DNA of 64,000 nucleotides from Nocardia ninae NBRC 108245. Lineage in GTDB: Bacteria; Actinomycetota; Actinomycetes; Mycobacteriales; Mycobacteriaceae. The DNA lies in assembly GCF_007990755.1 (NCBI RefSeq), contig NZ_BJXA01000037.1:1-64000 (forward strand). Direction: 5' to 3'. A program made the translations under genes and the position numbers. Shown here one piece after another: positions 1-64,000 of this stretch. The notes under the pieces were generated by a model, which had not been told where the DNA came from, did not search any database, and was given only the letters and a program-made list of their open reading frames with translations. Within the stretch, counting starts at the first letter, position 1. Each line of letters begins with the position of its first letter.

Positions 1-374
1 CGCCACTGCCCCGCCGACTTCGGCGCGGCGTACGCGGCGACGGTGAGCCTGCCGTGCTCGGTGGCCAGGTGCACCGCCTGCGGCGTGCCATCGGGAGTCA
101 TCTCGACCTGCAGCTGACCGCCCTGCGGCACCGGCAGGATCACCGAGCCGAGGTCGAGTCGCTGGTCGGTGACCTTTTCCAGCAGATCCGCCACGTCGCT
201 GTAGTCGTACGGCCCCGAACCCTCGGCGCCCGCACCCTGGTAACCCCCGGTGACCACCGGGTGTTCGTCGGTGTCGTACTCGTCTTCGTCGTAGGCGAAG
301 TCGTCCTCGTCGTAGTCGTCGGCCGGATACCGGTCGTCGTCGGACGATCTCTTCTTCTTTCCGAACAGTCCCAT
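1..374 (-). CDS. DUF3710 family protein (partial, C-terminus outside window)
   Basis: N-terminal 124 codons of a protein reading leftwards out of the window. It begins MGLFGKKK, continues with a long acidic, Asp/Glu/Tyr-rich stretch, then enters a folded domain containing DLGSVILPVP and LQVEMTPDGTPQAV, typical of the DUF3710 family (Rv2696c in M. tuberculosis). Its ATG at 374-372 overlaps the TAA of dut by one base (TAATG), so it is probably co-transcribed and translationally coupled with dut. No biochemical function is established for the family. The start is secure because of the overlap and the conserved N-terminus. Confidence 0.85.
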   Translation of the reverse strand, partial: MGLFGKKKRSSDDDRYPADDYDEDDFAYDEDEYDTDEHPVVTGGYQGAGAEGSGPYDYSDVADLLEKVTDQRLDLGSVILPVPQGGQLQVEMTPDGTPQAVHLATEHGRLTVAAYAAPKSAGQW

Positions 375-862
375 TACGCCTCCTTCACGGTGGCCTGGCT
401 CGCGCTGGTCAAACTCGCGTGACCGCCGCTGGAGCCGTGACCGCCCGCCCCGCGGGTGGTCTCGTCCAGCGAGTCGACCTCCAGGAAATCGACCAGTTCC
501 ACGCGCTGCACCAGCAGCTGCGCGATCCGGTCGCCCCGGCGCAACTCGATGGGCGTGCGCAGGTCGTGATTGATCAGGCACACCTTGATCTCGCCCCGGT
601 AGCCGGCATCGACCGTGCCGGGGGTGTTCACCACCGACAGCCCGGTTTTGGCCGCCAGGCCCGAGCGCGGGTGGATCAGGCCGACCGTGCCGACCGGTAG
701 CGCCACCGCGATGCCGGTGCCGACCAGCACCCGCTCCCCCGGTTCCAGGATGACGTCTTCGGTGGTGCACAGGTCCACCCCGGCGTCGCCGTCGTGGGCG
801 CGCACGGGCATGGGGATGCCGGGATCCAGCCGCAGCATAGGTATCGGTGAAAGGGCGGTCAC
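374..862 (-). CDS. dut: deoxyuridine 5'-triphosphate nucleotidohydrolase (dUTPase)
   Basis: Hydrolyses dUTP to dUMP and pyrophosphate, keeping uracil out of DNA and feeding dTMP synthesis; cytosolic homotrimer. At 162 residues it has the normal trimeric length with all five motifs: DAGVDL (27-32), HPRSGLA (64-70), [14 protein letters not shown] (79-92, with the catalytic Asp and uracil-stacking Tyr), RGDRIAQL (109-116) and a C-terminal glycine-rich arm [10 protein letters not shown] (137-146). The GTG at 862 is preferred because the resulting N-terminus aligns with the start of the mycobacterial enzyme. It is transcribed divergently from the DUF3093 gene and leads into the DUF3710 gene by a one-base overlap. 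Confidence 0.96.
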
Positions 863-902
863 GTTGGTCGAGCCTACGCGTCAACCGGTAACCACCGTGA
901 AT

Positions 903-908
903 TAGTGT
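903..908 (+). promoter_or_regulatory. candidate -10 element for a leaderless DUF3093 transcript
   Basis: TAGTGT at 903-908 ends six bases before the GTG start at 915. That spacing would place transcription initiation at or next to the start codon, as in leaderless actinobacterial mRNAs, and no Shine-Dalgarno sequence precedes the GTG. No clear -35 is visible. Inference from spacing only. Confidence 0.35.
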
Positions 909-914
909 TGACTC

Positions 915-1427
915 GTGTCGGACCAGCCCAATCCAGTGACGATGGACGAAAAACAGCAGAGCCCGCAGCCGTACCGCGAGCGCCTCTGGGTGCCGCTGTG
1001 GTGGTGGCCGGTGGCCTTCGCCATCACGGGCCTGCTGGCCGCCGAAATCCACATGGGCGCACCAGGATTGCGGGCCTGGCTGCCCTATGTGCTGCTGTTC
1101 CCGATCCCGGTCTGGGTGCTGCTGTGGCTGAGCCGCCATCGCGTGGAGGTCGCGCCGGACGCGTCGGGCACGCTGGAACTACGCGCCGACCGCGCCCACC
1201 TGCCGGTGAATTTCGTCGCCCGTGCGGCCGTCGTCGCCCGCACGGCGAAGAGCGCGGCGCTGGGTCGCCAGCTCGACCCCGCCGCCTATGTGCAACATCG
1301 GCCGTGGATCGGGCCGATGGTGTTGCTTGTACTCGACGACCCGGACGATCCGACGCCGTACTGGCTGGTCAGTACGCGTCGACCCGAAAAGGTCCTTGCC
1401 GCGCTGGGCCTGCCCAGCGCGGGCTGA
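915..1427 (+). CDS. DUF3093 domain-containing membrane protein
   Basis: A 170-residue protein with two hydrophobic helices near the N-terminus (about residues 32-52, rich in Trp and Ala, and 58-77, Leu/Pro-rich) followed by a soluble domain with LRADRAHLPVNFV and a C-terminal PYWLVSTRRPEK segment. This layout and its position directly divergent from dut match the DUF3093 family (Rv2698). It is probably inner-membrane anchored; function unknown. The GTG at 915 is chosen because the protein start matches the family and a -10-like hexamer lies at leaderless spacing just upstream. Confidence 0.85.
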   Translation: MSDQPNPVTMDEKQQSPQPYRERLWVPLWWWPVAFAITGLLAAEIHMGAPGLRAWLPYVLLFPIPVWVLLWLSRHRVEVAPDASGTLELRADRAHLPVNFVARAAVVARTAKSAALGRQLDPAAYVQHRPWIGPMVLLVLDDPDDPTPYWLVSTRRPEKVLAALGLPSAG

Positions 1428-1442
1428 TCACCACGAACTAGC

Positions 1443-1745
1443 TCACGCAGCGCAGTCCATGCAGATCAGCTGACCACCCTTCTCGCTGGCCAGCCTGCTT
1501 CGGTGGTGCACGAGGAAGCAGCTGGAACAGGTGAACTCGTCGGCCTGCTTCGGGATCACCCGAACGCTCAGCACTTCCTCGGACAGGTCCGCGCCGGGAA
1601 GCTCGAACGACTCCGCGGTATCGGATTCGTCGATATCCACGACGGCGGACTGTGCCTCGTTACGACGAGCCTTCAGCTCCTCCAGCGAATCTTCCGACAC
1701 ATCGTCGGTTTCGGTACGCCTCGGTGCGTCATAGTCGGTTGCCAT
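1443..1745 (-). CDS. DUF4193 zinc-ribbon-like protein
   Basis: A 100-residue acidic protein beginning MATDYDAPRR, with a charged, probably disordered N-terminal half (DVSEDSLEELKARR) and a C-terminal metal-binding knuckle: CSSC near residues 73-76 and CMDC near 95-98. This is the DUF4193 family (Rv2699c). The paired CxxC motifs suggest a structural zinc site; its role is not known. A purine-rich GAGGGGA lies about seven bases before the ATG. It is convergent with the DUF3093 gene and divergent from cei, as in M. tuberculosis. Confidence 0.88.
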   Translation of the reverse strand: MATDYDAPRRTETDDVSEDSLEELKARRNEAQSAVVDIDESDTAESFELPGADLSEEVLSVRVIPKQADEFTCSSCFLVHHRSRLASEKGGQLICMDCAA

Positions 1746-2120
1746 GTCGTCTTCCCCTCGTCCTTACTTCGTATATCCCGGACCGGCCAGTCCACACCGA
1801 TTCCCGCTGGAACCGCCGTGACTCGCATCGCCCCGCCGGTGGTGCACGTCACACGTACACCGGTCACCCATCAGGTCGGATCGAGCTGATCCACTCCGGA
1901 TAGCGCTCGGTAAACGCAGGACACGCCCTACTTGTTCCCGCGACCGACCACCAATTTCACCACCGGCGATTCGATCTGGGCCGCCAGACAATAGCGGACC
2001 CCAGCGCAAAAGTCGCAATCAAAACACAGACGATTCGAAACCGACGGGTAATCGACACCATCCGTCGAACTCGCCGAGACCTTGTGCAGCGGCGGCGTGA
2101 CCTTTTCGTAGAGTGTGCTG
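1746..2120. other. non-coding interval between DUF4193 and cei
   Basis: About 375 bases between divergent genes. I see the ribosome binding site of the DUF4193 gene at its left edge, an AT-richer patch around 2010-2050, and the candidate cei -10 element at its right end. No reading frame here has recognisable protein character and no strong hairpin or repeat is visible. Confidence 0.5.
2109..2114 (+). promoter_or_regulatory. candidate -10 element for leaderless cei mRNA
   Basis: TAGAGT at 2109-2114 is followed after six bases by the GTG at 2121, the start codon favoured by alignment with the mycobacterial protein. No Shine-Dalgarno sequence is present. The arrangement mirrors the one in front of the DUF3093 gene. 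Inference. Confidence 0.35.
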
Positions 2121-2795
2121 GTGGTTTCACTGATCACCGAAGGCCGCCCCGTGGATTCCCAGGGCAGGCCCTTCCCCCGACGGCGCCCGCAGCCCTGGCT
2201 CATCATGCTCGGCATCGTCACGCTGATCTGCACGATTGTGTGGGTCAAGGCGTTGACGACGACCGAGCAGGACAGCAGCGCGATGGCCTGCAACTCGCCG
2301 AGCCCGGCCACCGAGCCGGGCGCCCAACCCGCGACGCTCGGCCAGCGCGTCGGCGCGGGCAGGCTACAAGATGTGGATCCCGCGCCGTTGGCGGCGAGCA
2401 AGGTGCGCGTGCTCAACGCGAACAACCAGCGTGGCCAGGCCGCGCACGTCGCGGCGCAGTTCGGTGACCTCGGGTTCGCCAGCGCGCCGGGCACGCAGTT
2501 CGGCAACGACACGGTTTACGTCAACGGCGATCTCGAATGCACCGGTCAGATCCGGTTCGGCGTGAGCGGCCGCCCGGCCGCCGCGTCGGTGCAGCTGGTG
2601 GTGCCGTGCGCCGAGCTGATCGAGGATCAGCGCACCGACGACACGGTCGACATGGTGCTCGGCTCACTGTTCCGCGACATCCGGCCGAGCAACGACGCCG
2701 AGGAGGTGCTGCGATCGTTGAAGAACCCCGCCCCCGGCGGCGCACCCTCGATCGACATCGAACTCCTCGACGCCGCCAGACAGGCCCGCTGCTAG
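2121..2795 (+). CDS. cei: envelope integrity protein Cei (LytR C-terminal domain)
   Basis: About 224 residues, the orthologue of Rv2700/Cei, a membrane-anchored extracytoplasmic protein needed for envelope integrity in M. tuberculosis. It has a short cytoplasmic N-terminus (VSLITEGRPVDSQGRPFPRR), one membrane helix (about residues 27-45, WLIMLGIVTLICTIVWV) and an external LytR_C domain beginning KVRVLNANNQRGQAAHVAA. Cysteines at TMACNSP-like, LECTGQIRF and VVPCAEL positions are those found in the family. A GTG two codons upstream (2115) is an alternative start; 2121 aligns better. Its stop codon overlaps the convergent suhB stop by three bases. Confidence 0.9.
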   Translation: MVSLITEGRPVDSQGRPFPRRRPQPWLIMLGIVTLICTIVWVKALTTTEQDSSAMACNSPSPATEPGAQPATLGQRVGAGRLQDVDPAPLAASKVRVLNANNQRGQAAHVAAQFGDLGFASAPGTQFGNDTVYVNGDLECTGQIRFGVSGRPAAASVQLVVPCAELIEDQRTDDTVDMVLGSLFRDIRPSNDAEEVLRSLKNPAPGGAPSIDIELLDAARQARC

Positions 2796-3712
2796 CGGTC
2801 CGGGATCGGCTCGGTCGCGCCTACTCGCTCGAGTAGCGCGGCCAGTTCGTCTGCGATGCCCGGGGCGGCGGCGACCACCAGGTCGCCCGCCTCGCCCGGG
2901 GCGGTAGCGGGGGGCAGTGTGAGCTGGGCGCCCGCCTCGGCTGCGATCAGCGCGCCCGCGCCCCAGTCCCACGCGTTGAGGCCGTGCTCGAAGTACGCGT
3001 CCACCCGGCCCGCGGCGACGTGACACAGGTCGAGCGCGGCCGCGCCGAAGCGACGAATGTCACGCACCTGCGGCAGGATCTCGGCGATCAGCTGGGCCTG
3101 CCTGGCCCGGCGGTGTTTGCCGTAGGCGAAGCCGGTGGCCACCAACGACATCGACACCGTCTCGACCGGTGTGCAGCGCAGGTGCTCCACCGCGCCCTCG
3201 GCATCGACCCGGATCGCACCGAGGCCGAGCCCGGCGCTGTAGGTGGCACGCCTGGCCACGTCCACCACGGCGCCCGCGACCGGCCTGCCGCCGCGCATCG
3301 CGGCCACCGACACCGCGTAGCCGGGGATGCCGTACAGGAAGTTGACGGTGCCGTCGATCGGGTCGATGACCCAGTGCACGAGGTCGGCGGCCGAGTCGGC
3401 GAGGCTGCCGCCGCCCTCCTCGCCGAGGATGGGATCGCCGGGGCGTTGCTCGGCGAGCAGGCCGCGGATCAGTTCTTCGGTCTCGGTGTCCACGATGGTC
3501 ACCGGATCGGTCGGATGGCCCTTGGCCTGCACCGCGCCCTCGGCGGGGCCGGCCTGCCCGAAGACCTCGGGGCGGCGGGCGCGAACGTGCGCCGCGGCGG
3601 TTTCAGCGAGGTCGACCGCGACTCTGCGCAGTTCGGCCTCGTCGCCGCGGGCGACGATGATCTCGGAGGTGTAGTCGGACACTGGCGATGAGGTTTCCGG
3701 CACGCCCTCCAT
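2792..3712 (-). CDS. suhB: inositol monophosphatase family protein
   Basis: Mg2+-dependent phosphatase of the IMPase/FIG superfamily, orthologous to SuhB (Rv2701c), which releases inositol from inositol phosphate for phosphatidylinositol and mycothiol synthesis. The metal site is visible: ILGEEGGG, WVIDPIDGTVNF (DPxDGT signature) and the C-terminal AWDWGAGALIAAEAG. The reading frame is open upstream, but family similarity begins near the ATG at 3712; a GTG at 3682 is an alternative. It is convergent with cei, the stop codons overlapping at 2792-2795, and divergent from ppgK. Confidence 0.9.
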   Translation of the reverse strand: MEGVPETSSPVSDYTSEIIVARGDEAELRRVAVDLAETAAAHVRARRPEVFGQAGPAEGAVQAKGHPTDPVTIVDTETEELIRGLLAEQRPGDPILGEEGGGSLADSAADLVHWVIDPIDGTVNFLYGIPGYAVSVAAMRGGRPVAGAVVDVARRATYSAGLGLGAIRVDAEGAVEHLRCTPVETVSMSLVATGFAYGKHRRARQAQLIAEILPQVRDIRRFGAAALDLCHVAAGRVDAYFEHGLNAWDWGAGALIAAEAGAQLTLPPATAPGEAGDLVVAAAPGIADELAALLERVGATEPIPDR

Positions 3713-3883
3713 CGGATCACAGATCCTCGGGAACGCGCAGCATCGATCGCGCATTACTCTTGTCGTGCACGACACAACGCCGTCGTCGGGCACACCACCG
3801 CAGCGCGCTCGCGACACCGGGGTGAAGCCATGTGCTGCGGTGTTGTGCTCCACACCGGCCAGCACAGGAACGAGGGGTTAGCC

Positions 3884-4642
3884 ATGTCCGCTCGGGGGCA
3901 CGCATTCGGCATCGATATCGGCGGTAGCGGCGTCAAGGGCGGCGCGGTCGATCTGGCCACCGGCGAACTGGTGCACGACCGGATCAAGATCGCGACACCG
4001 CAGCCGTCGACCCCGCAGGCCGTCGCCGAGGCGGTGGCAAAGCTGGTCGCGCAAGCCGATTGGGACGGCCCGGTCGGCATCACGCTGCCCTCGGTCGTGC
4101 TCGACGGAGTCGCGCGCACCGCGGCCAACATCGACAAGGCGTGGGTGGGCACCGACGCGCGCTCGCTGTTCGCCGAGGCGTTGGACGGCCGCGAGGTCAC
4201 CGTGCTCAACGATGCGGACGCGGCCGGGCTGGCCGAGGACCGCTACGGCGCGGCAAAGGATTTCGACGGCCTCGTGCTGCTGCTGACCTTCGGCACCGGC
4301 ATCGGCTCGGCCCTGCTGTACCAGGGCACCCTGGTGGCCAACAGCGAACTCGGCCATCTCGAGATCGGCGGCATGGAGACCGAACACCGCGCCGCCGCCT
4401 CGATCAAGGATCGCGACGGGCTGACCTTCGAGCAGTGGGCCGCCGCGGTGAGCACGGTACTGATCGGTCTGGAGAACCTGTTCTGGCCGAAGGTGTTCGT
4501 CGCGGGCGGCGGGATCAGCCGCGACGCCGATCTCTGGATTCCGTTGCTCACCAACCGAACCCAGGTGATTCCGGCGCATCTGCGAAACACCGCGGGCATC
4601 GTCGGCGCGGCGATGGCGATCGACGCCGGAATCGCGCCGTAG
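3884..4642 (+). CDS. ppgK: polyphosphate glucokinase
   Basis: Phosphorylates glucose using inorganic polyphosphate (and ATP) in the cytosol. The 252-residue protein is a ROK-type kinase: phosphate-binding GIDIGGSGVKGG at the N-terminus, LNDADAAG in the glucose-binding region, the LLTFGTGIGSAL loop and SELGHLEIGG, a hallmark of actinobacterial PpgK. The ATG at 3884 is preceded by GAGGGG at 3872-3877 with good spacing, so open frame further upstream is not used. It lies between suhB and sigA as in M. tuberculosis (Rv2702). Confidence 0.95.
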   Translation: MSARGHAFGIDIGGSGVKGGAVDLATGELVHDRIKIATPQPSTPQAVAEAVAKLVAQADWDGPVGITLPSVVLDGVARTAANIDKAWVGTDARSLFAEALDGREVTVLNDADAAGLAEDRYGAAKDFDGLVLLLTFGTGIGSALLYQGTLVANSELGHLEIGGMETEHRAAASIKDRDGLTFEQWAAAVSTVLIGLENLFWPKVFVAGGGISRDADLWIPLLTNRTQVIPAHLRNTAGIVGAAMAIDAGIAP

Positions 4643-4744
4643 TGGCGCGGCTCGGCCGCCGGAGCGGGGAGAATCGTGCGACAATGCGAATAACGCGCCC
4701 GCGCCGATGGCGGCATCGTGCCGAAGGTACCCTGGTTAGATCGT

Positions 4745-4750
4745 TACAAT
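4745..4750 (+). promoter_or_regulatory. candidate sigA -10 element
   Basis: TACAAT at 4745-4750, within GTTACAATGG, lies about 125 bases before the sigA start. No good -35 hexamer is seen at 17 bases. If used it would give a long leader containing the repeated element at 4771-4811. Confidence 0.3.
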
Positions 4751-4770
4751 GGAACGTGCCCCGGCGGTAA

Positions 4771-4811
4771 GCCGGTGAAACCCGACCGGCCTTCCGCCGG
4801 TGAAACCCGAC
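4771..4811. repeat. two tandem 16-bp repeats in the sigA leader
   Basis: GCCGGTGAAACCCGAC occurs at 4771-4786 and again, identical, at 4796-4811, a 25-base period; a degenerate third unit (CGCCGGAAGACC) follows near 4820. The segment sits between ppgK and sigA and would lie in the sigA 5' leader. The CCGG arms can pair with each other, so RNA structure or a regulator site are both possible. Confidence 0.6.
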
Positions 4812-4875
4812 AGACCGCTCCGCCGGAAGACCACTCTGGCGTGACGCCGCACGAGACCGTCACGAAAGGGCGTAC

Positions 4876-6246
4876 GTGGTAGCCACGAATACCCGTCAGA
4901 CCGCCGATTCGGCCGAGGCCGATTCCGCAGATGTAACCGAAGCCCGGCCGGTTCGTAAGGCGGCTGCCGCGAAGAAGGCTCCGGCCAAGAAGGCCGCAGC
5001 CAAGAAGGCGCCTGCGAAGAAGGCGCCCGCCAAGGCGACCAAGGGGGCCGCCAAGAAGGCAGGCCCCAAGAAGGTCGGCGCCGACGGCGAGCCCATTGCC
5101 GACGAGGCGATCGAGGACGAGGTCGAGATCGAAGACCTCGGCGATCTCGAGGTCTCCGAGGACGATCTCACCGAAGAGGCCGAGGACCTGGTCGTCGAGG
5201 AAGTCGCCGAAGCCGCCGAGGAGGAGGTCGAGCCGACCGCCGCCGACAAGGCCTCGGGCGACTTCGTCTGGGACGAAGAGGAATCCGAGGCGCTACGGCA
5301 GGCCCGCAAGGACGCCGAGCTCACCGCTTCGGCCGACTCGGTGCGCGCCTACCTCAAGCAGATCGGCAAGGTCGCGCTCCTCAACGCCGAAGAGGAGGTC
5401 GAACTCGCCAAGCGCATCGAGGCCGGCCTCTACGCGGCGGAGAAGGTGCGCGAGTTCACCGAGCAGGGCGAGAAGCTGCCGGTCGCGATGCGTCGCGACT
5501 ACACCTGGATCGTCCGCGACGGTAACCGTGCCAAGAACCATCTGCTCGAGGCCAACCTGCGACTGGTCGTCTCGCTGGCCAAGCGCTACACCGGCCGCGG
5601 CATGGCGTTCCTCGATCTGATCCAGGAGGGCAACCTGGGTCTGATCCGTGCCGTCGAGAAGTTCGACTACACCAAGGGCTACAAGTTCTCCACGTACGCC
5701 ACCTGGTGGATCCGGCAGGCCATCACCCGCGCGATGGCCGACCAGGCCCGCACCATTCGTATCCCGGTGCACATGGTCGAGGTCATCAACAAGCTCGGTC
5801 GCATCCAGCGCGAGCTGCTCCAGGATCTGGGCCGTGAGCCCACGCCGGAGGAGCTGGCCAAGGAAATGGACATCACGCCGGAGAAGGTGCTGGAGATCCA
5901 GCAGTACGCGCGTGAGCCCATCTCGCTGGACCAGACCATCGGCGACGAGGGCGACAGCCAACTCGGTGACTTCATCGAGGACTCCGAAGCCGTTGTCGCC
6001 GTGGACGCGGTGAGCTTCACGCTGCTGCAGGATCAGTTGCAGTCGGTGCTGGAGACGCTGTCCGAGCGCGAGGCGGGCGTGGTCCGGCTGCGCTTCGGCC
6101 TCACCGACGGCCAGCCACGCACCCTCGACGAGATCGGCCAGGTGTACGGGGTCACCCGCGAACGCATCCGGCAGATCGAGTCCAAGACCATGAGCAAGCT
6201 GCGCCACCCGAGCCGCTCGCAGGTTTTGCGCGACTACCTCGACTGA
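4876..6246 (+). CDS. sigA: RNA polymerase principal sigma factor SigA
   Basis: Primary housekeeping sigma factor, 456 residues. The N-terminus is a Lys/Ala repeat region (about 25-60, AAKKAPAKK units) followed by a Glu/Asp-rich stretch, as in mycobacterial SigA. Region 1.2 is [15 protein letters not shown], region 2 runs from [20 protein letters not shown] through the RPAQ-type core [19 protein letters not shown] and the -10 recognition helix [17 protein letters not shown], then regions 3 and 4 with the helix-turn-helix [20 protein letters not shown]. The GTG at 4876 follows GAAAGGG with good spacing. Highly similar to SigB at 35813 but with the long N-terminal extension. Confidence 0.98.
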
Positions 6247-6259
6247 TCTCGCTCGACCT

Positions 6260-6300
6260 ATGGGCCGCTGAGCTTTTCGCTCGGCGGCCCATTGTCGTTT
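6260..6300 (+). terminator. sigA intrinsic terminator
   Basis: A 14-bp stem (6260-6273 with 6279-6292, one G-U wobble, loop TTTTC) followed by TGTCGTTT, 13 bases after the sigA stop codon. Confidence 0.8.
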
Positions 6301-6342
6301 CTGCCCAACGTGCTGAGTTCGGGCAGTGCAGCGCGCGGACGG

Positions 6343-6963
6343 TCAGCGGTGGCGCGCGTGCGCGCTCTGCGCGGTGATCGCGGTCCCCATCCAGCGATGG
6401 AGGTAGGCGCGCAGTTGCTCCTCGGTGCGGGGCGGGTTGCCCGGGGACAGGAAGAACGAGTGCATGGTGCGCAGCACGAATTCGACCAGCTCCAGTAGCG
6501 CCGCGTCGTCGTAGCCGTGCCGTTCCCAGTCGACGTCGAAGCGCCGGATCATCGACATGCCAAAGGCTTTGGCCTGTTCGGAGGTGAGGCTGTCGGGGTC
6601 GAGGTTGGAGTAGGGGTTCGACAGCAGAATCCCCAGATGCGGGGTGCGACGCACCTCGACGAGCGTGTAGATCACCCCCTCGGTCATCGCTTCGACCGGA
6701 TCGTCCAGGCCCGCGACGTGGGCGGTCAGCCGGTCCAGGAATCCGTCGACCGAGGCGATCGCCGCGGCGGTCATCAACGCTTCGGCGCTGGGAAAGTACC
6801 GGTACACGGTCTGCCGGATGACACCGAGGGCTTCGGCCACGTCGGCGATGCTGATCGCGGCACCGGTGGTGCCGATCAGATCGACCGCCGCGGCGACGAT
6901 ACGACGGTGGGCCTCTTCGTCATTCGCCGGCGGACTCCCGCCCCATCCGCGTCTACGCGCCAC
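6343..6963 (-). CDS. TetR family transcriptional regulator
   Basis: 206-residue one-component repressor. The N-terminal helix-turn-helix is clear (RRIVAAAVDLIGTTG, SIADVAEALGVIRQTVYRYFPSAEALM), followed by a ligand-binding domain of no recognised subtype. It is divergent from the hydrolase-like/membrane pair at 7113-9217, and the 150-base interval between them holds a palindrome at 7020-7049, so it very probably controls that pair and itself. The inducer is unknown. Confidence 0.88.
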   Translation of the reverse strand: MARRRGWGGSPPANDEEAHRRIVAAAVDLIGTTGAAISIADVAEALGVIRQTVYRYFPSAEALMTAAAIASVDGFLDRLTAHVAGLDDPVEAMTEGVIYTLVEVRRTPHLGILLSNPYSNLDPDSLTSEQAKAFGMSMIRRFDVDWERHGYDDAALLELVEFVLRTMHSFFLSPGNPPRTEEQLRAYLHRWMGTAITAQSAHARHR

Positions 6964-7019
6964 CGGGCGGACGTTATCACAGGGCTCGGGCCTGGACCGT
7001 TGGCGAATCCCGGTAAGTG

Positions 7020-7049
7020 ATCATACATATTGACAACTCTTTGTATGAT
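7020..7049. promoter_or_regulatory. putative TetR operator with embedded -35
   Basis: Perfect 8-bp inverted repeat ATCATACA (7020-7027) / TGTATGAT (7042-7049) with a 14-base spacer, in the interval between the TetR gene and the gene at 7113. The spacer contains TTGACA (7030-7035), a consensus -35, so a repressor bound here would cover the promoter. The site is conspicuously AT-rich. Confidence 0.65.
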
Positions 7050-7112
7050 TGTCGCATCGTGCTGGCCGAGCGCGAGATCTGATCGACTATTTCCCGAGGC
7101 GAGGTACGCGCT

Positions 7113-8057
7113 GTGACCCACTTGCAACCCAGAAAGATGGACTTCGGCTTCGAGGACGCCGACGTCCCATTCCTGTGGAACCCGCAGAATCCGGCGTGGT
7201 CGAGCATGTCCAACGCGGTCTCGTTCCTGGCCATCGGCTTCGAGAAGATGATCGTCAAGCTGATCATGCAGTTGAAGCCGACCTTCACCGATCCGGAGGT
7301 GGCGGCGGAGGCCATCGCGTTCATGCGGCAGGAGGGCCACCATTCGACCGCCCACCGCCAGCACGTCAAGGGGTTGATCAGGCGGTATCCCGGTTTGCAG
7401 AACACCCTCGACGCGGTGATCGGCGAGTTCGATCTGCTCACCGAAGCGACCTCGCGCGAGTACCGGCTCGCGTACACCGCCGATCTGGAGGCCACCTTCA
7501 CGCCGGTGTTCAAGCTGATGCTGGACAACGAGGACACGCTGTTCCGGCCCGGCGACGACCGGGTCGCGTCGCTGTTCATCTGGCACTTCGTGGAAGAGGT
7601 CGAGCACCGCAGCTCGGCGATGATTCTCTTCAATGCCGTTGTGGGCGAAGAGCTTTACCGGATGCGGATGGCGCCGTCGATCTTCGCGCATGTGCTGAAG
7701 GTGATCCGGATCGCGTGCGCCGGGTTCAACCAGCATGTCCCGCTCGCGGACCGGCAGGTCGATTCGCTGTCGATGTTCGCCAGGCATCGCGTCAAGCAGA
7801 AGGCGCTGGTGTATTTCGCGCCGTACCTGACCAAGGGGCCGATGCCGCGCGCGTTCGACGGGCTGCCGCGCCGGGCACAGCTCACGGCGCTCGCCGGTGT
7901 GGTCCGCAGCCAACTGCCGAATCATGATCCGGCGCACGAGAAGTTGCCGGAGCTGGCCGGTCGCTGGTTCGAGCGCTACGACGCAGGCTACGACTGCACC
8001 CGCTGGTACACCGCCGAGGTGCGACCGAACAAGCTGACTTCGGCGGAGGCGAACTGA
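7113..8057 (+). CDS. predicted metal-dependent hydrolase-like protein (PF10118 type)
   Basis: A 314-residue helical protein with paired acidic/histidine motifs suited to a di-metal site: FMRQEGHHSTAHRQHVKG around residues 70-87 and IWHFVEEVEHRSSAMILF around 155-172. This layout matches the family annotated as predicted metal-dependent hydrolase (PF10118); the ExxH pairs also resemble ferritin-like diiron proteins, so hydrolysis is unproven. The GTG at 7113 starts the conserved region. The stop codon overlaps the next gene's ATG (TGATG at 8055-8059), implying coupling with the membrane protein. Regulated probably by the divergent TetR. Confidence 0.75.
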   Translation: MTHLQPRKMDFGFEDADVPFLWNPQNPAWSSMSNAVSFLAIGFEKMIVKLIMQLKPTFTDPEVAAEAIAFMRQEGHHSTAHRQHVKGLIRRYPGLQNTLDAVIGEFDLLTEATSREYRLAYTADLEATFTPVFKLMLDNEDTLFRPGDDRVASLFIWHFVEEVEHRSSAMILFNAVVGEELYRMRMAPSIFAHVLKVIRIACAGFNQHVPLADRQVDSLSMFARHRVKQKALVYFAPYLTKGPMPRAFDGLPRRAQLTALAGVVRSQLPNHDPAHEKLPELAGRWFERYDAGYDCTRWYTAEVRPNKLTSAEAN

Positions 8058-9217
8058 TGGCCGACCTGTGCCCTCCCACCTTTTCCGAACTCGCTACGCG
8101 GCTCGGCTTCTCGTGTGCCGAGAGCGGCGGACTGGTCGAGTTCCGTAATCCTGCCGCGCTGGAGAACTGGACGTTGCCGGTGCTCGAGCTGACCATCGTG
8201 CTCGGGTCGGTGCTCGCACTGATCTATGCGATCGTCCGGCTGCGCAGGCACGGTGACCCCACCAACCTGGTGCTGTGGTTCGGTGCGACCGCGTATCTGT
8301 TCGTCATCGAGCCGCCGCTGTACTTCCCGTCGGCGTTCGGCATCGCCGAGCAGGTCGACACGATGTTCGCGCACAACGTATTCACGGTGGACTTCCTGTG
8401 GGGGCGGTTGCCCCTCTACATCATCGCGATCTATCCGTTGATGGCCACGCTCGCGTATGAAATCGTGCGGATGCTCGGCGTTTTCCGGCGCTACGGGGTG
8501 TTCCTCGGTGCGGCCTGCGTTGGCTTCGTGCACCACGCCTTCTACGAGATCTTCGATCACATCGGCCCGCAGCTGCGCTGGTGGGAGTGGTCGGTGGACA
8601 ATCCGCTCAACCAGCCGATGTTCGATGCCGTACCGCTGCCGAGCGTGGTCGTCTTCGCGGCGCTGTGGCCGATGTCGCTGGCGTGGTGTGTGCAGTTCTT
8701 CGTCGGCCGCCAGGTCGAGGCGGGCAAGCAGTTCAACGGGCCGCAACTGGTGGGGCGCACCGTGGTGATCGGGCTGCTCGCCTCGGTCGGCACCTTCGTG
8801 CTGCCGCTGCCCGCGACGGCGTTCGGGATGGGCAGTGACGCGGTACGCGGTTTCCTTTACGCGGCAGAACTTTTCGTACTGTCGGTGATGGCGGTGGTGC
8901 TGCTGGTCCGGCAGTGGTCCGCGCTGCGTTCCGGTGCGTCGACGCCACCGGGGTACCGCAACGGATTGGTTCAGGGGTATGCGCTGGTCTATCTGGGCGT
9001 GATGGCGGTGCTCTGGGTCACCGCCCTGCCCGACTATTTCGACGCAGTGGACGGCAGCACCGCCAACCGCGACCCCATCGGCAACCTCTGGTACACGATC
9101 GCCTGCTTCGCGATCGCGATCGTCACCGTTGTCGCCACTTTCACAGTGCCGCAGGGGAAGTCACGCGACAGTGAAGCATCGGAGACCGCCGAGCCCAGCG
9201 TGACGAAAGTGACGTAG
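8057..9217 (+). CDS. polytopic membrane protein of unknown function
   Basis: 386 residues with about nine hydrophobic segments (for example LPVLELTIVLGSVLALIYAI, LPLYIIAIYPLMATLAYEIV, TVVIGLLASVGTFVLPL and a final IACFAIAIVTVVATFTV) and a charged C-terminal tail. I do not recognise a characterised family. A loop rich in Trp and aromatic residues (QLRWWEWSVDNPLNQPMF) and histidines in VGFVHHAFYEIFDHIG could form a functional site. It overlaps the upstream hydrolase-like gene by one base, so the two products probably act together, perhaps on a lipid or hydrophobic substrate (inference). Confidence 0.7.
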   Translation: MADLCPPTFSELATRLGFSCAESGGLVEFRNPAALENWTLPVLELTIVLGSVLALIYAIVRLRRHGDPTNLVLWFGATAYLFVIEPPLYFPSAFGIAEQVDTMFAHNVFTVDFLWGRLPLYIIAIYPLMATLAYEIVRMLGVFRRYGVFLGAACVGFVHHAFYEIFDHIGPQLRWWEWSVDNPLNQPMFDAVPLPSVVVFAALWPMSLAWCVQFFVGRQVEAGKQFNGPQLVGRTVVIGLLASVGTFVLPLPATAFGMGSDAVRGFLYAAELFVLSVMAVVLLVRQWSALRSGASTPPGYRNGLVQGYALVYLGVMAVLWVTALPDYFDAVDGSTANRDPIGNLWYTIACFAIAIVTVVATFTVPQGKSRDSEASETAEPSVTKVT

Positions 9218-9264
9218 GCGGCACCGCGGGGCCGGCGAGCCGTCGCGCTCGTTTCTCCTGAAGC

Positions 9265-9398
9265 GCGCAGAGTTCGTGCACGTCCGGTGACGAGATGTGC
9301 GGCACGCCAGCTGGCTGGCGCGCACATCTTCTTCGGACGGGCGCAGAATTAGTGCGCGTCCGGCGGAGAGGTGTGCGGCACGCCGGCCGGGCGGGCGC
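9265..9398. repeat. two imperfect direct repeats of about 58 bp
   Basis: The units at 9265-9322 and 9341-9398 share GCGCAGA-TT-GTGC-CGTCCGG and TGTGCGGCACGCC, spaced by 76 bases. They fill the interval between two convergent genes. The first unit also forms the hairpin annotated separately. Confidence 0.5.
9294..9328. terminator. hairpin between convergent genes
   Basis: GATGTGCG and CGCACATC form the outer arms and CGCCAGC/GCTGGCG the inner arms of a near-continuous stem. It lies between the stop codons of the membrane protein gene (9217) and eutC (9410), so it could stop transcription from both sides. No U-tract on the plus strand beyond CTTCTTC. Confidence 0.45.
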
Positions 9399-9409
9399 GG
9401 TCGCTGGGG

Positions 9410-10435
9410 TCAGTGCGGGAGCGCACCGTTCGCGCTCTCGATCGAGACCACCGCCCCCTCGGCGAGCGCGGCGCGCGAGGTGTCCTTGAGGTCGACGCCC
9501 GAGCGGCCGAGGCGGCGGGCGCCGGATATCAAGCCCGCCACCACCTTTGCCGCCTGGGCGTAGCCGAGACCCTCCGGTGGGTGGGTGTTGGATACGCAGT
9601 TGCGGTCGGCGTCGGTGCGGCCCGGGCGGGGTAGGTGGGTGAGGTAGATGCCGAGACTGTCGGCTACCGATAGGCCGGGGCGCTCGCCGATCAACACCAC
9701 GACCGTCGCCACACCCATCGCGTCGGCGATGTGGTCGCCGAGCGCGACCCGTGCCTGGGTCGCGATGACCGGCGGGGCGATCGAGTAGTGCGGTGCGAGT
9801 TCCTCGATCAGCGCGGCCAGCGTCGCGGGGCCGTGGTCGGTGAGTGCGCGGGGGGAAAGCCCGTCGGCCAGCACGAACCCGATCTCGGCACCGCTGCGCG
9901 GGACGACGGATAGCGCGGAACCACCTGCGACGCCCGACAATTCGGCGGGCAGTCGGCCGAGGTCCGGTCTGCGTAGGTACTCCGCACGGTCACTCGCGCG
10001 ACTGCGCACATGCGCGGGTTCACCCACCCCGAGCGCGGCCACCCGCTCCCCCAGCGCGCCCACATCCAACGGCAGGTGCACCGCGTCCCGTGCCGCCGCA
10101 TGCGCCGCACGGAATTCCAGCACCCGCGTGGTGGGCAACGCGTCACCGGTCCGACCCAAGCCGATCCTGGATTGGGTGCTGCGCCGCAGGTCTGTCCAGA
10201 ACTGTTGCGCTGCCTCGCTTTCCGGCCGCGCCACGTGCTCGGCTCCCGATGAAGCACGATGGCTCCCAGCGCCATCCGCTCGCGCGGACTCCCGTTCGCC
10301 ACGCGACGCAACTGCTTCCAGCCCACCGGCGCGCCCGCGCATAGCGCGACGCACGTCGTCCTCCGATATCGACTCCGCCTCATCCAGCGGCGCAACGACT
10401 TCCAGCCTGACCCGCACATCCCGTCGTTTCATCAC
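9410..10435 (-). CDS. eutC: ethanolamine ammonia-lyase small subunit
   Basis: Small subunit of adenosylcobalamin-dependent ethanolamine ammonia-lyase, which converts ethanolamine to acetaldehyde and ammonia with EutB. About 341 residues, longer than the enterobacterial subunit through an N-terminal linker. Recognisable blocks are FRAAHAAARDAVHLPLD, RAEYLRRPDLGRLP, VLADGLSPRALTDHGP, MGVATVVVLIGERPGLSVADSLGIYLTH and NCVSNTHPPEGLGYAQAA. The GTG at 10435 overlaps the eutB stop (GTGATGA), with an ATG at 10432 as alternative. Third gene of the permease-eutB-eutC operon. Confidence 0.92.
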   Translation of the reverse strand: MMKRRDVRVRLEVVAPLDEAESISEDDVRRAMRGRAGGLEAVASRGERESARADGAGSHRASSGAEHVARPESEAAQQFWTDLRRSTQSRIGLGRTGDALPTTRVLEFRAAHAAARDAVHLPLDVGALGERVAALGVGEPAHVRSRASDRAEYLRRPDLGRLPAELSGVAGGSALSVVPRSGAEIGFVLADGLSPRALTDHGPATLAALIEELAPHYSIAPPVIATQARVALGDHIADAMGVATVVVLIGERPGLSVADSLGIYLTHLPRPGRTDADRNCVSNTHPPEGLGYAQAAKVVAGLISGARRLGRSGVDLKDTSRAALAEGAVVSIESANGALPH

Positions 10436-11841
10436 GCACCCGCCAACGCACGCAGTGGCGAAGCGAGCGGCTCCACCGGGAGCACCCGTCCCGCCGCATC
10501 GATCATGCCGAGACCGGCCAACCAGGATTCGAATTCCGGTGCGGGCCGCAGGTTCAGGACGCGGCGGGCGTACAACGCGTCGTGGAAGCTGAGGCTCTGG
10601 TAGCCGAGCATGACATCGTCGGCGCCGGGGACGGCGATGACGAAGGCGCAGCCCGCCGCGCCCAGCAGCGTGAGCAGGGTGTCCATGTCGTCCTGGTCGG
10701 CTTCGGCATGGTTGGTGTAGCAGACGTCGACGCCCATCGGGAGGCCGAGCAGCTTGCCGCAGAAGTGGTCTTCCAGTCCGGCGCGGATGATCTGCTTGCC
10801 GTCGTAGAGGTATTCGGGGCCGATGAAGCCGACGACGGTGTTGACCAGCAGCGGGTCCAGGTCGCGGGCCACCGCGTAGGCGCGTGCCTCCAGGGTCTGC
10901 TGGTCGACCGGCTTGCCGCCGGTGCCGAGGTGCGCCACCGCCGACAGCGCAGAGCCCTGACCCGTTTCCAGGTACATGACGTTGTCGCCGACGGTGCCGC
11001 GGCGCAGCGACCTGCCCGCCTCATTGCCCTCGCGCAGCAGCGAAATATTCACGCCGAAACCAGCATTGGCGCCCTCGGTGCCCGCGATCGACTGGAACAC
11101 CAGGTCGACCGGCGCACCCGCCTCGATCAGGCCGATGGTCGTGGTCACGTGCGAGAGCACGCAGGATTGGGTGGGGATGTCGAACCGCACCCGCACCTCG
11201 TCGAGCAGGTGCAGCAGCTCGGCCGTCGCCTGCGGCGAGTCGGTGGCCGGGTTGATCCCGATCACCGCGTCCCCGCAGCCGAGCAGCAGCCCGTCCAGCG
11301 TGGCGGCGGCGATGCCGCGCGGGTCGTCGGTGGGATGGTTGGGCTGCAACCGGGTGGCCAGCGTGCCGGGCAGCCCGATGGTGGTCCGGAAGCCGGCGGT
11401 GACCGCGACGGCGCGCGCGACCGCGATCAGATCCTGATTACGCATGATCTTGCTGACGGCGGCCACCATCTCCGGGGTGAGGCCCGGCGCCACCGCACGC
11501 AGCGTCGCCGCGGCACCCGCACCCGCCGCGACGGCGAGCAGCCAGTCCCGCAGCCCGCCCACACTGAGGTGTGAAATCGGTTGGAACGCCGCACGATCGT
11601 GGGTATCGATGATCAGCCGGGTGACCTCGTCGGTCTCGTACGGCACCACCGGCTCGTCCAGGAATCTGGTGAGCGGCACCTCCGCCAGCGCCCACTGGGC
11701 GGCGGCCCGCTCGGCGTCCGAACCCGCCGCGCAGCCGGCCAGTTCGTCACCGCTGCGCAGCGGGGTGGCCTTGGCGAGCAACTCGACCAGACCGTCGAAG
11801 GTGTAGCTGCTTCCGCCGAGATGCTGTGTGTAGCGGGTCAT
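10432..11841 (-). CDS. eutB: ethanolamine ammonia-lyase large subunit
   Basis: Catalytic, cobalamin-binding TIM-barrel subunit, 469 residues, close to the usual length. Diagnostic segments include TRLIIDTHDRAAFQPISHLSVG, IGINPATDSP, SCVLSHVTTTIGLIEAGAPVDL, NAGFGVNISLLREG, VMYLETGQGSALSA and VDVCYTNHAEADQDDMDTLL. The ATG at 11841 has GGAGGAGC five to twelve bases upstream, and it overlaps the permease stop codon (ATGA). No microcompartment shell genes, eutA reactivase or eutE/eutG are adjacent, so acetaldehyde must be handled elsewhere. Confidence 0.95.
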   Translation of the reverse strand: MTRYTQHLGGSSYTFDGLVELLAKATPLRSGDELAGCAAGSDAERAAAQWALAEVPLTRFLDEPVVPYETDEVTRLIIDTHDRAAFQPISHLSVGGLRDWLLAVAAGAGAAATLRAVAPGLTPEMVAAVSKIMRNQDLIAVARAVAVTAGFRTTIGLPGTLATRLQPNHPTDDPRGIAAATLDGLLLGCGDAVIGINPATDSPQATAELLHLLDEVRVRFDIPTQSCVLSHVTTTIGLIEAGAPVDLVFQSIAGTEGANAGFGVNISLLREGNEAGRSLRRGTVGDNVMYLETGQGSALSAVAHLGTGGKPVDQQTLEARAYAVARDLDPLLVNTVVGFIGPEYLYDGKQIIRAGLEDHFCGKLLGLPMGVDVCYTNHAEADQDDMDTLLTLLGAAGCAFVIAVPGADDVMLGYQSLSFHDALYARRVLNLRPAPEFESWLAGLGMIDAAGRVLPVEPLASPLRALAGA

Positions 11842-13259
11842 TCGAGCTCCTCCTCCGCCTCGGCCAGCAGCGCGAATTCCTCGTCCGGCGAGTGGGCCAC
11901 GAGCCGGTGCCTGCTGTACAGACCGAAGTAGGCCATGAAGGCGCAGAACGCGACGAGCGTCCAAGTCGCGGCGACCGGGTCGACCAGGAAGGTGGCGATC
12001 ACTGCGGCACAGGCGATCACGAGCGCGAAGGCGGTGGTCGCGACGCCACCGGGCGTCCGGTACGGGCGCGGCATGTTCGGTTCGCGGACCCGGAGCACGA
12101 TGTGGCTGACCATCATCAGCACGTAGCTGAGCGCGGCGCCGAACACGGCCATGTTCAGCAGCATCGCGCCCTTACCGGTCAGCGACAGCGCGAATCCGAC
12201 GACGCCGGGCACGATCAGCGCCAGCACCGGCGCCTTGCGCGCGTTGGTCACCGACAGGCTCGTCGGCAGGTAACCCGCCCGCGACAGCGCGAACGTCTGC
12301 CGGGAGTAGGCGTAGACGATGGAGAAGAAGCTGGCCACCAGCCCGGCCAGGCCGATGTAGTTCACCAGTTTCGCGGCACCACTGTCGCCGAGCGCCTCGA
12401 CCAGCGGATTGCCGGACGTCGAAATGGCTTGCGCGCCAAGCGCGCCGGTCGCCAGGAACAACACCGCGGCACCGGTGACGATCAGCACGAGCATCGCGCT
12501 GATGATCCCCTTCGGCACGTTCTTCTCCGGCTCCCGCGCCTCCTCGGCGGCCAGCGGCACGCCCTCGACGGCCAGGAAGAACCAGATCGCGAACGGCACC
12601 GCCGCCCAGATCCCGAACACCCCGAACGGCAGGAACGACGAGCTCCCGACAGCATTCGGGTCCGCCGGGATATCGGTCAGGTTGCCCGCTTCGAACAGAC
12701 CCCATGCCGACACCGCGAACACCGCGAGCCCGGCCAGCGCGATGGCGGTGATCACGAACATCGCCTTGAGCGCCTCCCCCGCCCCGGTCAGGTGCACCCC
12801 GATGAACAGCGCGTACACCGCCAGATACACCCACCAGCCGTCGGTGATCCCGAACAGGTTCAGCGACTCGACATAGCCGCCGATGAACGTGGCGATGGCC
12901 GCGGGCGCGATCGCGTATTCGAGCAATACCGCTGTGCCCGTGGCGAATCCGCCCCACGGCCCGAGCGCCCGACGGGCGAAGGTGTAGCCGCCGCCCGCCG
13001 CGGGCAAGGCCGCCGACAGCTCGGCCATGCCCAGCACCATCGCCAGGTACATGCCCGCGATCAGGACGGTCGCGATGAGCAGTCCGCCGAAGCCGCCCTC
13101 GGCGATGCCGCTGTTCCAGCCCGCGTAGTCGCCGGAGATCACATAGCTCACGCCGAGCCCGGCGAGCAGCACCCAACCGGCCGAACCTGTGCGCAATGTC
13201 CGCTTGGCCAGATACTCCGCGCCGGCGGTACCGGTCACCTTCGCGTCCTCGATCGTCAT
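11838..13259 (-). CDS. eat: ethanolamine permease (APC superfamily)
   Basis: A 473-residue amino-acid/polyamine/organocation transporter with 12 predicted helices. The N-terminal helix carries LLAGLGVSYVISGDYAGWN, matching the ethanolamine permease subfamily, and EEAREPEKNVPKGII follows the conserved cytoplasmic loop. Placement immediately before eutB and eutC makes ethanolamine the likely substrate. The ATG at 13259 is chosen; a GTG eight codons upstream (13283) is possible, and the GAGGAG at its front serves as a somewhat distant ribosome binding site for the ATG. Confidence 0.88.
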   Translation of the reverse strand: MTIEDAKVTGTAGAEYLAKRTLRTGSAGWVLLAGLGVSYVISGDYAGWNSGIAEGGFGGLLIATVLIAGMYLAMVLGMAELSAALPAAGGGYTFARRALGPWGGFATGTAVLLEYAIAPAAIATFIGGYVESLNLFGITDGWWVYLAVYALFIGVHLTGAGEALKAMFVITAIALAGLAVFAVSAWGLFEAGNLTDIPADPNAVGSSSFLPFGVFGIWAAVPFAIWFFLAVEGVPLAAEEAREPEKNVPKGIISAMLVLIVTGAAVLFLATGALGAQAISTSGNPLVEALGDSGAAKLVNYIGLAGLVASFFSIVYAYSRQTFALSRAGYLPTSLSVTNARKAPVLALIVPGVVGFALSLTGKGAMLLNMAVFGAALSYVLMMVSHIVLRVREPNMPRPYRTPGGVATTAFALVIACAAVIATFLVDPVAATWTLVAFCAFMAYFGLYSRHRLVAHSPDEEFALLAEAEEELE

Positions 13260-13290
13260 AGGCGCTACGCACTCCTCGTCCACATACCGT

Positions 13291-13306
13291 TTGGTCGGTG
13301 GACCAA
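13291..13306. promoter_or_regulatory. palindrome upstream of the ethanolamine operon
   Basis: TTGGTC (13291-13296) and GACCAA (13301-13306) form a perfect inverted repeat with a four-base spacer, 32-47 bases before the permease ATG. TGGTC-type half sites are typical of GntR/FadR-like operators, but no GntR gene is in the window. Confidence 0.45.
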
Positions 13307-13354
13307 TTCTTGGGAGCGATTGTTGCCCGGGTGTGAAACGACGTTACGGACGCG

Positions 13355-14200
13355 GTGCCGCCGCCGGTGACACCGCGCACACCCCGGGCGGGTCGCACGG
13401 TCGCATCCTTCGGGGCACGGCACACTTGGCGGGTGGTTGCCTCCGCCCCGGTCCGGTTTCGATCACCCTGGACCCAGACCATCGATCTGCGGACCGAAGC
13501 ACGCATCGCACGCGACTGGCTGCGCCGTCCCGGCCTGGCGCACCGGGTGCTGCCCGCGATCCGCGAGCACCTGGGCGCGGCCCCGGCCAGCACCGCCTAC
13601 GCCTTCACCGTCTTCGTCACCTGGTGGACGTTGCGCGGCGTCGGCGACTCGGTCGAGCGCCGGTTGATCTTCTCCGCGTCGACCAACCTCTACAACATGC
13701 GGCACAACCCGGTGCAGGTGCTGGTCGCGTCGGCGTTCTGGACCGACGGCGGCTTCCCGTGGAGCACCCTCGCCGGCTTCCTGATCGTGATGGCCTACGC
13801 GGAACGCTGGCTCGGCACCACCCGCTGGATCGTCCTGTTCGCCACCGGGCACATCGGCGCGACGCTGCTCACCGTCACCGGCATCTCGCACGCCATCGAT
13901 CGCGGCGTCATCCCGCTGAAGGTGGCCGTCGCCGCGGATGTCGGCACCAGCTACGGCTTTTCGGCGGTGCTGGCCGCGATGGCCTTCCGATTCCGCGGCC
14001 TGGTCCGGCTGCTCTGGGCGGGCACGCTCATCGCGATACTCGTCGCCGCGCTATGGATCGGCCCGACCTTCACCGACTACGGCCACCTGTGCGCGTGCGC
14101 GATCGGCCTGGTCGTCGGCGGGATCGCCACCGTGCTCGGCCGCTGGTTCGAGAAGCGGAGCGCGGCGAAACAGGAACCCGCGGCGGCCGTTACGGAGTGA
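13355..14200 (+). CDS. rhomboid-like membrane protein
   Basis: Up to 281 residues with about six hydrophobic segments. GTSYGFSAVLAA in a middle helix and YGHLCACAIGLVVGG in the last helix are placed like the Ser and His of the rhomboid intramembrane protease dyad, and KQEPAAAVTE is a charged tail. The Ser context (GTSYG rather than GxSG) is unusual but seen in actinobacterial rhomboid-like proteins. Start uncertain: GTG at 13355, or GTG at 13433 which removes an unconserved Arg/Pro-rich leader. The 3' end overlaps the convergent antiporter gene by 11 bases. Confidence 0.6.
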   Translation: MPPPVTPRTPRAGRTVASFGARHTWRVVASAPVRFRSPWTQTIDLRTEARIARDWLRRPGLAHRVLPAIREHLGAAPASTAYAFTVFVTWWTLRGVGDSVERRLIFSASTNLYNMRHNPVQVLVASAFWTDGGFPWSTLAGFLIVMAYAERWLGTTRWIVLFATGHIGATLLTVTGISHAIDRGVIPLKVAVAADVGTSYGFSAVLAAMAFRFRGLVRLLWAGTLIAILVAALWIGPTFTDYGHLCACAIGLVVGGIATVLGRWFEKRSAAKQEPAAAVTE

Positions 14201-15374
14201 CGGGATCGGGCCGCACCCGGCGCTGCACGAACCCGACGACCGGCTCGACGACCCGCGCGGCGATCGGGCCGAGCACCGCCATCAGCAGCACGTAGGCCGA
14301 GGCGAGCGCCGCCAGCTGACCGTCGACCCCGCCCATGGTCACCGCCAATCCCGCGATGACGATGGAGAATTCGCCGCGCGCGACCAACGCCGCGCCGGTC
14401 CGCGCCCGGCCCATCGGACGGATGCCCTGCTTGCTCGCCGCCCACCAACCGGTGGCCATCTTGGTCAGCATGGTGACCACCGCGAGCGCCACCGCCCAGC
14501 CGAGCACCGGCGGGATGGCGCGCGGATCGGTGGTCAGGCCGAAGGCCACGAAGAAGATCGCCGCGAACAGATCCCGCAGTGGCTCCAGCAGTTTCGCGGC
14601 CTCGTGCGCGGTCGAGCCGGAGATGGCGATGCCGAGCAGGAACGCCCCGACCGCCGCGGACACGTTGAGCGCCGAGGCGACACCGGCCACCAGCAGCGCC
14701 GCGCCGAGCAGCTTCAGCAGGAACACCTCGTTGTCCGAGCTGTCCACGATGGCCGACACGTATCGGCCGTAGCGCATCGCGACCACCAGCACGACGGTGA
14801 TCGCGGCGAGCGCGATGGCGAGCGATTTGGCGCCGCTGGCGAAGCTCAGCCCGGCCAGGATGGTGGTGAGGATCGGCAGATAGATCGCCATCGCCAGATC
14901 CTCGAACACCAGGATCGACAGGATGACCGGTGTCTCGCGGTTACCGAGGCGCCCCAGATCGTTGAGCACCTTCGCGACGATGCCCGAGGACGAGATGTAG
15001 GTGACGCCACCCATGGTGATCGCACCGACCGCGCCCCAGCCGAGCAGCAGCGCGACGATCACACCGGGCGTCGCGTTCGCCACGATATCGACCAGGCCGG
15101 CCGCCCAGGACCGGCGCAGACCGGTCATCAATTCGGGTGCGGTGTACTCCAGGCCGAGCAGCAGCAAGAGCAGCACCACGCCGATCTCGCCTGCGATGTG
15201 GCCGAATTCGTTGGCGGCGCTGAGCGAGATGAAGCCACCTTCGCCGAAGGCGAGGCCGCCGATCAGATAGAGCGGAATGGGGGACATCCCGAAGCGACCT
15301 GCCAACCGCCCGAACGTGCCGAGGGCAAAGAGAATCGCTCCGAGCTCGATCAGGGCGAGCGCGGTTTCAGTCAC
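14190..15374 (-). CDS. K+/H+ antiporter membrane subunit (CPA2, KhtU-like)
   Basis: A 394-residue monovalent cation:proton antiporter-2 protein with about 12 helices. LIGGLAFGEGG, VVLLLLLLGLEYTAPEL, TYISSSGIVAKVLNDLGRL, ILVFEDLAMAIYLPIL and ALVARGEFSIVIAGLA are all CPA2 signatures, including the ion-binding Asp. It lacks a C-terminal TrkA-N domain; the regulatory function is supplied by the separate TrkA-C protein encoded immediately upstream (gap of five bases), the KhtT-KhtU arrangement. Probably exports K+ in exchange for protons. Confidence 0.88.
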   Translation of the reverse strand: MTETALALIELGAILFALGTFGRLAGRFGMSPIPLYLIGGLAFGEGGFISLSAANEFGHIAGEIGVVLLLLLLGLEYTAPELMTGLRRSWAAGLVDIVANATPGVIVALLLGWGAVGAITMGGVTYISSSGIVAKVLNDLGRLGNRETPVILSILVFEDLAMAIYLPILTTILAGLSFASGAKSLAIALAAITVVLVVAMRYGRYVSAIVDSSDNEVFLLKLLGAALLVAGVASALNVSAAVGAFLLGIAISGSTAHEAAKLLEPLRDLFAAIFFVAFGLTTDPRAIPPVLGWAVALAVVTMLTKMATGWWAASKQGIRPMGRARTGAALVARGEFSIVIAGLAVTMGGVDGQLAALASAYVLLMAVLGPIAARVVEPVVGFVQRRVRPDPVTP

Positions 15375-15379
15375 TGGTT

Positions 15380-15862
15380 TCAGCCGTGGGTGAGAATCTT
15401 CGCGGCGGCATCTAGGCCGTCCGGGGTACCGACGACGACGAGCACATCGCCTGAGGTGAAGGTGAAATCAGGTCCCGGCGAGGGGTGCAGCTGCCCGGCG
15501 CGCATGGCCGCGACGATCGAGACCTTGGTGCGGGTGCGCATCGCGGTCTCGCCGAGTGTGCGGCCCGAATACGGTGATTCGTCGCCGATCGGCAGCTGCC
15601 GGGTGGTGATGCCGGGCAGGTCGCTGTGTTCGTCGTTGAGCTTCGAGACCAGTTGCGGCGCGCCGAGGAGGTTGGCCAGCACGGCCGCTTCGTCGGTGCT
15701 CAGCGGGATCTGCGCGGCACAGGCGTCGGGGTCTTCCAGCTTCGAAACTATGAGGTCGATGTCGCCGTCGCGATGCGCCACCACGCCGATCCGGCGGCCG
15801 GAGCGCACCTCGAAGTCTTTGCGGACTCCTATCCCGGGTAGGGCGGTCACGTCGACATTCAC
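15380..15862 (-). CDS. TrkA-C domain regulatory subunit (KhtT-like)
   Basis: 160 residues. The N-terminal half (ALPGIGVRKDFEVRSGRRIG) resembles KhtT/AmhT-type gating subunits, and the C-terminal half is an RCK/TrkA-C domain (QLPIGDESPYSGRTLGE, VSIVAAMRAGQLHPSPGPDF, FTSGDVLVVVGTPDGL). It precedes the antiporter gene by five bases in the same operon, so it is expected to bind a nucleotide ligand and gate that transporter at the membrane. Confidence 0.88.
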   Translation of the reverse strand: MNVDVTALPGIGVRKDFEVRSGRRIGVVAHRDGDIDLIVSKLEDPDACAAQIPLSTDEAAVLANLLGAPQLVSKLNDEHSDLPGITTRQLPIGDESPYSGRTLGETAMRTRTKVSIVAAMRAGQLHPSPGPDFTFTSGDVLVVVGTPDGLDAAAKILTHG

Positions 15863-15954
15863 GGGTACAGATTAGACCGGTGTCCGATTCGTTCGGCGGT
15901 GCGGTCATCACTTCGGCGGATGGCGCCTGGTCAGGGCTGTGCTGAGATGGAGGC

Positions 15955-17142
15955 GTGCAGTGGTGGTGGCGGATTCCCGGGACGGCGCGTAAAGCGGTCG
16001 GCGCGCTGCTCGCGTTCGCCGGTGGCGTCGTGCTCTACGCCGCAAATCTATACACCCTGACCGAGCACGGGCTCGATGTGCCGCTGCCGACGCGGCTCGC
16101 GATATTCGCCCCGCTGTGCCTGTTGACGATGTGCCGCCGCACCCCGGTGACCGCGATGGCCGTCGGGCTTGTGCCGCTGGCGATCGACATGTACCTGGGC
16201 CCGACCGTGCCGGTGTGGCTGCTGTACGGCGACCTGATCTACGCGGCCGTGCTGTACTCGGCGCGGCGTCCCGCGCGCATCACGATGGTGGCGTGGTCCA
16301 CGTTCTCGCTGCTGGTGGTGATTCTGACGCTGGTCCGCACTGGTGACCTACGTGCGGTCTCGCTCGCGCTCATCGTCGTGTTCGCCTTCATCGCCACACC
16401 GCTGTGGTGGGCGAATACGGTGCGAACGCACAAAGAGGTCGCCGACGCCGAACGTGCCCGCGCCCAAGCGCTGACCCTGGTCGCCGAGCTCGATCGGCGC
16501 GCCGCCATCGCCGACGAGCGCACCACCATGGCCCGCGACCTGCACGACGTGATCGCCGGGCATCTGTCGGCCATCGCGATCCAGTCCGAAGCGGCGCTGG
16601 GGGTGCTGGCCCGGAGTGCGTCGGACTCGCCGGTCACCGGGATCCTCGGGTCGATCCGGACCAACAGTGTCAGCGCGCTACAGGAGATGCGCACCATGAT
16701 CGGCCTGCTGCGCAACGACGCCGTGGACGAGGTGGCCGCGCCGCGCCGGCTCGCGCAACTGCCCAACCTGGTCGAGGCCGCCCGGGCCGCGGGCATCGCG
16801 GTGCGGGTGCGCGACACCCTCGACGACACCGACCTGCCGAGCGCGGTCGACCAGGCCGCGTACCGCATCGTTCAGGAGGCTTTGACCAACGCCATGAAAC
16901 ACGCACCGGGACAACAGGTCGACATCGAAGTGGGCGCGCAGGACACGATGCTGCGGGTGGCGGTGCGCAATCCTCTGGCGGCGGTCGCTTTACGGCACAC
17001 CGACAACGGTGAACCGCACCGCGGCCTGATCAACATGCGCGAGCGGGCCGCCGCGCTCGGCGGAAACTTCACCGCCGGACCGGATTCCGGCGGGTGGCTG
17101 GTGCTGGCTCAGCTGCCGCTGACCACGGTGGGCGCCGTATGA
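15955..17142 (+). CDS. sensor histidine kinase (NarX/DesK type)
   Basis: 395 residues. Five or six N-terminal membrane helices (about 13-145) form a transmembrane sensor with no external domain of note. A short coiled coil ([18 protein letters not shown]) leads to the HisKA_3 box [20 protein letters not shown] with the phosphorylated His, and the HATPase_c domain has [17 protein letters not shown] (N box), [16 protein letters not shown] (G box). The GTG at 15955 is the first start of the open frame. The stop overlaps the response regulator ATG (ATGA), so kinase and regulator form a pair. Confidence 0.92.
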
Positions 17143-17786
17143 CCATCCGGGTAGTGATCGCCGACGACCACGCCGCGATCCGCGCGGGCCTGCGGATGAT
17201 CCTGGACGCCGAGGACGACATCGAGGTGGTCGGCGAGGCCGCCGACGGCGATGTCGCGGTCGCGCAGGCCAAAGCGCTGCGCCCGCACGTGGTGCTGATG
17301 GATGTGCGCATGCCTGGTGTGGACGGGATCACCGCGACCGAGCGGGTCACCGCGGACGGTCTGGCCAAGGTACTGATCCTGACCACGTTCGATCTGGACG
17401 AGTACGTCTTCCGCACCTTGCGGGCCGGGGCCTCGGGTTTCGTGCTGAAATCGGCGTCGGGGCAGTCGCTGATCGACGCGGTCCGCACCGTGGCGGCCGG
17501 GGATGGAGTCCTCGCCCCTGAGGTGACGCGCGCGGTGATCACCGCCTTCGCCAAGACGAATACCGATGCGGCCGAACCGGAACCGAACGGGCTCGCCGAT
17601 CTCACCGAGCGCGAACGCGAGGTGCTCGACTGCCTCGGCGACGGGCTGTCCAACGCGCAGATCGCGGGCCGGCTGTTCATCGGCGAGACGACGGTGAAGA
17701 CGCACGTGTCCCGGGTGCTGACGAAACTCGGTGTGCGGTCGCGAGTTCAGGCGGCGATCCTGGCCCGGGAGATCCGCGGCAGCTAG
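17139..17786 (+). CDS. NarL/LuxR-type response regulator
   Basis: 215 residues. Receiver domain with acidic pocket ADDH, phospho-acceptor Asp in [13 protein letters not shown] (about residue 53), Thr in LILTTFD and Lys in GFVLKSASG; then a LuxR helix-turn-helix, [26 protein letters not shown] and [19 protein letters not shown]. The ATG at 17139 overlaps the kinase stop codon, which fixes the start. Target genes are not evident from the neighbourhood. Confidence 0.95.
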
Positions 17787-17814
17787 TCCGCTCGGGACTT
17801 CGGCCGGGCCTGCC

Positions 17815-18174
17815 TCACTTGGCGAGTGGCGCGAACACGCCGTCCTGACCGGGCTGGAACTCCTCGACCGCGATCACCGCGCCCGTCGGCAGTGGCCCGT
17901 ACAGGTGCGGGAAGAGCATCGACTCGGGATCGGTCGGCACGCCCGGCTCCCACTTGACCGGCGCGCCGAGGCGGGCCGGATCCAGGCGCAGCAGCACCAG
18001 GTCGCGGCGCCCGGCGAAGAGCCGGTTGGCCGGCAGATGGACCTGCTGCGGCGCGGACAGGTGGATGAAGCCCACCTCGTCGAGCGAGGGCGCGCGGTAC
18101 TCACCCGTTTGCCGAGCGGAAAGCCACTCGCCCAAAGTGCATATGTGAACAAGCGTGTGAGTGTCGTGGGTCAC
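17815..18174 (-). CDS. DUF952 domain-containing protein
   Basis: 119 residues covering the whole DUF952 fold: LVHICTLGEWLSARQTGEYR, GFIHLSAPQQVHLPANRLF, LLRLDPARLGAPVKWEPG and FPHLYGPLPTGAVIAVEEF. Enzyme activity of this family is unknown; the conserved His and Glu residues suggest ligand binding. The GTG at 18174 is chosen because GGGAGA sits six bases before it and family similarity starts there; longer open frame upstream is ignored. It is convergent with the response regulator gene. Confidence 0.85.
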   Translation of the reverse strand: MTHDTHTLVHICTLGEWLSARQTGEYRAPSLDEVGFIHLSAPQQVHLPANRLFAGRRDLVLLRLDPARLGAPVKWEPGVPTDPESMLFPHLYGPLPTGAVIAVEEFQPGQDGVFAPLAK

Positions 18175-18241
18175 GGGTAATCTCCCGGTAGACAACTGGA
18201 TCGGCCTGTTCGAGGTGGTGACCACACTGAGTTCGTAGCGT

Positions 18242-18277
18242 GACCTGGAATGTTCGCCTGTAGCGAAATCCCAGGTC
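18242..18277. promoter_or_regulatory. nested inverted repeat upstream of DUF952 and DUF7455 genes
   Basis: GACCTGG (18242-18248) pairs with CCAGGTC (18271-18277), and inside it TTCGC (18253-18257) pairs with GCGAA (18263-18267). The structure lies in the 270-base divergent interval. It may be an operator or part of a leader; nothing else is recognisable in that interval. Confidence 0.35.
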
Positions 18278-18446
18278 GTGTTATCGAAAACACACAGAAT
18301 CACTCACGGGAACAAAGCCCCCGTCCCGAACGTCTGACAGAGTAGTCATACCACTGCTGGGAAGTAGCGGTAGCGAGCCCGCGGAGTGACCACGGGCCCC
18401 ACACCAGGCAAACGGTCTGTGAACCGGGAGCCAGGACGGAGGAGTC

Positions 18447-18641
18447 ATGCCAGGAACCCTGACTAGCACCCCACTGACCGCGGTCGATCGTTGCGACCGC
18501 TGCGGGGCGGCAGCACGAGTGCGCGCCGTTCTGCCCGCAGGTGGCGAGTTGCTCTTCTGCCAGCACCACGCGAACGAACACATGGATCGACTGCGTGAGT
18601 TGGAAGCCGTGATCGACACGGAGTCCGCTCCCGCCCTCTGA
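18447..18641 (+). CDS. DUF7455 small zinc-finger-like protein
   Basis: A 64-residue protein with two metal-ligand pairs, DRCDRCGAAARVRAVLP and LLFCQHHANEHMDRLRE, giving a CxxC...CxHH site. Small proteins of this kind are conserved next to the sigA-sigB region in Mycobacteriales. A strong ribosome binding site (GGAGG) precedes the ATG, supporting expression. Function unknown; a structural zinc is likely. Confidence 0.8.
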   Translation: MPGTLTSTPLTAVDRCDRCGAAARVRAVLPAGGELLFCQHHANEHMDRLRELEAVIDTESAPAL

Positions 18642-18689
18642 TCAACTCCTCGCGTCCTGAGACAACAACATCCGACAACAGAAAACCGT

Positions 18690-19478
18690 TTACCGCAGCG
18701 GGCGATCCACGGATCGCCCGCTGTTGGTGTGTACCGGGGTCTCGAGGATCCCGTCGAGCAGCCGGTCGAGGCCGTAGTCGAAGGCACCGTCCGGGTCCGC
18801 CGGGGCTTGATAGAGCTCGCCGACCGCCGCACCCACCCGGGCGGCGAGCGGAAACGAACTGGACGGCATGGCCTCAGTGAGCAAGGGGCCATGCACGTCC
18901 CACCACTGGACGTCGGTCATCACTTGGGTGTCGCGCTGCGCGGCCACCGCGACACGCCCGTTGCCGGTGGCGAATTCGGACAAAACGGCGATCACCCGAT
19001 CCATCTCGACATCCGACAGGCCGATGCCCTCGATCGCGGCCAGCTGGCGCTCGTAGCGGCGCATGCGACCGGGGCCGATCACCTGACGCCACGGCGATAC
19101 CTCCAACAGCCACGGGTGGGCGATCAGCTCGGCGCGCACCTGGCGGGCAATCGCGGCCAGCCGCGCCCTCATCGGTAGGTCCGCCGGGATCGGCGCGTCC
19201 TCGTCGGCGACGGCGTCGACCATCAGCACGGTCAGCGCGTCCTTGCTGGGGACGTAGGTGTACAGGCTCATCGGCCGCAGGCCCAGCTCCGCCGCGACGG
19301 ATCGAATCGACAGCTTCGCGTACCCGTCCCGGTCGGCGAGAGCCACGGCGACCTCGACCACCGCGTCGACACTGACCGCAGGCTTCGGGCCGCGCGCGCC
19401 CGGGCGCGGCGGGAGTTCGTGCCGCCACAGCAGGCTCACCAGTTGTTTCGCCTGTTCGACGGCGGATTCGTCGGCCAC
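18690..19478 (-). CDS. TetR family transcriptional regulator
   Basis: 262 residues. A 40-residue lead (VEQAKQLVSLLWRHELPPRPG) precedes the helix-turn-helix VVEVAVALADRDGYAKLSIRSVAAELGLRPMSLYTYVPSKDAL, and the rest resembles the TetR_C_1 (TetR class) ligand domain with large helices around residues 110-255. The GTG at 19478 has GAGGAG five bases upstream and is preferred over upstream starts. It is divergent from the SNF2 helicase gene. The final codons contain the 28-base palindrome at 18696-18723. Confidence 0.85.
   Translation of the reverse strand: MADESAVEQAKQLVSLLWRHELPPRPGARGPKPAVSVDAVVEVAVALADRDGYAKLSIRSVAAELGLRPMSLYTYVPSKDALTVLMVDAVADEDAPIPADLPMRARLAAIARQVRAELIAHPWLLEVSPWRQVIGPGRMRRYERQLAAIEGIGLSDVEMDRVIAVLSEFATGNGRVAVAAQRDTQVMTDVQWWDVHGPLLTEAMPSSSFPLAARVGAAVGELYQAPADPDGAFDYGLDRLLDGILETPVHTNSGRSVDRPLR
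18696..18723. terminator. perfect hairpin shared by convergent genes
   Basis: CAGCGGGCGATCC and GGATCGCCCGCTG pair completely around a two-base loop. It lies just inside the 3' end of the TetR coding region and 55 bases after the DUF7455 stop, so it can terminate the plus-strand transcript; a U-tract is weak (TTGGTGTGT). Confidence 0.55.
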
Positions 19479-19596
19479 GGGACTCCTCGGAACAAACTCG
19501 GTACTCTGTACGTTGTTCAGATACTTCGTACACCATACGCCGATAAAGGGGTTCGCTCTGCCCAGCACACAGGCCACCTATCTGCCCGACCGGCAC

Positions 19597-21339
19597 ATGT
19601 TCGCGCTGTGGACATGGACCGGGCAGCACACCGGGCCAGCGCCCGCCGCGCTCGGCGACCGGGAGACCCTCGCGCTCGCCGTGCCGACCGGTTACGACGG
19701 GGCGATCGAGGTCGCCGAAGTCGACTGCGCGCTGGTCGATCCCGCGACGTTCGCGACATTGGATCTCGCGGACGCAAGGGCATCGCTCGATATCTGGCGT
19801 ACGACGCTGCATGCCGAGGCTGCGCGACAGCCAGAGGTCGAGTTACCCATAGCGGCCCACGCGGTGCCCAATGCGGCGGGCACCTCCATCGTGTCCGCCG
19901 AGCGCGCGGTGCGCGTGCTGCGCGAGACACAGGCCGTGGCAACCGAGTTGCGTTCGGCGCTGAAGGCCGATCTGCGGCCCTATCAGGTGCGTGGGGTCAG
20001 TTGGCTGCGGGAAACGACCGCGGCGCACGGAGGGGCCGTGCTGGCCGACGAGATGGGGCTCGGAAAGACGGTGCAGACCATCGGCTTTCTGCTCGGGCGG
20101 GCAAGCGGGGGTCCGCAGCTCGTCGTGTGTCCGACTTCGTTGGTGGGCAACTGGGCGCACGAGATCGATCGGTTCGCGCCAGGGCTGCGCGTGGTGGTGT
20201 GGCGCGGCGGTGAAATCGACGTTCCCGCTGGGACTGTCGTCGTCGCGGGATATCCCACGGTGCGGCTGCACGGCCAGTGGCTCGGCGAGCACCGCTGGGC
20301 GACCGCGGTTTTCGACGAGGCGCAGGCGTTGAAGAATCCGAGCACGCAGCTGGCCAAGGCCGCGCGGGCACTCGACGCCGAGGTGCGCGTCGCGTTGACC
20401 GGCACGCCGGTGGAGAACCACCTCGAGGAGCTGTGGGCGCTGCTGAACCTGGTGACGCCCAGGCTGTTCGGGCACAAGACGCAGTTTCGGCGGCGCTTCG
20501 TCCGGCCGATCCAGGAGGGCTCCACGGCCGCGGCGTCGCGGTTGCAGGACGCCATCGAACCCGTCGTCCTCGCCCGGAAGAAGGCGCAGGTGGCCGCGTC
20601 GCTGCCGGCGAAGATCCACACCGATCTGCTGTGCGACCTCACCACCGAGCAGGAAGACCTCTACGACAAGCTGCTCGACCGGGCCATCGATGACGGTTTT
20701 GGTTCCGGTGTCGAACGACAGAGCCGGGTGCTCGCTGCACTGACCGCGCTCAAACAGGTCTGCAACCATCCCGGGCTGGTCACCGGTGAGCTCACCGAGC
20801 TGGCGGGACGCTCCGGAAAGCTGGATCTGTGCACCGACATCCTGGCCAACAATCTCGAAATGGACGCGCCGACCCTAATTTTCACTCAGTACCGGCAGAC
20901 CGGTGAACTGCTGGTCCGGCATCTCGCCGAGCAGTTCGGGGTCGAGGCGCCGTTCTTCCACGGCGGCCTGAACCAAGCTGAGCGCGCCGCCATCGTGACC
21001 GGTTTCCAAGCCGAGGACGGGCCGCCGGTACTCGTGCTCAGCCTGCGCGCGGCGGGCACGGGTCTCACGCTGACCCGCGCCGCCGACGTCATCCATTTCG
21101 ACCGCTGGTGGAACCCGGCGGTGGAGGCGCAGGCGTCGGACCGCGCGCACCGCATCGGCCAGACCCGCACGGTCACCGTCACCACGCTCACCTCGACCAC
21201 TTCGGTCGAGGAGCACATCGCTCGCATGCACGATCGTAAGTCCGCGCTCTCGGACCTCGACTCGGCGGGCATCGCCGCGCTCGCCCGCCTCGATGATGAT
21301 CAACTGGTCGAGGTCCTGCGGCGTAAGAGGGAGAACTGA
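19597..21339 (+). CDS. SNF2-family DEAD/DEAH helicase/translocase
   Basis: About 580 residues. SWI2/SNF2 ATPase with motif I DEMGLGKTVQ, motif II DEAQ (VFDEAQALKN), motif III LTGTPVEN, and C-terminal motifs V-VI in LSLRAAGTGLTLTRAADV and ASDRAHRIGQTRTV. These enzymes translocate on double-stranded DNA. It is followed with TGATG overlap by a SWIM zinc-finger gene, a recurring actinobacterial pairing of unknown role. Start uncertain: ATG 19597 lacks a ribosome binding site, while a CTG at 19558 has AAGGGG exactly six bases upstream and would add 13 residues. Confidence 0.88.
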   Translation: MFALWTWTGQHTGPAPAALGDRETLALAVPTGYDGAIEVAEVDCALVDPATFATLDLADARASLDIWRTTLHAEAARQPEVELPIAAHAVPNAAGTSIVSAERAVRVLRETQAVATELRSALKADLRPYQVRGVSWLRETTAAHGGAVLADEMGLGKTVQTIGFLLGRASGGPQLVVCPTSLVGNWAHEIDRFAPGLRVVVWRGGEIDVPAGTVVVAGYPTVRLHGQWLGEHRWATAVFDEAQALKNPSTQLAKAARALDAEVRVALTGTPVENHLEELWALLNLVTPRLFGHKTQFRRRFVRPIQEGSTAAASRLQDAIEPVVLARKKAQVAASLPAKIHTDLLCDLTTEQEDLYDKLLDRAIDDGFGSGVERQSRVLAALTALKQVCNHPGLVTGELTELAGRSGKLDLCTDILANNLEMDAPTLIFTQYRQTGELLVRHLAEQFGVEAPFFHGGLNQAERAAIVTGFQAEDGPPVLVLSLRAAGTGLTLTRAADVIHFDRWWNPAVEAQASDRAHRIGQTRTVTVTTLTSTTSVEEHIARMHDRKSALSDLDSAGIAALARLDDDQLVEVLRRKREN

Positions 21340-21896
21340 TGCCGGACAATGAATTCGGTTACACCAAGTGGGGTATGGATTGGGTGCGCCTCGCCGAACC
21401 GATCCGGCAGACCCGTCCCGAGCCGCTGCTGCCCCGAGCCCGCAGTGTCGCGCGCAACCACGGCGTGCAGGCCACGATCGAGGGGCGCGTGGTGCGCGCC
21501 ACCATTCATCGTGGCGGCGAGGCGTCGGTGATCCACCTGGAGGTGGCACCGCTGACCCGCGCGGCGATCACCGCGATCGGGGAGGTCGTGCCGGACACCA
21601 CCGTGCTGACGGACGAGATGCATCGCGCGGTGGTCGACGCGGGGTGCACCGTGGCTCCGGTGCTGGCGGGTACCGACTGCTCGTGCAAGGCGAGGTCGGC
21701 GCGTTGTCTGCATGTGCTGGCCGCGTTCTACGACATGGCGCGCCGGGTGGACGAAAACCCGCGTCTCGCGCTGGAGATCCAGGGGTACTTCCAAGCGGCA
21801 CAGGATGATTCGCCGGCACCGGTGGAAGTGCCGCGGTGGGTGCCGATCAACACGTTCGATCCCGCGAACTACTTCGGTGAGCCGACCCTCGCCTGA
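21339..21896 (+). CDS. SWIM zinc finger protein
   Basis: 185 residues with a SWIM-type CxC...CxH finger in GTDCSCKARSARCLHVLAAF (about residues 106-125), preceded by a beta-rich region (VQATIEGRVVRATIH). The ATG overlaps the helicase stop codon by one base. SWIM fingers mediate protein or DNA contacts, so this protein is likely a partner of the SNF2 translocase; the process they serve is unknown. Confidence 0.88.
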   Translation: MPDNEFGYTKWGMDWVRLAEPIRQTRPEPLLPRARSVARNHGVQATIEGRVVRATIHRGGEASVIHLEVAPLTRAAITAIGEVVPDTTVLTDEMHRAVVDAGCTVAPVLAGTDCSCKARSARCLHVLAAFYDMARRVDENPRLALEIQGYFQAAQDDSPAPVEVPRWVPINTFDPANYFGEPTLA

Positions 21897-21960
21897 GCCC
21901 ACCATTCGGGCGCAACGGTTGCGTCTTCACAGAGCCGTACGGACGCTCTGCGGGTGTGAC

Positions 21961-22428
21961 TCAGGCGGGGCGGCGGGCGCGGAACCGGAAACTCGTTGCG
22001 CCGGTTTCGATGTCGACGTCGGTGAAGCCGATCCGGGTCAGCCGGTCGGCGGCGTGTTCCGGCGGGACGGGGACGCACGTGTCGCCCACGTGTATCAACC
22101 GGAAGAGGCGGCTGTCGAGGCCGTCACTGCCCGCGAACACGCCGCCGGGGCGCAGCACGCGCAGTGCGTCGGCGAACAACGCGTCCTGCTGGGCGGGGGT
22201 CGGTACGTGGTGCAGCATGGTGAAGCACACCACCGAGTCGAATTGCTGTGGCGGGAAAGGCATGTCGGTGCCGTCGCCGTCCACCACCGTCATCACCGAC
22301 CCATGTCGGTTACGCAACCGGGCGGCCAGGTCGGGGTCGATCTCGACGCCGGTGAGCGAGCCCGCACGGTCGAGCAGCGGGCGGACGTTCGCACCGTAGC
22401 CGGGCCCGATCTCCAGGGCGCGCCGGAT
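21961..22428 (-). pseudogene. class I SAM-dependent methyltransferase, 5'-truncated
   Basis: The frame encodes a Rossmann methyltransferase from motif I (ALEIGPGYGAN) through GVEIDPDLAARL, FDSVVCFTMLHHVPTP and ALRVLRPGGVF to a normal C-terminus, about 155 residues. Such enzymes usually have 40-60 residues before motif I; here the sequence upstream of about 22428 instead encodes, on the other strand, the middle of an AraC sensor domain. The open frame continues to an ATG at 22479, but those residues are antisense AraC code. Most likely a fragment created by a deletion; a residual short methyltransferase cannot be excluded. Confidence 0.6.
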
Positions 22429-23108
22429 ATTGGTTCGACACCCACGAGCATCCGCAGCATCAGATCGCCTGGGCCGCACGGGGAGTCATCGCCGTCGAGG
22501 TCGGCGACAACCGCTGGGTGCTGCCGCCGACCCGGGCGCTGTGGATTCCCGGCGGCGTCCGGCATCGGACGGGCAGCGCCGACGGGGCCGACATGCGCGG
22601 CATCTACATCGAACCCGAACGCTGCCCGGTCGCCTTCACCGCGCCGACGATGATGCGGGTCACCCGACTGCTGCACGAGCTGTTCGACCATCTCGGCGCC
22701 CCCGGCACCGACGCCGCGCGCCGCGAACGCGCGGAGGCAGTGGTTTTCGATCTCGTCGAACCGGTCGACGTGATCCCCATCGGCGCCCACTCCCCCACCG
22801 ATCCCCGCGCCAAGCAAGTGGCCGATGCCCTGACCGCCGACCCCACCGACGATCGCACCCTCGCCGAGTTCGCCGCCGCCGTCGCCACCAGCCCGCGCAC
22901 CCTGGCCCGACTATTCGTCACCGAGACCGGAATCAGCTTCGGCCAGTGGCGAACCCAGATCCGCCTCACCGCCTCGCTGCCCCTGCTGGCCGCGAACCTC
23001 CCCATCGCGCGCATCGCGGGCCGCGTCGGCTACGCCACGGCCAGCGCCTACGTCGCCGCGTTCCGCCGGGCGGTGGGCGTGTCACCGGGCAAATACTTCA
23101 CCAGGTAG
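22428..23108 (+). pseudogene. AraC family regulator, 5'-truncated
   Basis: The frame begins inside the cupin-like sensor (FDTHEHPQHQIAWAARGV, LPPTRALWIPGGVRH) and runs to a complete AraC helix-turn-helix pair (TLAEFAAAVATSPRTLARLF, ARIAGRVGYATASAYVAAFR, FRRAVGVSPGKYF). Family members have about 20 residues and a start codon before FDTH; here no ATG, GTG or TTG occurs in frame between an upstream stop at 22353 and the GTG at 22518, which lies past the cupin histidines. Its 5' boundary coincides with that of the divergent methyltransferase fragment. Probably non-functional as a ligand sensor. Confidence 0.6.
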
Positions 23109-23386
23109 CACGGCATCCATCTAAGCCACCCACCCCAGCGTCCGAGACCCGCAGCCTGCTGCGCAGCGGCAGCGCAGCCCGTTCTTGTTGTGCCGCAAGG
23201 GCCATCGCCCACGTGAGCCGTTCACTCTCCGGCGGGCCGTCGACAGATCCCCGGGGCAATGCTTTGCGGGGTCAGCGGAAACGGGACTACCGAGAAGCAC
23301 ACCGGCCAGGCAAGCTCGTGTGCCTCCACATCAGCTAGCCACCAACAGCACTCGCCCATGCCCCCGGCACCCGGAGAGACGGCGCG
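23109..23386. other. non-coding interval after the AraC remnant
   Basis: 278 bases with no frame of protein character. A short hairpin GCTGCGC/GCGCAGC near 23158-23178 could terminate the AraC transcript. Nothing else recognisable. Confidence 0.4.
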
Positions 23387-24127
23387 TTAAGCGTTCGTTC
23401 CGCTGTCGACCGTGAAGATCGCGCCCGTGATGCTCCGTCCGGTCTCCCCGGCGAGGAACGCGACCATCGCCGCCATGTCCGCCGGCTGCGCGAAGCGGCC
23501 GAGTGACGACAGCTCGAGCTGGGTGCCGTAGTGGTCGCCGTCGGCCGGGTTCATGTCCGTCACAGTCGATCCCGGCTGGAGCAGGTTCACCGTGATGTCG
23601 CGCGGTCCCAGTTCCCGCGCGAGCGCCTTGGTGAATCCGTTCAGCGCCGACTTGCTCAGGTTGTAGAGCGAGAGGCCTGCGAAGGGTGCGTGTTCGGACA
23701 GGTTGGTGCCGACGCTGATGATGCGGCCGCCGCCGGTCATGTGCGCCACCGCGGCCTGCGCGCCGACGAACGCGGCCCGCGCGTGGATGTTCAGCGCGCG
23801 GTCGATCTCCTCGAGCGTGAACTCCTCGAACGGCTTGGCCGGGAAGATGCCCGCGTTGTTCACCAAAATGTCCAGCCTGCCCAGCTCGGCTGCGGTCCGA
23901 TCGACCGCGCTCACCACGGCACCGGCGTCGGCGCTGTCGGCGCGGATCGCCAGCGCGCGGCGGCCGAGCGATTCGATATCCGCGGCAACAGCTTTCGCCG
24001 GTACCTCGGCGTTCTGATAGGTGAACGCCACATCGGCGCCGTCGGCGGCCAGCTTCCGTGCGATCGCCGCGCCGATTCCTCGGCTACCGCCGGTCACCAG
24101 TGCCACCTTGCCCGCGAGATCAGTCAT
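23387..24127 (-). CDS. short-chain dehydrogenase/reductase
   Basis: 246-residue classical SDR. TGGSRGIGAAIA (Gly-rich NAD(P) loop), NNAGIF, catalytic Ser region IISVGTNLS and YNLSK with the Tyr-Lys pair are all present; VNLLQPGSTVTDMNP follows. Substrate cannot be read from sequence. The ATG at 24127 has GGAGGAAC just upstream. The gene is divergent from a TetR repressor gene at 24233, and a 13-bp inverted repeat in the interval suggests that TetR represses both. Confidence 0.92.
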   Translation of the reverse strand: MTDLAGKVALVTGGSRGIGAAIARKLAADGADVAFTYQNAEVPAKAVAADIESLGRRALAIRADSADAGAVVSAVDRTAAELGRLDILVNNAGIFPAKPFEEFTLEEIDRALNIHARAAFVGAQAAVAHMTGGGRIISVGTNLSEHAPFAGLSLYNLSKSALNGFTKALARELGPRDITVNLLQPGSTVTDMNPADGDHYGTQLELSSLGRFAQPADMAAMVAFLAGETGRSITGAIFTVDSGTNA

Positions 24128-24142
24128 CGTTCCTCCGCCAAA

Positions 24143-24223
24143 TTCTGTGTCGATCAGTACATAAATAGCTAAGCGCAGCGACCATCGCGGCGTCAAGGGG
24201 TATATTTAACGATCGACACAGAA
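24143..24223. promoter_or_regulatory. TetR operator pair between SDR and TetR genes
   Basis: TTCTGTGTCGATC (24143-24155) and its exact inverse GATCGACACAGAA (24211-24223) flank the two divergent promoters, one copy just before each gene (16 bases from the SDR start, 10 from the TetR start). The region between is AT-rich (ATAAATAG, TATATTTAA). Each copy is probably a half or full operator of the TetR encoded at 24233. Confidence 0.7.
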
Positions 24224-24232
24224 AGGACGACC

Positions 24233-24841
24233 ATGGCCGACCGGGGACGACCGCGCGCCTTCGACCGCACAGAGGCACTGCGCCGCGCCATGGAGGTGTT
24301 CTGGGAGCACGGCTACGAGGGCTCGTCGATGAGCGACCTCACCGCCGCAATGGGCATCAACTCGCCCAGCCTCTACGCTGCGTTCGGCGACAAGGAGGCG
24401 CTGTTCCGGGAAGCCGTCAGCCTGTACGGGCAGACCGACGGCGGATACACCGACCGGGCGCTCCGGGAGGAGCCGACGGCGCGGGCCGCCATCGATGCGA
24501 TGTTGCGGGACAACGCGATCGCCTACACCGTCGAGGACAAGCCGCACGGCTGCATGGTCGTGCTCGCGGGCTCCACCTACACCACGCGCAGCGAGAGTAT
24601 CCGCGACTTCCTGATCGAGAAGCGCAGGGAGACAACCGAAGAGATCCGGCGACGGATGGATCGCGGTGTCGCGGAAGGCGATCTGCCCGCCGACACCAAC
24701 ACTCCTGCACTGGCCCATTTCTACGCCACGGTGCTCTACGGACTGTCGATTCAAGCCCGCGACGGGGCGTCACTCGCGGAACTGACGCAGTCCATCGACG
24801 TCGCGATGGCCGCCTGGCCGGCCGGTGCCACATCTACCTGA
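24233..24841 (+). CDS. TetR/AcrR family transcriptional regulator
   Basis: 202 residues. The DNA-binding domain (RTEALRRAMEVFWEHGYEG, SMSDLTAAMGINSPSLYAAFGDKEALFREAV) is of the AcrR/NemR-like group that often responds to electrophiles; a Cys in KPHGCMVVLAG sits at the place where such regulators carry a sensing cysteine (inference). AAAGGACG precedes the ATG. It is divergent from the SDR gene and shares the inverted-repeat promoter region. Confidence 0.9.
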   Translation: MADRGRPRAFDRTEALRRAMEVFWEHGYEGSSMSDLTAAMGINSPSLYAAFGDKEALFREAVSLYGQTDGGYTDRALREEPTARAAIDAMLRDNAIAYTVEDKPHGCMVVLAGSTYTTRSESIRDFLIEKRRETTEEIRRRMDRGVAEGDLPADTNTPALAHFYATVLYGLSIQARDGASLAELTQSIDVAMAAWPAGATST

Positions 24842-24996
24842 TCTGCGCCTGGCAGACATCCAGCAGCGCTGCGGCCAGCTGGCAGCGCAATGTCGTGGCG
24901 CACCAATACAATCAGGCGGCGGCCCGAACTAACCACCACCCGTGGCTCCCGGCCCACCGGCCGGGGTAAACAGGCGAGGGCGCGGTCGGTCGGACG

Positions 24997-26799
24997 CTAC
25001 ATCCGGCGCAACGCCGCGATCCGCTCCACCAACTGATCGGCTGACGCCAATGCCGTTGGCGGACCGCCACATTCGCGACGTAGCTCGCCGTGGATCACGC
25101 CGTGCGGTTTGTTGGTGCGGTGGTGGTGCATGGCGACCAGGCTGTTGAGTTCGCGCCGCAGCTCACCTAAACGGTCCGCCGTCGCGACGCGCTCTGCCGC
25201 GCTCGCGACCTGGGGGCCCGGATCGGGCGCCGACGACGACTCGCCGCGGTCGGCGATCTGCCGGGACTGGCGTTCGCGCAGCAACGCGCGCATCTGGTCG
25301 GCGTCGAGCAGGCCGGGGATACCGAGATAGTCGGCCTCCTCGTCGCTGCCCGCGAAAGTGGCGGTGCCGAAGGAGGATCCGTCGTAGATCACCTGATCGA
25401 GCTCGGCGTCCGCGGCCAGCGCGACGAAGGACTTCTCCTCCTCGCCCGGCTCGTCCTGCTGCTTGTTCGCATCGATCAGCAGCTCGTCGTCGAGGCCGTC
25501 CTTCTCCCGATGCGGCTTGCCGATCACGTGATCGCGCTGCAACTCCAGCTGCGCGGCCAGATCGAGCAGCACCGGCACCGACGGCAGGAACACGCTCGCG
25601 GTCTCACCGGGCCTGCGGGCACGCACGAACCGGCCGATGGCCTGGGCGAAGTACAGCGGTGTCGAGGCGCTGGTCGCGTACACGCCGACGGCCAAGCGGG
25701 GCACGTCGACGCCCTCGGACACCATGCGCACCGCGACCATCCACGGCTCGCTGCTCGCGCCGAACGAGGCGATCCGGTCCGAGGAGGTCGGCTCGTCGGA
25801 CAGCACCAGCGCGGGTTTCGTGCCCGAGATGTGTTCCAGCAGTTCGGCGTAGTCGCGGGCGCGGTCCTGGTCGGTGGCGATCACCAGGCCGCCCGCATCG
25901 GGCATGCCGGTGCTGCGCAGCTGACGCAACCGCATGTCGGCGGCGCGCAGCACCGCCGAAATCCAGTCACCCGCCGGGTCGAGCGCGGTGCGCCAGGCGC
26001 GGGCGGTCTGTTCGGCGTTCAGCGGCTCGCCGAGGCGGGCGGTGTACTCCTCGCCCGCGCTGTCGCGCCAGTGCGCCTCGCCGGAGTAGGCGAGGAACAC
26101 CACGGGCCGGACCACGCCGTCGGCGAGCGCCTCGGAGTACCCGTAGGCGTGGTCGGCGCGCGACCGCGGGAAACCGGACTCGTCGGGTTCGTAGGTGATG
26201 AACGGGATCTGGCTGTCGTCGCTGCGGAACGGGGTTCCGGTGAGCGCGAGCCGCCGCGTCGCGTCGCCGAACGCCTCGGCCGTCGCGTCACCCCAGCTCT
26301 TCGCGTCGCCCGCGTGGTGGATCTCGTCGAGAATGACCAGGGTCCTGCGGTTTTCGGTGCGCACCCGGTGCCGGGACGGGTGCGAGGCGACCTGGGCATA
26401 GGTGACCACGACACCGTGATAATCGCCGGAGGTACCGCCCGTCGCATTGGAGAACCGCGAATCCAGCTGGATTCCCGCGCGCGCCGCGGACTGGGCCCAC
26501 TGGTGCTTGAGGTGTTCGGTCGGGGCGACGACGGTGATCTGGTCGACGGTGCGGTCGGCCAGCAGTTCGGCGGCGACGCGCAGTGCGAAGGTGGTCTTAC
26601 CGGCGCCCGGCGTGGCCACCGCGAGGAAGTCGCGTGGCTTGGACGACAGGTACTTGGTCAAGGCCCGGCGCTGCCAGGCACGCAGCGATCCGCCGCCCGA
26701 TGTACCGGAGCTGTTCGGCGTCCCCGAGGCCTCGGGTCTAGCCGAATCGCCCGGTGTCTCCGCTCTTCCCGCCACAGCGGCGCCACCCGACCCAGTCAC
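24997..26799 (-). CDS. DEAD/DEAH box helicase (superfamily 2)
   Basis: 600 residues. Type III restriction/UvrB-like SF2 core: Walker A ATPGAGKTTF (about 62-71), motif Ia VVAPTEHLKHQW, motif II DEIH (LVILDEIHHAGD), motif III LTGTPFR, motif V MVSEGVDVPRLAVGVYAT and motif VI QAIGRFVRARRPGE. A Ser/Gly-rich 38-residue N-terminus looks disordered, and the C-terminal third (EEEKSFVALAAD, LGELRRELNSLVAMHHHRT) is a helicase-specific extension. Conserved in actinobacteria next to yihY; nucleic-acid substrate unknown. Confidence 0.9.
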   Translation of the reverse strand: MTGSGGAAVAGRAETPGDSARPEASGTPNSSGTSGGGSLRAWQRRALTKYLSSKPRDFLAVATPGAGKTTFALRVAAELLADRTVDQITVVAPTEHLKHQWAQSAARAGIQLDSRFSNATGGTSGDYHGVVVTYAQVASHPSRHRVRTENRRTLVILDEIHHAGDAKSWGDATAEAFGDATRRLALTGTPFRSDDSQIPFITYEPDESGFPRSRADHAYGYSEALADGVVRPVVFLAYSGEAHWRDSAGEEYTARLGEPLNAEQTARAWRTALDPAGDWISAVLRAADMRLRQLRSTGMPDAGGLVIATDQDRARDYAELLEHISGTKPALVLSDEPTSSDRIASFGASSEPWMVAVRMVSEGVDVPRLAVGVYATSASTPLYFAQAIGRFVRARRPGETASVFLPSVPVLLDLAAQLELQRDHVIGKPHREKDGLDDELLIDANKQQDEPGEEEKSFVALAADAELDQVIYDGSSFGTATFAGSDEEADYLGIPGLLDADQMRALLRERQSRQIADRGESSSAPDPGPQVASAAERVATADRLGELRRELNSLVAMHHHRTNKPHGVIHGELRRECGGPPTALASADQLVERIAALRRM

Positions 26800-26966
26800 G
26801 CAGTCGACCCTACTGGCCCGGCCCGGCGTGTTGCCAAACCGACGCGGCGTGGGCGATGGGCATCACATGTTCAACTACCGACACGCCGGAATTCACCCAT
26901 TGCCCGACGACACGTCGCCCCCGGAATCCGATGCGCACACCACTCGTGCGCGATGCTTGAGGGACG

Positions 26967-28139
26967 ATGCCCGAGGAAAACGCCCTGCCGGACCAACCGC
27001 TGCGGACCGACATACCGTCGCTCAGCGGTGGCCTGGCCGCGCGCAAACTGACCTCGGCGCAGCGGGTGACCATCCGGCTGCGCCGGGCCCGCAGGAAGAC
27101 CGTCAGGCTGACGGTACGGGTGGCGGTGAAGGCCTGGGACGACTCGATCTTCGCCAAGTCCGCGGCCGCCGCGTTCTGGCAGACGTTGTCGCTGGCGCCG
27201 CTGCTGCTCGGGGTGCTCGGCAGCCTCGGGTACGTCGGCACCTGGTTCGGGCCGGACACCGTGCAGATCGTGGAATCGAAGATCATCTCGTTCAGCCGGG
27301 ATCTGTTCAGCTCCAGTGTGGTGTCGGATCTGATCGAGCCGACCGTCAAGGACGTGCTCGGCAAGGGGCGCGGCGCGGTCGTCTCGGTGGGTTTCGTGCT
27401 GTCGCTGTGGGCCGGGTCGTCGGCGATGGCGACGTTCGTGGACGCGATCGTCGAGGCGCATGGTCAGCAGGACTTGCGACATCCGGTGTGGCAGCGGATC
27501 TTCGCGCTGCTGCTGTATGTGGCGTTCCTGGTGGCCTCGGTGTTCATCCTGCCGCTGGTGGCGCTCGGGCCCACGATCATCGGGCGGGTGCTGCCGGAGC
27601 CGTGGCGGGTGACCGGGCTGCAACTGCTGGACTTCTTCTACTACCCCGGTGTCGGGCTACTGCTGATCATCGTGCTGACCACGCTGTACAAGCTGGCGCT
27701 GCACACCTCGCTGCCCTGGCATCGCATGTTCGCGGGGGCGTTGGTCGCGGCCGTGTTCTTCATCGCGGCCAGTGAGGTGCTGCGCCGATATCTGTCCTGG
27801 GTGACCGAGACGGGTGTGAGTTACGGCGCACTGGCGACGCCGATCGCGTTTCTGCTCTTCACGTACTTCCTCGGGTTCGCCATCATCCTCGGCGCGGAAT
27901 TCAACGCCGCCGTGCAGGAGTTCTGGCCCGCGCGCACGACCCGGATGGAGCAGGTGCGGGAATGGATCACCAATCAGCTGACCGGGGATTCGCCCGACGA
28001 GGACGATCCGAAGACAGAAACCACCGAGACGGCGGAGAAGCCTCCGCCGTCACCTGTCGACGCACCCGAGCAACCGGGCGCGGCGTCCGCGCAGACGCCG
28101 CCCCCACAACCTCATTCGCCCTTTTTCAGCCCGTCGTAG
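26967..28139 (+). CDS. yihY: YihY/BrkB family membrane protein
   Basis: 390 residues, orthologous to Rv2707. The conserved YihY core runs from DSIFAKSAAAAFWQTLSLAP through AFLLFTYFLGFAIILGAEFNAAVQEFW with six membrane segments; the N-terminus is basic (RVTIRLRRARRKTVRL) and the C-terminus is a Pro/Glu-rich disordered tail. Function is not settled; this family was once called ribonuclease BN. GAGGG precedes the ATG at 26967. The last 28 bases overlap the 3' end of the opposite-strand DUF3039 gene. Confidence 0.9.
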   Translation: MPEENALPDQPLRTDIPSLSGGLAARKLTSAQRVTIRLRRARRKTVRLTVRVAVKAWDDSIFAKSAAAAFWQTLSLAPLLLGVLGSLGYVGTWFGPDTVQIVESKIISFSRDLFSSSVVSDLIEPTVKDVLGKGRGAVVSVGFVLSLWAGSSAMATFVDAIVEAHGQQDLRHPVWQRIFALLLYVAFLVASVFILPLVALGPTIIGRVLPEPWRVTGLQLLDFFYYPGVGLLLIIVLTTLYKLALHTSLPWHRMFAGALVAAVFFIAASEVLRRYLSWVTETGVSYGALATPIAFLLFTYFLGFAIILGAEFNAAVQEFWPARTTRMEQVREWITNQLTGDSPDEDDPKTETTETAEKPPPSPVDAPEQPGAASAQTPPPQPHSPFFSPS

Positions 28140-28357
28140 ACCTTCTTGCAGTCCGGGCAGACCGGCGAACCGGGCTTGGCCGAGCGCGTCACCGGAAAGA
28201 CCTCTCCGCACAGCGCGACGACATGGGTGCCCATGACGGCGCTCTCCGCGATCCGGTCCTTCTTGACGTAGTGAAAGAACTTCGGGGTGTCGTCGCTCGT
28301 CGACTCGTCGGTGGTCGAATCGGGGCGAACCATGGTGTCGGTGTTCACGGATTCCAT
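28112..28357 (-). CDS. DUF3039 zinc-ribbon-like protein
   Basis: 81 residues. Contains FFHYVKKDRIAESAVMGTHVVALCGEVF and SPVCPDCKKVYDGLKK, the DUF3039 signature with Cys ligands in ALCGE and CPDC (Rv2708c). Probably a small zinc protein; function unknown. The ATG at 28357 is chosen because sequence further upstream is not conserved. The 3' end overlaps the yihY tail. Confidence 0.88.
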   Translation of the reverse strand: MESVNTDTMVRPDSTTDESTSDDTPKFFHYVKKDRIAESAVMGTHVVALCGEVFPVTRSAKPGSPVCPDCKKVYDGLKKGE

Positions 28358-28452
28358 GATGCCGCATCCGCGCAAACGGTGACCGATCACGGTCCAGTGT
28401 CCGGCTGACCACACTGTGTGCACTGGGGCTCCGACAGTGGAAGACTCGAAGC

Positions 28453-28863
28453 ATGCAGCAGCACGGCGACTCCCCCGACGCCGGCGACATCGGCCGTGGT
28501 GAGCGTCCGGACGTGACGATGCCGCCGAAATCCTCCGGCTACTTCCCCGGCACCGACGACAAGCATCCGGTCCTGATCACCGAGGCGCAGCCCTCGCTGG
28601 AAGACCAGCACCGCTCGCGCGTGCGTCGTTACACCATCATCATGGCGTTCCGCATCCCCTGCCTGGTGCTGGCCGCGATCGCCTACAGCACCTTCAGCAG
28701 CGCCCTGCTGTCGATCCTGATCATCGCGGTCTCCATCCCGCTCCCCTGGATCGCCGTCCTCATCGCCAACGACCGTCCGCCGCGTCGCAAAGACGAACCG
28801 AGCCGCTGGGACGAGCGCCGCGCCGCGCTGGAAGCCCGGCCGCACAACGCCATCGACAGCTGA
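28453..28863 (+). CDS. DUF3099 domain-containing membrane protein
   Basis: 136 residues, matching Rv2709. The family motif PVLITEAQPSLEDQHRSRVRRYTIIMAFR precedes two adjacent membrane helices (about 60-80 and 84-104), and the C-terminus is charged (RPPRRKDEPSRWDERR). Function unknown. Divergent from DUF3039 and convergent with the amine oxidase gene. Confidence 0.9.
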   Translation: MQQHGDSPDAGDIGRGERPDVTMPPKSSGYFPGTDDKHPVLITEAQPSLEDQHRSRVRRYTIIMAFRIPCLVLAAIAYSTFSSALLSILIIAVSIPLPWIAVLIANDRPPRRKDEPSRWDERRAALEARPHNAIDS

Positions 28864-28878
28864 CGGTCCGCTGCCCCG

Positions 28879-30516
28879 TCAGGTGGTGATGCCGAGGTCG
28901 GTGCAGGCGCGGGCGCCGCTTTCGAGTGCGCCTTCGATCCAGGCTCGGCCTCGGGTGGAGGTGGCATCGCCTGCGAACGCGACCCGCCCGTCCATTTCGG
29001 GGGTGCGGGTGTCCGGGCCGATCTCGACCGATTGCCCGGGCAGGTAGATCGCGGCTTCACCGTTTGCCCAGCGGTCGGTGGCCCAGGAGTGCGAGGCGTA
29101 GCCGCCGGTCCATGCGGCGCGGACGGCGGGGCCGTGCACGTCGGCGAGGTGATCGAGGCATTCGGCCGCGCGTTCGGCCGGGAGCAGGCCGTCCCAGGCA
29201 TGCGCGTCGTCGGCCCAGGTGTAGGAGGCGATGACGACGCCACCGTCGCCGGTGGGATGAGAGGGGTACACCGTCAGTCGTGGTGGGGCGTCGGTGACGT
29301 CGATGCCGCCGTGCCCGGCCCACCAGCGGGTGGAGAACTCGAGGAAGGTTTTGGTGGCGGCGTCGTGATGCAGCTCCGCGATCGCGCGTTGTTTGCCGTA
29401 GGACAGGGCCGGCTGGAAGCCGAGGTAACGCAGCAGCGAATACGGTGCCGCGACCACGACGCGATCGACCTCCACGGTGTCCTCGCCCGCGCCGTACCTC
29501 AGCCGCACCCGCGGGTGTCGTCCGTCGATCCCGGTGACCACGGAGTTCGTGATGATCTCCGCGCCGGCGGCTTTCGCGGCACCGGCCAACTCGACGATCA
29601 ACCGGTCGGTGCCGCCCACGATTTCGACCAGCTCGGTGCCGGGTGCGAGATTGGTGGCGGTCATCAGGTTGTGCGTCAGACTCAAACCCATGCGGGCGGT
29701 GATGCCCTCGATGGAGCCCAGATGGTCGATGCTCGATTCCGAAAGCCCCTGGGCCAGTAGCCAATCCCGCAGCGACATCTCGTCGTAGCGGGCCAGGAAG
29801 TCGGTCCAGGCTGCTACATCGCTGTCTCGGTGCACGCCCGTGCTCGCCAGCACCTGATCGAGCAGCGCGCGGCCGTGCACCGCCTCGGCACCGAACACCC
29901 CCGCGATCGGTGCCGGATCAGTGGTGTATTCGGCCCGGGTCATCGATACGCCACCGGCGCTGACCAATCGATGCGGGTGGGTCATGTGAAAGGGGCGGGT
30001 CTGTACACCCAACCGGGCCAGCACCCCGGTGGTGATCATGTGCGTGGTGGGGATGCGCATCGCACCGGCCTCGCCGTGACCACCGGTGGCCGTGAAAGGT
30101 TCCCGCAGCGTCCGAATCCGGCCGCCCACCCGGTCCGAACCCTCGAATACCCGCACCCGATGCCCCGCCCGCGCCAGGATCCACGCCGCGGCCAACCCGG
30201 CGGCACCGGCACCCACCACGGCGACATCCTGCGGGTTGTCCGTGCGCTTCGGGCCCGCGCCGGCAAGCAACTCCCGGTGCAGGGCCCGAACATCGCGACC
30301 GGACTCGTCCACACCCACGATGTCCCGGGCGACCAGCCGAGCCCGATCCCGCCGAGACGGTGAAATATCGGCACCCCCGGCCGCGGGCCGCAACGCCTCG
30401 CGGCCGGCGAAATGGCCGGAAGCAACCGCACCACCCGCCGCCCCCAACACCAGCCCGGCAGCACCGGCAGCGGTGTAACGCAACAGATCACGCCGACCAA
30501 CGGTGTTCTCACGCAC
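28879..30516 (-). CDS. flavin monoamine oxidase, Tat-exported
   Basis: 545 residues. The N-terminus has a twin-arginine signal (GRRDLLRYTAAGAAGLVLGAA), then the FAD dinucleotide fold VVGAGAAGLAAAWILARAGH with VFEGSDRVGGRIRTL, and a C-terminal FAD/substrate region ending VAFAGDATSTRGRAWIEGAL. This matches L-amino acid or monoamine oxidases that release aldehyde or keto acid, ammonia and peroxide. The GTG at 30516 follows AAAGGAGC at six bases. It lies downstream of the MFS transporter gene and the 72-bp repeat array on the same strand. Confidence 0.9.
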   Translation of the reverse strand: MRENTVGRRDLLRYTAAGAAGLVLGAAGGAVASGHFAGREALRPAAGGADISPSRRDRARLVARDIVGVDESGRDVRALHRELLAGAGPKRTDNPQDVAVVGAGAAGLAAAWILARAGHRVRVFEGSDRVGGRIRTLREPFTATGGHGEAGAMRIPTTHMITTGVLARLGVQTRPFHMTHPHRLVSAGGVSMTRAEYTTDPAPIAGVFGAEAVHGRALLDQVLASTGVHRDSDVAAWTDFLARYDEMSLRDWLLAQGLSESSIDHLGSIEGITARMGLSLTHNLMTATNLAPGTELVEIVGGTDRLIVELAGAAKAAGAEIITNSVVTGIDGRHPRVRLRYGAGEDTVEVDRVVVAAPYSLLRYLGFQPALSYGKQRAIAELHHDAATKTFLEFSTRWWAGHGGIDVTDAPPRLTVYPSHPTGDGGVVIASYTWADDAHAWDGLLPAERAAECLDHLADVHGPAVRAAWTGGYASHSWATDRWANGEAAIYLPGQSVEIGPDTRTPEMDGRVAFAGDATSTRGRAWIEGALESGARACTDLGITT

Positions 30517-30748
30517 GATCCAGCTCCTTTGCTGCGATCCGGTCCACACCACCGGATCGACCACGCGGCCGATCCGTGCTGATCGGGCCACCGACCCACC
30601 CTCAGCGCAGACACTGTGTCACACGTCACCGCCCCGATCCCGGCACCTGAGGTGTGTCGCCGCCGACCAGTCCCGTTCACCACCCCAACCGCCCCACAAG
30701 ATCAACTTCCCGGCCCCGGTCCCCTCGCCGAGATCGTGAGACTGATCG

Positions 30749-31807
30749 GCGTCAGGCCTTACAGCGGATGAATGTGGACACACCACCACGGCACCGACCG
30801 AGCGGGACCGCCATCAAGTCCCTACTCGCAAATGCCATCAGCAGCGACGGGACACCACGACGGCATTTACTGCGTGGAACCGCCACAACGTCCCACTCGC
30901 GAATCCCGGCCGTACCCAACGGGACACCACGGCGCCACCCATCGAAGACGGCCGCCACCATGTCCCGCGCGCGAATCCCATCAGCAGCCAACGGGACAGC
31001 ACAGCGGCATCCATCGAGCAGACCCGCCAACATGTCCCGCTCGCGAATCCCGGCCGTCCCAACGGGCCACCACGGCGGCACCCTCCGAACGGGGCCGCCA
31101 CCATGTCCCGCGTGCAAGCGCCGTCCGTGCCCAACGGGAGACCAGCGCGGCATCCGCCGAGTGACACCTCCACCACGTCCCGTTCAGGCGCACCACCGTG
31201 ACGGCGGGGACATGAGCGTGCGGCGTCAGGCCTTACGGCGGATGAAGGCAGACACCACGGCGCAGCCACGGAGTGGGACCGCCACCACGTCCCACCCGCG
31301 AATGCCATCAGCAGCCAACGGGACGCCACGGCGGCATCCATCGAGCAGACCCGCCAACATGTCCCGTTCGCGAATCCCGTCCGTGCCCAACGGGACACCA
31401 CGGCGGCATGCGCCGGGTGACGCCTCCACCAGGTCCCACCCGCAGATGCCGACCACGCCCAACGGGACACCAGGAGGGCATCCGCCGAGCGACGCCGCAG
31501 ACATGTCCCGTTCGCGCGCAGCAGCAACGCTGGCGGGGACATGGCGGCGGGCGTCAGGCCCTACAGCGGATGAAGGCGGACACGGCGACACCGGCCGAGT
31601 GGAACCGCCACGACGTCCTATCCGCGAATGCCATCGGCGCCCAACGGAAGACAACGGCATCACTCACCGCGTCGAGCCGCCACCAGGTCCCACCCGCGGA
31701 TGCCGACCACGCCCAACGGGACACCAGGACGGCATCCGCCGAGCGACGCCACCGTCATGTCCCGTTCGCGCGCAGCGTCAACGCTGGAGGGGACATGGCG
31801 GCGGGCG
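30749..31807. repeat. 72-bp tandem repeat array with embedded copies of the MFS gene 3' end
   Basis: Thirteen repeat units begin with a (T/C/G)GTCCC(A/G) box at 30817, 30889, 30961, 31033, 31104, 31176, 31288, 31360, 31432, 31504, 31614, 31686 and 31758. Ten are 72 bp or differ by one base; those at 31176 and 31504 are about 110 bp because each also contains a copy of the last 28 bases of the adjacent MFS gene. Such copies lie at 30752-30779, 31226-31253 and 31554-31581, with the original at 31808-31835. Each unit carries CGGGACA-type and TGTCCCG-type arms that can pair. Units are diverged but clearly nested by duplication (31432 resembles 31686; 31504 resembles 31758). A VNTR- or MIRU-like intergenic element; not CRISPR. 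Confidence 0.85.
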
Positions 31808-33094
31808 TCAGGCCTTGCGGCGGATGAAGGCGGACATTACGGCTGCCGTGGCGCATAACCCGCCGGCCAAGTACCAGGCGAGGTCGTAGGTGCCTTGGAC
31901 ATCGCGGATGACGCCCGCGCCGGTGGCGGCGATGGCGGAGCCGATCTGGTGGGAGGCGAAGACCCAGCCGAAGGCGACGGGGCCGTCGTTGCCGAACAGT
32001 TCACGGCAGAGCATGACGGTCGGTGGGACGGTGGCTACCCAGTCGAGGCCGTAGAAGATGATGAACACCCAGAGGCTGGGTTGGGTGTGCGGGCCCAGCA
32101 GCGACGGCAGGATGAGCAGGGACAGGCCGCGCAGCACGTAGTAGCCGACCAGTAGATAGCGCGGATCGATGCGGTCGGTCAGCCAGCCGGACGCGATGGT
32201 GCCCGCCACGTCGAAGATGCCGACCACGGCGAGCAGGCTCGCGGCGGCGGTCGGCGGCATGCCGTGGTCGTGCGCGGCGCTGACGAAATGGGTGCCGACG
32301 AGACCGTTGGTCGACGCGCCGCAGACCGCGAAACCACCTGCCAGCAGCCAGAATCCGGGTGTGCGCGCGATCTTGGCCAGCACCGTGAGCGCGCGGGACG
32401 CGCCGACCGAGGCCGGTGTGCGGACGCCGACGACACTGCCCGGTTCCGCGCCGTACGCGGTGACCCCGACATCACTCGGATAGTCCCTGATGAACAGCAA
32501 CACCAGCGGCACGACGGCCAGCGCCGTCCCGGCGACGATCAGCGACGGCAGCCGCCAGCCGTGCTCGTGCGCCAGCATCGACACCAGCGGCAGGAACACC
32601 AGCTGACCGGTCGCACCCGCCGCCGTGAGCACCCCGGTGACCAGTCCGCGCTGGCGCACGAACCAGCGGCCGGTGATGGTCGCCACGAACGGCATCGACA
32701 TCGACCCGACCCCGACACCCACCAGCAGACCCCAGGTCAGCATGAGATGCCACGGCTGGGTCATGAACACGGTGAGCCCCGCGCCCGCCGCGACGAGCAC
32801 CAGCGCCCCCGACACCACCTTGCGGATGCCGAACCGGTCCATCAGCGCCGCCGCGAACGGCGAAATCAACCCGTACAACAGCAGATTCAGCGAGACCGCC
32901 GCACCGATCGTGCCGTGCGACCAGCCGAACTCCGCGTGCAGCGGATCCATCAGCACACTGGGCACCGAGCGGAACGCGGCCGCACCGAGCAGCGCGACGA
33001 AGCCGACCCCCGCCACGATCCACGCCGGATGCGGACCGCGCCGGGCGACGGTGTCGTGCAACGGTACTGGCGGTGGTGTCTGCAGCTCGGTCAC
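31808..33094 (-). CDS. MFS transporter
   Basis: 428 residues with 12 predicted membrane helices; GWSHGTIGAAVSLNLLLYG, ALMDRFGIRKVV (loop 2-3 motif), and a second half starting FWLLAGGFAVCGAST resemble oxalate/formate antiporter-like or monocarboxylate MFS proteins. The substrate is unknown. The GTG at 33094 is chosen because the protein then begins VTELQTPPPV shortly before helix 1; further upstream frame is antisense to the VOC gene. The C-terminus MSAFIRRKA is the sequence copied three times in the array directly downstream. Confidence 0.88.
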   Translation of the reverse strand: MTELQTPPPVPLHDTVARRGPHPAWIVAGVGFVALLGAAAFRSVPSVLMDPLHAEFGWSHGTIGAAVSLNLLLYGLISPFAAALMDRFGIRKVVSGALVLVAAGAGLTVFMTQPWHLMLTWGLLVGVGVGSMSMPFVATITGRWFVRQRGLVTGVLTAAGATGQLVFLPLVSMLAHEHGWRLPSLIVAGTALAVVPLVLLFIRDYPSDVGVTAYGAEPGSVVGVRTPASVGASRALTVLAKIARTPGFWLLAGGFAVCGASTNGLVGTHFVSAAHDHGMPPTAAASLLAVVGIFDVAGTIASGWLTDRIDPRYLLVGYYVLRGLSLLILPSLLGPHTQPSLWVFIIFYGLDWVATVPPTVMLCRELFGNDGPVAFGWVFASHQIGSAIAATGAGVIRDVQGTYDLAWYLAGGLCATAAVMSAFIRRKA

Positions 33095-33244
33095 CCGCTG
33101 AGCGTGCCGGAAATTCGGCCGCGCAACGAGCAGCCGGAAGGCCACAAAACACCAAGATCGTGCCAGGAACGGCGACACGCCAATCCGCTCGACACCGCGC
33201 GTCGCTTTCCCTATGGTGTCTGCGGGCACAAGACAGGAGTGAAC

Positions 33245-33985
33245 ATGATTCGGTGGATCTGGGCTTTCCTGGACCGCCCCGCACAGCGATTCGACGACTG
33301 CGCGAAGTTCTGGTCCACGGTCACCGGTACCGAACTGTCGGCTCGCCGCGGCGAGCACGACGAATTCCTCACGCTGCTCCCCGATCCCGCGCTGTTCGCG
33401 GCGGCGGGCGTGAAGATGCAGGCGGTGACCGGTCTCGGCGGCGTCCATCTCGACCTCGACGTCGACCACATCCCGACCGCCGTGCGCACCGCGCTCGACC
33501 TCGGCGCCGAACTGGTCGCGAATCACCCGGACTACGCCGTCCTGCGCTCCCCCGGCGGCCAGACCTTCTGCCTCACCCCGAGCGGTCACGGCCGGGGCAC
33601 CCCCGCCCCCGCCACGAAAGCCCCCGACGGCACCCTCAGCCGCCTCGACCAGGTGTGCCTGGACATCGGCCCCGCCGACCACGCCGCCGAAACGGACTTC
33701 TGGAAATCGTTGACCGGCTGGAACTTCGAGCAGGGCAGGATGCCCGAGTTCGCCCGCCTCCGCGCCGCCGAATCCCTCCCCATCCAGCTCCTACTCCAGC
33801 GCCTCGAGAACGACCGCCCCACCAGCGCGCACATCGATCTGTCCTCCTCGGACATCGACGCCACCGCCCGCTGGCACGAAACCCTCGGCGCCACAGTGAT
33901 AGATCGCTACGAACACTGGATCGTCATGCACGACCCCGCAGGCGCCACCTACTGCATCACCGCCCGAGACCCTAGGGGCGTCTGA
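33245..33985 (+). CDS. VOC family protein with two glyoxalase-like domains
   Basis: 246 residues in two repeats of the vicinal-oxygen-chelate fold: domain 1 about 1-115 (CAKFWSTVTGTELSARRG, GVHLDLDVDHIPTAV, PGGQTFCLTP) and domain 2 about 130-240 (ETDFWKSLTGWNFEQG, SAHIDLSSSDIDA, DPAGATYCITARDP). Similar actinobacterial proteins are called glyoxalase or bleomycin-resistance-like, but the reaction is unknown. Divergent from the MFS transporter gene. Confidence 0.85.
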   Translation: MIRWIWAFLDRPAQRFDDCAKFWSTVTGTELSARRGEHDEFLTLLPDPALFAAAGVKMQAVTGLGGVHLDLDVDHIPTAVRTALDLGAELVANHPDYAVLRSPGGQTFCLTPSGHGRGTPAPATKAPDGTLSRLDQVCLDIGPADHAAETDFWKSLTGWNFEQGRMPEFARLRAAESLPIQLLLQRLENDRPTSAHIDLSSSDIDATARWHETLGATVIDRYEHWIVMHDPAGATYCITARDPRGV

Positions 33986-34099
33986 CCAAGATTTCGCTAC
34001 CGCGGCCCAGCACTATCCGACTGCTCCCCGGACGCGCACAGCTACCCGCGAGAGCACCACCTGCGAAGTCGGCCGAGTAAGCGGTGGCAGAGTACCGAT

Positions 34100-35620
34100 G
34101 TGCCTACGAACCGATCGACGACCACCGGATCCCTGCTCACCGCGCTGTGCCCGGAGCTCCGGACGGCGCTGACCAGGGTCGGCTACGACGCCGACACCCT
34201 GCTGGCGGTACTCGGCGAAGACGTGCACGCGGCGCTGGGCCGATCGGAACCGGTCCCGGTGCGCCGTGCCGCCCGCGACGCCTGCGAACTGGGCACGCTC
34301 ATCCGGTTGCTGCTACTCGGCGACGCACTGCCCGAACGCGATGTCGCGGCCGCCCTACTGCCGGTAGATATCGACCGCGCAGTGGCGGCGGGCCTGCTCG
34401 ATCGCGACGGCGACACCGTCCGCGCCGCGCTCGACCTGCGCCCACTGGACGCCGGGGCAGGCACCCGCTGGATCCTGTCCGACCTCGACGATTCGATGCG
34501 CAGGCGCACGCTCACCGAAGACCACGTGCTCGGTGTCGGCCACGCCTCCCTCTCGCTTCTGCGCGCCACCCCGACCCGCAAGGTCGGCTCCGTGCTCGAC
34601 CTCGGCACCGGCTGCGGCGTGCAGGCCGTGCACGCCGCCTCCTACGCGAACCAGGTGACCGCTACCGACGTGAACACCCGCGCGCTGTGGCTCGCCGAGG
34701 CCACCGCCGCGCTCAACGGACTCGATATCGAACTGCTCGAAGGCTCCTGGTTCGAACCGGTCGCTGGCCGCCGCTTCGACCAGGTGGTGGCGAACCCGCC
34801 GTTCGTGGTGGGTCCCGCGAGGATCGAGCACACCTACCGTGACTCCGGGCTCGCCCTCGACGGCGCCAGTGAATTGGTGATCGGGCAGGCGGCGGACCTG
34901 CTCGCTCCGGGCGGCACCGCCGCGATGCTGGCCGCCTGGGTGCATGTGGACGGCGAGGACTGGCGGCACCGGGTGTCGTCGTGGCTGCCCGCGCACGGCG
35001 TCGACGCCTGGGTGGTGCAGCGCGACGTCGCCGACCCCGCCCTCTATGTCGGCACCTGGCTGCGGGACGCCGGCCTCGACCCGCGCGACCCGGCCGCGCA
35101 GGCGCGCGCCGAGCAGTGGCTCGACGCCTTCACCGCGGCCGACGTCGAGGGCATCGGCTTCGGCTTCGTCTATCTGCGCGCCGTCGACGCCCCGACCGAA
35201 CTGCTCGCCGAGGACCTCACGCACGGCTTCGACGACCCGCTCGGCGACGAGGCGACCCGCTACTTCGAGCGTTCGGCCTGGCTGCGTGCCGTCGCCGGTG
35301 ACGAAAAACTGGCCTGGACTTCACGTTTCGTGGTGGACCCGGCGACCGCGCTGGAACGCGTCGCGCTGCCCGGCCCGGACGGCTGGGCCGAGCAGGTCGC
35401 GCGGGTGCACCGCGGCGACGGGCCGCGCTGGCAGCACGAGGTGGACGAGACAACCATCTCGCTGCTGGCGGGAATGCGCGCGGACGGCCTGCCGTTGTAC
35501 GAACTGATCGAACTGCTGGCGGTTGCCCACGGATCTGCCGAAGTGACCACGGAGTTCGCGGCCGAAGCGTTGTCCGTGGTGGCCGGACTGGTCCGCCACG
35601 GATTGGTGCGGCCCGTGTAA
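34100..35620 (+). CDS. class I SAM-dependent methyltransferase (N5-glutamine/HemK-like)
   Basis: 506 residues. An N-terminal helical region (about 1-150) of the DUF7059 type precedes the Rossmann domain: motif I LDLGTGCGVQAVHAA, TATDVNTRAL, and NPPF in QVVANPPFVVG, the signature of amide or amino N-methyltransferases such as PrmC. The C-terminal 200 residues are an additional domain with no clear assignment. Conserved upstream of sigB in Mycobacteriales. Target unknown. The GTG at 34100 starts the conserved region. Confidence 0.85.
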   Translation: MPTNRSTTTGSLLTALCPELRTALTRVGYDADTLLAVLGEDVHAALGRSEPVPVRRAARDACELGTLIRLLLLGDALPERDVAAALLPVDIDRAVAAGLLDRDGDTVRAALDLRPLDAGAGTRWILSDLDDSMRRRTLTEDHVLGVGHASLSLLRATPTRKVGSVLDLGTGCGVQAVHAASYANQVTATDVNTRALWLAEATAALNGLDIELLEGSWFEPVAGRRFDQVVANPPFVVGPARIEHTYRDSGLALDGASELVIGQAADLLAPGGTAAMLAAWVHVDGEDWRHRVSSWLPAHGVDAWVVQRDVADPALYVGTWLRDAGLDPRDPAAQARAEQWLDAFTAADVEGIGFGFVYLRAVDAPTELLAEDLTHGFDDPLGDEATRYFERSAWLRAVAGDEKLAWTSRFVVDPATALERVALPGPDGWAEQVARVHRGDGPRWQHEVDETTISLLAGMRADGLPLYELIELLAVAHGSAEVTTEFAAEALSVVAGLVRHGLVRPV

Positions 35621-35713
35621 ATCCGGCGATCGCGGGTAGGTCGGTGCAGGCACCGGACAGCAGGCGTTCCACCGCTGGGAGCTTCTCAGGAACTTCTCAG
35701 ACGAGAGTGAGGA

Positions 35714-35735
35714 AAACCGCACGTCAAAGCGGTTT
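35714..35735. terminator. small hairpin after the methyltransferase gene
   Basis: AAACCGC (35714-35720) and GCGGTTT (35729-35735) pair around an eight-base loop and are followed by ATCTG. Plausible terminator or leader structure ahead of the sigB promoter. Confidence 0.4.
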
Positions 35736-35750
35736 ATCTGAGCCACGACG

Positions 35751-35777
35751 GGGAACTTTATCTCTGTCGGGTCCGTT
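35751..35777 (+). promoter_or_regulatory. ECF-sigma (SigE/SigH-type) promoter of sigB
   Basis: GGGAAC at 35751-35756 and CGTT at 35774-35777, separated by 17 bases, match the -35/-10 consensus (GGAAC-N16/17-CGTT) of mycobacterial SigE and SigH. The same architecture controls sigB in M. tuberculosis. It lies about 36 bases before the sigB ATG. Confidence 0.75.
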
Positions 35778-35812
35778 GTTCGGAGTGAGACACCACCGAC
35801 AGGAGGCAAGTC

Positions 35813-36781
35813 ATGACAAGCCCCGCCACCACTCGTGTGCGCATCAGCGATTCGGACCTCGACGCCCAGAGCCCCGCAGCCGATCTGGTACGCGTGTACC
35901 TGAATGGAATCGGCCGTACTGCGCTGCTCACGGCCGCCGACGAGGTCGAATTGGCCAAGCGTATCGAGGCGGGCCTCTACGCCCAGCACCTGCTGGAGAC
36001 CGGCAAACGTCTGTCGGCCACCCGCAAGCGTGATCTGGCCCTCATCGTTCGCGAAGGCCAGGCCGCACGGTCGCACCTGTTGGAAGCCAACCTCCGCCTC
36101 GTGGTCTCCCTCGCCAAGCGCTACACCGGCCGCGGCATGCCGCTGCTGGATCTCATCCAGGAAGGCAACCTGGGTCTGATCCGCGCCATGGAGAAGTTCG
36201 ACTACGCCAAGGGCTTCAAGTTCTCCACGTACGCCACCTGGTGGATCCGGCAAGCCATCACCCGTGGCATGGCCGATCAGAGCCGCACCATCCGGCTGCC
36301 CGTCCACCTGGTCGAACAGGTGAACAAGCTGGCCAGGATCAAGCGCGAACTGCACCAGCAGCTCGGCCGCGAGGCCACCGACGCGGAACTGGCGAACGAG
36401 TCCGGCATCCCGGTCGAGAAGATCTCCGATCTGCTCGATCACAGCCGCGACCCGGTCAGCCTGGACATGCCGGTCGGCAACGACGAAGAGGCCCCGCTCG
36501 GCGACTTCATCGAAGACTCCGAGGCCACCTCCGCCGAGTCCGCGGTGATCGCCGGACTGCTGCACCACGACGTGCGCAGCGTCCTGGCCACCCTCGATGA
36601 GCGCGAGCAGCAGGTCATCCGCCTGCGCTTCGGTCTCGACGACGGCCAGCCGCGCACCCTCGACCAGATCGGCAAGCTCTTCGGGCTCTCCCGCGAGCGC
36701 GTCCGGCAGATCGAGCGCGAGGTCATGTCGAAGCTGCGCAAGGGCGAGCGGGCCGACCGGCTCCGCGCCTACGCCAGCTGA
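35813..36781 (+). CDS. sigB: RNA polymerase sigma factor SigB
   Basis: 322-residue primary-like (group 2) sigma factor for stress and stationary phase. It lacks the Lys/Ala and acidic N-terminus of SigA. Region 1.2 is [19 protein letters not shown]; region 2 has [36 protein letters not shown] and [17 protein letters not shown]; region 4 has [25 protein letters not shown] at 35800-35806 precedes the ATG. The upstream ECF-type promoter suggests it relays SigE/SigH signals. Synteny with ideR downstream is conserved, though here separated by about 4.7 kb. Confidence 0.97.
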
Positions 36782-36811
36782 CCCCGTGCCGGAACACTCC
36801 GGCCCCATAAC

Positions 36812-36870
36812 GACGCCGGGTTCCCCCGAGACCAGCCCGGCGTCCAGACCTGGTGACCCTCGGGGTCACC
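36812..36870 (+). terminator. tandem hairpins after sigB
   Basis: GACGCCGGG (36812-36820) pairs with CCCGGCGTC (36836-36844), and GGTGACCC (36852-36859) with GGGTCACC (36863-36870) around a three-base loop. Two consecutive GC-rich stems starting 30 bases past the sigB stop. No U-tract. Confidence 0.55.
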
Positions 36871-37004
36871 TGCCAACGCCGGCCGGTGCCGCGTATCTCC
36901 GCCCCCTCCGGGATAGCGCGAGCCGGTCGGCGTGAATTGTGCCGGGCCGTCCAATTCTGCGACGGCCCAACGACTCCCGGCAGTTGCTTCAGCTGCTGGA
37001 TGCG

Positions 37005-37355
37005 TCAGACCTTCCGATAGTGCTCCGCCAGCGCACCGAACGCCACCTTGGGTTCCCAAGGCATATCCGGATAGGCCTGCCCGAGACCGGCATCCAGGAC
37101 TTTGACGATGCCGTAGCTGGCCGAGTCCAAGTCGTCCTTCGGGTCGCCGTCAAAACGGTGCACATGGTCGTAGAGCGCGAAGAGGAACACGAAAGCGGCA
37201 TCGACACCCTCGGCGGCGAAAATCTCCAGGAGCTCGCGCACGTACGCCACCTGACCCTCCTCATCGCGTGCGTACACGCCGTTCATGCGCACCGGGCCCT
37301 GGGCGTCGTACTCGATGATCTCCAGTCCCTGCGCGCCAGGACGCCGGACCCGGTG
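37005..37355 (-). pseudogene. C-terminal remnant of a larger conserved protein
   Basis: The frame encodes about 115 residues: HRVRRPGAQGLEIIEYDAQG, then GVYARDEEGQVAYVRELLEI, GVDAAFVFLFALYDHVHRF and DLDSASYGIVKVLDAG, ending EHYRKV. It resembles the C-terminal end of a TIM-barrel-like actinobacterial protein family annotated variously as abortive-infection or glycoside-hydrolase-like, whose N-terminal part is missing. The similarity begins immediately after the stop codon of the upstream acyltransferase gene, so the rest was probably deleted. A GTG at 37292 could start a 95-residue product. Assignment tentative. Confidence 0.45.
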
Positions 37356-37357
37356 GG

Positions 37358-40030
37358 TCAGCCGAGGCGGCGGGGGCCCGTGTCGAAGCGGCTTGGTTCG
37401 GGGCCGATTCGGCCGCGGGCGTAGAGGATTTCGGCGGAGTTGGTGGAGGCCAGGACGGGGTCGAAGGAGAGTTCGCGCATGTGGGGGAGGTCGTCGAAGA
37501 GGGCTGAGATGCGTTGGGCGAGTTCGGCTAAGGCGGCCTTGTCTACGCGGGGGCTGGCGGGGGTGCCGGAGAGCAGGGGTGCTGCGCGGGGGGCGTCGAT
37601 GAGGGCGGTTGCCTCGTCGGCGGTGAGGGGTAGGGCTCGGTAGGCGCGGTCGCCGAGGAGTTCGATGATCAGGCCGGAGAGGCCGAACTCGATGACCGAA
37701 CCAAAGGACGGGTCATCCTGGACGCGCAGGACGCAGCCGACGCCCTTGGTGGCCATCTTCTGGATGTGCAGCACCGGGTCGCCGCACAGTTCGACCAGGT
37801 CCGCGTACGCCTGCCGCACCGCTTCGGGGCGCCACAGGTCCAGCCGAACACCGGTGAGATCCGGTCGGCGACGCCACAATTCGCCGGTCGCCTTGGCCGC
37901 GACCGGGTAGCCGAGCTCTTCGGCCGCGGTGACCGCCTCGTCGGCGCTGCGCACCTCGCGGAACTCCACCACCGAAATGCCGTAGCAGCCCAGCAGTTCG
38001 ACGGTTTCCAGGTCGGTGAGCCGACGGCCGCCGGATTCGGCCATCCACTGCGCGACCAGCGTGCGCGCCCGTTCGGTGTCGATACCGTCCGGACGCATCA
38101 CCTGTGACACCGGTCGGGTGCGCCACTCCGCGTAGCGACGGACCCGAGCCAGCGCCCGTGCTGCGCGCTCCGGGTCGGGATACGAGGGAATCGACCCGCG
38201 CACCGCCGTCGCGCCCGCGCCGCGGACCGCCAGCAGATGCGGAATGCCCTGTTCGGCAATGAATGTGGTCAGAATCGGTTTGCCTGAATCGGGGACAGCA
38301 GCGGCAGCCTCGCGGATGGCGTCGGCGAAGCCGGCCATCGGCAGCGGGACCGGTGGCGCGAAAACCACTAGCACCGAGTCGATATCGGCAGATTGCAGTG
38401 CTGCCACCGTCGCGTCGAGGTAGGCGCCGGGGGTCGCCTGTGGTCCCAGGTTCACCGGGTCGCCGACCGTCAGTCCCTCGCTCTGCGCGGCATCGACGGC
38501 CAGCCAGTTGAGCGCCGCACTGTTGCCGACAACCGCCAACCGGGAACCGCCGGGCAACGGCTGATACCCGAGCAGCGCGGCGCAGTCGAACAGCTCCGAG
38601 ATGGAGTCGACCTGCACGATTCCCGCCTGCGCAAACAGGTCTCGCACGATCGAGCGGTCCATATCGCCCGCCGGTTGGGCGGCGTGGCGACCGCTGCTCA
38701 CCGCGACGATCGGCTTGGTCCTGGCCACCCGGCGCGCGATCCGGGAGAACTTGCGCGGGTTACCGAAACTCTCCAGGTAGAGCAGCACCACATCGGTATC
38801 CGGGTCGGTGTCCCAATACTGGAGCAGGTCGTTGCCGGACACGTCGGCGCGGTCGCCGGCCGACACGAACGTCGACAGCCCGAGATTCCTGGCCGCGGCC
38901 TCACCGAGGATGGCCGCCCCCAACGGCCCGGACTGACAGAAGAACCCGATCCGCCCGCGGCTGGGCAGCACCGATGCCAGCGTCGCGTTGAGCGCCACCT
39001 CAGGATCGGTGTTCACGATGCCGAGCGCGCTCGGCCCGACCACCCGCATCCCGTGTCCGCGTGCGGCGGCGACCAACTCCTGCTCGGCCGTCCCGCCGGC
39101 CACACCGGTCGTGTCGAAGCCGGCGGTGAGCACGACAAGCCCCTTGACGCCCTTGGCCATACAGTCGTCCAGCACCGAGCCGATCGCCTCCGGCGGCACC
39201 GCTACCACCGCGAGGTCGACCTCGTCGGGGATCTCCCGCACCGTCGCGTAGGCACGCACGCCGCGCACCGCGCGCCGATTCGGATTCACCGGGAACACCG
39301 GACCTTGGAACACACCGGACAGCAGGTTGTTCAGCACCGCGCCGCCCACCCGGCCGGTGCTCGGTGTCGCGCCGATCACCGCCACCGATCGCGGAGTGAG
39401 CAGATTGCCCACGCTGCGCGCCTCGGAGGCCCGCTCGCGCGAATCCCGCACGGAGAGCAAGGCTTCGGTGGGATCGATGGCGAATTCCAGGTGCAGCACC
39501 GACCCGTCCCTGCTGCGCTCCACCTGATAGCCCGCGTCCCGGAAGACCGTCACCATGGTGGTGTTCTCCGCGAGCACCTCGGCGACGAAGGTCTCGATCT
39601 TGTTCTCCGCGGCGGCACCGGCCAAGTGCTCCAACAGAATCGAGCCGAGCCCGCGGCCCTGATGCGCGTCGGCCACCACGAACGCGACCTCCGCGGACCG
39701 CCGCCCGTCCCGGTCCAGCAGCTCATACCGGCCCACCGCGACGATCGCGGTGCCGAGCACCAGCACCAGGCCGACCCGGTCGTGATAGTCGACATGGGTG
39801 GTCCGGTAGAGATCCTTCGGCGAGATCCGCGGGTACGGACCGAAATAACGTAGATACCTGGTGCGATCGGACAGCGCGGCGTGGAACTCCTGCATCGCGT
39901 CGGCGTCGTCCGGCGTGATCGGCCGCAGCCGGACCACGCCGCCGTCGGAGGCGAGCACGTCGGCGAACCAGTGCTGCGGCGGCGGGGGCGGGACCGCCGG
40001 TGTGTCCGGAGTGTCTACGGGGTCAGTCAC
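37358..40030 (-). CDS. GNAT acetyltransferase fused to ADP-forming acyl-CoA synthetase
   Basis: 890 residues. Residues about 30-180 form a GNAT domain (acetyl-CoA loop AHQGRGLGSILLEHL). Then come the NDP-forming acyl-CoA synthetase modules: CoA-binding (SVAVIGATPSTGRVGGAVL), succinyl-CoA-ligase-like domains (FFCQSGPLGAAILGEAA, LPGGSRLAVVGNSAAL) and a C-terminal ATP-grasp (DLETVELLGCYGISVVEF, GYPVAAKATG). Related Pat-type proteins acetylate lysines of acyl-CoA synthetases. The GTG at 40030 has GGAGGACC upstream and overlaps the AcuC-like gene by eight bases, linking the acetyltransferase to a deacetylase. The catalytic His of the synthetase was not verified. Confidence 0.88.
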   Translation of the reverse strand: MTDPVDTPDTPAVPPPPPQHWFADVLASDGGVVRLRPITPDDADAMQEFHAALSDRTRYLRYFGPYPRISPKDLYRTTHVDYHDRVGLVLVLGTAIVAVGRYELLDRDGRRSAEVAFVVADAHQGRGLGSILLEHLAGAAAENKIETFVAEVLAENTTMVTVFRDAGYQVERSRDGSVLHLEFAIDPTEALLSVRDSRERASEARSVGNLLTPRSVAVIGATPSTGRVGGAVLNNLLSGVFQGPVFPVNPNRRAVRGVRAYATVREIPDEVDLAVVAVPPEAIGSVLDDCMAKGVKGLVVLTAGFDTTGVAGGTAEQELVAAARGHGMRVVGPSALGIVNTDPEVALNATLASVLPSRGRIGFFCQSGPLGAAILGEAAARNLGLSTFVSAGDRADVSGNDLLQYWDTDPDTDVVLLYLESFGNPRKFSRIARRVARTKPIVAVSSGRHAAQPAGDMDRSIVRDLFAQAGIVQVDSISELFDCAALLGYQPLPGGSRLAVVGNSAALNWLAVDAAQSEGLTVGDPVNLGPQATPGAYLDATVAALQSADIDSVLVVFAPPVPLPMAGFADAIREAAAAVPDSGKPILTTFIAEQGIPHLLAVRGAGATAVRGSIPSYPDPERAARALARVRRYAEWRTRPVSQVMRPDGIDTERARTLVAQWMAESGGRRLTDLETVELLGCYGISVVEFREVRSADEAVTAAEELGYPVAAKATGELWRRRPDLTGVRLDLWRPEAVRQAYADLVELCGDPVLHIQKMATKGVGCVLRVQDDPSFGSVIEFGLSGLIIELLGDRAYRALPLTADEATALIDAPRAAPLLSGTPASPRVDKAALAELAQRISALFDDLPHMRELSFDPVLASTNSAEILYARGRIGPEPSRFDTGPRRLG

Positions 40031-41291
40031 GAGGGTCCTCCGGGTCCAGGCCGAGCAACCCGAAAGTCGCTCGGCGAGTGGCCAGCACGGCCGTGTCGAT
40101 GGCGCGTTGGGCGCGGTCGAAGCGCGCGTCCCCAGTCTCCCCCGTGCCGCCAGGGCCATCCCACGGGCGGTAGGCGATGTCGCCGCCGTCCCCCATGGTG
40201 CGCGGCGGATCGACCTTCGGCGCCGCCGCGCGGACCTGGTCGATCCACTGCTGGGGGATCTCGGTCTCCGGCGCGATGGTGCGGTCCAGCGCGGTGGCCA
40301 GCAGGTGCGTCCAGGACCGCGGCACCACCCGGATCAGCCCGTAGCCGCCGCCTCCCACGGCGAGCCAGCGCCCTTCGGCGTATTGGTCGGCCAGGTCGCG
40401 CATGGCACGGAACGCGGCGCGCTGACCGTCCACGGTGAGTTCCAGGTCGGCGAGTGGATCCTCGCGATGGGTGTCCACCCCGCATTGGCTGACCACGATC
40501 TGCGGCCGGAACGCCGCGACCGCACCGGGCACGACCGCGTGGAAACCGCGCAACCACTGGGCGTCTCGGGTGCCGGGCAGCAGCGGCAGATTGATCGCGC
40601 TCCCCTCGGCGGCGCCCGCACCCGTCTCCTCGGGCCAGCCGGTGTTCGGCCAGAGGGTCGCCGGGTGCTGGTGCAGCGAAACGGTGAGCACCCGCGGGTC
40701 GGCGTAGAACGCGCGCTGCACCCCGTCACCGTGGTGCACGTCGACGTCGAGATAGACGATGCGGTCGAAGCCGTGATCCAGCAGCCAGGAGATGGCCACC
40801 GCCGCATCGTTGTACACGCAGAACCCGGACGCCGAGTCCGCCATCGCGTGGTGCATGCCGCCGCCGATACTCACCGCACGCCTGGTCCGGCCCTCGGCGA
40901 TCTCCCTGGCCGCGGCCAGCGTGCCGCCGACGATCACCGAGGCCGCCTGATGCATGCCAGGGAACACCGGGTTGTCCGGCGACCCCAGACCGAACGGCGG
41001 GGCCTGCGGCGAACCGGCGGGCGCCGTGACGTGCTCGACCGCATCGATGTACGCGGCGGTATGGATGCGCAACAGGTCGGCTCGATCGGCCGCGGCGGGT
41101 GCCAATAGCTCGACACCGTCGAGTAATCCGAGACTTTCGGCGAGCGCCATGGTGAACTTCAGGCGCGCAGGTTTCATCGGATGCTGCGGAGTCCAGGTGT
41201 AGTCGAGAAACCGGTCGGTCCACACGACGGTTCCTGGGCTGCGCTGTTCGCCGGGTGGCGCCGGACGTTCGCCGCGCGGTGCAGTGGCCAT
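40023..41291 (-). CDS. acuC: AcuC-type histone deacetylase family protein
   Basis: 422-residue zinc-dependent class I/II HDAC fold. Visible active-site elements: SIGGGMHHAMADSASGFCVY (tandem His), YLDVDVHHGDGVQ (zinc Asp/His), VSQCGVDTHREDPL (second zinc Asp) and GGGGYGLIRVVPRSW. AcuC enzymes remove acetyl groups from lysines of acetyl-CoA synthetase. Overlap with the GNAT/acyl-CoA synthetase gene suggests an acetylation-deacetylation switch encoded as one unit. ATG at 41291; the frame is open far upstream only because it runs antisense to ideR and galE. Confidence 0.92.
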   Translation of the reverse strand: MATAPRGERPAPPGEQRSPGTVVWTDRFLDYTWTPQHPMKPARLKFTMALAESLGLLDGVELLAPAAADRADLLRIHTAAYIDAVEHVTAPAGSPQAPPFGLGSPDNPVFPGMHQAASVIVGGTLAAAREIAEGRTRRAVSIGGGMHHAMADSASGFCVYNDAAVAISWLLDHGFDRIVYLDVDVHHGDGVQRAFYADPRVLTVSLHQHPATLWPNTGWPEETGAGAAEGSAINLPLLPGTRDAQWLRGFHAVVPGAVAAFRPQIVVSQCGVDTHREDPLADLELTVDGQRAAFRAMRDLADQYAEGRWLAVGGGGYGLIRVVPRSWTHLLATALDRTIAPETEIPQQWIDQVRAAAPKVDPPRTMGDGGDIAYRPWDGPGGTGETGDARFDRAQRAIDTAVLATRRATFGLLGLDPEDPRD

Positions 41292-41459
41292 GCTCGCAAC
41301 GCTACGCGGGAAGGTACGGACCCTGTCGAACGTTGGTATGCAGTAGAAATACAGATAAGTGCGATCGCGGCGGCTAGCCGTGCGCCGAACGGAATCCCGC
41401 ATTGCCGCGCACCATGCGGCGCGACACCGTCCGGCGCAGGGCCGTGTCGGTGTGCGTAG

Positions 41460-41465
41460 GTAGAA
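41460..41465 (+). promoter_or_regulatory. candidate ideR -10 element
   Basis: TAGAAT at 41460-41465, 24 bases before the GTG start, with the ribosome binding site AAGGGG between. No convincing -35; no iron box seen in the 198-base interval to acuC. Confidence 0.35.
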
Positions 41466-41489
41466 TTCGTGCCGACGAAGGGGTAACTG

Positions 41490-42176
41490 GTGAAAGATCT
41501 GGTCGACACCACGGAGATGTATCTCCGTACCATCTACGACCTCGAGGAGGAGGGCGTGGTGCCCCTGCGTGCTCGCATCGCCGAGCGCCTCGAACAGAGT
41601 GGACCGACGGTGAGCCAAACTGTCGCTCGGATGGAGCGCGACGGTTTGCTGCTGGTCGCCGGAGACCGTCATCTCGAGCTGACCGAGAAGGGCCGCAGCA
41701 TGGCGGTCGCCGTGATGCGCAAGCACCGGCTCGCCGAACGCCTGCTCGTCGACATCATCGGCCTGGACTGGCAGAACGTGCACGCCGAGGCCTGCCGCTG
41801 GGAACACGTGATGAGCGAGGACGTCGAACGGCGTCTGGTCGAGGTGCTCAACCACCCGACCACCTCCCCTTACGGCAACCCGATCCCCGGCCTGGACGAG
41901 CTGGGCATCGCGCCGCCGGCCTCCGCCGAGGAAACCCTGGTTCGGCTCTCCGATCTGCCGCAGGGCCAGGTGCACGCCGTCGTGGTGCGCAGGCTGGCCG
42001 AGCACATCCAGACCGACCCCGAGGTCATCGGTCAGCTGCGTGAGGCGGGCGTGGTGCCCGACGCACGCGTCACCGTCGAGAACAAGCCGGGCTCGGTGGT
42101 CATCACCGTGCCGGGCCACGAGGGGTTCGAGCTGTCCGACGAGATGGCGCACGCCGTCCAGGTCAAGCTGGTCTGA
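41490..42176 (+). CDS. ideR: iron-dependent repressor IdeR (DtxR family)
   Basis: 228-residue Fe2+-activated repressor of siderophore genes and activator of iron storage. The winged helix is intact (IAERLEQSGPTVSQTVARMERDG). All metal ligands of DtxR/IdeR are at their canonical numbers: Met10, Cys102, Glu105, His106 for the regulatory site and His79, Glu83, His98 for the ancillary site. The C-terminus is the SH3-like domain (DARVTVENKPGSVVITV). GTG at 41490 with AAGGGG upstream; galE begins three bases after its stop, as in corynebacterial dtxR-galE. Confidence 0.97.
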   Translation: MKDLVDTTEMYLRTIYDLEEEGVVPLRARIAERLEQSGPTVSQTVARMERDGLLLVAGDRHLELTEKGRSMAVAVMRKHRLAERLLVDIIGLDWQNVHAEACRWEHVMSEDVERRLVEVLNHPTTSPYGNPIPGLDELGIAPPASAEETLVRLSDLPQGQVHAVVVRRLAEHIQTDPEVIGQLREAGVVPDARVTVENKPGSVVITVPGHEGFELSDEMAHAVQVKLV

Positions 42177-42179
42177 CGC

Positions 42180-43160
42180 GTGAAACTTCTGGTCACCGGC
42201 GGAGCCGGGTACGTCGGCGGGGTCTGCGCGCAGGTGCTGCTCGAAGCAGGTCATGAGGTCGTCGTGGTCGACGACCTGTCCACCGGAAACGCCGAGGGCG
42301 TCCCGTCCGGCGCCCGCTTCGTCGAAGGCGATATCGCGCAGGCCGCGACTGCCCTGCTCGGGGCCGAATCCTTCGACGGCGTCCTGCATTTCGCGGCACA
42401 ATCGCTGGTCGGCGAGTCGGTGCAGCAGCCGGAGAAGTACTGGCACGGCAATGTGGTGAAGACCTTCGAACTGCTGGAGGCGATGCGCAAGGCAGGCACG
42501 CCACGACTGGTGTTCTCCTCCACCGCCGCCGTTTACGGCGAACCGGAGCAGGTGCCGATCACCGAGGACGCGCCGACCCGGCCCACCAACCCGTACGGTG
42601 CGTCGAAGCTCGCCATCGATCACGCCATCACCTCCTACTCGATCGCGCACGGACTGGCGGCGACCAGCCTGCGCTACTTCAATGTCGCCGGCGCCTATGG
42701 TGGCCTCGGCGAAAACCGCGTGGTGGAAACACATCTCATTCCGCTGGTGCTGCAGGTCGCGCTCGGGCACCGCAAGGCGATCTCGGTCTTCGGCACCGAC
42801 TGGCCGACTCCGGACGGCACCGCCGTGCGCGACTACATCCACATCCGCGACCTCGCCGAGGCGCACCTGCTGGCCCTGGCCACCTCCGAGCCGGGCACCC
42901 ACCGCATCTACAACCTCGGTAGCGGCACCGGATTCTCGGTCCGCGAAGTGATTTCGGCGTGCGAACGCGTCACGGGCCTGCCCATCACCGCCCAGGACGC
43001 CCCCCGCCGACCCGGCGACCCGGCAACCCTCATCGCCTCCAGCGAGCGGGCCATCGCCGAGCTCGGCTGGCGCCCGAAGCACAACGATCTCGACGAAATC
43101 GTCTCCGACGCCTGGGATTTCCTCCAGTCGCTCGGCCCACGCGCACACAGCGCTCGCTGA
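42180..43160 (+). CDS. galE: UDP-glucose 4-epimerase
   Basis: 326-residue extended SDR that interconverts UDP-glucose and UDP-galactose for arabinogalactan and other wall polymers. [16 protein letters not shown] (NAD loop), [25 protein letters not shown] (catalytic Tyr and Lys), LRYFNVAGA and [13 protein letters not shown] are present. Its GTG follows the ideR stop by three bases, so the two are co-transcribed. Confidence 0.95.
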
Positions 43161-43178
43161 GGATCCGCGTCCCGCATC

Positions 43179-43223
43179 GACCGGGGCAGCACGGCCGTCC
43201 ACCTCCGCTGAGCTGCCCCGGTC
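43179..43223 (+). terminator. terminator-like stem after galE
   Basis: GACCGGGGCAGC (43179-43190) pairs perfectly with GCTGCCCCGGTC (43212-43223), loop 21 bases, 18 bases past the galE stop. Confidence 0.6.
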
Positions 43224-43428
43224 ATCTGCTGCGTACTCGCGGGCCCCAGGGGATCGACGGTCGCCGAGCGCTGGCTCGCACCCGGTGGGTCGTCCACGCC
43301 GCTGTTCACCGTGTGCCCTTCGCCACCACCGGCGTAGCGGCCCGCGACGGGGCCGACCCGGTAGCCAGTGGCATACGTCGCGGTGACCGCTGGAAACCGA
43401 CAGCGCAACCCCGTGTCGGGCTGGCCCT

Positions 43429-45327
43429 TCACGGTGCCGGAGAGCCTAGATCGATACCGAGGTCCGCGGCAGTGTCGTAACCGCTGCGGGCCAGGCGCCG
43501 CAGTTGGTCGGGACGCATACCGAGGTGCAATGACGTCTCCAGCAGTGTCGCCAGCGGATGGTCCGGGTCGGCATCCAATGCGGCGTCCAGCGCGATGCCG
43601 GCGAGCGGTCCATCGCCGCGCACGTAGGCGCTGTACCCGAGCAGTGCTGCCGCTTCGGCTCGATCGCGGCCGGTCAAGGCGCGGGTCAGGGCCGCCCACA
43701 ACCCCTCGGCGGCGACGGCGTGATCGCCGACGGCCAAGGCGAACATGGTGTCGCGGACCGCTCGATCCCGCAGGGCCGCAGCGAGTTCCGCGATTTCGGG
43801 CACCATGAGCTGCCCACCGGATTCGGTGTTCGCGATCTGCCACAGCACATAGTCGAGCGCTTCCCTGCTGTAGGAGCTCGGATCACCGCGCCGCACCGCC
43901 CGCGCATACCGATCACGAGCCACGGCGACCGCGCTGTCCAACAGCGACGCCACCTGATCTTGCAGCTCGACATCCTCCACAACCATCGCCGTCAGTTCCG
44001 CTCGGGAGCCGCGCACGTGCTTGCCGTCGAGCACGTTCGACAGCGCGACCACCGAGGTCGCCGGATCCGGCAGCGCCCCACGCCGATCCGGGCCGAGCAA
44101 ACTCCACCAGCCTTCCTCCGCCTCGATCGCGCACACCGCCCACGCGCCGGCCAGCGCGATATCGTGCGCGGCGAGTCGCCGGTCCAGTGCGTCGATCAAC
44201 ACCTCGAATCGCCCGGTGCCGCAGTGCTCCCCGATCTCCGAACGGTGCTCCGTCGGTTCCACGGCCCTATCGTCGACCACCACCGCCAGCACCTCGGCCA
44301 CGTCATCGTGCGCGCAGATCTGCATCACACATTTCGCCACCATCCCGGCCCGCAGCCTGCGCCGCCCACCGTCCTGGTCCAGATCGAACCGCACCACCGC
44401 GTCGATGATCGCCCCACCACCGCGCCCCGGCGCCGACCGCAACACCAGCACAACCAGCGACCGCTCCGGCGGAAACCCGATCATCGCCGGCACCGCCGCG
44501 ATCAACTCCCCCGGCTCGTCCACGTGCACAGCACTATCCGGCACGTCCGCCTCGAACGGCGGCGCCTGATCGGCACACACCACCATCCGCCCGTGCTCAG
44601 CCGACTCGAACACATCCCCTTCGGTCAGCGCGCCGAACCCGGCATCCAGCGAATCGCCGATCCCCTCGGTCTCCGAATCGAACAGGGACGCACCGGTCTG
44701 ATCGATATCCGCAGCGAGCACTGCATCTTCCGCTCGTACAGGGTCACCCCGCCGCACCGCGTCGTCTGTCCGGTCGGGGTTTCCGCCGAGCACCGCCGCC
44801 CCGGCCAGGTCGATATCGGCGGGGAGCGTAGCGTCTTCCACCCGCGCAGCGCTTTCCAGCCATGCAGCGTCCGCCTGCATATCGGCTTCCGGGCGCACGT
44901 TGTCTTCAGGTCGCACAGTGGTGCCCGGCCGCACAGCGTCGCGGACTCGCTCGATGGCCTCACCCAGCACGGTTGCGACATCCGGATCGGTATCAGAGGT
45001 GAGCACGAGCCCGCCCAGTCGTACGTCGTCGGGCTGACCGCCGTCGTCGGAAGGACTGCTGCCAACGGAGTTCTCGCTACCGTCGAATCGCCCGTCACGG
45101 TCCGCCCGCGCCGTACCGTGGTCGTCCTTCTCACCTCCCGGCCGAAGAAACTGACACGATCGCATCGCCGCAGCGAGACTCACGGGTGCTCGGGAACTGG
45201 AGGTGCCGCGCAGCAGCGACGGACGCGCACAGAAGAGCTCATCGCCGGCAGGCCCGGTATCACCGTGCTCGGAATCGGCCTGTGCCGCAGCACGACCGGT
45301 GGGTCGGGGGTTCGAGGGAGTGGTCAT
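43429..45327 (-). CDS. DUF4192 protein with long repetitive acidic N-terminus
   Basis: About 632 residues. The DUF4192 domain occupies roughly residues 269-632 (EPGELIAAVPAMIGFPPERSLVVLVLR at its start; DYVLWQIANTESGG later). The first 268 residues are acidic and low-complexity and contain an internal repeat: EDATLPADIDLAGAAVL (about 164-180) and EDAVLAADIDQTGASLF (200-216). Ordinary DUF4192 proteins lack such an extension. Function unknown. The ATG at 45327 lacks a clear ribosome binding site, so the true start could be internal. Convergent with galE. Confidence 0.75.
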   Translation of the reverse strand: MTTPSNPRPTGRAAAQADSEHGDTGPAGDELFCARPSLLRGTSSSRAPVSLAAAMRSCQFLRPGGEKDDHGTARADRDGRFDGSENSVGSSPSDDGGQPDDVRLGGLVLTSDTDPDVATVLGEAIERVRDAVRPGTTVRPEDNVRPEADMQADAAWLESAARVEDATLPADIDLAGAAVLGGNPDRTDDAVRRGDPVRAEDAVLAADIDQTGASLFDSETEGIGDSLDAGFGALTEGDVFESAEHGRMVVCADQAPPFEADVPDSAVHVDEPGELIAAVPAMIGFPPERSLVVLVLRSAPGRGGGAIIDAVVRFDLDQDGGRRRLRAGMVAKCVMQICAHDDVAEVLAVVVDDRAVEPTEHRSEIGEHCGTGRFEVLIDALDRRLAAHDIALAGAWAVCAIEAEEGWWSLLGPDRRGALPDPATSVVALSNVLDGKHVRGSRAELTAMVVEDVELQDQVASLLDSAVAVARDRYARAVRRGDPSSYSREALDYVLWQIANTESGGQLMVPEIAELAAALRDRAVRDTMFALAVGDHAVAAEGLWAALTRALTGRDRAEAAALLGYSAYVRGDGPLAGIALDAALDADPDHPLATLLETSLHLGMRPDQLRRLARSGYDTAADLGIDLGSPAP

Positions 45328-45465
45328 GGCGTCGAGACTGCTCGCCATCCGCACCGAACCCGGCGCGTTCACCAGGCGATTCAGCCACCCTGGGGAATTC
45401 CCCCGCGCTGTGGACAACTCAGCCGCGACAGCCCGTCACCACCACTCGCCTGTCCGCGAGAACTG

Positions 45466-46185
45466 CTATCGTCCCGCGCCGGCTACCCGCCCCACCGCCG
45501 TCGTGAACAGCTCGTCCACCGCCGCCACATCCGGCTCGGCACCGGAAAAAGACATATACGTCACAGTGATTCGCACATCATCGACCTGCCCGACCGCCGT
45601 CCGCATCGTCTCGGTCAACCCGGCCCCGCCGACATCCGGTGTTACCGTTCGCCGCAACGCCAGCGCATCGTCCGCGTCGATCGACGGCGCAGGCACGAGC
45701 TCGGTGGTCACGGTCGTCAGCGCCCCACCCCGGCTGACCCGCACCGACGCACACTGTTTCAGCTGGCTGCGCAGCGCGGCGAGCGGCTGCTCGGTCCGCG
45801 TCAACTCCACCGTGAGGGTGGCTCGCGTGGCATCGTCGGTACCGACGGCGATTTCAGTCTTGTTCGCCCCGAACACCTGCTGCGGCGGCGTACATCCCTC
45901 CGGCTGCACCCGTGCACCCCGCCCGGCTCCGGTCAGATCCCCGGCCGCCTGCGCCGCCGCTTCGGGCGGCAGCACCACTGCCGGATACCTGGCCGGAAAC
46001 TGCGCCGGTTCGACCAGCAAAGTCGACAGCGCGGCACCCACCTGCCGCGTCACTTCCGTCTGCTCGACCGCGACCGGATGACCGGCCACCGTCGCCCCAC
46101 ACCCGGCGAGCAACCCCGCACACGCCGCAGCCATGGCGAAGCTCACCCCCCTGCGCGCCGAATCCGCCACAGTCACCCGACCCAC
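45466..46185 (-). CDS. putative secreted lipoprotein
   Basis: About 239 residues with a lipoprotein signal: basic start (VTVADSARRG), hydrophobic segment and lipobox LLAGC with Cys near residue 28. The mature part has VEPAQFPARYPAVVLPPEAA, CTPPQQVFGANKTEIAVGTDD and VRITVTYMSFSGAEPDVAAVD; the two conserved Cys (GCTPP and QCASV) could form a disulfide. It looks like the actinobacterial sensor-like lipoproteins annotated DUF5642 or DUF3558, but I cannot decide. GTG 46185 has GGGAG nine bases upstream; GTG 46176 is an alternative. Confidence 0.7.
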   Translation of the reverse strand: MGRVTVADSARRGVSFAMAAACAGLLAGCGATVAGHPVAVEQTEVTRQVGAALSTLLVEPAQFPARYPAVVLPPEAAAQAAGDLTGAGRGARVQPEGCTPPQQVFGANKTEIAVGTDDATRATLTVELTRTEQPLAALRSQLKQCASVRVSRGGALTTVTTELVPAPSIDADDALALRRTVTPDVGGAGLTETMRTAVGQVDDVRITVTYMSFSGAEPDVAAVDELFTTAVGRVAGAGR

Positions 46186-46423
46186 TGTGCCAAACTCCCG
46201 GTGCCCACCCGCCTCGCCACGCCGCCCCACCGGGAATGCGCGGGGCGCCGATGCTGTTGGCTCGTCGTATGGGTCGGTGTCCTGACCGTGCACGGTGACA
46301 GTCACCGGCATGGGGGACAATGGACATGGTCCCCGTCTCGGACGCCGCTCGTCTCGAACGACTCAGGTGTCGAACGCCCGAGCAGCAGCCGTGCCGGCGG
46401 ACCCGCGCAGGAAGGAGTACGCG

Positions 46424-47377
46424 ATGGACCACGAGTCGCGAATGTACGAACTGGAGTTCCCAGCTCCGCAGCTGTCGTCCGACGACGGCGCGGGTCCGGT
46501 CCTGGTGCACGGACTGGAAGGTTTCACCGATGCGGGGCATGCGGTGCGGCTGGCCACCACGCACCTGCGCGAGAGCCTCGAAAGCGAACTGGTCGCCTCG
46601 TTCGATGTGGACGAGCTGCTCGACTACCGCTCGCGGCGCCCGCTCATGACGTTCAAGACCGACCACTTCTCCGAGTACGCCGAGCCCGAGCTCAACCTCT
46701 GGGCCCTGCGTGACACGGCAGGCACCCCGTTCCTGCTGCTCGCGGGCATCGAACCGGACCTGCGCTGGGAGAAGTTCACCACCGCGGTCCGTCTGCTCGC
46801 CGAACAGCTCGGCGTCCGGCGCAGCATCGGCCTCAGCGCCATCCCGATGGCGATCCCGCACACCCGTCCGCTCGGCGTGACCGCACACTCCTCGGACCGC
46901 GATCTCATCCCCGAGCATCAGCGCTGGCCCGGTGAGTTGCAGGTGCCCGGCAGCGCGTCCTCGCTGCTGGAATACCGGATGTCCCAGCACGGTCACGAGT
47001 CGGTCGGCTTCTCCGTGCACGTGCCGCACTACCTCGCGCAGACCGCGTACCCGGAGGCCGCGCAGACCCTGCTGGAGAACGTCGCCGACAACGCGGGCCT
47101 CGACATCCCGCTCGCCGCACTCGGCGAGGCGGCGGCCAGGGTGCGCGAACAGGTCAACGAGCACATCGCCGGAAACTCCGAGGTGGAGACGGTCGTGCAC
47201 GCGCTGGAGCGCCAGTACGACAGCTTCGTCACCGCGCAGGAACGCCAGTCGAGCCTGCTCGTCGGTGACGGCGAACTGCCCAGCGGTGATGAACTCGGCG
47301 CCGAATTCGAGCGCTTCCTCGCCGAGCAAGGCGGCTACGAGGGCGAGGAAGGCCCGCCACCGGGCGAACAGCGGTAG
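46424..47377 (+). CDS. PAC2 family protein
   Basis: 317 residues, orthologue of Rv2714. PAC2 (proteasome assembly chaperone 2-like) fold: VLVHGLEGFTDAGHAVRLA at the N-terminus, PLMTFKTDHFSEY, LLLAGIEPDLRWEKFT and PHYLAQTAYPEAAQTLLENV. Structural work on the mycobacterial protein showed a homotrimer of unknown role. GAAGGAG lies seven bases before the ATG at 46424. Followed within 36 bases by a DUF3516 helicase, probably one operon. Confidence 0.9.
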   Translation: MDHESRMYELEFPAPQLSSDDGAGPVLVHGLEGFTDAGHAVRLATTHLRESLESELVASFDVDELLDYRSRRPLMTFKTDHFSEYAEPELNLWALRDTAGTPFLLLAGIEPDLRWEKFTTAVRLLAEQLGVRRSIGLSAIPMAIPHTRPLGVTAHSSDRDLIPEHQRWPGELQVPGSASSLLEYRMSQHGHESVGFSVHVPHYLAQTAYPEAAQTLLENVADNAGLDIPLAALGEAAARVREQVNEHIAGNSEVETVVHALERQYDSFVTAQERQSSLLVGDGELPSGDELGAEFERFLAEQGGYEGEEGPPPGEQR

Positions 47378-47412
47378 CAAGCCCGTATGCGGCAGCCCGT
47401 AGGGTGTTCGGA

Positions 47413-49911
47413 GTGGATCTGACCGAGCTGCTGGAGATACCGGGAACCGACGCCGACGCGCTGTACGAGTCCTTCGGGGCGTGGGCGGCCGAGCAGGGCA
47501 CCCCGCTGTATCCGGCGCAGGACGAGGCGCTGATGGAGTTGGCGTCGGGATCCAATGTCATCCTCGCGACGCCGACGGGTTCCGGGAAGTCCCTGGTCGC
47601 GGTCGGCGCCCACCTCATCGCGCTGGCCCAGGGCAGACGCACCTACTACACCGCGCCGATCAAAGCGCTGGTCAGCGAGAAATTCTTCGCCCTGTGCGAG
47701 GTTTTCGGCGCCGAACGCGTCGGCATGGTCACCGGCGACGCGGCGGTCAACGCCGACGCACCGATCATCTGCGCCACCGCGGAAATCCTCGCGAACCTCG
47801 CGCTGCGCGAGGGGTCGGCGGCCGATGTCGGCCAGGTCGTGATGGACGAATTCCACTTCTACGCCGACCCCGACCGCGGCTGGGCCTGGCAGGTCCCGCT
47901 GCTGGAACTCCCCCGTGCCCAGTTCCTGCTGATGTCCGCCACTCTCGGCGAGGTCGACTTTTTCGCCAAAGACATGGAACGCCGCACCGGCCGGCCGTCG
48001 GCGATCGTCGCGGGCACCGAACGTCCGGTGCCGCTGACCTTCTCGTACGCGCGCACCCCCATCACCGAGACCCTGGAAGAACTCGTCACCACCCACCAGG
48101 CCCCGGTCTACGTGGTGCATTTCACCCAGGCCGCCGCCCTCGAGCGGGCCCAGGCACTGACCAGCGTGAATTTCGCCACCCGCGCCGAAAAGGACGCGAT
48201 CGCCACGGCACTGGGCGAATTCCGCTTCGCCTCCGGCTTCGGCAAGACGCTGTCGCGGCTGATCCGCCACGGAATCGGCGTGCACCACGCCGGCATGCTG
48301 CCGAAATACCGCCGCCTGGTCGAACGACTGGCCCAAGAGGGTCTGCTGAAAGTGGTCTGCGGCACCGACACCCTCGGCGTCGGCATCAACGTCCCCATCC
48401 GCACCGTGCTGCTCACCGGCCTGACCAAGTACGACGGCGTGCGCACGCGCAGGCTGAAAGCCCGTGAGTTCCACCAGATCTCGGGACGGGCGGGCCGCGC
48501 GGGGTACGACACCATGGGCACGGTCGTCGTGCAAGCACCGGAGCACGAAGTGGAGAACACCCGCCTGCTCGCGAAGGCGGGCGACGACCCGAAGAAGCAG
48601 CGAAAGGTGGTGCGGCGCAAGCCACCCGAGGGTTTCGTCTCGTGGAGCGAGGAGACCTTCGACCGTCTCGTCACCGCCCAGCCGGAGCCGATGGTCTCCC
48701 GCTTCAACGTGACGAACTCCATGCTGCTCAACGTGATTGCCCGTCCGGGCAACTGCTTCGACGCCATGCGCCACCTGCTCGAGGACAACCACGAGCCGCG
48801 CCCCGCCCAGCGCAGACACATCCTGCGCGCCATCCGCCTCTACCGCGCGCTGCGCGACGCCGGGGTGGTCCAGCAGCTCGACGAGCCCGACGCGCAGGGC
48901 CGCCGCGCCCGCCTCACCGTCGACCTGCAGCGCGACTTCGCCCTCGACCAGCCGCTGTCGCCGTTCGCGCTGGCCGCCTTCGAGCTCCTCGACAAAGACG
49001 CGCCCGGCTATACCCTCGATGTGGTGTCCCTCATCGAATCGACCCTCGAGGATCCGCGCCAGCTGCTGATGGCTCAGCAGCACAAGGCGCGCGGCGTGGC
49101 GATCAATGAGATGAAGGCCGACGGCATCGAGTACGACGAGCGGATGGAGCTGCTCGAAGAGGTCACCTGGCCCAAACCGCTCGCAGAGCTGATCGAGCCC
49201 GCCTTCGAGACCTACCGCGCCGGGCATCCGTGGGTGTCGGAGTTCGCGCCGTCACCCAAGTCGGTGGTGCGCGACATGATCGAACGGTCGATGACCTTCG
49301 CCGAACTGATCTCGCACTACGAACTGGCCCGCTCCGAGGGCGTGGTGCTGCGCTATCTCGCGGACGCTTACCGCGCGCTGCGCCGCACCGTGCCGGACGC
49401 CGCGCGCACCGAGGAACTCGACGACATCACCGAGTGGCTCGGCGAACTGGTCCGCCAGGTCGACTCCAGCCTGCTCGACGAGTGGGAGCAGCTCACCAAC
49501 CCCGGCGCGGAGATCGACGCCGACCAGCTCGCCTTCGGCGCCGAGACGGTGCGCCCGATCTCCGCCAACGAGCGCGCGTTCCGGGTGATGATCCGCAACG
49601 CCATGTTCCGCCGGGTCGAGCTGGCCGCGCTGCGCCGCTGGGACGCGCTGGCCGAGATGGGCATCGGACCGGATTGGGAGACCGAACTGGCCCCCTACTT
49701 CGCCGAGTACGAAAGCATCGGCATCGGTCAGGACGCTCGCGGACCGCAACTGTTCCAGATCGAACGAAGACCCGGTTTCTGGCAGGTGCGCCAGGTCCTC
49801 GACGACCCGGCGGGCGACCATGGCTGGTCGATCGTCGGTGTGGTGGACCTGGCCGAGTCCGATGCCGCCGGTGAGGTCGTCTTCGACGAAATCACGGTGT
49901 CCGCAGGCTGA
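47413..49911 (+). CDS. Ski2-like DEAD/DEAH helicase with DUF3516 domain
   Basis: 832 residues. SF2 core: Walker A ATPTGSGKS, PIKALVSEKF (Ia), MDEFH (motif II, VVMDEFHFYADP), LLMSATLG (III), GIGVHHAGMLPKYR and HQISGRAGRAGYDTMG (VI). The C-terminal half (about 420-832) is the DUF3516 helical extension specific to actinobacteria. Likely an RNA or DNA helicase; target unknown. GTG at 47413 (VDLTELLEIPG) is taken; a GTG at 47404 would add three residues. Confidence 0.9.
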   Translation: MDLTELLEIPGTDADALYESFGAWAAEQGTPLYPAQDEALMELASGSNVILATPTGSGKSLVAVGAHLIALAQGRRTYYTAPIKALVSEKFFALCEVFGAERVGMVTGDAAVNADAPIICATAEILANLALREGSAADVGQVVMDEFHFYADPDRGWAWQVPLLELPRAQFLLMSATLGEVDFFAKDMERRTGRPSAIVAGTERPVPLTFSYARTPITETLEELVTTHQAPVYVVHFTQAAALERAQALTSVNFATRAEKDAIATALGEFRFASGFGKTLSRLIRHGIGVHHAGMLPKYRRLVERLAQEGLLKVVCGTDTLGVGINVPIRTVLLTGLTKYDGVRTRRLKAREFHQISGRAGRAGYDTMGTVVVQAPEHEVENTRLLAKAGDDPKKQRKVVRRKPPEGFVSWSEETFDRLVTAQPEPMVSRFNVTNSMLLNVIARPGNCFDAMRHLLEDNHEPRPAQRRHILRAIRLYRALRDAGVVQQLDEPDAQGRRARLTVDLQRDFALDQPLSPFALAAFELLDKDAPGYTLDVVSLIESTLEDPRQLLMAQQHKARGVAINEMKADGIEYDERMELLEEVTWPKPLAELIEPAFETYRAGHPWVSEFAPSPKSVVRDMIERSMTFAELISHYELARSEGVVLRYLADAYRALRRTVPDAARTEELDDITEWLGELVRQVDSSLLDEWEQLTNPGAEIDADQLAFGAETVRPISANERAFRVMIRNAMFRRVELAALRRWDALAEMGIGPDWETELAPYFAEYESIGIGQDARGPQLFQIERRPGFWQVRQVLDDPAGDHGWSIVGVVDLAESDAAGEVVFDEITVSAG

Positions 49912-50083
49912 CCAAGCACCGCCGCCGCACCCCGAAATCTACAGAATCCATACAGGTCACCGCCCTCTCAGCGCCCGTATTCTGGTGCCGTCCGGGGGTG
50001 CTACCGACGCGAGGTTTGACGGATTCGTTTCTGGGTAGGGGCCGCTGATACTCTCTCCGCTGCTGCCAAGCGAAAGATCAACT

Positions 50084-51184
50084 ATGCCCGAATCACCGTT
50101 CCTTGTCATCTATCCCGAGCGAGTGCGCGAGAACTACAGCGCACTCCATGCCGTCATGCCCGCGGCAAGGATTCGCTTCGCGGTCAAGGCAAGCCCGGTG
50201 CCGGAGATTATTCGAGCACTCGACGAGGAAGGCGCCGAGTTCGATGTCGCCAGCATCGGCGAGATCGAGTTGTGCCTCGCGCTCGGTGTCGAACCGGACA
50301 CACTCTGCTACGGCAACCCGATCAAGAAGGCCGCCGACATCGCCCGCGCCTACGCGTTGGGGGTGCGCCGGTACGCCTTCGACACCGAGGACGATCTGCT
50401 GCGCATCGTCGAGCACGCGCCGGGCTCGGAGGTCGAATGCCGCTTCCTGGCTTCGGCGCCGGAGTCGCGCACGCCGTTCGGCGCCAAGTTCGGCTGCACG
50501 CCGGGCGAGGCGTTCCGGCTGCTGGTGCGGGCGCGCGATCTGGGGTTGATCGTCGGCGGGCCGTACTTCCACGTCGGGTCCCAGCAGCTCGATCCGGACG
50601 CGTGGCGGATCGGCGTCGAGCAGGCGGGCCGGATCGTGGAAGCGTTGGCCGACAAGGACATTCACGTCCGATCCGTGAATATCGGTGGCGGACTGCCGAT
50701 CGCGTACGCCGACCCGGCGCCCGCGTTGCCCGAGATCGCGGCGGTGGTCGACGCCGCCGTGACCGAATTCCTGCCCGAGACCGCCGCATTGGTGGTCGAA
50801 CCCGGCCGCGCACTGGTCGGTTCGGCGGGCATCATCCATGCCGAAGTCGTGGGCGTGCGCGTCGCGCCGGACGGCCGACGCTGGGTGTATCTCGACATCG
50901 GCCGCTACAACGGCATGGCCGAGACAGAGAACGAGTACATCGCCTATCGGTTCCGCACGGACCGGGACGGTGACCCCGTCGACGAGGCGGTGGTGGCCGG
51001 TCCGACCTGCGACGGAGACGATGTACTGTATCAACGCACGCGAGTCCTCCTACCGACCACGTTGCGAGCCGGTGATCGCATTCAGATCCTCGACACCGGC
51101 GCCTATACCGCGAGCTATTCGTCGGTGTCCTTCAATGGTTTTCCGCCCTTGACCGTTCATGTCTCGGGCGCTGAGCGAGAGTGA
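50084..51184 (+). CDS. PLP-dependent ornithine/lysine-type decarboxylase (fold III)
   Basis: 366-residue alanine-racemase-fold decarboxylase of the eukaryotic ornithine decarboxylase type, which would make putrescine (or cadaverine). The Schiff-base Lys is in FAVKASP (Lys35); the PLP phosphate loop and HVGSQ follow; CDGDDVL near residue 306 carries the active-site Cys-Asp of ODC, and GAYTASYSSVSFNG is the C-terminal signature. The next gene encodes a SpeD-SpeE fusion seven bases downstream, so ornithine is the likely substrate. Confidence 0.9.
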   Translation: MPESPFLVIYPERVRENYSALHAVMPAARIRFAVKASPVPEIIRALDEEGAEFDVASIGEIELCLALGVEPDTLCYGNPIKKAADIARAYALGVRRYAFDTEDDLLRIVEHAPGSEVECRFLASAPESRTPFGAKFGCTPGEAFRLLVRARDLGLIVGGPYFHVGSQQLDPDAWRIGVEQAGRIVEALADKDIHVRSVNIGGGLPIAYADPAPALPEIAAVVDAAVTEFLPETAALVVEPGRALVGSAGIIHAEVVGVRVAPDGRRWVYLDIGRYNGMAETENEYIAYRFRTDRDGDPVDEAVVAGPTCDGDDVLYQRTRVLLPTTLRAGDRIQILDTGAYTASYSSVSFNGFPPLTVHVSGAERE

Positions 51185-51191
51185 GTTTGCC

Positions 51192-52394
51192 ATGACGGCG
51201 GATTTCACCGGCTGGCATGTGCTGGCCGAGTTCGGTGGTGTCGACGCGACCCTCTGCGACGACCTCGAACGCCTCGAATCGGCGTTGCGTGAGTCTTTGA
51301 TCGCGGCGGGCGTCACCATCTGCGATGTCGTACACAAGAAGTTCGATCCGCAGGGGGTGACTGTCCTCGCGCTGTTGTCGGAGTCTCACGCCTCGATTCA
51401 CACCTATCCAGAGTCCGGCGACATCTTTGTCGACGTCTTCACCTGCGGCAGTATCGGCGCCGGCGCGTCGAAGGCCGTCGAACTGTTGCGAGACAAGTTG
51501 TCTCCCAAGGATGTTCGCATGCAGGTCATCCGCCGCGGGCACGGCTCGCAGCGGATCGAGGAACCGGTGGGCGCGGGCCTGACCCGCATCTGGGATCTGC
51601 ACGAAGTGATCGTGGACACCCGTACTCCGTTCCAGCACATGGTGATCGCGCGCACCGAGCAGGGCATCAGCCTGTTCTCCGACGACGATCGCCAGTCCAC
51701 CGAGTTCTCCCAGCTGACCTACCACGAGGCGATGATGGTTCCGGCCTTCGCGCTCGCCGCGAAGCTGGACAAGGTGCTCATCATCGGTTCCGGTGAGGGT
51801 GTGGCCAGTCAGATGTCGGTCGCCGCGGGCGCGACGCTGGTCGACCACGTCGACATCGATCAGCTCGAGGTCGAGCTGTGCGCCGAGCACCTGCCCTACG
51901 GCTACACCAGCGCCGACCTGGCCGCCGCCGTCAAGGGCGAAGGCCCGATCAAGGTGCACTACGCCGACGGCTGGGACTTCCTCGCCAAGGCCGCCGAGGC
52001 CGGGACGCGCTACGACGTCATCGTGATCGACCTGCCCGACGAGCGGGTCGAGGACGCGCAGCACAACCGCCTCTACGAGGCGGAGTTCCTGTCCCGATGT
52101 CGGGCCCTGCTCGCTCCCGGCGGCGTGCTGAGCGCGCAGGCCGGTTGCGCGACCATGTGGCGCAACGAGACATTGAAGCGGTCCTGGAATCGGTTCCACG
52201 AACAGTTCGGCACCGTCGTGCAGTACGGCAGCGACGAGCACGAGTGGACCTTCCTGTTCGGCACGAACGAGCAGCTGGCCGACCCGGTGCAGACTATGAC
52301 CGACCGTCTGCCCACCCTGCCCTACCGGCCCGAAACCGTCGACGCGCGAGCACTCGTGCGCGGCGCGATCGAACCCCACGCCCTGCGCGTGTAG
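51192..52394 (+). CDS. fused S-adenosylmethionine decarboxylase and spermidine synthase
   Basis: 400 residues combining two enzymes of spermidine synthesis. Residues 1-120 are a class 1b SpeD: the autoprocessing site is ESHASIHTYPE, where Ser65 would become the pyruvoyl group, with His70 and Cys85 (DVFTCG) at the processing and catalytic positions. Residues about 130-400 are SpeE-like: aminopropyl-acceptor and decarboxylated-AdoMet site in IIGSGEGVASQMS, VDHVDIDQLEVEL and VIDLPDERVED. With the decarboxylase before it, the pair supplies the whole route from ornithine to spermidine. ATG 51192 chosen; ATG 51159 would overlap the upstream gene. Confidence 0.9.
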   Translation: MTADFTGWHVLAEFGGVDATLCDDLERLESALRESLIAAGVTICDVVHKKFDPQGVTVLALLSESHASIHTYPESGDIFVDVFTCGSIGAGASKAVELLRDKLSPKDVRMQVIRRGHGSQRIEEPVGAGLTRIWDLHEVIVDTRTPFQHMVIARTEQGISLFSDDDRQSTEFSQLTYHEAMMVPAFALAAKLDKVLIIGSGEGVASQMSVAAGATLVDHVDIDQLEVELCAEHLPYGYTSADLAAAVKGEGPIKVHYADGWDFLAKAAEAGTRYDVIVIDLPDERVEDAQHNRLYEAEFLSRCRALLAPGGVLSAQAGCATMWRNETLKRSWNRFHEQFGTVVQYGSDEHEWTFLFGTNEQLADPVQTMTDRLPTLPYRPETVDARALVRGAIEPHALRV

Positions 52395-52401
52395 TACACC
52401 C

Positions 52402-52446
52402 CGAAACGCACCGGGCCCCAGTTCCACTGGGACCCGGTGCGTTTCG
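52402..52446. terminator. bidirectional terminator
   Basis: CGAAACGCACCGGG (52402-52415) and CCCGGTGCGTTTCG (52433-52446) pair perfectly, with an inner CCCAGT/ACTGGG stem. It separates the polyamine operon from the convergent tautomerase gene. Confidence 0.75.
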
Positions 52447-52538
52447 ACGTGACGTACGTTGCATGCTTTTGACGCAGGTTGCTGCGTGCGTCACGAGCAC
52501 CTTTCATGCGTCAAGTCGCCTGGGCTTCGATGTTGTGG

Positions 52539-52739
52539 TCAGGAACGGTTGCGGTATTCCTCGACGTTCAGGCCGCCTACGCCCCAGTTGGCGAGGTCGA
52601 CCTCATCGATGACCACAAATGTCGTTGCCGGGTCCTTGTCGAGGACGGTGTGGAGTAGCTCGGTGATGCCTTTGATCAAGAGCGCCTTCTGCTCTCGGGT
52701 CACGCCTTCGTCGGTGACCTTGATATTCACGTAGGGCAT
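52539..52739 (-). CDS. 4-oxalocrotonate tautomerase family protein
   Basis: 66-residue tautomerase-fold protein. After Met removal the N-terminus is Pro (PYVNIKVTDEGV), the catalytic general base of the family; EQKALLIKGITELL and VVIDEVDLANWGVGG follow, the latter including the conserved Trp-Gly region. Substrate unknown. It is the third gene of a TetR-SDR-tautomerase operon; its ATG overlaps the SDR stop codon (TGATG). Confidence 0.88.
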   Translation of the reverse strand: MPYVNIKVTDEGVTREQKALLIKGITELLHTVLDKDPATTFVVIDEVDLANWGVGGLNVEEYRNRS

Positions 52740-53473
52740 CAGGCCGACCTGCCGGAGATGAACCCGCCGTCGACGGGGAGGATGTGGCCGGTGGTGAACT
52801 CGGCGTCGGCGAGATACAAGACGGCGGCGGTTGTTTCGGATACCTCACCGATGCGGTTCAGCAAAGCTAGTCGGCCGGAGGAGGTTTCGTCGCCGGCGCC
52901 GAACAGTGGGGTGCGGATGATGCCGGCGGCGACGGCGTTGACGCGGATCCCGTCAGCTGCGAGTTCTGCGGCGAGACTGGTGGTCAGCGCATGTACACCG
53001 CCCTTGCTGACCAGTGCCGCGGAGGCGGGTAGCCCGGCGAGTGCGTGGTCGACCAGCACCGTGCCGATGTTCACGATGCTGCCGCCGGTCGCCTGCCGCT
53101 GCAGCTGACGCACCACCGCCTGCGTCGTGAAGTAGGTGCCCTTCAGGTTGCCGTTCACGAAGCTGTCGAGGTCCGCCTCGGTGACGTCCACGAACGGTTT
53201 GGCGCCGAAGATGCCCGCGCTGTTCACCAGCACCTGCACCCCGCCGAACCGATCGACGGCGGTCCGTACCAGCTCGGAACCCGTTGCGGGAGAGCCGATA
53301 TCGCCCGCGAAGGTAGCGATCTGCTCAGGTGCGCCGAGCTTCGCGGCCACGTCGGCAAGCTTGCCGGGGTCGCGGCCATTGAGCACCACGTTGTCCCCGC
53401 GCGCCACGAACGCGCGGGCGACATCGCGCCCGATCCCACTGGAGGATCCGGTCACGATCACCGTTTTCGACAT
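52739..53473 (-). CDS. SDR family protein lacking the catalytic tyrosine
   Basis: 244 residues of SDR fold: TGSSSGIGRDVA (nucleotide loop), NSAGIFGAKPF, and a C-terminal HILPVDGGFISG. At the active site the YxxxK motif reads A-L-V-S-K, with Ala153 in place of Tyr and Lys157 retained, and the preceding Ser region is IVNIGTVLV. It may therefore catalyse a different reaction or act as a binding protein. The promoter carries the ACGACCGGTCGT palindrome, also found before the TetR gene of the same operon. Confidence 0.85.
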   Translation of the reverse strand: MSKTVIVTGSSSGIGRDVARAFVARGDNVVLNGRDPGKLADVAAKLGAPEQIATFAGDIGSPATGSELVRTAVDRFGGVQVLVNSAGIFGAKPFVDVTEADLDSFVNGNLKGTYFTTQAVVRQLQRQATGGSIVNIGTVLVDHALAGLPASAALVSKGGVHALTTSLAAELAADGIRVNAVAAGIIRTPLFGAGDETSSGRLALLNRIGEVSETTAAVLYLADAEFTTGHILPVDGGFISGRSA

Positions 53474-53493
53474 GTTCTCCCTCTTCCTTGAAT

Positions 53494-53505
53494 ACGACCG
53501 GTCGT
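53494..53505. promoter_or_regulatory. TetR operator upstream of the SDR gene
   Basis: Perfect 12-bp palindrome ACGACCGGTCGT within TACGACCGGTCGTCT, 21 bases before the SDR start. An identical copy lies before the TetR gene at 54164-54175. Confidence 0.75.
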
Positions 53506-53561
53506 CTTGGAATGCGTATGCATCACGACCCTCGAATTACAACTCTGATGAATGCCCTGGT

Positions 53562-54152
53562 TCAGGGCCGAAAATAGTCGTCCAGCAGACGATCCAAACA
53601 CTTCTGCAGCGGTTCCAGCGTCCGATCGATCTTCATCCGGATCACCGCCCCCTCCCACGATTCCAGCAGCAGGTCAGCCAGATCGGTCGCGTCGATATCG
53701 CTCCGAATCATCCCCAGCCCCTGCGCTTCTCGCAGCTGCTCAGCCACCCGATCCCGCCAAGCCCCCCAAGCCTGCGACAACGACTCCCGAAGCAGCTCAC
53801 TACCTTCCAGCTCCCCGCCCAGATTCGCGATCAAACACCCCCCGGTGAACTCCGCCTCGACGAACTCCTCCATCAACCGTCCGAAAAACGCCCGCAACCC
53901 ACTCACCGGATCCGCCGCCGCCCCGAACGCCGCACTCAAATTCCGCTGCACACACAGCGAATGATGCTCGATCACCGCCCGCCCAAAACTCTCCTTGCTG
54001 TCGAAGTAGTTATAAAACGACCCCTTAGGCACCCCCACCTTGTCCAAAACCTGCTTGATCCCCGTCCCGTGATACCCACTGGCCAAAAACCCAGCCGCCC
54101 CCTCCTCCACCAAAAGCTGCCGAGTATCCCCACTCCGTCGCGGTCGCGCCAT
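53562..54152 (-). CDS. TetR family regulator of the SDR-tautomerase operon
   Basis: 196 residues. Helix-turn-helix LVEEGAAGFLASGYHGTGIKQVLDKVGVPKGSFYNYFDSKESF followed by an AcrR/YcdC-like C-terminal domain with a Cys in TGGCLIANLGGE and another in HSLCVQRN. The ATG at 54152 fits the family; the identical palindromes at 54164-54175 and 53494-53505 put both this gene and the SDR under its probable control. Codon use is more C-rich than that of its neighbours. Confidence 0.9.
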   Translation of the reverse strand: MARPRRSGDTRQLLVEEGAAGFLASGYHGTGIKQVLDKVGVPKGSFYNYFDSKESFGRAVIEHHSLCVQRNLSAAFGAAADPVSGLRAFFGRLMEEFVEAEFTGGCLIANLGGELEGSELLRESLSQAWGAWRDRVAEQLREAQGLGMIRSDIDATDLADLLLESWEGAVIRMKIDRTLEPLQKCLDRLLDDYFRP

Positions 54153-54163
54153 ACCCCGAATAT

Positions 54164-54175
54164 ACGACCGGTCGT
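54164..54175. promoter_or_regulatory. TetR auto-operator
   Basis: Second copy of ACGACCGGTCGT, within TATACGACCGGTCGTCTA, 12 bases before the TetR start. Confidence 0.75.
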
Positions 54176-54262
54176 CTACTAACGCAACCTCGGCCGGACG
54201 CCCTCCCGAGCTGGACAAGTGATCACGGGGAACTGATGCAGGCAACGGCCGAGAGCTCACCT

Positions 54263-54304
54263 ACACCAGTTCCCCCTCGATCAACCATGTCGGTGGAGAG
54301 GGGG
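54263..54304. repeat. left flanking repeat of the DUF559 gene
   Basis: ACACCAGTTCCCCCTC at 54263-54278 recurs identically at 55225-55240 after the gene, and in inverse at 55187-55203. Here TCCCCCTC (54271-54278) also pairs with GAGGGGGA (54297-54304), forming a hairpin 12 bases before the DUF559 start codon. Confidence 0.6.
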
Positions 54305-54315
54305 ATAGTTCGGGC

Positions 54316-55302
54316 ATGGGGGTCTTGGATGAGCCGTTTCCGGGGTCTTGGGCGAGGGCAGCCGGGTTGGTGACCCGATGGGAACTTCAGCACAACTTCG
54401 TGCGAGTGTTCCCTGACGTCTACCTGCCCAAGGGATGCACGCTCGACGCGCAGAAGCGCGCACGCGCTGCAGCGCACTGGGCCAAGGGCGCCGGAGTGCT
54501 GATCGGGTTCTCGGCGGCCGCTTTGCACGGCACCCGCTGGCTGGATCCTGACCAACCCGCAGAGATCGCACGGACGGCGCACTGTAAGCCGCCCTGCGGA
54601 ATTCGCGCCGTGCGCGCCACCATCGAGCCGGCCGAATACTGCGAAGTCGACGGATTCCGGGTGACGACACCCGCTCGAACCGCGTTCGACCTCGGCCGGC
54701 GGTTGCCCCGCGATCAGGCCGTACCGCTCCTGGACGCATTGAGCTCGGCCACCGGCCTGAATCCGCTGGAAGTCGCGGCGTTGGCTCGCGACCATCCCGG
54801 CGCACGTGGCGTCGCGCGGCTGTCGAAGATCCTTCCGTTGATCGATGCAGGCGCCGAATCACCTCAGGAATCACACACCAGACTCCTGCTGATCGATAGC
54901 GGATTAGCCGCACCCAGTACCCAACTCGTGGTCCGCGACCGCTGCGGCGCGTTCATCGCCCGTGTCGATATGGGGTGGGAAAAATGGCGCGTCGCCGTCG
55001 AATACGACGGTGCCCACCATTGGACCGACCCAGCCCAGCGCACAAAGGACATCGACAGGTTCGCAACCCTGGAAGCACTGGGCTGGCGCGTGGTCCGCGT
55101 CAACGCAACCCTCCTCCACCACCGCCCCCACGTAGTCCTCGACCGAGTCCGCGCCGCCCTCCTCGATCAGGGCTGGACGAATGATCAGGGGGAACTGGTG
55201 TCGGCGCACTCTCGCGATATGCCGACACCAGTTCCCCCTCACCGACGAAATGGGCGGGGGCGAGCACACTTGGCGGCGGACACAGGTAGACCGCGTGCTT
55301 AG
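54316..55302 (+). CDS. DUF559 endonuclease-like protein with AbiEi-like N-terminus
   Basis: Up to 328 residues. The N-terminal part (LVTRWELQHNFVRVFPDVYLP, VTTPARTAFDLGRRLPRDQAV) resembles the AbiEi antitoxin-like helix-turn-helix proteins of actinobacteria. The C-terminal part is a DUF559/Vsr-like PD-(D/E)XK fold: FIARVDMGWEKWRVAVEYDG (metal-binding Asp and Glu), HHWTDPAQRTKDIDRFATLE and GWRVVRVNATLL. Family members usually end soon after VRAALLDQGW; here the frame reads on for about 40 residues through a perfect hairpin. Whether it cleaves DNA is unknown. Confidence 0.75.
   Translation: MGVLDEPFPGSWARAAGLVTRWELQHNFVRVFPDVYLPKGCTLDAQKRARAAAHWAKGAGVLIGFSAAALHGTRWLDPDQPAEIARTAHCKPPCGIRAVRATIEPAEYCEVDGFRVTTPARTAFDLGRRLPRDQAVPLLDALSSATGLNPLEVAALARDHPGARGVARLSKILPLIDAGAESPQESHTRLLLIDSGLAAPSTQLVVRDRCGAFIARVDMGWEKWRVAVEYDGAHHWTDPAQRTKDIDRFATLEALGWRVVRVNATLLHHRPHVVLDRVRAALLDQGWTNDQGELVSAHSRDMPTPVPPHRRNGRGRAHLAADTGRPRA
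55187..55240. repeat. perfect 18-bp inverted repeat inside the DUF559 3' end
   Basis: GGGGGAACTGGTGTCGGC (55188-55205) pairs exactly with GCCGACACCAGTTCCCCC (55221-55238), loop 15 bases. Its arms share the 16-bp core found upstream of the gene at 54263-54278. It could be a terminator that is still inside an extended reading frame, or the end of a mobile unit. Confidence 0.7.
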
Positions 55303-55347
55303 GTTCCGTACCGACGGCAACGTTGGGTGTGATTTGGGATTGACCTT

Positions 55348-55794
55348 CTATAGATGACGCCGCCATTCGAGGCAGTGGGCTGCGAATTGGGTTAGGTGGG
55401 TGGTGGCGAAGGGTTGGGGGTGCCAATCATCTTGGGCGACAGTGGATGTCCAGATGTAGGTCCAGACCGGGGCGGTGGAGTCGGCTAATCGGATTGTGCG
55501 GAGGTCGTATTCGGGGTCTTCGAAGGCGTCGAGGATTTCCCACTCCGCTGCGGTGAGACCGCTGAGTACGGTGCCGTGGGCGAGGCCGTTCGGTGCGGGG
55601 ACCAGGCCGGGATATAGGCGGTCGGTGAGGGTTGCGACGCGCCAGCCTGGTGCGGTGGCGGGTTGCAGTCGTGGGACGCGACCGATCAGGACCTCCAGTA
55701 CCTCTGGAAATTGGAGCGTTCCGTACACGAACAATGCGTGCCGATGTCCAGCGTGTTCAGCAAGCCGGCTGGCATTTGGTGGTAACGAGTCCAT
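55348..55794 (-). CDS. gamma-glutamylcyclotransferase (AIG2-like) family protein
   Basis: 148 residues. The BtrG/GGCT fold signature FVYGTLQFPEV near the N-terminus, GLVPAPNGLAHGTVL and the catalytic Glu region ILDAFEDPEYDLR are present. Substrate unknown; relatives cyclise gamma-glutamyl peptides or modify intermediates. ATG 55794 is chosen since AGAGGG lies seven bases upstream; two more ATGs precede it. Confidence 0.85.
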   Translation of the reverse strand: MDSLPPNASRLAEHAGHRHALFVYGTLQFPEVLEVLIGRVPRLQPATAPGWRVATLTDRLYPGLVPAPNGLAHGTVLSGLTAAEWEILDAFEDPEYDLRTIRLADSTAPVWTYIWTSTVAQDDWHPQPFATTHLTQFAAHCLEWRRHL

Positions 55795-56034
55795 CCGCAT
55801 CCCTCTCATATCCGCGACATCCAGCTCACTGTGCGTGTCCGTCGTAGGTCGCGGGCGCCCCTCCTGGTTCAGAGCCGCACCCTAAGTCGCAGCCGCCCTG
55901 CTAAGTCCCAGCCGCCCTCCTAAGTCGCAGCCGCCCTCCAGGTCTCAGCCGGGCCTCCTAGGTCGGGGGCGAATTCGCATATTGCCACCCAGCCACCAGC
56001 TTCGAAACCGACTGCTGCCGAACACCTTCGAACC

Positions 56035-56943
56035 TTACGACGGCCGCATCGTCCGAATGATGGCGGCAAGGTATTCATAGTCTTCCGCGCGAGCAGTCGA
56101 AGTGCGATATGCGAGGCCAATGGTGCGTCCGGGGGCAGGGGTAGCGAAGTGGGCGGTGCCGAGGGTGCCGCGGGCGGTTTCGGAGGCGACGGCCATCTCC
56201 GGGATGAGGGTAACGCCGAGACCGCCTGCGACACACTGCACTACGGTCGCCAAGGAAGCGGCGCGGGTATCGCCAACTGCGGCCGGGTGGACTTCGGCGG
56301 AGCGGCACAGGTCGAGGGCTTGGTCGCGCAGGCAGTGGCCCTCGTCGAGCAGCAGCAGGGGCAGCGAGTCGAGGACGGCGGGGGCCAGGTCGGTGCGGCC
56401 GGCCAGTTCGTGACCGCGCGGCGTCACCAGCACGAACTCCTCCGTGTACAACGGGATCTCGATCAACCCGGGAATGTCGGTCGGCAGCGCGAGCAGCGCG
56501 ACGTCGAGCACGCCGGTGCGCAGCCCGTCCAACAGCCGCGCGGTCTGGTCCTCGATCACCTGCGGATGCAACGCGGGCAACTTCTTCTGCAACTCGGGCA
56601 AAAGGGCGGGCAGCACATATGGGGCAACTGTCGGAATTATCCCCATTCGCAGTGTGCCGCCGAGACCGTCGCCGGTCGCCGACGCGACGAAACGATCGGC
56701 CGCCTCGAGCGTCGCCATCGCCTTGGGCAGCAACCGCATGCCCGCGGCGGTGACGAGCACCCGCCGCGTACTGCGCTCGATCAGTTGGAGTCCGAGCCCG
56801 TGTTCAAGTGCCGCGAGCGCCTGCGATAGCGTGGGCTGGCTCACACTGAGCCGCGCTGCGGCAGTGCCGAAATGGCGATATTCCGCGACCGCCACGAACG
56901 CACGCAGCTGTGACAGGGTCGGCTGATAAGTCTGATCGGTCAC
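56035..56943 (-). CDS. oxyR: peroxide sensor OxyR (LysR family)
   Basis: 302-residue LysR regulator. N-terminal winged helix ([34 protein letters not shown]) and a periplasmic-binding-like sensor domain. The redox pair is present: Cys204 and Cys213 in [16 protein letters not shown], nine residues apart as in E. coli OxyR (199 and 208). Divergent from ahpC, with a palindrome in the interval. In M. tuberculosis this gene is decayed; here it is intact. GTG at 56943 gives the conserved N-terminus. Confidence 0.95.
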
Positions 56944-56947
56944 GGCT

Positions 56948-56967
56948 ATCAGTGTAGTGCGACTGAT
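56948..56967. promoter_or_regulatory. candidate OxyR site between oxyR and ahpC
   Basis: ATCAGT (56948-56953) and ACTGAT (56962-56967) form an inverted repeat with eight bases between, five bases upstream of the oxyR start. Spacing differs from the ATC-N9-GAT site described for mycobacteria, so identity as an OxyR box is inferred. Confidence 0.5.
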
Positions 56968-57066
56968 CACCTTTACCTTTCATCGGCCCGTCGGGCAAGA
57001 TCGAAAGGGAGCTTTTCTGCTTTTCTGCACAGTGCTAGCAAACCCACCAGAACGAGGAGATTAGGC

Positions 57067-57654
57067 ATGGCCTTGCTGACCATCGGCGACCAATTCCCGG
57101 CATACAACCTCACCGCTGTCATCGGTGGTGATCTGTCCAAGGTCGACGCTCAGCAGCCTGACGACTACTTCACCCAGATCACCAGCGACGATCACGCGGG
57201 CAAGTGGCGGATCGTCTTCTTCTGGCCCAAGGACTTCACCTTCGTCTGCCCGACCGAGATCGCCGCGTTCGGCAAGCTCAACGAGGAGTTCGCGGACCGC
57301 GACGCGCAGGTGCTCGGCGCCTCGGTCGACAACGAGTTCGTGCACTTCCAGTGGCGCGCCCAGCACGAGGATCTGAAGACCCTGCCGTTCCCGATCCTGT
57401 CCGACCTCAAGCGCGAATTGGCCGCTGCCACCGGCGTTCTCAATGCCGACGGCGTTGCCGACCGAGCCACCTTCATCGTCGACCCGAACAACGAGGTGCA
57501 GTTCGTCTCGGTCACCGCGGGTTCGGTCGGCCGCAATGTCGACGAGGTGCTGCGGGTGCTCGACGCGCTGCAGTCCGACGAGCTGTGCGCCTGCAACTGG
57601 AAGAAGGGCGACCCGACCATCAACGCAGGCGAGCTGCTCGCCGCCAGCGTCTGA
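57067..57654 (+). CDS. ahpC: alkyl hydroperoxide reductase (peroxiredoxin) AhpC
   Basis: 195-residue peroxiredoxin reducing hydroperoxides and peroxynitrite. The three cysteines of the mycobacterial enzyme are all present and numbered the same: Cys61 (peroxidatic, DFTFVCPTE), Cys174 and Cys176 (ELCACNW). GAGGAG precedes the ATG. Divergent from oxyR and followed by ahpD, its reductant; a repeat-like hairpin lies between the two. Confidence 0.97.
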   Translation: MALLTIGDQFPAYNLTAVIGGDLSKVDAQQPDDYFTQITSDDHAGKWRIVFFWPKDFTFVCPTEIAAFGKLNEEFADRDAQVLGASVDNEFVHFQWRAQHEDLKTLPFPILSDLKRELAAATGVLNADGVADRATFIVDPNNEVQFVSVTAGSVGRNVDEVLRVLDALQSDELCACNWKKGDPTINAGELLAASV

Positions 57655-57695
57655 GTCGAGTCGCAACGCACGATCCATGTACAAAATCCCCTGCA

Positions 57696-57724
57696 CTGTT
57701 CCCCGTTCCCGCGGGGATGATCCG
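57696..57724. repeat. solitary 29-nt sequence resembling a type I-E CRISPR repeat
   Basis: The 29 bases at 57696-57724 run CTGTTCCCCG-TTCCC-GCGGGGATGATCCG. Length, the CCCCG/CGGGG stem, the 5' TGTTCCCC and the 3' GGGGATGATCCG tail all match type I-E consensus repeats; I count 22 of 29 identities to the E. coli repeat. Only one copy is visible and there are no cas genes. It lies in the ahpC-ahpD interval, ending 5 bases before the ahpD ribosome binding site (GAGGAAG). Confidence 0.45.
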
Positions 57725-57741
57725 AACCGAGGAAGCAACGT

Positions 57742-58281
57742 ATGAGCATTGAGAACCTGAAGAACTCCCTCCCCGAGTACGCCAAGGACCTCAAGCTCAA
57801 TCTGTCCTCGCTGGCCCGCACCACGGTGCTGAACGAGCAGCAGCTGTGGGGCACGCTGCTGGCGTCGGCGGCCGCGACCCAATCGGCGACCACACTGCGT
57901 GAGATCGCCGAGGAGGCCGCGGATGTGCTGTCCGAGCAGGCGTACAACGCCGCGCTCGGCGCCGCCTCGATCATGGGCATGAACAATGTGTTCTACCGGG
58001 GCAAGGCGTTCCTGGGTGGCCGCTACGACGACCTGCGGGCCGGTCTGCGCATGCAGATCATCGGTAGCCCGGGGGTCGACAAGGCCGACTTCGAGCTGTG
58101 GTCGTTCGCGGTCTCGTCGATCAACGGCTGCCAGCATTGCCTGGAGGCGCACGAGCACACGCTGCGTGAGGCGGGCGTGTCTCGTGAGGTGATCTTCGAG
58201 TCGCTGCGCGCGGCCGCGATCGTCGCCGGTGTCGGCCAGGCGGTGCAGTCGACCGAAACGCTTGCCGCCGCCACGGTCTGA
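57742..58281 (+). CDS. ahpD: alkyl hydroperoxide reductase AhpD
   Basis: 179-residue alkylhydroperoxidase-like protein that passes electrons from lipoamide/SucB to AhpC. The catalytic CxxC is Cys130-Cys133 in [15 protein letters not shown], with Glu118 and His137 of the proton relay at the expected places. The ATG at 57742 has GAGGAAG upstream. Ends before a strong terminator, so oxyR-regulated ahpC-ahpD is a self-contained unit. Confidence 0.96.
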
Positions 58282-58292
58282 GCACTCGATCC

Positions 58293-58337
58293 GAGGCCGC
58301 CGACGGTTCATCCAATGAACCGTCGGCGGCCTCTTTC
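58293..58337 (+). terminator. ahpCD terminator
   Basis: A 19-bp perfect stem (58293-58311 with 58315-58333), loop CCA, followed by TTTC, 12 bases after the ahpD stop. Confidence 0.9.
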
Positions 58338-58427
58338 GTCTGGCCGACCTGCGACGACGGCGCAATGAACGGCCGGTGTGGGCTACGCGACAGCTCAGTG
58401 TCGGACCGGACTAGTAGGGTCGAAAAC

Positions 58428-59102
58428 ATGGGCACACAGGTTGACGTGGTGCGGGTGTTCACCGACGCCGCCGGACGATTCGGCAACGAGCTGGGCATCG
58501 CGCGGGCAGCGGACGTGGCCGAAGCCGATCGGCAGGCCCTCGCGGCCAAAGCGGGCTACAGCGAGACCGTCGTGGTGGAGGACCCGGTCGACGAGGTCGC
58601 CCGGGTTCGGATCTACACCCCGGCTGTGGAACTTCCGTTCGCCGGCCACCCCTCGGTGGGCACCGCCTGGTGGTTCGCGGAACGCGGCGTACCCGTACGC
58701 CGGCTCAGCGTGCCCGCGGGCCCAGTGGCGGTCGAGCTGACCGAGGGCCTCACCTGGATCACCGCCCGCGGCGAATGGGCGCCCGACTTCACCTTCCACC
58801 AGATCGCCGACCTCGACGAACTGGCGAACCTGCGCCCCGACGACTTCACCGGCGGCCCGCACTATTTCTGGGCCTGGACCGACGAGAACCGCGGCGCCCT
58901 CCGCTCACGAATGTTCGCCCCCACCTTGGGAATTGCCGAAGACGAGGCAACCGGTGCCGCCGCCGTCGCCATCACCGCGCTGCTGCGCCGCGGCCTGGTC
59001 ATCACCCAGGGCAAGGGATCTCAACTGTTCACCGCCTGGGACTCCGATGGTTGGGTTCGCCTGGGTGGACGCGTAGTCGCCGACCAGTCCGTGGAGATCT
59101 GA
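58428..59102 (+). CDS. PhzF family protein
   Basis: 224 residues, orthologue of Rv2716. PhzF/diaminopimelate epimerase-like fold: VVRVFTDAAGRFGNELGIA, ELPFAGHPSVGTAW (the GHPTxG-type signature) and EDEATGAAAVAITALL with the GSA/GA loop. Shorter than PhzF itself; isomerase activity is plausible but no substrate is known. ATG at 58428; sequence upstream is unrelated. Confidence 0.88.
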   Translation: MGTQVDVVRVFTDAAGRFGNELGIARAADVAEADRQALAAKAGYSETVVVEDPVDEVARVRIYTPAVELPFAGHPSVGTAWWFAERGVPVRRLSVPAGPVAVELTEGLTWITARGEWAPDFTFHQIADLDELANLRPDDFTGGPHYFWAWTDENRGALRSRMFAPTLGIAEDEATGAAAVAITALLRRGLVITQGKGSQLFTAWDSDGWVRLGGRVVADQSVEI

Positions 59103-59163
59103 CCGCATAACCTCTTAGCAGGCCGGAATCATTTGCGGCACAGTCGCATCCAGGTCGCCACCC

Positions 59164-59892
59164 TCAGACCAACGGCACACCGGCGATCGGCGGACTGGTC
59201 GGCGCCGCCGATCCGCCGGAGGGTTCGACGCTGACTGCCAGCGTCTCCCCGGGATCGAAGGTCGTCACGAATGGCTTTGCCGTCGAGGGCAATTCGACGA
59301 GCACCCCCGCCGACCGCGGCCGCGGCCGTTCACCGACGGGCACCAACCACACCTGGTAGACCCGTCCGGACGGCGGCTCGGCCACTCCGGTGAACGCGAC
59401 GACCGCGAGTCGCTGCTGGGCGGAGAACTCCACCATGACCGTGCCGCCGCCGGCCACCGGTTTCGTCAGCGTGCGCGAGTCCGGCTGCCGATGTATCCGC
59501 TCCGCGGTCGGTACACCGTCGGGCGGGCTACCGATCCGGTCGGCGATCACGCTGCCACCGATCACCAGACAGGCCGCCGCGGCCACCGGCACCACCCAGC
59601 GCATGCGCCGCTGCCAGGCGGACGGAAGCCTGGCGCGCCCGTCGTCGGGCAGTGCCGCCAGAATCCGCGCCTCCAGTTCCGGTGGCGGGGCCTGGGCGTC
59701 GAGTGCGGCCACCTGCGCCATCACCTCGCGCAACCGCCGCACCGTGTCCGAGAATTCTTGCCGCACAGCGGGATCGGCGGCCGCCAGCCGCTCCTCGATG
59801 CGCCGGCGTTCGATCTCGCCGACGGCGTCCAACGCGCACGGGTACGCCAGGTCGAGCAGTTCCGCGTCCGATCGTGGCGGGTTATCGGCCAT
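59164..59892 (-). CDS. rskA: anti-sigma factor RskA-like
   Basis: 242-residue membrane anti-sigma-K factor. Cytoplasmic N-terminus (DAELLDLAYPCALDAVGEIERRRIEERL), one membrane helix (about 97-119, VVPVAAAACLVIGGSVIAD) and an external anti-sigma-K domain (TVMVEFSAQQRLAVVAFTG, YQVWLVPVGERPRP). It holds the adjacent sigma factor inactive until proteolysis. Its ATG overlaps the sigma gene by 11 bases. Confidence 0.92.
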   Translation of the reverse strand: MADNPPRSDAELLDLAYPCALDAVGEIERRRIEERLAAADPAVRQEFSDTVRRLREVMAQVAALDAQAPPPELEARILAALPDDGRARLPSAWQRRMRWVVPVAAAACLVIGGSVIADRIGSPPDGVPTAERIHRQPDSRTLTKPVAGGGTVMVEFSAQQRLAVVAFTGVAEPPSGRVYQVWLVPVGERPRPRSAGVLVELPSTAKPFVTTFDPGETLAVSVEPSGGSAAPTSPPIAGVPLV

Positions 59893-60649
59893 CGGCGCAT
59901 TCTCCGGACAAGCAGCTCTCCAGTCTCTTCAGCCCGTCACGGATGCGGGTTTTGACGGTCGGCAGCGGCACCGCTAGGTGGTCCGCGACTTCACGGTACG
60001 TCCGCCCGGTGTAGTAGGCGAGCGTGATCGCCTCGCGCTGCGTCGCGGTGAGCGCGGCGAGGCAGCCGAGGACCTCCTGTTCGTCCATGCGCTGCGTCAC
60101 CGATTCCGCGACGACATCGTGGTCGCGGCCGCCGTGTGAGTGCGCGTAGGCCGATTCCCGGCCTGCGCAGGCGGCTTCGGCGCGCACCCGGTCGACCGCG
60201 CGCCGGTGCGCGAGCATCATGAGCCAGCCGATCGGACTGGCCAGTGCCGACTCGTAGCGATCGGCGGTCGACCACACCTGGAGGTACACCTCCTGGCTGA
60301 CTTCCTCCGCCGCGGCCCGGCTGCGCACGATGCGGGTGGCGAGCCCGAAGACCCGCGGGCTGGTGAGCCGGTAGAACTCGGTGAAGGCAGCGCGGTCTCC
60401 GTCGCCGATCGCGGCGAGCAGTGCGACGAGGGTGCGACCGGACAGCGCCGATCGCTGTCGGTCGAACGCGATGGGTGTCGGGTATCCACATAACGAGTGC
60501 TCGTCCAGTACGAGAGCACCGACCCGGTGCACCGCGGCGAGAACGCGCTCATTACCCGCGCCTCCCCCACACCCGAGTTTGTCGGGTGCACACCGCACGT
60601 CGGCACCTGATTCGTTCGCTACCTCATCGATGACCGAATCTGCCCGCAT
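59882..60649 (-). CDS. sigK: ECF sigma factor SigK
   Basis: ECF sigma factor, about 190 conserved residues with a non-conserved N-terminal lead. Region 2 is AAFTEFYRLTSPRVFGLATRIV with EEVSQEVYLQVW; region 4 is ALTATQREAITLAYYTGRTYREVADHLAVPLPTVKTRI. Together with RskA it matches SigK, which in M. tuberculosis drives its own operon and mpb70/83. Start uncertain: ATG 60649 or GTG 60598; similarity begins only near FDRQRSALSGRTLVALL and no start codon lies closer. MPB70-like genes are not in this window. Confidence 0.88.
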   Translation of the reverse strand: MRADSVIDEVANESGADVRCAPDKLGCGGGAGNERVLAAVHRVGALVLDEHSLCGYPTPIAFDRQRSALSGRTLVALLAAIGDGDRAAFTEFYRLTSPRVFGLATRIVRSRAAAEEVSQEVYLQVWSTADRYESALASPIGWLMMLAHRRAVDRVRAEAACAGRESAYAHSHGGRDHDVVAESVTQRMDEQEVLGCLAALTATQREAITLAYYTGRTYREVADHLAVPLPTVKTRIRDGLKRLESCLSGECADGR

Positions 60650-60698
60650 AGACAGGGGTTCGGTATGGGATGGCGCGCGGATTGGTCTGCAGCACCGG

Positions 60699-61421
60699 TC
60701 AACTCGAAACGGCCGCGATGAGCATGTAGGCGGTACCGAGATCCATCACCACGTGCGGCACCACCGCTGAGCGTTGCCTCGGTCCGGTCAGCGCCGCGAC
60801 ACACCCACCGGAGCGCAGCAGAATGCCCAGGTGGCCCGGCGTGTCGGCGGCGGGACGGCCGACGGCGAAGGTGACCAGTAGCGCGTCCGCCGCAAACAGT
60901 GCGGCGAGGCCGAGCGCCGGAATCATGGCGGGTCCGCCGGTGTGGCCCGGCGCCGCGTGTCCGGACATGGCGTACAGCATGGCGGCGGCGGTTACCGTGT
61001 GGTAACCCAGCGGCACCAGCCGGTCCATCGGGGTCGCACGAGGCGTACTGCGCCACTCCAAAATTCGGCTCGCCAGCAGGATGGCGAACACCACGGTCAT
61101 CGCGGTGAGCACCCCGCGCACGGCGACCGGACTCGCACCCGCCGGGAACACCAGCATCGCGAGCATCACCAAGCACATGATGAGGTGCGCGGCATCGGAT
61201 TCATGATACCCACCGGTCGGTACGGAATCTGCCTTGCGGGTCGAATCACGCTGCCGCCGGTCAGGTTCGGCCACCGGAACGAGAACGGAGCCCCCGGCGT
61301 CGTTACCCACGGCAAGTGGCGCAGCCAACCGCCCGAGCACGATCGCCACCGCGAGCAGAAACGCCGCCACCACCGACCACCGCAACGCGGCGTACTCCTG
61401 CACGAACTGAGCCACATCCAC
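60699..61421 (-). CDS. DUF5134 membrane protein
   Basis: About 240 residues with six or seven hydrophobic helices (WSVVAAFLLAVAIVLGRL, AHLIMCLVMLAMLVFPAG, GVLTAMTVVFAILLASRIL, MIPALGLAALFAADALLVTF) and histidines in HLIMC, LGYHTVTAAAMLYAMSGHAAP and VVPHVVMDLG that could bind a metal such as copper. This is the DUF5134 type. A long charged loop (EPDRRQRDSTRKADS) follows helix 1. GTG 61421 or GTG 61415 is the likely start after GGAGGGG. Confidence 0.75.
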   Translation of the reverse strand: MDVAQFVQEYAALRWSVVAAFLLAVAIVLGRLAAPLAVGNDAGGSVLVPVAEPDRRQRDSTRKADSVPTGGYHESDAAHLIMCLVMLAMLVFPAGASPVAVRGVLTAMTVVFAILLASRILEWRSTPRATPMDRLVPLGYHTVTAAAMLYAMSGHAAPGHTGGPAMIPALGLAALFAADALLVTFAVGRPAADTPGHLGILLRSGGCVAALTGPRQRSAVVPHVVMDLGTAYMLIAAVSS

Positions 61422-61511
61422 CACCCCTCCTACGGCGACCGTGGACCTGCCCATTCCATGGTCGCACCCGAGATCGATGAGGGTGCCCTTTTAGCGGACG
61501 GCCGCGCGACT

Positions 61512-62549
61512 TCAGCGCGGCACGGACTGCCGATACCGATCGACCGTCGAGCGAGCGAATCGCCCCGGCGACACACCGCGCCACTGCTTGAACGCGTTCG
61601 AAAAGCTCGGCGCGCCCGAATATCCCATCCGATACGCGACGTCCTCGACGGTCAGCCCGGTGGCGAGCAGCTCCTCGGCGAGGGTGCCGAACGTTTCGGC
61701 GCAGAGCTGCCGATAGGAGGTGCCCTCCTCGGCCAACCGCCGGCGCATCGTGCGCAGGCTCATGTGCAGCCCGGCCGCGACGTCCTCCTGGCTGAGCCTG
61801 CTGTTCATCCGGTGCATCAACATTTCCCGCACCGTGCCCGCCACACCCTGGCGCAGTCCGCGACGCTGCAGCAGATCGTCGCATTGCTCTTCGAACAGCT
61901 GCGCGGTGAGCGGACTGGCCTGCGGCATCGGCTCATCGATACCGGTGGCGTCGAACACCGCGAGCTGCAGTTCCGCGGATTCCGTGCTCGGAATCTCGAA
62001 GCTGTCGAACAGCGGCGCCAGCCGCGGGCGCAGACCGCCCGCTATCTCGACGCGGACCACCGGCGGCGGCACGCCGAACACCATGAACCAATTGGTCAGC
62101 AGCGCAGACACATCGCGTTCGGCGAGGAACGCGCGCAGCTCGCCGGGCAGGTCGCGGTCGTCGCCGTAGAGCAGGATCTCGTCGTCGCGGTAGATGTGCC
62201 AGGCGCGGGCGAACGAGGTCATCAGGCTGAAGTAGCGCATGGCGACATCGATGGCCTGGCGCATGGTCGGGCTGCTGAGCACCGCCAAGGCGAGGACGCC
62301 GTGGGTGGTGAGGTGGGTGCGCGTGCCCGCTTCGACGCCGAGGCCCGGCGGATCGTCCAGCAGCGTGACGAGATTGCCGACGATGGCGAGTTCCTGCGCC
62401 GCGGTGATCTCCCCACCGGGTGTTTTCAGCAGCCGAGGATCGACGTCTGTGCCGCGTAGGCACTGATCCTGGGTGAGCCCGTGATCGTCCCCGAGTTCGA
62501 CGAGGATCGCCGCGTTTGTTACCGACCGCCGCCACTCCCATGAGGCCAC
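61512..62549 (-). CDS. AraC family regulator (Arabinose_bd/OruR type)
   Basis: 345 residues. The N-terminal two thirds form the Arabinose_bd domain (LVELGDDHGLTQDQCLRG, LGVEAGTRTHLTTHGVLALAVL), and the C-terminal AraC helix-turn-helix pair is RLSQEDVAAGLHMSLRTMRRRL and TVEDVAYRMGYSGAPSFSNAFKQWRGVSPGRF. Regulators of this class usually control a neighbouring catabolic gene. Divergent from the SDR at 62842; two direct repeats in the interval are candidate binding sites. GTG at 62549. Confidence 0.9.
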   Translation of the reverse strand: MASWEWRRSVTNAAILVELGDDHGLTQDQCLRGTDVDPRLLKTPGGEITAAQELAIVGNLVTLLDDPPGLGVEAGTRTHLTTHGVLALAVLSSPTMRQAIDVAMRYFSLMTSFARAWHIYRDDEILLYGDDRDLPGELRAFLAERDVSALLTNWFMVFGVPPPVVRVEIAGGLRPRLAPLFDSFEIPSTESAELQLAVFDATGIDEPMPQASPLTAQLFEEQCDDLLQRRGLRQGVAGTVREMLMHRMNSRLSQEDVAAGLHMSLRTMRRRLAEEGTSYRQLCAETFGTLAEELLATGLTVEDVAYRMGYSGAPSFSNAFKQWRGVSPGRFARSTVDRYRQSVPR

Positions 62550-62569
62550 GTATCCATCGTTGCCTGTCG

Positions 62570-62695
62570 TGGCCGATTTGCGCAAGGTTTCTGGCCGGAG
62601 ATCGTATGTTCTGCTCTCCCAATGCGGTTCAGCCAGCCGAGCAAACCGTCCGACCGGTTCGCCATGGCCACAATCCGCAAGGTTCTTGGCCGAAG
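62570..62695. promoter_or_regulatory. two direct repeats, candidate AraC sites
   Basis: TGGCC-N6-CGCAAGGTT-N2-TGGCCG occurs at 62570-62597 and again at 62665-62692, 95 bases (about nine helical turns) apart, in the interval between the AraC and SDR genes. The arrangement of half sites TGGCC...TGGCC suits an AraC-type regulator. Confidence 0.6.
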
Positions 62696-62841
62696 TCGCG
62701 ATGGACAGCAAACCTGCGACGCGACTGGCGATCGACCCTATTCGCCCTGGCCGGATTGTGCAAAGTGCTGACCCGATATCGCATGGAGCACCACCCAGCG
62801 ACCCTCTAGCGTTGTACAGAGACGAAGGCAGGCGAAACCAT

Positions 62842-63564
62842 ATGTCTCGGAAGACGCTCACTGGCAAACGGATCGCGATCACCGGGGGCGCGCACGGCAT
62901 CGGTCGCGAGACAGCGTCGGCGTTCCTGGCCGAGGGCGCCGATCTCGTCATCGGCGACGTGGACGTCGGCGCGGTGCGGGCGGTCGCCGATCAGCTCGGC
63001 AGATCCCGCGACGGCACCGTCGTCGGACTGGCCCTCGACGTCACCGACAGCGCCCGCTTCGGCAGCTTCCTCACCTACGCCGAACGCAGACTCGGCGGTC
63101 TCGACGTTGTGGTGAACGCCGCCGACGTGATGCCGTCGGGCCCCTTCCTCGCGGAGTCGGAAGCCGAATCGGACCGGCAGATCGATATCAACCTGCGGGC
63201 GGTGATCATCGGAACCCGGCTCGCCGCAGAACGATTCGCGAGCCAGGGACACGGCCAGATCGTAAACATCGGCACGGTGGGCGGGGTGACCGCGGCGCTG
63301 GGCGTCGCCGTGTACTGCGCGACCAAGCACGGCGTGGTGGGTCTCGGCGCGGCGCTGGACCAGGAACTGTCCGGCAAGGGCGTCACCGTCAGCACCGTCG
63401 CCTCGGGGTCGCTGGAAGATCCGGCGGCCGTCGCCGATTCCGTGGTCGAGTGCGTCCTGCACGGGCGGGGTGGCCTGATCAGCGTGCCACCCACCAGCTT
63501 CCTGCGGGCCGCGTTGCGGCCACCGGGACTGGTGCGCCGCGTGTTCACCCGCAACGGCCGGTAG
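62842..63564 (+). CDS. short-chain dehydrogenase/reductase
   Basis: 240-residue classical SDR: TGGAHGIGRETASAF (NAD(P) loop), GDVDVG after beta-2 suggesting NAD preference, VVNAADVM, NIGTVGGVT and YCATK (catalytic Tyr and Lys). Substrate unknown; probably regulated by the divergent AraC. ATG at 62842. It is convergent with the acyl-CoA ligase gene, three bases separating the stops. Confidence 0.92.
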   Translation: MSRKTLTGKRIAITGGAHGIGRETASAFLAEGADLVIGDVDVGAVRAVADQLGRSRDGTVVGLALDVTDSARFGSFLTYAERRLGGLDVVVNAADVMPSGPFLAESEAESDRQIDINLRAVIIGTRLAAERFASQGHGQIVNIGTVGGVTAALGVAVYCATKHGVVGLGAALDQELSGKGVTVSTVASGSLEDPAAVADSVVECVLHGRGGLISVPPTSFLRAALRPPGLVRRVFTRNGR

Positions 63565-63567
63565 CGA

Positions 63568-64000
63568 TCAGAGTTCGCGCAGAACGCGTTTGAGCACCTT
63601 TCCGGTCGGGTTGCGCGGCAGTTCATCGATGAACACGACGTCGCGCGGCACCTTGAACCGCGCCAGATGCTCCTTGACGTACTCGCGCACCTCGTCCTCG
63701 TCGAGTGAATGTCCTTCGCGGACAACGATCACCGCGCGCAGCCGCTGCCCGTACCGATCGTCGGGCACGCCGAAGGCACTCACCTCGGCGACGGCCGGGT
63801 GCGCGGCCAGCAGTTCCTCGATCTCACCGGGGAAGACGTTCTCGCCGCCGGAGACGATCATGTCGCCGTCCCGACCATCGATGAAAAGCCTTCCCGCACT
63901 GTCGAAATGGCCGACGTCACCGGTGGAGATCAGGTTGCCGACCCGCAACTTGTCGCCTCCGCCGGTGTACCCCTCGAACTGGAAGCTGTTGCCGACGAAG
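63568..64000 (-). CDS. AMP-dependent acyl-CoA ligase (partial, N-terminus outside window)
   Basis: The last 143 codons of an ANL-superfamily enzyme. Visible motifs: STGDVGHFDSAGRLFIDGRD (core A7-A8 with the hinge), MIVSGGENVFPGEIEELLAAH (A8), PDDRYGQRLRAVIV and LPRNPTGKVLKRVL (A10 with the catalytic Lys). It activates a carboxylic acid, probably a fatty acid, as acyl-AMP and transfers it to CoA. The rest lies beyond the window's right edge. Confidence 0.9.
   Translation of the reverse strand, partial: FVGNSFQFEGYTGGGDKLRVGNLISTGDVGHFDSAGRLFIDGRDGDMIVSGGENVFPGEIEELLAAHPAVAEVSAFGVPDDRYGQRLRAVIVVREGHSLDEDEVREYVKEHLARFKVPRDVVFIDELPRNPTGKVLKRVLREL

Follow-up and report, generated by a model that had tools for sequence, protein, structure and literature searches.

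Introduction

REP and BIME sequences of the GTAG and CGTC super-families are short, high-copy palindromes that lie between genes, mostly downstream of them, and occur singly or in clusters; REPtrons can be lost (available text of PMC3733652). Here, we analyze the window, a stretch of 64,000 nucleotides from Nocardia ninae NBRC 108245, which contains a repeat with the same general traits, i.e., dispersed intergenic palindromes that alternate in orientation within clusters. However, the foot of its 89-unit consensus carries GGGAC/GTCCC and no GTAG, no CGTC stands at a fixed end of the consensus, and a search with PF01797 finds no Y1 transposase in the carrier genomes. Furthermore, this family has long, regular 72-bp arrays and is found here only in a Nocardia group.

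MITEs are small, dispersed and non-coding and have inverted ends, a description that also fits the Nocardia repeat. MIRU units supply start and stop signals of neighboring genes, whereas the stop codon at the Nocardia locus belongs to the native end of an MFS transporter gene and not to the unit. The MIRU-VNTR loci of Mycobacterium tuberculosis are intergenic, with units of 40-100 bp and a variable copy number (available text of PMC2734929). The Nocardia units are likewise tandem, intergenic, within 40-100 bp and variable in number (between species), but they form alternating palindromes in degenerate arrays, with more than 100 strict matches in each of three genomes. Intergenic stem-loop families enriched at 3′ ends are biased to convergent and away from divergent gaps (available text of PMC1590033). 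The Nocardia arrays share this bias; however, their outer arm positions in N. ninae are not kept as base pairs. With a probability of roughly 0.7, we regard the array in the window as a locally amplified member of a clade-specific, non-coding, dispersed family of palindromic intergenic elements that is REP/BIME-like.

Organization of the array in the window

The tandem array (30780..31800, no strand) comprises about 13 units of about 72 bp, a GGGAC-N36-GTCCC-N26 repeat interrupted by copies of the MFS gene end, and was delimited using TRF, a repeat search, the minus-strand layout and the strict pattern. The TRF rows jointly span 30780-31750 at scores of up to 941 and give periods of 72, 143/144 and 328. 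Splitting the minus strand at GGGAC yields 13 units, including a degenerate one near 31619, so that TRF and layout together confirm the thirteen units at 72-base spacing described in the initial annotation. In this layout, the unit consists of alternating inverted half-sites, GGGAC-N36-GTCCC-N26-GGGAC, and this strict triple matches 13 times within the array. Since the unit is internally palindromic, it fits its own model on both strands. A higher-order organization is superimposed: a 254-bp block on the minus strand (31581..31834), containing the MFS end, a hairpin and units, is repeated without gaps and with 83% identity at 31327..31580 (minus strand), and a second repeat pair (30935-31045 and 31262-31372, 85% identity) corresponds to a period of ~328 bp. 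The repeat search and the layout support the nested order proposed earlier, in which several units and the gene end were copied jointly.

The MFS gene end and its apparent capture

The MFS transporter gene (31808..33145, minus strand; PF07690, E 8e-39; start codon uncertain) borders the array. Its native 3′ end with the stop codon, the source of the captured segment, lies at 31803..31837 on the minus strand, was delimited by repeat search and is also present in array-less orthologues. A 35-nt repeat starts at 30747, 31221, 31549 and 31803, the last copy being the gene itself. The three additional copies, each of ~30 bases and already noticed in the initial annotation, were placed on the minus strand by the 35-nt repeat and the layout; they would read VSAFIRCRA-stop (31549..31583), VSAFIRRKA-stop (31221..31255) and, at the outer border of the array, VSTFIRCKA-stop (30747..30781). 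Directly 3′ of the MFS stop codon is a hairpin (31727..31809, no strand) with fold z-scores of -4.5 on the plus and -2.7 on the minus strand; by eye, hairpin-like sequence also follows two of the three captured ends, although only 31727..31809 was folded.

Because orthologues without the array have it, the SAFIRR tail is native to the MFS gene, and the array would have captured the gene end rather than supplied it. In the array-less orthologues of genomes G129 and G009, the protein ends in SAFIRRKV and SAFIRRMTLAQTY, respectively. Variable tails end around the same place in 32 other Nocardia MFS homologues, and no array match was found within 3.5 kb downstream of these. The idea that recombination restores SAFIRRKA and the stop codon to the transporter is therefore not upheld, given a native tail that is seen in the array-less G129 orthologue; in addition, two of the three copies in the window would alter residues (VSTFIRCKA, VSAFIRCRA). 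The MFS protein looks intact and its tail is independent of the array, which at this locus appears to have engulfed the final bases of the gene.

The MFS locus in seven species

In N. ninae, the order is amine oxidase, array of ~1.0 kb and MFS, with both genes on the minus strand; the flavin amine oxidase gene (PF01593, E 5e-61) occupies 28879..30516. The order in G127 is array (1134 bp), amine oxidase, array (456 bp) and MFS. Neither G041 nor G067 has the amine oxidase at this locus, where G041 carries an array of ~1.4 kb with interruptions and G067 two units, and at the MFS loci of G009, G129 and G031 neither an array match nor the amine oxidase was detected. Among the seven loci, tblastn thus places an amine oxidase beside an array in N. 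ninae and G127 only. It is probably a gene gained inside an array, and the N. ninae array on its far side was either lost or never present. Copies of the MFS end flank the amine oxidase of G127 on both sides (scores 52 and 40), whereas the G041 locus has the native end only, no other copy scoring >30, which would date the capture after the split from G041.

Four further orthologous arrays differ in length between N. ninae and G127 (737 vs 842, 691 vs 1220, 151 vs 126 and 202 vs 464 bp), and no counterpart of a fifth N. ninae array, of 57 bp, was detected in G127. The initial annotation had called the MFS locus hypervariable; between species, for which one genome each was compared, the array does range from absent to >1 kb, and the description holds at that level. 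At the G129 MFS locus (L246, ~9.6-10.1 kb), a different tandem repeat of ~19 bp, of the GGTCAGCTGGGGTGCGGGC type, is visible by eye after the MFS gene.

A probable second composite beside ispH

Both N. ninae and its sister G127 also have an array beside ispH; in G127, 1.4 Mb separate this site from the MFS gene. Beginning at the MFS end, 517 bp of this array align to the window (74%, E 2e-74). The array contains MFS-end-like segments, three clear ones in N. ninae and two in G127, that are diverged and have internal indels, and its model span is about equal in the two genomes (708 and 709 bp). In 1.03 Mb of N. ninae DNA, the best MFS-end scores are those of the four copies in the window (60, 52, 48 and 44), followed by 36, 34, 34 and 34 in the ispH array (from partly overlapping tiles) and 34 for a tile of the window; the best score elsewhere is 32. 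On the same scale, the G127 ispH segments score 32, compared with 42 for the genuine MFS end in G129 and 32 for that in G009.

A diverged copy of the mixture of array and MFS end thus probably adjoins ispH. The short ispH segments by themselves would not prove a transfer; the 517-bp colinear alignment, together with the number, position and shared layout of the segments, leads us to infer a single transfer of one composite block. At the ispH site of G067, the gap measures ~137 bp and has no array, and no array match was found within 1500 bp of ispH in G041, G031 and G114. In G129 and G009, the 821 and 714 bp downstream of ispH before the contig end are free of matches, which is a weak absence. 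By eye, a tandem repeat of ~25 bp, of the GCGCTGAGCTGCGGCGGACCATCCG type, stands on both flanks of the ispH array (G000, C27, ~99.7-100.7 kb; L002, 1350-2400).

A dispersed family in one group of Nocardia

The strict triple has 126 matches in the N. ninae genome (62 + 64) compared with 1 for a reversed control pattern, and the array used as a DNA query detects at least 20 places in this genome, with 40 of 157 candidates scored. In 800 kb of N. ninae DNA sampled by contig number (C1, C2, C3), GTCCC follows GGGAC at +41 19 times and GGGAC follows GTCCC at +31 29 times, against a median of 0-1 over other distances; +72 is likewise far above these. The related copies at other gene ends that the initial annotation had called for are accordingly present as matches dispersed across the genome. 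Extrapolation from 14 and 8 arrays per 800 kb would give roughly one hundred arrays per genome, or more.

Across 150 genomes of the genus, strict matches number 181 in G041, 174 in G127, 126 in N. ninae, 24 in G009 and 5 in G067; G094 has a single match whose sequence is unrelated, and 144 genomes have 0. Among 401 genomes of the family, not counting N. ninae, only eight contain the strict pattern, with 1-3 matches each and a total of 10, compared with 12 for the reversed control; beyond the Nocardia group, it thus occurs no more often than expected by chance. MFS protein identity to N. ninae is 99% for G127, 95% for G041, 94% for G129, 92% for G067, 90% for G009 and 89% for G031. All five carriers (100, 99, 95, 92 and 90%) are within the six nearest genomes by this measure, N. 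ninae counted, and form one close group within Nocardia. G129 (94%) has no strict match although it is placed among the carriers, a gap that would need loss or independent expansion.

The Y1 (RAYT-type) transposase domain PF01797 occurs in 28 of the 150 genomes, none of them a carrier, and mobilization by RAYT was rejected on this basis. Neither the plasmid nor the phage collection contained a match. In our literature search, no title or abstract opening named this repeat family, and the available text of two Nocardia genome papers (PMC5336288, PMC12735748) does not describe it.

Sampled arrays lie between genes and avoid divergent gaps

All 22 sampled arrays are intergenic. The sample covers the 800 kb of N. 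ninae (14 arrays) and 40 evenly spaced 20-kb stretches of G127 (eight arrays) and leaves out the window; it was scored with a model built from N. ninae units (E < 0.01, matches <200 bp apart merged) and a simple gene caller. An array was called intergenic if more than half of it lay inside a gap of at least 50 bp, and two arrays extend into predicted genes, by 12 and 6 bp. Under a less strict threshold for genes, two of 17 arrays show overlaps of 12 and 420 bp with predicted genes, which we take as spurious calls. Fourteen arrays lie in tandem, eight in convergent and none in divergent gaps, whereas the background by intergenic base pairs is 58% tandem, 17% convergent and 25% divergent (uncorrected p = 0.67, 0.022 and 0.0025, respectively). 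Two of the G127 arrays belong to the MFS locus, and the arrays of N. ninae and G127 may be partly orthologous and are thus not fully independent.

The eight G127 arrays from the evenly spaced stretches lie between 2.28 and 7.31 Mb, but there are further strict matches at 1.14 and 1.65 Mb, and the ispH array maps to ~8.26 Mb. Features of element orientation disagree between loci, and a relation between strand and transcription was dropped.

Unit evolution, core pairing and folding

At its simplest, the element consists of two inverted half-sites (about GGGACATGGYGGMGG), and additional half-sites follow 26 bp beyond this pair. Considering the five locus pairs of N. ninae and G127 and counting both strands, the nearest neighbor comes from the same locus for 93 of 96 units, and for 40 of these it belongs to the other genome. 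Dispersal therefore looks older than the split between N. ninae and G127, and turnover looks local. Between loci (113 spacers, 31 loci), identity is 0.60 in the arms vs 0.376 in the middle of the spacer, and 0.284 after shuffling. In G009, the most distant of the strong carriers, 14 of 16 loci hold one core; long, degenerate, alternating arrays are found in N. ninae, G127 and G041.

For the consensus, 89 of 148 cores were oriented and 59 dropped; CGAG at positions 23-26 is conserved by selection and GGGAC/GTCCC by the search pattern. The fold set retains the family-like cores, 56 of 75 in N. ninae, 30 of 40 in G127, 14 of 36 in G041 and nine of 17 in G009. In four of the nine G009 cores, the stem runs without a break for 15-18 bp; a hairpin or one protein recognizing two half-sites would explain the pairing in this genome. 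Pair 13/34 is A-T in eight of nine G009 cores and C-G in 39 of 56 N. ninae cores. In the N. ninae, G127 and G041 set, pairs 8-10 are formed in 22, 23 and 22 of 89 cores vs a shuffled expectation of 34, 40 and 35, while pairing is somewhat in excess at the inner positions 11 and 13 (z = 3.2 and 3.9); the symmetrized shuffle used for the latter two lowers z due to the mixing of orientations. Compared with single-base shuffles, mean fold z-scores of the cores are -2.4 in N. ninae, -1.8 in G127, -2.3 in G041 and -5.9 in G009, and eight single units of the window give z-scores from +0.29 to -1.63 against dinucleotide shuffles. For an RNA hairpin as the conserved feature of the N. ninae arrays, the picture is mixed, with a deficit at pairs 8-10 and an excess at 11 and 13. 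Assignment to an RNA family was rejected, the only Rfam match being sub-threshold (19.1 bits vs a cut-off of 37).

Spacer lengths

Counted as pairs, which are not independent loci, 139 spacers measure 26 bp, 15 measure 25 bp and 13 measure 36 bp. Across the whole genomes of N. ninae, G127 and G041, longer spacers give 81 matches with 73 distinct spacers; by loci, 17 are at 36 bp, six at 37 bp and five each at 45 and 46 bp, with 0-3 at other lengths from 28 to 52 bp. Leaving out the 26-27 bp spacers, these classes deviate from uniform lengths with p ~5e-5. The long side is fitted best by a period of 8.8 bp (R = 0.54), while periods of 10.0 and 10.4 bp give R = 0.51 and 0.49, respectively. Short spacers of 19-23 bp account for 11 length-by-locus counts and 16 bp for one; taken jointly, and leaving out the 25-27 bp spacers, the long and short sides give p = 0.005. 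The short spacers do not follow steps of ten and so weaken the case for strict helical phasing to either side of 26 bp. Among longer cores, 37 bp predominates; a length of 45 bp occurs at a single locus, 46 and 47 bp do not occur, and several cores measure 51-60 bp. The length classes of the long spacers hint at a helically phased protein lattice; the short spacers do not.

Interpretation of the repeat family

Hairpins could act as transcription terminators or mRNA 3′-end elements that stop or stabilize transcripts from one or both sides. The avoidance of divergent and preference for convergent gaps speak for such a function, as do the strong hairpin right after the MFS stop (z = -4.5/-2.7), cores that fold better than single-base shuffles in every carrier tested, the excess pairing at 11 and 13, and the exchange of A-T in G009 for C-G in N. 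ninae at pair 13/34. However, pairs 8-10 fall below the shuffled expectation in N. ninae, G127 and G041, single-unit folds are weak (z from +0.29 to -1.63), and termination needs no long arrays, which makes this a possible but rather unlikely account. More doubtful is a DNA scaffold in which a clade-specific protein would bind the half-sites and the 36-bp core and 26-bp spacer would keep them on one helix face, with dyad centers every 36 bp and a period of 72. Spacer middles that are near-unrelated between loci while spacer length is nearly fixed, and the clustering of long spacers at 36-37 and 45-46 bp, are in line with it. Against this, spacers of 19-23 bp are common relative to 16 bp (joint p = 0.005), the best long-side period is 8.8 and not 10.4, orthologous loci of N. 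ninae and G127 were counted twice, and a long-spacer subfamily inherited by descent would give the same picture. Its extended form is similarly doubtful: a recently expanded, clade-specific chromosomal protein lattice, serving packing, segregation or topology, with dyads every 36 bp, free spacer sequence and length steps of about one helical turn (26, 36-37, 45-46), that would be able to take up a gene end and bring it to a new locus.

Membership in the MIRU-type mycobacterial VNTRs, the analogue named in the initial annotation, we consider very unlikely. Unit size, siting at a gene end and variation in unit number do correspond, but the likeness is one of behavior only: the repeat unit forms an alternating palindrome, the gene itself provides the stop codon, and the strict pattern is at chance level in the 401 family genomes, N. 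ninae aside. The unit length of 72, a multiple of three, and long open frames on both strands might suggest a 24-codon coding repeat that lengthens a protein; spacings of 71, 73, 143, 182 and 184 break the frame, two frames are without a Pfam match and the sampled loci are intergenic (22 of 22), and the coding reading was rejected as highly improbable, on the spacings and the Pfam result. An assembly artefact might be suspected in a draft genome of 204 contigs, but its likelihood is close to nil because the G127 assembly (9.1-Mb contig) and the G041 assembly carry arrays of the same kind at the orthologous site; moreover, the repeat copies are 64-85% alike and not identical. The REP/BIME-like interpretation has difficulties of its own. 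No mobilizing enzyme was identified in the carriers (PF01797 is confined to 28 non-carriers among the 150 genomes), single ispH segments, being diverged, score 36 and 34 in N. ninae vs 32 for the best unrelated sequence, the ispH array spans are about equal in N. ninae and G127, so not every locus differs, the 57-bp N. ninae array is without a detected G127 counterpart, and G129 is among the carriers by identity yet without a strict match.

Our conclusion is a new REP/BIME-like family characterized by long arrays. Most simply, it is a non-coding element that maintains itself and multiplies in intergenic gaps. It may have started as an inverted half-site pair, mostly a single core and often a near-perfect palindrome, as in G009. 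In N. ninae, G127 and G041, the core would have grown into long, degenerate, alternating arrays, which could lengthen and shorten through unequal recombination or replication slippage. One such event in the ancestor of N. ninae and G127 would have fused the terminal ~30 bases of the MFS gene with the array, and the composite of MFS end and array would then have been duplicated, with a copy coming to rest beside ispH. The locus thereby offers a case of a bacterial intergenic repeat that joins the end of a gene to itself, with a probable composite copy at a second locus. As array-bearing and array-free species stand close together, the birth, growth and dispersal of REP-like elements could be traced in actinobacteria for which the search for a Y1 transposase was negative, and the spacer length classes allow a direct test of protein binding.

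Other short repeats occur in the same material. In G000 (C53, 36.6-37.4 kb; L004/L005), arrays lie amid other short GC-rich repeats, as seen by eye, and the window holds another tandem repeat, of 19 bp in 4.9 copies, at 55873-55965.
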